This document shows positions 1-22,948 of a stretch of DNA of 22,948 bases, in pieces. The notes under the pieces are model-generated. The model saw only the letters and a list, made by a program, of their open reading frames with translations, was not told the origin of the DNA and searched no databases. The DNA lies in the IMG/VR virus record IMGVR_UViG_3300020197_000176, positions 1-22,948 of that record. One strand, given 5' to 3'. How positions within the stretch are numbered: the first letter of the stretch is position 1; the number at the start of each line of letters is the position of its first letter. Source of the stretch: a virus. The position numbers and the translations under genes were made by a program.

Positions 1-382
1 CAACTAACATTTTAAATGTTTCATAAGCTAATGTTATATAACCTAAATACTTCGACATTAATTGTTGTAGTATATTTAGAGATTTTTGCAATTCTGCTTG
101 TTGAGCTATTTGTTGATTGAGATAGTCTATTATCGCTTGATTTACGACTCCGGTTTGTTTTTGTCGTTGTATTTCTTCGGCTTTTTGTGTTTGAAGTTCA
201 GCCATTTTATTAATGGAAGTTTGAATTTGATCATTAATACCTTTTAATGGATTCAATGAATCTTTTATTTTTCGACTTACATCATTCCACGACTCAACAA
301 ACTCCTTGTTTTGTTCTCTAGCTTTTTCAAGTTGAGACAAAAGTGCTTGAAGTGATTTTTCTGCTTCGGTTGTGGTTGCCAT
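1..382 (-). CDS. Coiled-coil protein, N-terminal part (possible tape measure)
   Basis: The reading frame is open from the ATG at 382 to the window edge, about 127 residues, so the C terminus is missing. The visible part is rich in Gln, Glu, Lys and Leu with heptad-like spacing, fitting a long coiled coil; a more hydrophobic stretch begins near the edge (around residues 108-127). There is no signal peptide. It directly follows the tail assembly protein and its frameshift extension, which in contractile and siphophage tails is the usual place of the tape measure gene. That position is the main argument for the role. The octamer TATTTATT lies at 394-401 on the coding strand, 11 nt before the ATG. 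Alternatives are a hub or tail-fibre coiled-coil protein. The existence of the gene is well supported; the function is inferred. Confidence 0.6.
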   Translation of the reverse strand, partial: MATTTEAEKSLQALLSQLEKAREQNKEFVESWNDVSRKIKDSLNPLKGINDQIQTSINKMAELQTQKAEEIQRQKQTGVVNQAIIDYLNQQIAQQAELQKSLNILQQLMSKYLGYITLAYETFKMLV

Positions 383-406
383 ATATTATATATAATAAAT
401 ATATGA

Positions 407-622
407 TTATCTAAAAGTTGGACGGTCTATTTTACCTTTAGGTTGAGGTTTTGACTCGCTTTGTTTATTTTCACGTTCTTTTGATTCCACCAATTTTTTG
501 TAATAAAAATTGCGCAAATGTATAGGTAATAAATAAACTTCGGATGGTGTAAATCCGTTTCCGTAATAACACAAATCAAATATTACGTTTTGAAGATATA
601 CTTTATACTCAGGTGTTAGGCC
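407..622 (-). CDS. ATG-less frame, likely frameshift extension of the gp26-like protein
   Basis: A 71-codon open frame (GGC at 620-622 to TAA at 407-409) contains no ATG anywhere, yet reads as a real protein: a Tyr/Phe-rich helical core with the phrase GFTPSEVYLLPIHLRNFYYK, then a charged Lys/Glu/Gln tail. From memory, similar phrases occur in short proteins encoded just after gp26-like genes and before tape measures in marine myoviruses; this was not checked by search. It overlaps the end of the gp26-like gene in another frame. The overlap contains seven T on the coding strand, so ribosomes could enter this frame by a +1 or -2 shift after Phe266 of the upstream gene, giving a product of about 337-338 residues. 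A TTG start inside the frame is the alternative, but would discard much of the core. Confidence 0.55.
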   Translation of the reverse strand, partial: GLTPEYKVYLQNVIFDLCYYGNGFTPSEVYLLPIHLRNFYYKKLVESKERENKQSESKPQPKGKIDRPTFR

Positions 623-1421
623 AAAAAAAGCTAACCGTCATAGGTACGGCTACCCTTTCTTGGTGAGAACATTCTGTACAACTATATTCAAATCTACTAT
701 CCACATCTGGTGAAAAAGCCTTTGCATATTGTCGAAATGCACTGCTATCCATTGCTAATAGTTGGTTGTCAATAAATGATTTGATCTTTGCCTTATCGGT
801 TTCTCCATTAATAGAAATTATCATGTACTTTAATCGTGTGGTAATTTCGCTAGAAGAGTCTTTCTTTAATTTAGCAAATCCTTCAATATCACGTTCAATT
901 TGTTTTTCATCTCCGGCGGTCAATAATTTAAATTTGACGGTAATCTTCGACTTGGGCAACACATATTCAAATTCGTTTAAACCCCGTGGATATTTATCAA
1001 ATTCAATCTCTTTATACTTGATTTCTGATAAATCTATATTTTGTTTTGATGAATTACTGCACTTTGGACATGTAATTTCGAGTGGTCCATAACTATCACC
1101 ATATGCCAATCGTCTGACGGAATAAATCAACGCATTTTTATCCCCGATCAATAATTCATCCAAATTAATATCTCTATCTACAACAAGACTTTCTAACAAC
1201 TTTTCAATAGCCAATCCCTTTTTAAGTAAATTTGGACTAGATAGAATATCTTCTTCTCTAGCAGTCATCAACTTCACTTCGATTTGCCCAGAGGATAATT
1301 TGCTCTTTGGGTCATAAAAATGACCTTGACTTGGCAAATCAATTATTTCTGTTGGAAATGTTGGAGCAGCTGGTTTTTGACTAACAACGTTTTGTCTAGT
1401 AATAGAAATTTCTTCACTCAT
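609..1421 (-). CDS. T4 gp26-like baseplate hub / tail assembly protein
   Basis: A 270-residue protein with a Pro-rich N terminus followed by a segment around residues 24-65 (EIIDLPSQGHFY, then VKLMTAREEDILSSPNLLKK) that I recognise from the T4 baseplate hub gp26-type family. Two CxxC pairs are visible, CPKC near residues 118-121 and CTEC near 249-252, probably binding one zinc. The protein ends with FFWPNT, a family-like ending. In T4 the gp26 product is needed for assembly of the central hub. Here it lies downstream of the tail tube and nucleotidyltransferase genes and just before a probable tape measure, fitting a tail assembly chaperone role. A T7 run six codons before the stop may let part of the ribosomes continue into the 407-622 frame. 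No clear Shine-Dalgarno sequence precedes the ATG. Confidence 0.65.
   Translation of the reverse strand: MSEEISITRQNVVSQKPAAPTFPTEIIDLPSQGHFYDPKSKLSSGQIEVKLMTAREEDILSSPNLLKKGLAIEKLLESLVVDRDINLDELLIGDKNALIYSVRRLAYGDSYGPLEITCPKCSNSSKQNIDLSEIKYKEIEFDKYPRGLNEFEYVLPKSKITVKFKLLTAGDEKQIERDIEGFAKLKKDSSSEITTRLKYMIISINGETDKAKIKSFIDNQLLAMDSSAFRQYAKAFSPDVDSRFEYSCTECSHQERVAVPMTVSFFWPNT
621..632 (-). promoter_or_regulatory. Candidate frameshift slippery site (T7 run)
   Basis: On the coding strand the sequence is AGC TTT TTT TGG C in the gp26-like frame. Skipping one T, or slipping back two on the seven-T run, puts the ribosome in the 71-codon frame that follows; a -1 slip would instead reach a stop after two codons. 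The downstream frame has no ATG. A homopolymer length error in the assembly would look the same. Confidence 0.5.
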
Positions 1422-1470
1422 AACTTATAACAATATATAGAACTTTATATAACTTTTTGTGTTATTTTAT

Positions 1471-2244
1471 TTATTTTTTCAAAGCCTTTTGAGCATCTTG
1501 TGCAGTTTGTGCAAGTACACGCGCACGTTTGTTAACATCAGCTACAGCTTTCTGGAAATCTGATTCTGATCCAACCAAAGCATCCATAAAACCCTCTTCT
1601 TTAATCAGTTTCTTGATAAGTTCTTTCAATCTTTGTTTTTTTGCTTTATTCATAGGTTTTAAAATGTTATAAATACTCTTTACTATGTCTGGTTTTATAC
1701 CAGGATAGTTTGTCTTGAAATTTTTAAAATCGTTATTTGACAAATCTAGTCTTAGTGTACTAGCACTGATACTCTTTCCGTTTTTATCATCTGTTCTACC
1801 GAAATAATTTGTAGGTGCATCATCTGTCATATTAATACTAGTTACACCCTTTGGTGCAGCCAAACCATCTTTTGTGGGTTTGACTTTATATCTTTCTATA
1901 GCTGACGAAAAGATTCCGCTACGTTTTGCGTCTTCTGGACTTTTTGCACTAGCTCCCAACGCAATTGTATCAGTACTATCCTTTGGTAAACTGAATACAT
2001 AACCAAAAGCTGCATTCATAGGATTATCATCTTGTACCGCAACAATTTCTATTTTTGGGTTATTTGATAACAAATTCCAAATAGCTAAACTTTGTTGTCT
2101 ATTGATACCATCACGTTCGGTTGGTCCAACCATAACAATAACTTTACCAACATTTGGTCTGCTAGCAAACTTGTTAGCTAGTCCTAAATGACCAACATGT
2201 GGTGGTTTAAATCCGCCTGGTAATAATACCGTCACCTTATCCAT
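1471..2244 (-). CDS. Adenylyl/cytidylyltransferase-like nucleotidyltransferase
   Basis: With the start at 2244 the protein has 257 residues. It begins with LLPGGFKPPHVGH (residues 7-19), the GxFxPxHxGH nucleotide-binding motif of HIGH-type nucleotidyltransferases such as NadM, PPAT and cytidylyltransferases. A later ISASTLR segment matches the ISSTxxR motif that closes the active site. So it probably transfers AMP or CMP from a nucleoside triphosphate; the acceptor cannot be told from sequence. The last 60 residues are Lys-rich and helical, unlike classic NadM, and may be a separate interaction tail. An upstream ATG at 2277 is rejected because it lies inside the terminator of the tail-tube gene, whereas the ATG at 2244 is preceded by the TATTTATA octamer (2248-2255). 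Its place between tail tube and hub genes is unusual for a metabolic enzyme. Confidence 0.75.
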   Translation of the reverse strand: MDKVTVLLPGGFKPPHVGHLGLANKFASRPNVGKVIVMVGPTERDGINRQQSLAIWNLLSNNPKIEIVAVQDDNPMNAAFGYVFSLPKDSTDTIALGASAKSPEDAKRSGIFSSAIERYKVKPTKDGLAAPKGVTSINMTDDAPTNYFGRTDDKNGKSISASTLRLDLSNNDFKNFKTNYPGIKPDIVKSIYNILKPMNKAKKQRLKELIKKLIKEEGFMDALVGSESDFQKAVADVNKRARVLAQTAQDAQKALKK

Positions 2245-2263
2245 ATATATAAATATTGGTAAA

Positions 2264-2294
2264 ATAAAAAACCCCACAAATAAATGTAGGGTTT
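2264..2294 (-). terminator. Rho-independent terminator after tail tube gene
   Basis: On the coding (minus) strand AAACCCTACA (2294-2285) pairs with TGTGGGGTTT (2278-2269), ten positions with one mismatch, around a 6-nt loop, followed by a run of T. It lies about 20 nt after the tail tube stop codon, so it would end or attenuate the abundant tail tube transcript. Confidence 0.75.
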
Positions 2295-2315
2295 AAATAT
2301 ATGATTTTAATGAAA

Positions 2316-2807
2316 TCAATATTGAAGAATACAATAGTCCGGTTGGATAGTCAAGTTAATTAACATAGCTTCACCATCATTTGACCAATCCATTTCATTA
2401 AAAGTTGCTTCGGTGATGAACGCGCCCTTTAGAGTCCATTCCTCTACCTTATCACCAACTGGACCTAGTACATTGATTGTTAGATCTTTTTTATAGAAAT
2501 CTTGATAACCATCACGCCCAGTTACAGATTCATGGTGCAAACGCACCCATTCCATTACTGCTTGAGCGCCACTTGGTACGATTGGATCATACAATTCTAG
2601 AGTCATTGTACCCCATGTGGTTTTACCCTTATAATAAGTCTTGATATTGATGTGATCTAGTTCTTTTGATGCTTGTGTAATTTTTGGACGATCACATTTC
2701 TTGATTACAAAAGATGGAATACCATCAACGTACAAAATAAAGCGGTTTTTTACCTTTGGTTCAAAGGCTGTATAAAAAATTTCAGATGGATTAAGTAGTT
2801 CGGCCAT
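2316..2807 (-). CDS. T4 gp19-like tail tube protein
   Basis: The protein has 163 residues, the same length as T4 gp19, and its pattern fits the T4 gp19-like tail tube family: an N-terminal strand with KNRFILYVDGIPSFVIKKC, a central KGKTTWGTMTLELYDPIVPSG segment, and a C-terminal stretch (GAFITEATFNEMDWSNDGEA, then NLTIQPDYC). The protein should stack as hexameric rings inside the sheath. The gene has its own upstream octamer TATTTATA (2830-2837, 22 nt before ATG) and a strong terminator right after it, as expected for a highly expressed structural protein produced from its own transcript. No sheath gene is present next to it in this window, unlike the gp18-gp19 pair in T4. Confidence 0.85.
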   Translation of the reverse strand: MAELLNPSEIFYTAFEPKVKNRFILYVDGIPSFVIKKCDRPKITQASKELDHINIKTYYKGKTTWGTMTLELYDPIVPSGAQAVMEWVRLHHESVTGRDGYQDFYKKDLTINVLGPVGDKVEEWTLKGAFITEATFNEMDWSNDGEAMLINLTIQPDYCILQY

Positions 2808-2866
2808 AGGTTTTAAAATTGTTGTTAATTATAAATATAGTTGACTTTTATTATTTAATTATTTTT

Positions 2867-4027
2867 TTATATTTTGTTGAGATTTGCATCATAAACAACT
2901 TTAACGTTTTTTCTCAATTTTGATATATAACCTGTAGATCTCAATAGTTTGAAAACAAGGTTTTCTGTACTATACTCGCCTCCGCTGCTCAGCCCAACTT
3001 CTCTCATATCATATAACTTCTTGATAATATTTTTCATTATATCAAGATCCGCGTTCTGAATTGATGCATCTATCATTTTTACATACTGATTATACTTCTT
3101 CTTGATAGAATCTTTGTCAATCTGTACATTTCCGTAAATTGGCTTCTTTATCCATTTATTATTAAGAATACTATATATCGCTTGACTTCTATTGACATCA
3201 TTAATATCTTGTAAATAGACCTCTACAGAATGGTTACCAATATTGATATCATGATCTTGATTCCACTTATTTTTAAGTGAATCTACATATTTCTTAACAA
3301 GTTCTTTGTTTGAATCGATCTTGCTAAAATCAATCAATAAGTGTAAGTCTATGTCGCTAGATGGAGTCCAATTATATCCTGCGGTGCTACCAATAAAATA
3401 TATGTCTTCTATAGGTGCATTTAATTCGGTATCTTTATAGAAAGCATTTGCTATCTTAAGTAACTTTTCCAATACCTCTTGTTTTAATACATCATTATCC
3501 CATAATTCAGGATCCAATCTGCTGTTATATATTCTATAACTTTGTTTAACACCAAGTAAATATTTGAGTTTGTTTATTGTATCTATTGCATTTGTGTGTA
3601 ATAAACCGATACCACCGGCTTTATTAAACTCTTCAATCGTTTCTGGTCTATCGTCTATCAATATAGCAGTTGGCGATGCAAATTTAGCCTTATCCTCTCT
3701 ATGTTTTACAAGATTTGTCTTAGCTTTAATATCATGGTTTTTAAGCCACATTATTTTACCATCAGCTGCCTTTTCATCAGTTGCATGACTTAATATTTCT
3801 ATTGGTAAATCTTTCAAAAAATCATATAACAACTTGCCATCATCCATCCAATCCATGTTTGCATAAAAACCAGGACTATTCTTTTTTACAAATTGATATT
3901 GATTTTGTTTACCATGAGATGCAATATAGGTATCAACTGGTAACCCGCTATAAGTTTTAAATTGCTTTTCCCAGTCGGCAATCACACCGTCCATGTCAAT
4001 ATATATCTTATATTTACTATTAATCAT
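2867..4027 (-). CDS. Fusion of HAD-type 5'-nucleotidase and Pol-beta-type nucleotidyltransferase
   Basis: A 386-residue two-domain protein. Residues 1-160 look like a HAD phosphatase of the 5'(3')-deoxyribonucleotidase type: motif I IDMDGVIADW (D11, D13), and motif IV ILIDDRPETIEEF (D125, D126). Residues 165-386 carry a Pol-beta-superfamily nucleotidyltransferase signature, FIGSTAGYNW (G213, S214) followed by SSDIDLHLL (D225, D227), with VEVYLQD further on as a possible third metal-ligand region. The first domain would remove phosphate from a nucleotide; the second would transfer a nucleotide to an unknown acceptor. The pairing suggests linked nucleotide or RNA-end processing, but this is inference. 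The gene is preceded by a promoter-like TTGACA-N16-TATAAG (4154-4127) and by TATTTATT (4035-4042). Confidence 0.75.
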   Translation of the reverse strand: MINSKYKIYIDMDGVIADWEKQFKTYSGLPVDTYIASHGKQNQYQFVKKNSPGFYANMDWMDDGKLLYDFLKDLPIEILSHATDEKAADGKIMWLKNHDIKAKTNLVKHREDKAKFASPTAILIDDRPETIEEFNKAGGIGLLHTNAIDTINKLKYLLGVKQSYRIYNSRLDPELWDNDVLKQEVLEKLLKIANAFYKDTELNAPIEDIYFIGSTAGYNWTPSSDIDLHLLIDFSKIDSNKELVKKYVDSLKNKWNQDHDINIGNHSVEVYLQDINDVNRSQAIYSILNNKWIKKPIYGNVQIDKDSIKKKYNQYVKMIDASIQNADLDIMKNIIKKLYDMREVGLSSGGEYSTENLVFKLLRSTGYISKLRKNVKVVYDANLNKI

Positions 4028-4126
4028 TCTTAATAATAAATATTAGCAATCATTGCGCTTTTATGGTTATTGTGATTATTAATTTATAGATACTTAAAAA
4101 GATAGTTAACAAAGTGCTTGCATTTG

Positions 4127-4154
4127 CTTATACTTTATATAAACAGGATGTCAA
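4127..4154 (-). promoter_or_regulatory. Sigma70-like promoter candidate
   Basis: On the minus strand TTGACA (4154-4149) is separated by 16 nt from TATAAG (4132-4127). It overlaps the stop codon of the 93-residue gene and points towards the HAD-nucleotidyltransferase gene 100 nt downstream, giving that gene a possible host-type promoter independent of the late block. Confidence 0.4.
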
Positions 4155-4432
4155 GTATTTTTATTTGGCTTAAATGTACCATCCTTTAAATTTAAACTTC
4201 CATCCCCATATTTTTCAGCTAATGCATTAATAATCGCCTGCTCTTCTGCTTGTAGAGCTTGCCATTTCTTTAAAATATCATCTCTATTTTTCTTAATATC
4301 ATCAAGCACATTTTGCGCATTAATTTCATCAAGCTGCAATTGACCAAGCAAATAAATATTTTGTTGGTAACCTTCTTGCAGGTTTGTAATTTGTTGCATT
4401 TCTTGTTCCGTGAATTTTGTTGTATTGTCCAT
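4151..4432 (-). CDS. Small coiled-coil protein with KYGDGSLNLKDGTF tail
   Basis: A 93-residue acidic, Gln-rich protein predicted to be mostly coiled coil (about residues 8-72), followed by a short conserved-looking tail, KYGDGSLNLKDGTFKP. Small proteins with this build, helix then KYGDG...G.F.P, are familiar to me from marine T4-like phages, where their function is not known. The ATG at 4432 lies 3 nt after the stop of the preceding small gene, so the two are probably translated from one message with the glycosyltransferase. It could be a small virion or assembly factor; no catalytic motif is visible. Confidence 0.6.
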   Translation of the reverse strand: MDNTTKFTEQEMQQITNLQEGYQQNIYLLGQLQLDEINAQNVLDDIKKNRDDILKKWQALQAEEQAIINALAEKYGDGSLNLKDGTFKPNKNT

Positions 4433-4435
4433 ATA

Positions 4436-4708
4436 TTATTTTTTTAAAGGAGTTAATAAATTTACTTCATCATCGCTACTAGACGAAACATCAATTGTAG
4501 AGTTATTATTTTGACTAGTTTCAGAAAACATCTTTGGCAAATCTTCTTGATTTATTGATGATAAAATATTCGAAGATTTTCTTCTTGATATCTCAATACG
4601 GATTAAGGATATATTTTTCTGCAAAATTTCCATTTGTTCCATTATATCATAACCCATGGCCTTTAGCTCTAAATCTGAATATTCAAAGATTGGTTTATTA
4701 TCCAGCAT
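4436..4708 (-). CDS. Small hypothetical protein, helical N terminus, Ser-rich C terminus
   Basis: A 90-residue protein with a helical, coiled-coil-like first half (about residues 8-45) and a low-complexity Ser/Asn/Asp second half, probably disordered. No known domain is recognised. Its start overlaps the last 11 nt of the glycosyltransferase gene and its end is next to the 93-residue coiled-coil gene, so it sits in a tight co-transcribed set. The similar size and helical layout of these two neighbours might mean they form a pair, but there is no direct evidence. Confidence 0.5.
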   Translation of the reverse strand: MLDNKPIFEYSDLELKAMGYDIMEQMEILQKNISLIRIEISRRKSSNILSSINQEDLPKMFSETSQNNNSTIDVSSSSDDEVNLLTPLKK

Positions 4709-5729
4709 ACTTTATATATAGATTTATAACATTTGATATATTTTTTATAAATATTTGTTTAGTATAAGTCGATGCGTCTATAGATGCATATTTACCACGT
4801 TGATATACAACCTCTTTATTTTTATAACAAAACCACATCATTTCGATAAACTCATCCTCTTTAAACTGACTCCATTTACCCCCATAATCACCCCAGAAAT
4901 TCTCACTAAATACTTCATCATATCCAATCTCAAAATTGTTCTTCGAGTTTACAAACTCAGATAATCCACCATAATTTGTGTATATCAATGGTCTTCCACA
5001 ACACATACTTTCTTGTTGCATCATACCCCATCCTTCACATGTAGTCCCACTCAAATAAACATCTATGTTGTAATACCAGTTCTTTAATTCATCTTTGCTG
5101 AATTTCTGCGACACATATCTTATCTTATTGTCAAAATGCTTTTGTATAGGTTGATTGGTTTTAACATGTAACTCCACATCATTTATACCCTTAAATAATT
5201 TTAAAAAACACCTAGTAACCTTCATTAAATTTTTCCGTGGATCTTCATTCGATATACCAAATACAAACTTTTTATCTCTTATAGGTTCCTTATATGTGTA
5301 AAATTCTGTGTCGCAAAATAAAGGCACCACATCAATTTTAGTAGTCAATCCTTGTTCTATAAAGTTGATTTTATTATAATGATTGGGAACGCATATATGT
5401 TTGTACTTGTTCAATACTTCAATCATAAGATCGTTTATTCTGGTACTCTCCCACATTGTATATAATATACGATCTCTCGAAAAATCCATATGGAGATACG
5501 GATTCGTAGACCCAATATCATTTGTTAAACTTAACAATGATAGATCAACTAAATTAGCGTCTATTCTCTTATGCTTAAAATAATTAATAAATTCAGAACT
5601 TATAGTACTATATGTTCTGGGAATAATATCATAACCTTTACTAGGTAGTTCTTCTAATAACGTGTTTAAAACTTCACGATATCCAGAATTAAAATTATAA
5701 TATGAACTTAATGTAACACGTTTCACCAA
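4698..5729 (-). CDS. GT4-like glycosyltransferase
   Basis: A 343-residue protein with the two-domain layout of GT-B glycosyltransferases. The N-terminal half has a family-like region around residues 85-120 (RILYTMWESTRI, then HICVPNHYNK). The C-terminal half has GISNEDPRKNL (158-168), then EGWGMMQQE (E232 and E240, the EX7E motif) and RPLIYTNYGG. It should transfer a sugar from a nucleotide-activated donor in the cytoplasm. The start appears to be TTG at 5727-5729 (or GTG just after), because there is no in-frame ATG after the upstream stop, and the previous gene ends only 2 nt away. It lies downstream of the Thr/Ser-rich collagen-like fibre, which makes the fibre a tempting acceptor; modification of DNA bases or host glycans are other options. 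Confidence 0.8.
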   Translation of the reverse strand: MVKRVTLSSYYNFNSGYREVLNTLLEELPSKGYDIIPRTYSTISSEFINYFKHKRIDANLVDLSLLSLTNDIGSTNPYLHMDFSRDRILYTMWESTRINDLMIEVLNKYKHICVPNHYNKINFIEQGLTTKIDVVPLFCDTEFYTYKEPIRDKKFVFGISNEDPRKNLMKVTRCFLKLFKGINDVELHVKTNQPIQKHFDNKIRYVSQKFSKDELKNWYYNIDVYLSGTTCEGWGMMQQESMCCGRPLIYTNYGGLSEFVNSKNNFEIGYDEVFSENFWGDYGGKWSQFKEDEFIEMMWFCYKNKEVVYQRGKYASIDASTYTKQIFIKNISNVINLYIKYAG

Positions 5730-5731
5730 TA

Positions 5732-6013
5732 TTATAAATTAGGGATATAATAAGAGTTAATAATGCTAGTAGGCATCTGTAACAATTTATTAGAAGATTC
5801 AGCAATAGAACTACTCATCAAATTAAATGCTAAATCCACGCTTTCTTCATTACTCTTTCCGATACATTGAGAACCAGTCAATTGAATACAATGGGATATT
5901 TGATCTCCAGTATTATCAGCACGTTCCACACTAATACAAATGTTTCTAATAAGTATATACCTATCATTATTTAACGTATCACATCGAGATATTCTATATC
6001 TTATTTCTTGCAT
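5732..6013 (-). CDS. Small hypothetical protein downstream of the fibre gene
   Basis: A 93-residue protein if the ATG at 6013 is used. An earlier ATG at 6097 in the same frame is rejected because it would lie inside the 3' end of the fibre gene, while the 6013 start is preceded by TATTTATT at 6019-6026, 5 nt away. The protein has a strand-rich N-terminal half with three Cys (about residues 11, 26 and 42) and a helical C-terminal half (about 55-90). No family is recognised. Its place between a fibre and a glycosyltransferase would suit a small fibre chaperone or virion component, but that is only position-based. Confidence 0.55.
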   Translation of the reverse strand: MQEIRYRISRCDTLNNDRYILIRNICISVERADNTGDQISHCIQLTGSQCIGKSNEESVDLAFNLMSSSIAESSNKLLQMPTSIINSYYIPNL

Positions 6014-6032
6014 ATACAAATAAATATGTAGG

Positions 6033-9000
6033 TTATGAAAAAACCTCAATATATTTTGTACCAGCCGTAAAAGCATTTGAACCGCCATTCGACACACTTG
6101 CCGCTATATAAATACGAATATATCCGGCTAATGTTCTACCACTACTACTTGTTGTAGCTATACCATTACAATTTGCAATAGACAAAAAGTTGCTAGTATT
6201 ACCCGCTCCATATACATACAATCTACCATTTGCATCGGGTACATCACCCACACCTATATTTGTATTAGTAACTTGAAATGTCCTAGTAGCAGCCGCATAT
6301 ATAGAAATTGGTAATGTTTGATTATAAAAATAAGCTTCAGTGGGCGCATTATTTAAGTAAGATTCTCCATTAGAATTTCTAAATGCTATATCATTACTTC
6401 CAAATGAGAAACTCCCAGGCGATGCTCCTCGTTTAACTGTTAAAGGATTAGTACTCGTTGATGTATCATTTACACCTAAATGACTATTAGCTGTGTCATG
6501 AAATAAAAAGGTGCTATCTTTTAGAGTTGTAGAAGATGTGGAATAAATGACTCTATCAGTGTTTGTAAATGAACCACCACTTATACCACTAGTACCGGCT
6601 GGCGCAGCAAGACCACTTGTACCTGTCGTACCTGTTGAACCACTCGTAGCATTTGCAGTACTTGTACCACCTGTAGCAGTAGCACCATTTGTACCACTTG
6701 TACCACTGCTACCACTGGTAGAACTTACAGTACTTGTACCACCTGTAGCAGAAGCACCACTGGTACCACTTGTACCATTGCTACCACTTGTTGCGCTTGT
6801 ACCGCTTGTTCTTGCACCAGTACCACTAACACCATTATTACCACTTGTACCACTGCTACCAGTTGTTGCGCTTGTACCGCTTGTTCTTGCACCAGTACCG
6901 CTTGTACCATTATTACCACTTGTACCACTGCTACCAGTACTACCACTAGTAGAACTTACAGTACTTGTACCACCTGTAGCAGCAGCACCACCGGTACCGC
7001 TGCTACCAGTACTACCACTGGTAGAACTTACAGTACTTGTACCACCTGTAGCAGCAGCACCACTGGTACCACTTGTACCATTGCTACCACTTGTTGCGCT
7101 TGTACCGCTTGTTCTTGCACCAGTACCACTAACACCATTATCACCACTTGTACCACTGCTACCAGTTGTTGCGCTTGTACCGCTTGTTCTTGCACCAGTA
7201 CCGCTTGTACCATTATTACCACTTGTACCACTGCTACCAGTACTACCACTAGTAGAACTTACAGTACTTGTACCACCTGTAGCAGCAGCACCACTGGTAC
7301 CGCTGCTACCAGTACTACCACTGGTAGAACTTACAGTACTTGTACCACCTGTAGCAGAAGCACCACTGGTACCACTGGTACCACTGCTACCACTGCTACC
7401 ACTTGTACCGCTGGTAAAACTTTCAGTACTTGTACCACCTGTAGCAGAAGCACCACTGGTACCGCTGCTACCAGTACTACCACTGGTAAAACTTATAGTA
7501 CTTATACCACCTGTAGCGGACGCACCACTGGTACCACTGGTACCACTGCTACCACTGCTACCACTTGTACCGCTGGTAAAACTTAAACTACTTGTACCAC
7601 CTGTAGCAGAAGCACCACTGGTACCGCTGCTACCAGTACTACCACTGGTAAAACTTATAGTACTTATACCACCTGTAGCGGACGCACCACTGGTACCACT
7701 GGTACCACTGCTACCACTGCTACCACTTGTACCGCTGGTAAAACTTTCAGTACTTGTACCACCTGTAGCAGAAGCACCACTGGTACCGCTGCTACCACTT
7801 GTACCGCTGGTAAAACTTAAAGTACTTGTACCACTTGTTCCGCTTACACCACTGGTACCAGCAGTACCACCTGTACCACTTGTGCCACTTGATGATCCAC
7901 TTAAACCACTGGTACCAACCAAACCACTGCTACCAGCAGTACCGCCTGTACCACTTGTACCACTGGTACCACTTGTACCACTTGTACCACTGGTATCACT
8001 TGTACCGCTTGTACCATTATTACCACTGGTACCACTTGTGCCACTGCTACCACTTGTAAATGCACCCGAACCACTTGTACCACTTGTTCCGCTTACACCA
8101 CTGGTACCAGCAGTACCACCTGTACCACTTGTGCCACTTGATGATCCACTTAAACCACTGGTACCAACCAAACCACTGCTACCAGCAGTACCGCCTGTAC
8201 CACTTGTACCACTGGTACCACTTGTACCACTTGTACCACTTGTACCACTTGTTTGGCTTACACCACTGGTACCAGCAGTACCGCCTGTACCACTTGTACC
8301 ACTTGTTGATCCACTTAAACCACTGGTACCAACCAAACCACTGCTTCCATTAGTTCCTCCAAATCCACTTGTACCACTTGTACCACTTATACCACTTGAA
8401 AAACAACTGTTACCACTTGTACCATTTGTACCATTTTGACCACTGCTACCACTGGTACCAGTGGTACCGCTTGTTCTTGCACCAGTACCACTAGTGCCAT
8501 TTGTACCATTTGCACCACTGCTACCACTGCTACCACTTGTACCACTTGAAAAACAACTGCTACCACTTGTACCATTCAAACCACTTGTACCATTTGTACC
8601 ACTTGTACCACTTGAAAAACAACTGCTACCACTTGTACCACTTGTACCATTTGCACCACTGGTACCACTGGTACCACTGGTACCGGTAGTACCGCTTGTT
8701 CCTGAACCACCACTAGTGCCATTTGTAGCAGATAATCCGCTGCTACCACTCGTACCATTCAAACCACTTGTACCATTTGTACCACTCGTACCACTTGAAA
8801 AACAACTGATACCACTTGTACCACTCGTTCCGCTTTTACCACTTGTACCACTTGTACCACTTGTACCACTGCTACCACTGCTACCACTAGTGCCACTTGT
8901 ACCACTCGTTCCGCTTGTACCACCCGTACCATTTGTACCACTCGTTCCGCTTGTACCACTCGTTCCGCTTGTACCAGATGTACCACTTATACCACTAGTA

Positions 9001-9344
9001 CCATTTGTACCAAATATACCACTTGTACCGGAAGTACCGGTTACACCACTAGTGCCTGACGCGGGTGCTATAAAAACTTCTTTTGTGATATTATCTATGG
9101 CTAAAACATGAGTTAACGGAAATGGACCAGCGCCTGTACCTGACGGAAGATTAGTATATAGATTATTGGAAACATATATTTTTGAAGCAGTTATTTCGTT
9201 TAGGTTTTTTGAACCTGTTAAAAGGCCTTGTGCGTTTGTAATAATTAATAAATTGCTACCAGAAACCACCCTTTCTGTAAAATTATTTCCAGAGGAGTCA
9301 CGTTGAGTAAAAAGAGATGCAAATCTATCGATACTACTACCCAT
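6033..9344 (-). CDS. Giant collagen-like GTS-repeat tail fibre protein
   Basis: A 1103-residue protein in three parts. Residues 1-95 form a non-repetitive head that probably attaches to the virion. Residues 96-923 are almost pure Gly-X-Y triplets dominated by Gly-Thr-Ser, which should form a collagen-like triple helix well over 200 nm long if continuous; interruptions include SCFSS (four times), ARTSG, and T-x-SFTSG cassettes. Residues 924-1103 form a non-repetitive, strand-rich C-terminal domain that may trimerise and bind the receptor. The low content of Pro means stability would come from Thr and Ser rather than hydroxyproline. The ATG at 9344 is preceded by TATTTATT (9354-9361). The gene follows the gp15-like tail terminator and precedes a glycosyltransferase. 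A whisker, tail or head fibre are all possible; a fibre role in general is likely. Confidence 0.8.
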   Translation of the reverse strand: MGSSIDRFASLFTQRDSSGNNFTERVVSGSNLLIITNAQGLLTGSKNLNEITASKIYVSNNLYTNLPSGTGAGPFPLTHVLAIDNITKEVFIAPASGTSGVTGTSGTSGIFGTNGTSGISGTSGTSGTSGTSGTSGTNGTGGTSGTSGTSGTSGSSGSSGTSGTSGTSGKSGTSGTSGISCFSSGTSGTNGTSGLNGTSGSSGLSATNGTSGGSGTSGTTGTSGTSGTSGANGTSGTSGSSCFSSGTSGTNGTSGLNGTSGSSCFSSGTSGSSGSSGANGTNGTSGTGARTSGTTGTSGSSGQNGTNGTSGNSCFSSGISGTSGTSGFGGTNGSSGLVGTSGLSGSTSGTSGTGGTAGTSGVSQTSGTSGTSGTSGTSGTSGTGGTAGSSGLVGTSGLSGSSSGTSGTGGTAGTSGVSGTSGTSGSGAFTSGSSGTSGTSGNNGTSGTSDTSGTSGTSGTSGTSGTGGTAGSSGLVGTSGLSGSSSGTSGTGGTAGTSGVSGTSGTSTLSFTSGTSGSSGTSGASATGGTSTESFTSGTSGSSGSSGTSGTSGASATGGISTISFTSGSTGSSGTSGASATGGTSSLSFTSGTSGSSGSSGTSGTSGASATGGISTISFTSGSTGSSGTSGASATGGTSTESFTSGTSGSSGSSGTSGTSGASATGGTSTVSSTSGSTGSSGTSGAAATGGTSTVSSTSGSTGSSGTSGNNGTSGTGARTSGTSATTGSSGTSGDNGVSGTGARTSGTSATSGSNGTSGTSGAAATGGTSTVSSTSGSTGSSGTGGAAATGGTSTVSSTSGSTGSSGTSGNNGTSGTGARTSGTSATTGSSGTSGNNGVSGTGARTSGTSATSGSNGTSGTSGASATGGTSTVSSTSGSSGTSGTNGATATGGTSTANATSGSTGTTGTSGLAAPAGTSGISGGSFTNTDRVIYSTSSTTLKDSTFLFHDTANSHLGVNDTSTSTNPLTVKRGASPGSFSFGSNDIAFRNSNGESYLNNAPTEAYFYNQTLPISIYAAATRTFQVTNTNIGVGDVPDANGRLYVYGAGNTSNFLSIANCNGIATTSSSGRTLAGYIRIYIAASVSNGGSNAFTAGTKYIEVFS
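6576..9059 (-). repeat. Gly-X-Y coding repeat region
   Basis: About 2.5 kb of 9-nt-based repeats encoding Gly-Thr-Ser triplets. Above the triplet level there are higher-order periods: about 303 nt (6720-7325, two near-identical tandem copies), about 162 nt (7485 and 7647) and about 249 nt (7824 and 8073, with a third partial copy near 8255). Reverse-frame open stretches here are by-products of the repeat. Confidence 0.9.
6720..7325 (-). repeat. Two tandem near-identical 303-bp units in the fibre gene
   Basis: Position 6829 onward matches position 7132 onward with only scattered base differences, over about 300 nt. The unit length is 101 codons, so gain or loss of a copy keeps the reading frame. 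Confidence 0.75.
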
Positions 9345-9395
9345 ACATTATTAAATAAATATAAAATAGTTTGTTTAACACGGTAGTCTTATTAT

Positions 9396-10805
9396 TTAAT
9401 ATGACTGAAACAATGATGTAACTATTCTTCTCCATTGACCCGCGCTATAAATATAAAAATAATTACCATCATAGCTTATCCAACCATCTTGACCATAATC
9501 ATTTGATTGAACTGGTGTTTGTTGATAAAACTTATCTGGGAATCGTTGAAATACTCTAAATGCTGTATTTATAGGTCTACGAGAACTTGTTGTATATATT
9601 GGATTATTGCATTCATCATAGCCACTTATATAGGTACTGGTAGAAGGATCATAATCGAACACAGAAATAGCTCTTCTCATCCAACCGAGAGGGTATTGAT
9701 ATATATAGATATAATTTGAATCGTATGCGAGCCAACCATTTTCTCCATATTCGTTTGAACTTTTTGGCGGTGGGTGAAATGGAATCTTTGTGATAGAAAC
9801 AGATTTCTTTTCAGTTGGATATACATCCTTTATAATATTTTTATCTATAGGCTGTACACCCACTCCATCAACATAATCAAAATCTTGTTGTTTATCTTTA
9901 ATAGCTGTTGTATCTTCGAAACCATATTGTTTTGCATTATTCTTAATATTATCCATCTGTTCAGCATCTACCGCAGCCTCCATCAACTTAATCTTTCTGA
10001 TGGTAAACATCTTTTGGGTAGTATTCTTGATACCTTCTAGGCCAGGTATAAACGATGGATTCAACAAATAACCATTTACGGTTAAATTGAATGTGGTTTT
10101 AACATTTCTATCATTGGTATCATCCAACTCAATATCGGTGGTAAAGTTATCAGCTTTTACCAAAAACTTAAATCTTTCTTTATCACCCCAATAATCATTG
10201 CAAGCGTAACTTATTTCTTCTAAAAGTTTGTTATTTTGATCAACATAATCGGTCCAAATTACGCATTCATATGTAACTATGACTTGTTTAGGCAATGTTA
10301 CGGTGAATATTTGTTTGGTTGGTCTAGAATTAAACAATATGTTGCTGTTTAAGATGTTGAATCTGTCATACTTATTTTTTTCTGAATAAGGTACAATAGC
10401 TTGATATGCCAAATAACGATTAAACGTAGCACGATCCTTATTATCCGCAACTTCTGAGCGTCTCATCATAAATGCAGGCAATAGTATTTTACCTTGATTA
10501 TCTCTAATATACCCATCTTTTTTCATAGCGGCCCATCTTTCTGGACTACCATATATGATAGGTACTTTAACCAATTCACCATTATCCATCACTTGTAGAT
10601 TGATCTTATTATTGATAAAACCCATAATGGTACTATCAATGTCCATCAAATCTATCGTGAGATTTTTTACTTCATCTGTATCACGACGTATAGCAAATTG
10701 GCGCTTATATGTGATATCTTTGTCAGATTGTGCCATTGGATCTTGCACCATGTTTGGTACAGGATTTACTTGATTATTAGATATTGAACTTACTTGCCAT
10801 GGCAT
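9396..10805 (-). CDS. T4 gp15-like tail terminator with C-terminal duplicated Tyr/Trp module
   Basis: A 469-residue protein. The first 260 residues fit the T4 gp15 type (tail completion and sheath stabiliser): VPIIYGSPERWAAM near residue 80, then LLPAFMMRR, a PYSEKNKYDRFN linker, VTLPKQVIVTYECVIWTDY and a C-terminal strand with TTFNLTVNGYLL. The protein would cap the finished tail tube and sheath and join them to the neck. T4 gp15 has 272 residues, so about 200 are extra. The extension ends in two copies of a short module (about 350-383 and 434-469): SN-E/D-YG-GW-x-x-YDxNYxYIY-GxWxR-A/I-SLF. I recognise this module from phage fibre proteins, where it is thought to be structural. It follows the gp13- and gp14-like genes as gp15 does in T4. 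Confidence 0.65.
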   Translation of the reverse strand: MPWQVSSISNNQVNPVPNMVQDPMAQSDKDITYKRQFAIRRDTDEVKNLTIDLMDIDSTIMGFINNKINLQVMDNGELVKVPIIYGSPERWAAMKKDGYIRDNQGKILLPAFMMRRSEVADNKDRATFNRYLAYQAIVPYSEKNKYDRFNILNSNILFNSRPTKQIFTVTLPKQVIVTYECVIWTDYVDQNNKLLEEISYACNDYWGDKERFKFLVKADNFTTDIELDDTNDRNVKTTFNLTVNGYLLNPSFIPGLEGIKNTTQKMFTIRKIKLMEAAVDAEQMDNIKNNAKQYGFEDTTAIKDKQQDFDYVDGVGVQPIDKNIIKDVYPTEKKSVSITKIPFHPPPKSSNEYGENGWLAYDSNYIYIYQYPLGWMRRAISVFDYDPSTSTYISGYDECNNPIYTTSSRRPINTAFRVFQRFPDKFYQQTPVQSNDYGQDGWISYDGNYFYIYSAGQWRRIVTSLFQSY

Positions 10806-10807
10806 AA

Positions 10808-11380
10808 TTAATTTTGTCTTTGTATGATATTTAGTTTACTTAATCTCGTATAGTGAGTATTGACTATTAAACTCCAAGACTTATCTGGGTGACCTCCAAG
10901 GAATTGTTCTTGTACAACATTATCCATTTCATAAAATCTTTCGTTATACAAAACAACATCTCCAATTTCTGGAAAAAAGTTTGTAATAATACAATCACGT
11001 TCTCTGAACTTAAAAATTGTGTTTTGGTTTCTGTCAGGACCAAATTTTGATGCATTTTCACCAGTTATATCTTCACGTTCGGCTAAACATGAAAGATTAA
11101 TTGCCGGATAAAACATTTTACCTTGTGAAGAAACTGATTCACCATACATGTTTACGGTAGTTTCGTTAATAGCAATCTTAAACACTTGTACAACTATTTC
11201 AGCGATATCACCAAAAAATTCTGCGTTAACAGAACTTAATAAGTTCATATCTCTTTTTGAATAAAATCTACCTGGCAAATAATTTGGATTATAAATCCCA
11301 ACATCTTTTCTTCCTTGTGTCCAATATTCTTTAAACGCAGGATTTTGCTGTGGATATTGTGGTGAATTTGGGATAGCCAT
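10808..11380 (-). CDS. T4 gp14-like neck protein
   Basis: A 190-residue protein. The N-terminal segment QGRKDVGIYNPNYLPGRFY is followed by helical and strand regions and a C-terminal half with PEIGDVVLYNERFYEMDNVV and WSLIVNTHYTRLSKLNI, the type of ending seen in T4 gp14 neck proteins. In T4, gp13 and gp14 form the neck that closes the filled head and receives the tail. Position supports this: it lies 3 nt after the gp13-like gene and 2 nt before the gp15-like gene. It is shorter than T4 gp14 (256 residues). The match is by pattern and gene order; another head-tail connector protein is the main alternative. Confidence 0.5.
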   Translation of the reverse strand: MAIPNSPQYPQQNPAFKEYWTQGRKDVGIYNPNYLPGRFYSKRDMNLLSSVNAEFFGDIAEIVVQVFKIAINETTVNMYGESVSSQGKMFYPAINLSCLAEREDITGENASKFGPDRNQNTIFKFRERDCIITNFFPEIGDVVLYNERFYEMDNVVQEQFLGGHPDKSWSLIVNTHYTRLSKLNIIQRQN

Positions 11381-11383
11381 AAA

Positions 11384-12601
11384 TTATCCAATATAAATGT
11401 GTAATGGAACTTTAGATAGCATTTTGTTCATAGACTCAGATTCTTTATCCTTGTTTTCTAATTGGTTGACACGTAAACTTTTCTCCAACATTTCTCGTAA
11501 TTTCTCGATAAGATTGCTTGTTTCCTCCTTAGCCTCAGCACGTAATTCAGCACCATCTAAGGTAACTTCGCCACCTGGAATTGGAACCGTGCTATACTTT
11601 TGAAGTATACGACCAAGTGTTTCTTTACAAAGTGCTAAGAAATACTTTTTAATCCATTGTTTTCCTGACTGATTAATTTTACAATATGTACAATATTCGT
11701 AAGGGATATCACTCGGATCACTAACATATTCGTATCTTGAACCACTAAAAAAATTGGTAATATTTTTATCATTTTCTAGATAATAATCAATCCAAATTTT
11801 TACATCATTCATTGGTATTGGGAATATTCTGAGTTTATTATTACCAACTATTTCAAAACTATATTGACTCTTACGTACCATATCATTGAATTCAATAGCT
11901 TGAATACGTTCTAAGTCTTCAAATATCGGAGTCATCAAGAATTGAGTTGCCGGACTATAAGCACTAAAACCAAGTTCTGATAATATGTTACTATAACTCA
12001 TACCAGTCATGCTGAATGGATCGTATATACGAGCAACAGCCGGTGTTCTAAAATGAAATACTCTACGAACTTCAATTCTTGATCCGGTCAAGTGTTCTAT
12101 ATCTTCACCAATCAATTTGTTTAAATCGTATAATTGTTCACTACCACTTATACTTGCAGATACGTTTATATAATTTCTCTTTAGTGGTGTTTCACCATTC
12201 ACTAGAGCTTCACTACCATATTGTTTACTAAGTTGTACAACAAATGGCAAACCAGTGCTTTTTACGCCCAGTCCAGTTAAATTTGGATATTGATCTTGTG
12301 GTAAACCAGTTAAATCTGCCATGTTGTTAACAATATTAAACTCGTTAACTACACGATTATATTCAAGAACGGATTCTTCAAAACAAGCATAGAAATTTTC
12401 ATCTATCATTTCTATATCAACAATTGGATACCCAAGACGTTTCGCAGCCCACATTGCACTGCTACTACAATCATTTTCAAACGTGGTCTCACCACTATTA
12501 CAGATCTCGTCCAAATAATAACCAAAAGGAACGTTGCTAGACGTTACAGCACTACCACTGCCGGGCCATCTTATCCTATCTTGATCTAAATTAGCACTCA
12601 T
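11384..12601 (-). CDS. T4 gp13-like neck protein
   Basis: A 405-residue protein. After a variable N terminus comes AMWAAKRLGYPIVDIEMIDENFYACFEESVLEYNRVV in pieces (about residues 49-85), similar to the conserved N-terminal region of gp13 in T4-like phages, which has a Gly-Pro/Tyr-Pro turn followed by an acidic helix. Later FEIVGNNKLRIFPIPMNDVKIWIDYY (about 248-275) matches the strand region near the gp13 C terminus. A charged helical tail follows (about 330-395). T4 gp13 has 309 residues, so this one is longer at both ends. The gene leads the gp13-gp14-gp15-like trio. TATTTATA at 12606-12613 lies 4 nt before the ATG, so this may be the first gene of the neck transcript. Confidence 0.6.
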   Translation of the reverse strand: MSANLDQDRIRWPGSGSAVTSSNVPFGYYLDEICNSGETTFENDCSSSAMWAAKRLGYPIVDIEMIDENFYACFEESVLEYNRVVNEFNIVNNMADLTGLPQDQYPNLTGLGVKSTGLPFVVQLSKQYGSEALVNGETPLKRNYINVSASISGSEQLYDLNKLIGEDIEHLTGSRIEVRRVFHFRTPAVARIYDPFSMTGMSYSNILSELGFSAYSPATQFLMTPIFEDLERIQAIEFNDMVRKSQYSFEIVGNNKLRIFPIPMNDVKIWIDYYLENDKNITNFFSGSRYEYVSDPSDIPYEYCTYCKINQSGKQWIKKYFLALCKETLGRILQKYSTVPIPGGEVTLDGAELRAEAKEETSNLIEKLREMLEKSLRVNQLENKDKESESMNKMLSKVPLHIYIG

Positions 12602-12658
12602 TTATTATAAATATCGAATGAATGGTAATTTCACTATTTTAATGGTATATATGTAATT

Positions 12659-12796
12659 TTATATAAAAGAATCCGCAATTATCTTATATACAGATGGTTT
12701 TGGTTTTGATTGTAGTTTTTCTTTAAGAAGCAACGCATCTTTCTTTTTCTTGGTGTCCAACACCTTTTTTAGAATATTTTTTACCTTTTTGTTCAT
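12659..12796 (-). CDS. 45-residue Lys-rich protein
   Basis: A 45-codon gene too short for usual gene callers. It starts with an ATG that overlaps the stop of the cupin gene as ATGA (12793-12796), the same arrangement used by the two gene junctions upstream, which is good evidence for real coupled translation. The peptide is very basic, with about a third Lys in the first 30 residues (MNKKVKNILKKVLDTKKKKD), an amphipathic helix and no Cys. It may bind nucleic acid or a membrane; the function is not known. Confidence 0.55.
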   Translation of the reverse strand: MNKKVKNILKKVLDTKKKKDALLLKEKLQSKPKPSVYKIIADSFI

Positions 12797-13062
12797 ATAA
12801 ATTTGATTATTTTAACAACAAGATTTCCTGTTCCTTTGATAACCCTATGATATGTTTCTTTTGGTATAAAAATTTTTTTATCAAAAGAAACTGGTAGCGA
12901 ATTATCTAATTGTATTTGCCAATTACCTTCATTTTTTACCACTTCTATCAGCCTATCTTCTTTATCCAAATGCCATTCTAATTGATGAATATCTACATTT
13001 GAATTGAATTCACGAATATATTCATTATTTCCTAAATTTGTTTCGTTATATGGTAAACTCAT
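12793..13062 (-). CDS. Small cupin-like protein
   Basis: An 89-residue protein with the pattern of the small cupin-like proteins of T4-like marine phages: LEWHLDKEDRLIEVV (H31, D33, D36, R37), NWQIQLDNSLP (48-57), then IFIPKETYHRVIKGTGNLVVKI (64-85) with H72. The His/Asp set could hold a metal in a single beta-barrel. The substrate is not known, and a structural, non-catalytic role is possible. It is coupled on both sides by ATGA overlaps, to the HAD-metallopeptidase gene upstream and to the 45-residue gene downstream, so these belong to one message. Confidence 0.6.
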   Translation of the reverse strand: MSLPYNETNLGNNEYIREFNSNVDIHQLEWHLDKEDRLIEVVKNEGNWQIQLDNSLPVSFDKKIFIPKETYHRVIKGTGNLVVKIIKFI

Positions 13063-14075
13063 ATTTTAATGATCTTACTAGCAGACCCTTTTTCTCTCAT
13101 ATATCTATTGAATTCAACAAATAAATCTTCCGCATTCATTCTGGCATCTACTTCCCAAGGTAGAGTTTTTTCTTTTTCTTCATCGTCATATTTAGGATAT
13201 TCTTTACCATCCCAACTATTATCTACAATGTTGTATCTACCATCTTCAACTTGTTTGATGTGCCAGCATTCGTGTGCTAATGTTTTAATTTGATTATCGC
13301 TACTATGAGGACTGTTTGTTCTCATAATAATCTTATAGCTGTCTACTTTATATGGTTTACTCTTACCTTTAACATCTACCTTACCCTGAACTTTTCCATC
13401 TAAATTACCAAACTCTAATTTGATTTTACCGGTGGGTAGATTTAATCTTTTAGCAAAAAATTTATACGCAGTTTTAAGTCTTTCTTTATCAACGATATTT
13501 TTTAGTATTTCATTTAAATTAGTACCAAATTTAGGTAAATTATCAACCTCATGTTTTAAAGGTGTAGACAAATCAACCAATTTATACTTGATTGGCAAAT
13601 TCTTAATTGAATTGAAAACTGTATTAACATTCTTTGGACTATCATCGATAAAAAATATATCATTAAATCCTTCGTTATTAATTTTATCAACAATCCAATC
13701 CGCTTTAGCCTGCGGATTACCAGTTCCAAGAGTTATAACCGGCAAATCAATTTTAAATATCTTATTGATAATATTCTTGATGTGCTTATTAGCTTCATCT
13801 CCTCTAGCCGTCAGTATGACAGTCAACCTATCTTTAACGCCTGCATTTACAATTTTATAAAATCGTTTAGCAACTGGCTTAATGATTTGAGGATTAATAA
13901 TTGTTTCAAATTGACTGAAATCAAACTCATCTCCTGGTTTTGGTTCATAGACTGCATATTCAGCAGGTGTAAGATATGAAAACTTACCAGGCCCTTGCTT
14001 TAATAATACCTTTGCGGTTGTATGAAAAAGTGTATCGTCAAAATCAAACACCCTTAATTTTTTGGTTTGAATCAT
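13059..14075 (-). CDS. Fusion of HAD phosphatase and HExxH metallopeptidase-like domain
   Basis: A 338-residue two-domain protein. The N-terminal HAD domain has motif I VFDFDDTLFHT (D11, D13), motif II VILTARGD, a conserved Lys region and motif IV IFFIDDSPKNV. The C-terminal part (about 195-338) holds LAHECWHIKQ with HECWH at 268-272, a zinc HExxH site, and PWEVDAR with Glu308 as a likely third ligand, a gluzincin-like arrangement. A small SprT-like or peptidase domain is the simplest reading. HAD and peptidase activities in one chain are unusual. The gene is coupled by ATGA overlaps to the KOW-like gene upstream and the cupin downstream. Whether it acts in infected cells or in the virion cannot be said. 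Confidence 0.7.
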   Translation of the reverse strand: MIQTKKLRVFDFDDTLFHTTAKVLLKQGPGKFSYLTPAEYAVYEPKPGDEFDFSQFETIINPQIIKPVAKRFYKIVNAGVKDRLTVILTARGDEANKHIKNIINKIFKIDLPVITLGTGNPQAKADWIVDKINNEGFNDIFFIDDSPKNVNTVFNSIKNLPIKYKLVDLSTPLKHEVDNLPKFGTNLNEILKNIVDKERLKTAYKFFAKRLNLPTGKIKLEFGNLDGKVQGKVDVKGKSKPYKVDSYKIIMRTNSPHSSDNQIKTLAHECWHIKQVEDGRYNIVDNSWDGKEYPKYDDEEKEKTLPWEVDARMNAEDLFVEFNRYMREKGSASKIIKI

Positions 14076-15352
14076 AGTAAAGCCTTAATAATTTTTTTGT
14101 AAATTGATTCTTTCTTAACTAATTGATCCAATGGCACACCTCTATATTTTTGTCTTATTTGCGCAATAGGCATACCATATTGTTTTTCAGCCTGTGCTGC
14201 TAAACTATATCTATCAAGCTTTTCTTTTTCTTTAGCATGTAGTTTACGTGATACACTAGCCGCAACAACACTTTTTACATTGTCGGTATAATACTTTTCA
14301 CCCGAATTCAATAAATCATTTAGTATCTTAATTTCAATTTCTAAACTATCCACTTCACGTTCCAAATTGGCTTTTTCAGCAGTTGTAAACTTTGCTCCTG
14401 TTGTATGTAATTTGCCTCTCTTTTCAACAAACTCTTGGGTCTTATCATCAATTACTTTTTCTAATGATATACCAGCTGGTTTATTATCAGGTTCCAAAAA
14501 TGCATAGGAAATAGTTTTTTCAGAATCTATTGGTGCCATTGTTGGCATATCTGTATCAGTTATTACTATAGTAACATTATTACCATCAATGAATAATACA
14601 TCACCGAAAATTTTCATGCCTTTTAATTTTACTTTGTCTCCAATCGTAAAATACTTTGTAGCTTCATTATCATCAGATTGTGATTTAGGTGTTGTAGGTG
14701 TCGTTGGTTCTTTCTTGGGTTCATCAATACCATACAATTCATTGTAGGTATAGATTTTGCTGCCTGGTTCATATAATACTTCTTTTACATTATAACCATT
14801 GAATTCTATGGCATATTCATATTCTTTCTTAAACGGCATCAATTTAGACAAATTAGATGTCCAAAATGATACAATAATAGCTTTACCTCTTGGAATAGCT
14901 GATTCAATTTTTATATCTAAATTTGTAGTTGTTGTTTCTTCAGAATCATCATCTACTTCGAATATCCTACCCTTTAGTAGTGGATCGGCATAAGGACCAA
15001 ATCTACCAAGACCTTTTAATAAATTTTCTAGTTGTAAATGACCACCGCCATTATTTCCGCTCTTTAATTGTCTTAATGCTTTTTGTGCCCAATAATCAAG
15101 TTGATCACGATCAGATGTATATTGTATATCAGGAGCTTTATCCAATTCATCAATCTCTTTTAGTACATCCGGATCATCACAAAGAAATACTTTTTTAATA
15201 ACGCTATATCCAAATACCAAATTCTTATTTGCTTTTTCATCTTTATAAACAAGAAAAGCACATTTATTAGCTGGAGTAGAGTAATTATAAGTCTTTTTCT
15301 TAAAATATACGGTATCTGGATTTTCAATCAAAAGTCGGTTTAAACTAATCAT
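14072..15352 (-). CDS. KOW-like domain protein with capsid-targeting-like N terminus
   Basis: A 426-residue protein without a firm family assignment. It starts MISLNRLLIEN, ending in L-I-E at residue 10, like the T4 internal-protein targeting peptide. A middle segment, FTIGDKVKLKGMKIFGDVLFI (about 236-256), fits a KOW/SH3-like strand pair; just before it there is a Pro/Thr-rich linker. Residues about 315-350 form a charged coiled coil, and the end (QLVKKESIYKKIIKALL) is basic and amphipathic. TATTTATA at 15358-15365 lies 5 nt before the ATG, and it is probably the first gene of the leftward message that includes the HAD-metallopeptidase and cupin. It may be a virion protein injected with the DNA, but this is inferred only from the N terminus. 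Confidence 0.55.
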   Translation of the reverse strand: MISLNRLLIENPDTVYFKKKTYNYSTPANKCAFLVYKDEKANKNLVFGYSVIKKVFLCDDPDVLKEIDELDKAPDIQYTSDRDQLDYWAQKALRQLKSGNNGGGHLQLENLLKGLGRFGPYADPLLKGRIFEVDDDSEETTTTNLDIKIESAIPRGKAIIVSFWTSNLSKLMPFKKEYEYAIEFNGYNVKEVLYEPGSKIYTYNELYGIDEPKKEPTTPTTPKSQSDDNEATKYFTIGDKVKLKGMKIFGDVLFIDGNNVTIVITDTDMPTMAPIDSEKTISYAFLEPDNKPAGISLEKVIDDKTQEFVEKRGKLHTTGAKFTTAEKANLEREVDSLEIEIKILNDLLNSGEKYYTDNVKSVVAASVSRKLHAKEKEKLDRYSLAAQAEKQYGMPIAQIRQKYRGVPLDQLVKKESIYKKIIKALL

Positions 15353-15357
15353 ATAGT

Positions 15358-15397
15358 TATAAATATTATTTGTAGGATATATCGTTTGATATTTATA
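15358..15397. promoter_or_regulatory. Divergent start region with inverted TATTTATA octamers
   Basis: The 51-nt gap between the leftward KOW-like gene and the rightward hydroxylase gene holds one octamer for each: TATAAATA at 15358-15365 (TATTTATA for the minus gene, 5 nt from its ATG) and TATTTATA at 15390-15397 (6 nt from the plus ATG). Read the other way, each octamer is a perfect T4-type late-promoter box about 38 nt from the opposite gene. Confidence 0.6.
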
Positions 15398-15403
15398 TGA
15401 AGA

Positions 15404-15955
15404 ATGATATTAATGACATTTTTAACCATATTGCTACTAATTCTCTGGTGTAGTATATTTGAGTGGCTATTACATAAATATTTGATGCATAAGTCACTTT
15501 TCAAGTTTGAATACGCGTATAAAGCTCACACCAAGGTACATCATAATATTTATAAGTACGACGAAACTTATCACGCTCAAAATGGAGATGATGGTAAAAA
15601 GATTCCTATGGCTTGGTGGAATGGCGTGGTAATCTCATTACTAGCTGCATTACCTATGTTTATATTTGGATATAAAATATTCTTGTTAACATTTGTTGTG
15701 TCTATGTGTTATTACGGAATGTATGAATTTATACACTGGTGTATGCATTTTCCAAAAAGTAGAAATGTAGAATATAGATTATGGTTTAAGAAACTAAACG
15801 GACACCATTTATTACATCATAGATATATGCATAAAAACTATAATGTGGTACTGCCATTTGCTGATTGGTTATTTGGTACTTTATTAATAAAAAGTCCAAT
15901 TAAATTTGGTCAATGTAAACCATCTTATTGTGTACCAAATGTTCAGCCAGAATAA
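15404..15955 (+). CDS. Fatty acid hydroxylase / sterol desaturase-like membrane enzyme
   Basis: A 183-residue protein with the eight-histidine layout of the membrane di-iron hydroxylase superfamily: HKYLMH (H24, H29), HTKVHH (H42, H46, H47), HWCMH (H111, H115) and HHLLHHRYMH (H134-H143). Hydrophobic spans lie at about residues 2-20, 74-105 and 147-160. It would hydroxylate or desaturate a lipid or carotenoid in the membrane using oxygen and two irons. It is the only plus-strand gene inside a minus-strand block of more than 20 kb. Its 3' end overlaps the kinase gene, read in the opposite direction, by 13 nt, and no terminator is seen between them. The inverted position suggests late gain as a metabolic cargo gene. 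Substrate and direct benefit are not known. Confidence 0.75.
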   Translation: MILMTFLTILLLILWCSIFEWLLHKYLMHKSLFKFEYAYKAHTKVHHNIYKYDETYHAQNGDDGKKIPMAWWNGVVISLLAALPMFIFGYKIFLLTFVVSMCYYGMYEFIHWCMHFPKSRNVEYRLWFKKLNGHHLLHHRYMHKNYNVVLPFADWLFGTLLIKSPIKFGQCKPSYCVPNVQPE

Positions 15956-16752
15956 TTACTTCTAGGACGCATTGGTTCTATATTAGGATAAACCAAGTCT
16001 AGATGATCAAAATCGTCTTTAGTAGTGTCTACTTTTTTGACATTATTATAATAATTTTGCAACCACATCTTACCGATTGGATTCTTAACAGGACTCTTCA
16101 AGAATTGAATCACACTTCTCAATACACTTTTATCGATTGGCTCACCACTTTTTGTACGATCAACAATCTTGAAATTGTTCCCAAATATGTTTTGAAAATG
16201 TCCCATGTTATTTTGACAACTGAACCACATTTGCGACAATAAATCTTCAGGTATTTTACGAGGTCTTTTATTGTTTCGTTCGATTGCTACTTGCAAGCTT
16301 GTGTTTACAAATATCATATAACAATCATAACCATATTGCTCCATAATTCTTTTCTTTATTTGTATGGATTGTATACTATCACCTGTACCATCTATGATAA
16401 GACCCAATCGGGAGTTTCTATACATGACCAATTTTTTATTTGTTATTTGTTTTGCTTTTTCTCTAGTAGATTGTGGGCCGATTGTCAATTTTTTAAATTC
16501 ATCTGGACTCAACTTACTCAAATCAGATGAAATCTTCATTTTCTGAAGCATTTGTTCAAATTCATTATCACTGTTGATTAACTTTAACCCATACTTGTTG
16601 ACCGAGGAATCAGACGGTAAATCAAACAATTCATTTGCAACTGTGCTTTTACCACTACCAGGTCCACCCGCCATAAATATACATTTGAGTGTAGATGGAT
16701 CGTCTACACCTTCTGTCAATCTGTTTTTTTTAAGTAGTTCAAGTAAGTTCAT
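15943..16752 (-). CDS. Zeta-toxin-like P-loop kinase
   Basis: A 269-residue protein with a Walker A motif MAGGPGSGKST (residues 27-37), a LINSDNEFEQ segment as in zeta-toxin/AAA kinases, and LGLIIDGTGD as a Walker B-like strand. Later RNNKRPRKIPEDLLSQMW resembles the lid region of this superfamily. It probably phosphorylates a small molecule, such as a nucleotide sugar, nucleoside or polynucleotide end. The N terminus MNLLELLKKNRLTEG ends in L-T-E before Gly15, the consensus (L/I)xE|(A/G) of the T4 prohead protease. So it may be packaged and injected. The gene ends opposite the hydroxylase gene with a 13-nt overlap. An imperfect octamer (TATTTAAA, 16756-16763) precedes the start. Confidence 0.7.
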   Translation of the reverse strand: MNLLELLKKNRLTEGVDDPSTLKCIFMAGGPGSGKSTVANELFDLPSDSSVNKYGLKLINSDNEFEQMLQKMKISSDLSKLSPDEFKKLTIGPQSTREKAKQITNKKLVMYRNSRLGLIIDGTGDSIQSIQIKKRIMEQYGYDCYMIFVNTSLQVAIERNNKRPRKIPEDLLSQMWFSCQNNMGHFQNIFGNNFKIVDRTKSGEPIDKSVLRSVIQFLKSPVKNPIGKMWLQNYYNNVKKVDTTKDDFDHLDLVYPNIEPMRPRSNYSG

Positions 16753-16767
16753 ATATTTAAATATAAT

Positions 16768-17601
16768 TCACATTACGAATATATCGCCTATATTAGCTCC
16801 TAAAACATCTTCAATTAGATATGGTATTGTATTTGCAATATTATCTAATTTTTCTTGTGCTTCTTCTAAATTTTGTGTGGTTGCTATAGTTTTGCTACCA
16901 TAAGGACCAAATCCTACCAAAAGCTTTTTGGTAAGAGGATTAAATGTAATTTTACCGTCTTTTAAATATTGTACAAACAATTCATAGTAAAATTCGTAGT
17001 ATCTACGATGTAGTTTACCTTCTCTGGCACTACGCATTGTACCAATATGGTTAAACAATCTACCTTTGGCTAAATCAAATGTTCTGGATTTTTTATAATC
17101 ATCACTGCCATATCTTGTGTTTTCTTTGCTTTTACCGTAAATCTTTAACAGTTCATTAAATTCTTTATCAACCCAGTCAGTATATTCTTTGAATTGATGT
17201 GTTTTATTCATTACGTGACCTACTCTATGAATTATAGTCCACGCAGTCATAGGAATTTTATCAGCGGCTGTATTGCTTACAAAGAATACTGTGATGTTAT
17301 CACTATTGATTTTGAATTGGTTAGGATCTAAACCCAAACCTTCTGGATATGGTTTTACGAGAAATTCGTATGGTACTCTACCTTTTTCGCTGAATTGTCT
17401 TAAACCAGGCTTGTTAACAAAATAAAAATCAAAGTTGACTGATGTATTTTTTAACATATCCTTGACTTTTTGTATGGTTACTGGATGACTTAGTGCAGCT
17501 CTGTCTCTTGGATCTTTGTATGAAGCGCCTTTTTCAAATCCGCCTAATGTTGTATATGCGCCTAGGGGGGCTTCGTTTAGTATATCTTTAAATTTGATCA
17601 T
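16768..17601 (-). CDS. Phage protein of unknown function with HRVGH motif and targeting-like N terminus
   Basis: A 277-residue protein. It begins MIKFKDILNEAP, which aligns position by position with the T4 IPI propeptide (cleaved after residue 10, before Ala). The central stretch IPMTAWTIIHRVGHVMNK carries H125-R-V-G-H129, which resembles a zinc HExxH site but with Arg in place of the catalytic Glu. The C-terminal third is helical, ending in a hydrophobic segment. It may be a degenerate peptidase fold or an unrelated enzyme; I do not recognise a characterised family. Its ATG overlaps the stop of the glycine-zipper gene as ATGA, so the two are translated together. Confidence 0.5.
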   Translation of the reverse strand: MIKFKDILNEAPLGAYTTLGGFEKGASYKDPRDRAALSHPVTIQKVKDMLKNTSVNFDFYFVNKPGLRQFSEKGRVPYEFLVKPYPEGLGLDPNQFKINSDNITVFFVSNTAADKIPMTAWTIIHRVGHVMNKTHQFKEYTDWVDKEFNELLKIYGKSKENTRYGSDDYKKSRTFDLAKGRLFNHIGTMRSAREGKLHRRYYEFYYELFVQYLKDGKITFNPLTKKLLVGFGPYGSKTIATTQNLEEAQEKLDNIANTIPYLIEDVLGANIGDIFVM

Positions 17602-18533
17602 AGAGGAGGTGGTGTTGGACTTGGAAATGTATGTGTAGCTGTTGGAATATTTAAACTGGTAAACACAAACTCTCTTTCAAATAAACCGGCTGAATTAATT
17701 ACTATTCCATTGTAACTATCAATAAACAAATATTGACAGGCTTGATTGTTCAAACTACCATCACTTGTTAGCGAGTATCCAACGCCTAAATTACTTTGTG
17801 TTTCCCAATAGGCATCATTTTTAGAATTTTTGGCAGATTCGTACACCCAAGTATTATAGTAAGCTAGATTTTTTCCATAAAAACTTGCAGCATTGTTCTG
17901 CATATCTTGTTCAGTAAATTGTGAAGTAACATACTCTTGGGATGGTTGATATGATGTAATTACAAACCTCTTTAACAATACTGACCAAATAGATTGATCC
18001 AAAGCATATGTAGCTGTTTCCAATAAACTATTGAATAGTGGATCATCTTGGCTTGGAAATAAATTTGGTGTAGCCAAATCAGAAACATTGCCAGAAATTG
18101 TCGTAGTAGCAAATGGAGTGATTAATTGTCCACTATAAGTATTGTTCCACAATCCAGATGTATTGGCATACAAATTTTGTAAATCACTACCACATTGTAG
18201 TGATGTTTGTTCAAATCTACTCATAAGATCAGCAAACTCTCCAGCCAAACACGGTGGTGTAGTTGTAGCATATTGAGCTACCATAGAAGCAATAAAATTA
18301 CCAGCTAATGCTCCTCCAAATCCAATACAACCACCCAATGCTGATGTTGCACTTGTAAGAAGATTTACACCTATTTGTAAACCCAGATCTTGATTATCTG
18401 TTTGTTGTAACAAGGCATATGCATTTAATATCTTAGAATTACCATACGAGTAAAACTGGTTATTGAATATTATCATGTTATTCAAATTAACTTGTGCATT
18501 AGCTATATCAGTTGAAGAAGGAGTTGTTGTCAT
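17598..18533 (-). CDS. Unknown protein with glycine-zipper hydrophobic segment
   Basis: A 311-residue protein rich in Asn, Gln, Ser, Thr and Tyr, without a signal peptide. Residues 61-88 form a hydrophobic stretch with closely spaced glycines (G67, G68, G71, G73, G74, G78; two GxxxG spacings), of the kind that inserts in membranes. Four Cys lie at about 69, 95, 114 and 264. The C terminus is Pro-rich (FPSPTPPPL). It is composed like an exposed virion or secreted protein. A membrane-penetrating ejection protein is conceivable, but no family is recognised. TATTTATT at 18539-18546 is 5 nt before the ATG. It is coupled to the next gene by ATGA. Confidence 0.5.
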   Translation of the reverse strand: MTTTPSSTDIANAQVNLNNMIIFNNQFYSYGNSKILNAYALLQQTDNQDLGLQIGVNLLTSATSALGGCIGFGGALAGNFIASMVAQYATTTPPCLAGEFADLMSRFEQTSLQCGSDLQNLYANTSGLWNNTYSGQLITPFATTTISGNVSDLATPNLFPSQDDPLFNSLLETATYALDQSIWSVLLKRFVITSYQPSQEYVTSQFTEQDMQNNAASFYGKNLAYYNTWVYESAKNSKNDAYWETQSNLGVGYSLTSDGSLNNQACQYLFIDSYNGIVINSAGLFEREFVFTSLNIPTATHTFPSPTPPPL

Positions 18534-18570
18534 CTGTTAATAAATATTAAAAAAACTCACTTGGAAAATA

Positions 18571-19227
18571 TCATAGAGAGTAATTAGTTCTGTAGGATTG
18601 GACAATTGCCCACTTATTTTCGGGTTGAAATATTTGAGGATACTTTAAATACGAAGCATGTCCATCTGCATATATATATGATGCTCCATTGTTGTGCTTT
18701 TTAAAATCTAATTCAGTTTGATCATTACCTTTTCCTTCAAATATATCCATATAAAAATGTCTTGAATTTCCTAACTTTTCCCCAAATATTACTGTTTCAC
18801 TTACGAATAGAATGGAACTAGACTTCAATGGTTCCTCTAAAATGTCCCAATCCGCGTCAAAATATTCATAGTAATAATCATTAAATCCATTGATTATAAA
18901 ACTACGATTTGATTTGTTAATGTTTGTTTCAACTAGATTATTTGTAAATTTATCGACAGGACATCTTAATATACCAACATTCTCATAATATGGTTTTAAT
19001 GCTAATGGCCACTGATTTGTCAAACTACGCGGCGGATATATGTCATTATAATCTAACTTATATTGTTCAGCTGAAAGACCCAATTGCCTAGAGTTGTTTA
19101 AACATTGTATTTGAAGCGCTTTACTTTTTGCTTTACTCAATGATGGTAATAAAAGACCGGCTAATATTGCAATTATAGCTATTACCACTAGTAATTCAAT
19201 CAAAGTAAATGCTTTTTTATTTTTCAT
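18571..19227 (-). CDS. Type II pseudopilin-like protein with H-X9-DG signature
   Basis: A 218-residue protein. The N terminus has a short basic leader, then [21 protein letters not shown], a class III signal peptide with Phe7 after the cleavage site and Glu11 at mature position 5. Residue -1 is Ala rather than Gly. The C-terminal half ends with H178, nine residues, then D188-G189, exactly the H-X9-DG signature of the pseudopilins expanded in Verrucomicrobiota, Lentisphaerota and Planctomycetota. These are substrates of prepilin peptidase and are thought to build secretion or surface structures at the inner membrane. In a phage, the gene is probably host-derived. It lacks the TATTTATA octamer found before many neighbours; instead TATAAT is seen near 19243 on the coding strand. 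Confidence 0.85.
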
Positions 19228-19324
19228 AACTAATTGTTTGTTTTTTTAAATTATACTTACCAATTCTATAATAACCAGTATTAGCTGTAAATTTTATCAG
19301 ATAATTGTCTGTTTTAATAGTCAT
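19217..19324 (-). CDS. 35-residue ORF overlapping the pseudopilin start
   Basis: A 35-codon frame whose TAA overlaps the beginning of the pseudopilin gene, so it could couple translation to it. The ATG at 19324 is preceded by AAGAAGAAGAT, a weak purine-rich ribosome site. The peptide is polar and Tyr/Lys-rich, with no recognised motif. It may be a leader peptide, or chance. Confidence 0.3.
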
Positions 19325-19344
19325 ATCTTCTTCTTACATTCTTC

Positions 19345-19449
19345 TTACATTCTGGTTCTACTCGATCTTATAACATGTAATCCGCATGTAGGAATTACTT
19401 GTGTCATCAAACAACCACACTTAACATGTCTATTTTTAGTTAATATCAT
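19345..19449 (-). CDS. 34-residue Cys-containing small protein
   Basis: A 34-codon gene found because TATTTATA (19455-19462) lies 5 nt before its ATG, the same spacing as for larger genes. The peptide has KCGCL at residues 10-14 and another Cys at 22, a Val/Ile-rich middle and a basic end (IRSSRTRM). Three Cys and one or two His could bind a metal, but this is a guess. It lies between the terminator of the EF-hand gene and the pseudopilin gene. A tandem 11-nt repeat, CTTCTTACATT on the plus strand, covers its stop (19330-19351). Confidence 0.4.
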   Translation of the reverse strand: MILTKNRHVKCGCLMTQVIPTCGLHVIRSSRTRM

Positions 19450-19460
19450 ACTCTTATAAA

Positions 19461-19491
19461 TAGAAAATCCCGCCAGAACCTAGCGGGACTT
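19461..19491 (-). terminator. Rho-independent terminator after EF-hand gene
   Basis: On the minus strand AGTCCCGC (19490-19483) pairs with GCGGGATT (19473-19466), eight pairs with one G-T, around a 9-nt loop, followed by TTCTATTT. It lies about 20 nt after the stop of the EF-hand gene. Its T tract runs into the octamer of the 34-residue gene. Confidence 0.75.
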
Positions 19492-19512
19492 TGTCATAAA
19501 TTTATTATTTGA

Positions 19513-19800
19513 TTAAACCTTATTTCCAAGTCTCTTGTTAACAATAGATTGGACTTTCCTTAAAAAAGCAGCATCATCTGTTTTACCATCTCTTTCAGCA
19601 GCTGCTGCTTTTCTGGCAGCAATTACAGCATCACCAGTAGTAATCTTGCCATCACCGGTTTGATCCAATTTCTTGGTAACCTTTGGAGCTGGTGGTGATT
19701 GTTTCTTAGGCGCTTCTTTCTTAGGAGATTCTTTTTTAGCTTCTAATTTAAGTTCTTCTAGTATTTCTTTGATTAAATTTTTAATTTCGTTACGCGTCAT
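19513..19800 (-). CDS. Lys/Pro-rich protein with one EF-hand/dockerin-like calcium loop
   Basis: A 95-residue protein. Residues 1-20 form an acidic amphipathic helix (NLIKEILEELKLEA), then comes a Lys/Pro/Ser linker (21-44), then the loop DQTGDGKITTGD (46-57), which has D1, T3, D5, K7, T9 and D12 in the right places for a calcium site of the dockerin type. A helical Ala-rich segment and a basic tail follow. A single loop is less common than a pair. The helix could also be a targeting peptide (L-E-E at 14-16). It has the clearest Shine-Dalgarno of the window (AGGAG, 19808-19812, 7 nt before ATG), plus TATTTATT at 19816-19823. The function is not known. Confidence 0.6.
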   Translation of the reverse strand: MTRNEIKNLIKEILEELKLEAKKESPKKEAPKKQSPPAPKVTKKLDQTGDGKITTGDAVIAARKAAAAERDGKTDDAAFLRKVQSIVNKRLGNKV

Positions 19801-19807
19801 ATAATTT

Positions 19808-19812
19808 CTCCT
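19808..19812 (-). promoter_or_regulatory. Strong Shine-Dalgarno AGGAG
   Basis: AAGAGGAGA lies on the coding strand with AGGAG 7 nt before the EF-hand gene's ATG. It is unusual here, because most genes in the window have no visible Shine-Dalgarno sequence. Confidence 0.6.
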
Positions 19813-19839
19813 CTTAATAAATATATTTTAAAATTTAAA

Positions 19840-19988
19840 TTACCAATATTTTCTTTTACCTTTATTGCTCAATGATTTCATTCTATGACTTCTATAAAGC
19901 CAATATCCAGCTGTTGTTTGATCTTTTGAGCACATATACGTCTTAATTCAGTAAGAACTGGACGTTTTTCAACCTCAAACTTAACCAT
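19840..19988 (-). pseudogene. Frameshifted remnant of the basic protein's C-terminal domain
   Basis: In one frame the ATG at 19988 runs to RRICAQK and then into a stop at 19878. In another frame, from the same place, the sequence reads DQTTAGYWLYRSHRMKSL and ends KYW at a TAA (19840-19842). Joined, this copies the last 32 or so residues of the 200-residue protein at 20407-21009 (RHRCAQKKDRTTAGYWSC and so on, ending RFW). The break matches a loss of about 4 nt (AAGAAAGAC against AAGAT). One of the conserved Cys has become Tyr. This looks like a decayed partial duplicate lying one gene downstream of its parent, separated by the IscA-like gene. Confidence 0.7.
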
Positions 19989-20023
19989 ATTATATTTGTC
20001 GTTTTTAAACGTAGTTTATTTTT

Positions 20024-20041
20024 TTGTCTTTTAAAAGACAA
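20024..20041. repeat. Perfect 18-nt palindrome
   Basis: TTGTCTTTTAAAAGACAA is a perfect inverted repeat without a loop, about 20 nt after the IscA-like stop. It is flanked by T on the plus strand (20019-20025), but on the minus strand, where it would have to work, the tract after it is A-rich. It is a weak candidate for a terminator or RNA stability element, or for an operator. Confidence 0.4.
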
Positions 20042-20061
20042 TAAATTTTACCATAAAAAAT

Positions 20062-20403
20062 TTAATTAAAACTTTTACCACAACCACAAGTGCTTGCTGC
20101 ATTTGGATTAATAAATTTAAAACCTCCGCCCATTAATTCATAAGAATAATCTAGTTCAGCCTCTTTAATATAATTCGCACTAAAATTGTCTATGACTACA
20201 CTCACACTTTCATATTCATATACCAAATCATTGTCTCTGATTTCATCAAATGTCATACCATACTGTAAACCACTACATCCACCTGCTTCTACAAATATTC
20301 TCAAACTTTTGTTTTTATAATCCTCTGTATTTTTAACTAAATTATTTACTTCGGTTAAAGCATTATCAGTTAATTTAATTATTGAAGTTTCTAATTTTAT
20401 CAT
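20062..20403 (-). CDS. IscA/ErpA-type (HesB-like) iron-sulfur carrier
   Basis: A 113-residue protein with the full A-type carrier pattern: an N-terminal helix (LTDNALTEVNNLV), then VEAGGCSGLQYGM with C43, and the C-terminal GGGFKFINPNAASTCGCGKSF with C106 and C108. The three cysteines are spaced as in IscA/ErpA, so it should hold a [2Fe-2S] or [4Fe-4S] cluster and pass it to target proteins. Length is usual for the family (about 107-120). Phage-borne copies are known in marine myoviruses. It starts 3 nt after the stop of the basic protein, so they share a message. It could support iron enzymes of the host or phage, such as the di-iron hydroxylase or the Mom-like protein, but that link is speculative. 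Confidence 0.9.
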   Translation of the reverse strand: MIKLETSIIKLTDNALTEVNNLVKNTEDYKNKSLRIFVEAGGCSGLQYGMTFDEIRDNDLVYEYESVSVVIDNFSANYIKEAELDYSYELMGGGFKFINPNAASTCGCGKSFN

Positions 20404-20406
20404 AAT

Positions 20407-21009
20407 TTACCAAAATCTACCTCGGCCTTTATTACCTAAACTGCGCATACGATGACTACGACAACTCCAATAACCGGCTGTTGTTCTGTCTTTCTTTTGA
20501 GCACATCTATGTCTAGCAGCAAAACTTTTTCGACGAGCTTTATTGCCTGCTCTACTTCTCATATTTGGATCTCCGAATGTTACTTTCTTGATTTTACCAT
20601 TTTTACCTTTGACGTAGACAGCATATTTTTTTGGTCCACCTGGAGTTCTAACTGGTCTATTAAGTGTAACACTTCTGCCACGATGTTTAGCTTCAATTAT
20701 CAAATCTTCTTCAATTTCAATCGGAGCATCCAAATAAACTTCTCTACCCTCAAAAATTTCTTTTTTACCAAGGTCACTCTCAACCAATTCAGCGTCTGGA
20801 TCACATAGTTCAATTAAATTATTGTAATATAACTTACGAACTTCTTCAATTAACTCAAAATAAGATTCACTATAAGTTCTAAAAATGTTTTCCATTAATG
20901 GAATTTGTTTTTCTAAATGATAATTTAAATTAGCTGTAATTACTGTATCTTGCAGCATTTTCATCGGACAAAGTTCTTGATTTTCAAATAAATCGATTAA
21001 TTTAATCAT
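20407..21009 (-). CDS. Phage protein with basic Cys-containing C-terminal domain
   Basis: A 200-residue protein. The N terminus MIKLIDLFENQE ends in L-F-E at residue 9, a candidate targeting peptide. Residues about 25-110 are acidic and helical. The C-terminal 75 residues are very basic: KKVTFGDPNMRSRAGNKARRKSFAARHRC, then TTAGYWSCRSHRM, with two Cys. I recall this FGDPNM...ARH.C...YWSC pattern as a recurrent C-terminal module of T4-like marine phage proteins, often linked with heads, but its role is not known. A DNA-binding internal head protein would fit. The ATG at 21009 is 4 nt after TATTTATA (21014-21021). A decayed copy of its end lies at 19840-19988. Confidence 0.65.
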   Translation of the reverse strand: MIKLIDLFENQELCPMKMLQDTVITANLNYHLEKQIPLMENIFRTYSESYFELIEEVRKLYYNNLIELCDPDAELVESDLGKKEIFEGREVYLDAPIEIEEDLIIEAKHRGRSVTLNRPVRTPGGPKKYAVYVKGKNGKIKKVTFGDPNMRSRAGNKARRKSFAARHRCAQKKDRTTAGYWSCRSHRMRSLGNKGRGRFW

Positions 21010-21021
21010 ATAATATAAATA

Positions 21022-21948
21022 TTATTCATACTTGTTTGTTAGTTTTAATTCGCCAATTAGTCTCTTTTCGTTGTCATTTAAGTTTTTATCCAATTCAACA
21101 CCTAAATCCTTTAACGTATAACTAACCCCAGTCTTTTTCTCTACATTCTTCATTATTTCTATAGTATCCACAACACTATCCAAAGTGGTCTTGTATTTAC
21201 CAAATTCAACCGAAGAAGTCAAATTACTAAAATCAACAGATCTAGGAGCTATACCCTTTATTATTGATATTGCATATGAAGCAATATGTTCAAATACACT
21301 AAATATCGCGCTTGCAATTGGATTTGTAGCTGCCAAAAATCTCAATACCATAAAGCATATCAAGAATATTAATATGCCAGTAACCCCTATTGTCACAAAC
21401 CTCTTCAAACCATACATGACACCGCCTAGACCCATCCAACTGTTTACTTCATTCACGGTAACCTGAAGGGCATCTGCCTTTTTTGCCACCTGCGAAGCCT
21501 GTGTTTCCAATCCTTTTATTTGTTTTTCATACACATCTTCAATTTCTTTTTGTCTTACTTGAAGAGTCATAATCTCATCATCACGTTCTTTGAGTAGTTT
21601 ACCGCCCTTTTGTTTTTCCTTTTCAACTTCACTATTCAATAGATCTGTGAGTTCTTTTATTTTGTTCAAATCATCGATATTTGGATTACCAGTGATGTTC
21701 AAAATTCTACCATTAAAGTCTATAGCAGTCTTGACTTGGACGGGCGGATTTGTAACAGATTTAAGAGAATAGTCAGTTCCACTAGCTAGTGTAGCAACTT
21801 GTTGTAACTTTTCACCTTCGTTTTTTGCCATTTCAACTCGGGTATTTGCAAGAACATCTTTGGTCTTTTGGACCTTTTCTACATTCGTAGATTTGCATCC
21901 GCTGACCAATAAAAATGATGTTAAAAATAGTGTAAATAGTTTTCTCAT
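21022..21948 (-). CDS. Lipoprotein with coiled coil and internal membrane segment (spanin-like topology)
   Basis: With the ATG at 21948 the protein has 308 residues. Residues 1-18, MRKLFTLFLTSFLLVSGC, form a lipoprotein signal with lipobox V-S-G-C18. A coiled coil covers about 93-165, followed by a membrane segment (VTIGVTGILIFLICFMVLRF, about 185-205), then an amphipathic helix and a polar tail to 308. Lipid anchor at one end, periplasmic coiled coil, then a membrane span is the topology of unimolecular spanins, which join outer and inner membranes during lysis; the long tail is atypical. A host-surface or superinfection-exclusion lipoprotein is an alternative. An ATG at 21963 is rejected because it lies upstream of the TATTTATA octamer (21952-21959) and would spoil the signal. 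The lipoprotein suggests a diderm host. Confidence 0.55.
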   Translation of the reverse strand: MRKLFTLFLTSFLLVSGCKSTNVEKVQKTKDVLANTRVEMAKNEGEKLQQVATLASGTDYSLKSVTNPPVQVKTAIDFNGRILNITGNPNIDDLNKIKELTDLLNSEVEKEKQKGGKLLKERDDEIMTLQVRQKEIEDVYEKQIKGLETQASQVAKKADALQVTVNEVNSWMGLGGVMYGLKRFVTIGVTGILIFLICFMVLRFLAATNPIASAIFSVFEHIASYAISIIKGIAPRSVDFSNLTSSVEFGKYKTTLDSVVDTIEIMKNVEKKTGVSYTLKDLGVELDKNLNDNEKRLIGELKLTNKYE

Positions 21949-22014
21949 GTCTATAAATATCAATCCATACTATAAAAACTTGTATATTTCACCACTATAA
22001 TATATGATACTAAC

Positions 22015-22788
22015 ATGTCAAAATATTGTGATACATCGTTAATTGACATCAAAAGTATCAATAAAAATGTTGCAAAAACACTTATTGAAAAAAATCATTA
22101 CACTCACAAATGGAGTTTATGTACTGTAGCTTATGGTGTTTATCATAAAGAATATATAGAAAGCACATTCTTTGGTGGTTATAACGAAAAATTAATTGGC
22201 GTATTGATATACGGAAATGCAGTAGGTAGAAATGCCAGTACAAGCATATCTCCACTACTTACTAACAACAATGTACTAGAACTTACAAGACTGTGGATAT
22301 CTGATGGTTATGGCAAGAATATTGAAAGCTATTGTATTGCTGAAAGTTTTAGATTATTAAACATCGAATATCCCCACATAAAATGTATATTAAGTTACGC
22401 TGACAGCGAGGTGGGTCATAAAGGTACAATATATCAAGCAACAGGATTCCTATATCAAGGGGATAATTATGTAGATATAGCACTAATGCCTAACTATAGT
22501 GTTAGTTTAAACGGTCCTCCTAATTATGAGTGGATACATAGTAGAAGTGTTTATGCTAGATGGAAAACACATAGTGTGGATAAACTAAAAGAACGTATAG
22601 GTAGAACATTTTGGCGCAAACGTGAAAGCGGTAAACATCGTTATATCAAGTTTATTGGCAACAAGATAGAAAATAAAAAGTTAGCTAAATCACTAAAACA
22701 TAAAGTTCTACCTTACCCAAAAAATACTTCGTTCAAAGAAGAAGTAACGGAAATCCTTGTGGAAAATATCAATCAATTTTTTGAATAA
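22015..22788 (+). CDS. Mom-like DNA adenine modification protein (GNAT-like)
   Basis: A 257-residue protein with the pattern of the Mom family, first known from phage Mu, which converts adenine in phage DNA to a carbamoylmethyl form and so blocks restriction. Family-like segments: LIEKNHYTHKW (23-33), VLELTRLWI (87-95), NIESYCIAESFRLL (102-115), ILSYADSEVGHKGTIYQATG (125-144) and a C-terminal GKHRYIKF followed by KVLPYPK. The middle region is a GNAT-like acyltransferase fold. Mom proteins act alone or after sequence context set by DNA. The gene is on the plus strand, divergent from the lipoprotein, with TATAAT at 21996-22001 and no TATTTATA octamer, so it may be expressed on a different schedule from the late genes. 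It ends in a strong terminator. Confidence 0.75.
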   Translation: MSKYCDTSLIDIKSINKNVAKTLIEKNHYTHKWSLCTVAYGVYHKEYIESTFFGGYNEKLIGVLIYGNAVGRNASTSISPLLTNNNVLELTRLWISDGYGKNIESYCIAESFRLLNIEYPHIKCILSYADSEVGHKGTIYQATGFLYQGDNYVDIALMPNYSVSLNGPPNYEWIHSRSVYARWKTHSVDKLKERIGRTFWRKRESGKHRYIKFIGNKIENKKLAKSLKHKVLPYPKNTSFKEEVTEILVENINQFFE

Positions 22789-22822
22789 AAAACCCCCAAC
22801 CTTTCGGAAGGGGGTTTGTTTA
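22788..22822. terminator. Bidirectional terminator between convergent genes
   Basis: AAACCCCC (22790-22797) pairs with GGGGGTTT (22810-22817), eight pairs with a possible inner CCTT/AAGG stem around TCGG. On the plus strand it is followed by GTTT; on the minus strand by TTTTTTATTC. So it can end both the Mom-like gene and the partial minus-strand gene to its right. Confidence 0.8.
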
Positions 22823-22829
22823 ATTAAAA

Positions 22830-22948
22830 TTACTTATTAGAATTGACTTTAAAATTGTTATGACACCCAATTACATACTTTTGAGCCTCTTTATTATGAA
22901 TCCATCCCTTTACTTTAATAGGATTGGGTTTTTTATTAACCTTCTTAT
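22830..22948 (-). CDS. C-terminal end of an unidentified gene (partial)
   Basis: An open frame of 38 codons enters from the right edge and stops with TAA at 22830-22832. The visible residues are basic (KKVNKKPNPIKVKGWIHNKE) and end in a YVIGCHNNFKV strand. No family is recognised from this much. It converges on the Mom-like gene, with the bidirectional terminator between. Confidence 0.45.
   Translation of the reverse strand, partial: KKVNKKPNPIKVKGWIHNKEAQKYVIGCHNNFKVNSNK

Follow-up and report, generated by a model that had tools for sequence, protein, structure and literature searches.

The window, meaning the whole 22,948-base virus record that was analysed (IMGVR_UViG_3300020197_000176), carries on its minus strand a gp26-like gene and, out of frame with it, a conserved extension without an ATG. 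The features of this locus and the evidence for each are as follows.

2-382, minus strand: start of a probable tape measure gene, running off the window end (PHROG tape measure E 0.0058; Pfam GldM_1st 25.1 vs 25 bits; weak)
407-622, minus strand: second-frame extension, the putative TAC-C, 71 codons plus stop, without ATG (relatives in 59 viral loci; helical model, pLDDT 85)
609-1421, minus strand: gp26-like short product, the putative TAC-N, 270 aa (PF12322 T4_baseplate E 3.4e-16; phrog_150 baseplate hub E 6.2e-18)
618-629, minus strand: putative frameshift site TTT TTT TGG CCT, read from the sequence (P-site codon UUU 624-626; 0-frame A-site codon UGG 621-623)
632-652, minus strand: predicted upstream hairpin of 7 bp (646-652 with 632-638), loop 639-645 (MFE of 630-668, one further pair included, -8.2 kcal/mol)
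653-661, minus strand: purine-rich stretch AAGAAAGGG, read from the sequence, where most relatives have a Shine-Dalgarno (SD)-like core; a weak part of the element
1471-2277, minus strand: cytidyltransferase-like gene, between the tube and chaperone genes (phrog_395 E 5.8e-06)
2316-2807, minus strand: tail tube gene (phrog_4542 E 1.3e-29)

Positions 632-618 of the minus strand read AGC TTT TTT TGG CCT, followed by AAC ACC TGA, and the gp26-like protein ends V S F F W P N T with its stop three codons past TGG; the 71-codon, ATG-less frame that follows is confirmed as given in the preliminary description. The second frame lies at +1, is open already before the T run, reads F F G L T P E Y and stops at 407-409. 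After a +1 shift at this site the ribosome would stand on UUU (623-625), with GGC next, and the fused product would have 337 aa when T GGC is read as one step. The two predicted readings, of 270 and 337 aa, agree with the sizes that had been estimated. The same seven T are present in three further IMG/VR records of this phage (L001-L003; 99.9-100% identity over 3,500 bases, gapless), and a run of six T, which had been named as potential counter-evidence, occurs in none of the three. Because the same T7 recurs in these records, sequencing error is a very unlikely cause of the frame break. The window had no Rfam match at gathering score.

Several other genes were recorded in the window. A 1,103-aa collagen-like protein with Gly-Thr-Ser repeats (6033-9344, minus; PF01391 E 1.8e-39), a protein with a prokaryotic N-terminal methylation (pilin-like) motif, which seemed unusual for a phage record (18571-19227, minus; PF07963 E 3.2e-09), and an iron-sulphur cluster biosynthesis family protein (20062-20403, minus; PF01521 E 2.8e-16) are encoded on one strand, and a fatty acid hydroxylase family protein (15404-15955, plus; PF04116 E 1.1e-11) and a Mom family protein (22015-22788, plus; PF25680 E 2.2e-43) on the other.

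Protein identity and gene order

The gp26-like gene scores 60 bits against PF12322, for which the Pfam cut-off is 24.5, and so belongs to the T4 gp26 family. The genes in the window run in the order tail tube, cytidyltransferase-like gene, gp26-like gene, second frame, probable tape measure, and Flavobacterium phage immuto, as annotated, has the same order of tube, gp26-like gene, second frame and tape measure; the placement ahead of a probable tape measure gene, like that of lambda G/GT, which had been pointed out from the window, is supported by this gene order. Among 114 representatives (<85% identity, drawn from the 205 +1 sites described below), an ATG frame of at least 100 codons, counted as an open frame and not as an identified gene, lies within 400 bases downstream in 100, at a median gap of 290.

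Of 501 PDB chains aligned with a structure model of the fused protein (pLDDT 82), the best match was 2ob9, the tail assembly chaperone of HK97 (Z 4.9, rmsd 3.3, 77 residues); this match is weak by the tool's own scale and, by its rule, tied with the next chain, 5ir0 (Z 4.0). The closest viral models of the fused protein include the SP-15 gp26-like protein. The extension alone is predicted to be helical (pLDDT 85); it had no match in BFVD at E <=0.001 and a best PDB Z of 3.0, and a sequence search of the PDB returned nothing convincing for either part. Pfam and PHROGs searches with 36 second-domain members gave only weak matches (DUF6760 in 6/36, best E 0.002; phrog_634 in 4/36, best E 0.03). 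Synteny and the weak best PDB match suggest a pair of short and long tail assembly chaperones, and the gp26-like gene is better named a probable tail assembly chaperone than the hub gene that it had been called.

Conservation of the out-of-frame extension

Relatives were gathered in three sets. The first, obtained by a scan with the second frame and therefore selected by it, comprised 59 viral loci, in 58 of which the second frame lies at +1 to the gp26-like frame after T7; T7 is followed by GGCC in 56 and by ACCC in two (L030, L031). In the remaining locus (L056) both domains occupy one continuous frame, which is open at the contig 5' end. As this set had been found by the second frame, a second set was fetched by the first-frame profile alone and consisted of the best 80 among the matches listed, 79 of which could be judged, one (L136) being cut by the contig end. 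In all 79 uncut loci of these best 80 the second-domain profile matched a frame other than the first, with a weakest match of 27.6 bits; 77 of the 79 lay at +1 and two (L091, L148) at -1 or +2. The out-of-frame position of the second domain in 79 of 79 is beyond chance as judged from these sequences. A third set of 84 loci (80 of the matches listed, plus 3, plus 1), whose contigs partly overlap the earlier sets, yielded 80 frame calls, 71 at +1 and nine at -1 or +2; two loci (L159, L163) were cut, and two others (L237, L238) had no second-domain match. Genome contigs scanned once with the second frame gave no relative. Alignments mixing fused, first-frame and second-frame rows misplaced fragments and were left out of the analysis.

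The conserved part of the second frame starts at the slip site. Among the 114 representatives, 68 have no ATG, GTG or TTG in this frame either upstream of the shift or within three codons past it, and 24 have no ATG over its full length. Sequence comparison establishes that the out-of-frame extension after the gp26-like gene is real and conserved. The earlier proposals that the second frame is conserved and that a programmed frameshift joins the two frames both gain support from its out-of-frame position in the 79 of 79 uncut loci among the best 80 matches listed. On the accompanying questions about related loci, the frame break is present throughout those 79, the T run is broken by a C at 19 of 205 sites, and L056 has a single frame.

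The slip site

A script that sought TGG or TAC directly after TTT or CTT, ahead of the 0-frame stop, found this pattern near the stop in 205 of 206 +1 loci, all of which would allow a YUU-U slip with re-pairing to UUU; the one +1 locus without it (L240) belongs to phage SP-15 and reads TTT TTT CAC. With near-copies included, the 205 sites comprise TTTTTTTGGCCT (148), TTTTTTTACCCT (33) and TTTCTTTGGCCT (17), the rarer forms TTTTTTTGGCCA and TTTTTTTGGCCC (2 each), and TTCTTTTGGCCT, TTTTTTTGGGTT and TTCTTTTACCCT (1 each). Counting the preceding base, the T run has seven T at 185 of the 205 and eight at one, and at the other 19 a C lies inside the run, leaving no run longer than four T. The two bases after the UGG or UAC codon are CC at 204 of 205 sites. 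A hand-written DNA pattern had matched 0 of 66 loci and was abandoned.

In the 114 representatives the P codon is TTT in 104 and CTT in 10, the A codon is TGG (UGG) in 94 and TAC (UAC) in 20, with no UGA stop in the A site, and the codon after it is CCT in 110; the 0-frame stop lies 5 or 7 codons past the P codon in 112. After the shift, GGC is used at 93 of 94 UGG sites, compared with 42 of the 368 Gly codons in the rest of the second frame, and the Tyr codon at the site is TAC in 20 of 20 vs 131 of 639 in the first frame, a difference that is partly by construction because TAT is not in the script pattern. Since GGC and TAC are preferred at the site and the stop spacing is kept, the nucleotides there seem to be constrained beyond both encoded proteins. 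The +1 loci retain UGGCCU or UACCCU at +3 to +8 (numbered from the P codon's first base) beyond codon usage. On a tree of 123 first-frame proteins, CTT sites account for at least three changes (gains or losses), and these sites keep both the second frame and the hairpin (mean z -1.96, 10 sites). We take the essential slip element to be YUU-U, as in prfB, extended to YUU-UGG/UAC-CC, and not a long homopolymer. The suggestion of a shift on the T7 run is corrected in this respect, a long run as such being inessential.

Structure around the slip site

An upstream hairpin, which had gone unmentioned in the preliminary description, ends in the window five bases before the P-site codon. Its register varies among phages and covariation at fixed columns was weak (best z 4.9), which is why structure was assessed by codon-preserving shuffles, with a z of folding energy for each stretch. 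In 82 representatives the stretch from -42 to -4 had a mean z of -1.92, with 74% below -1, as against mean z values of -0.06 to -0.32 in four upstream control stretches; representatives share ancestry, so that z and t values overstate their independence. A scan of 114 representatives with a 30-base window peaked between -36 and -1, where the mean z reached -1.94 to -2.00 and roughly 60% lay below -1.5; over the stretch from -120 up to window -57..-28 the mean z stayed within -0.08 to -0.56. By site class, the mean z of window -33..-4 was -2.00 for T7-GG (83), -1.90 for T7-AC (19) and -1.96 for TTTCTTT (10), and two single TTCTTTT sites had weak hairpin scores (-0.80 and -0.45). The last pair falls 4 to 10 bases before the P codon in 74 of 82 representatives, the folded stretch having ended at -4, and the commonest registers have a median helix of 5-8 bp. 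Within one register, single pairs appear as GC, CG and AT in different phages, an illustrative observation on subsets picked for the hairpin. By the shuffling test, a predicted stem-loop directly upstream of the slip site is conserved beyond what the codons require.

An SD-like core (AGGA, GGAG or GAGG) is absent from the upstream stretch of the window. Among the 114 representatives such a core occurs at -36 to -19 at a frequency of 0.75 vs 0.22 in shuffled sequences, and at -18 to -1 at 0.11 vs 0.17, so that the prfB-like arrangement with an SD 3 nt upstream is not found here. The downstream region from +4 to +36 is also more structured (mean z -1.2 to -1.6; far downstream control -0.77). By eye, inverted repeats enclosing the 0-frame stop lie just past the shift site in L081, L133, L137 and L151; in L090, L100, L105, L127 and L146 inverted repeats surround this stop, and the GGCC of the site could pair with a downstream GGCC.

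Putative change of shift direction and distant phages

Ten entries, namely L148, L091 and eight of the third set (L157, L158, L160-L162 and L164-L166, where L157 and L164 are the same contigs as L091 and L148), carry A AAT TTC, a -1 heptamer, and have their second domain at -1 or +2. Seven representatives of this type form one side of a branch with an SH-aLRT support of 100, and an upstream hairpin is not consistently present in them (mean z -0.83 over the seven, with a single one at -2.86; own control -0.78). In more distant phages, a second frame at +1 was seen by eye in immuto (TTT CTT TGG), in Mel-JY01 and RM378 (T7GG), and in LR756508, GXN1 and SP-15, and T TTT TTC with a second frame at -1 in LR756511, Paride and Atu_ph07. 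The frames of LR756508, LR756511, RM378, GXN1, SP-15, Paride and Atu_ph07 were assigned by eye from open frames, with weak profile support among the seven, confined to SP-15 (L240) and a relative of LR756511 (L239); other relatives of LR756511 (L237, L238) gave no second-domain profile match. For the nine distant phages, tblastn supported the second frame in immuto and Mel-JY01. In the annotation of the immuto phages and Mel-JY01, the extension is labelled, in part or whole, as a hypothetical protein, which the present analysis corrects.

Alternative explanations

Transcriptional slippage, in which the polymerase would drop one U of U7 with help from the nascent hairpin and a U6 mRNA would encode the long form, fits the T7 sites, exactly seven T being found at 185 of 205 and eight at one. 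It also has a described counterpart in the Roseiflexus IS630 element, where, according to the accessible part of the source, a 5' adjacent hairpin accompanies the loss of one base (PMC5009743). However, the run of about five or more identical bases typical of that case is present at 186 of the 205 sites and missing from the 19 with an internal C, where a one-base realignment would leave mismatches; these sites nevertheless keep the second frame and, where they read TTT CTT TGG, the hairpin as well. Longer T runs are nearly absent, and the constraint extends past the run into UGG/UAC and CC. The C-interrupted run, together with the likeness to CUU UGA, the RF2 site, favours a ribosomal +1 shift over polymerase slippage, which we regard as unlikely. 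A ribosomal shift of -2 would lead to the same frame, and a tRNA bound to UUU could re-pair at -2 on U7; at TTT CTT TGG, by contrast, a tRNA on CUU would face UUC after -2, whereas +1 gives UUU as in prfB, and in the accessible text of one study an engineered upstream hairpin attenuates -1 shifts and stimulates +1 (PMC6321510). Of the two directions left side by side in the preliminary description, +1 is thus the more likely, and we give -2 hardly any weight.

The second frame might instead be a gene in its own right, translated from a non-ATG start or by reinitiation. Starts are indeed available in many relatives, 46 of 114 having an ATG, GTG or TTG upstream of the shift or within three codons past it (18 of them ATG), one such start is annotated in Mel-JY01, and most relatives have an SD-like core further upstream. 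The other 68 have no such start, 24 of the 114 have no ATG in the whole frame, and the first TTG in the window (574) would lose conserved residues, since conservation sets in at the slip site; this reading offers no reason for the constraint on YUU-UGG/UAC-CC, and L056 has both domains in one frame. An own start, which had been put forward as evidence against a shift, is accordingly present in some relatives, where independent initiation may occur, and lacking in most; a separate gene strikes us as very improbable. Least probable of all is that the hairpin and T run serve to terminate or attenuate transcription ahead of the next gene, with the frame break incidental: a hairpin followed by a T run has the expected order, yet most folds leave a gap between stem and run, the run is interrupted at the C-containing sites, and the conserved out-of-frame domain is left unexplained.

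Proposed mechanism

The programmed +1 frameshift itself is highly likely from the comparative evidence. Both frames, the slip site and the hairpin are conserved, and we infer that the shift occurs, how efficient it is, that the hairpin pushes the ribosome and what each product does. With good confidence, we propose that the two frames constitute one chaperone locus in which a +1 slip promoted by the hairpin would yield a 270-aa short and a 337-aa long form with lambda-like roles. Most ribosomes would continue in the 0 frame to TGA and release the short form. A fraction, holding YUU in the P site while a sense codon, UGG (or UAC), occupies the A site, would slip by +1, the peptidyl-tRNA re-pairing from YUU to UUU, and would continue with GGC CUN into the long form with its helical C-terminal domain. 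Refolding of the stem-loop right upstream of the E-site codon would push the ribosome forward. If the two products act like lambda gpG/gpGT, the tape measure would be coated by the short form, and recruiting tail tube subunits would fall to the long one.

In prfB, an internal Shine-Dalgarno duplex pushes the ribosome forward and CUU re-pairs to UUU. The push by a hairpin is suggested by engineered precedents: in E. coli extract, +1 shifting at CUU UGA is stimulated by a stable hairpin of 12 bp placed beside the E site (Huang et al. 2018, PMC6321510). According to the accessible part of that paper, the effect is about 60% of that of an SD duplex and appears only without RF2, the same hairpin stimulates +1 at CUU UGU when cysteine is scarce, and the engineered stem is GC-rich, a destabilised hairpin being far less effective. 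A comparable 5' stem-loop 'motor' figures in the current model of the T4 gene 60 bypass, as presented in the accessible text of PMC5009743. Taken more broadly, it is somewhat probable that the locus represents a natural and widespread +1 shift at a sense codon, driven by hairpin refolding behind the ribosome and possibly by a distant SD brought near, that this shift controls chaperone stoichiometry in T4-related phages, and that the family has switched between +1 and -1 while keeping the fusion.

Comparison with known systems

Frameshifted tail assembly chaperones (TACs) are well known in phages. The present locus resembles those of the lambda gpG/gpGT type in that a short and a long product are expected from one start, ahead of the tape measure gene, with an out-of-frame C-terminal domain; it differs in its putative +1 shift at YUU-UGG/UAC in place of a -1 heptamer, in its membership of the T4 gp26 (PF12322) family and in its upstream hairpin. 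A very likely +1 case among tail chaperones is HSTV-2, and long-tailed phages, 'except T4', widely keep G-T frameshifting, both as given in the accessible portion of PMC5009743. T4 shares the PF12322 family through gp26 and gp51, which are homologous to each other (E 3e-6), but there 26 and 51 stand apart as genes of their own, one on each strand. The second frame shows no more than suggestive homology to the C-terminus of gp51 (hhalign E 0.055, probability 1%; phrog_634 in 4/36, best E 0.03). Because gp26 relatives keep the out-of-frame extension in 79 of 79 uncut loci among the best 80 matches listed, the two-gene arrangement of T4 is plausibly derived. In some T4-like phages a short chaperone gene is accompanied by a longer, fused version, according to the accessible part of PMC10885494.

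Recently described from other myoviruses are the TACs of Vandenendeviridae and Andersonviridae (phage Adele), in which, as far as the accessible text of PMC12846349 goes, a poly-T signal likewise ends TAC-N and the second frame is annotated as hypothetical or intergenic, whereas the shift is -1 at a GTTTTT motif. Since poly-T signals in the TAC-N genes of T4-like phages are, by the same text, a known feature, part of the present finding may already be in print (cf. Vladimirov et al. 2022). Our literature search, which did not reach Vladimirov et al. 2022, found no earlier description of this +1 element.

The nearest mechanistic relative is prfB (release factor 2), with CUU or UUU in the P site, a U next, +1 re-pairing to UUU and an upstream duplex as presumed stimulator. 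In contrast to prfB, the phage site has a sense UGG or UAC in place of UGA, a hairpin replaces the SD at 3 nt, and autoregulation is not evident. With the engineered system, as described in the accessible part of PMC6321510, the phage element shares its components and their arrangement (hairpin, E-site codon, YUU, sense codon), but its stems are shorter, and UGG and UAC are not known to be starved and need not be slow. The phage site offers a large set of natural variants for testing how an upstream hairpin may drive forward movement of a bacterial ribosome at a sense codon.
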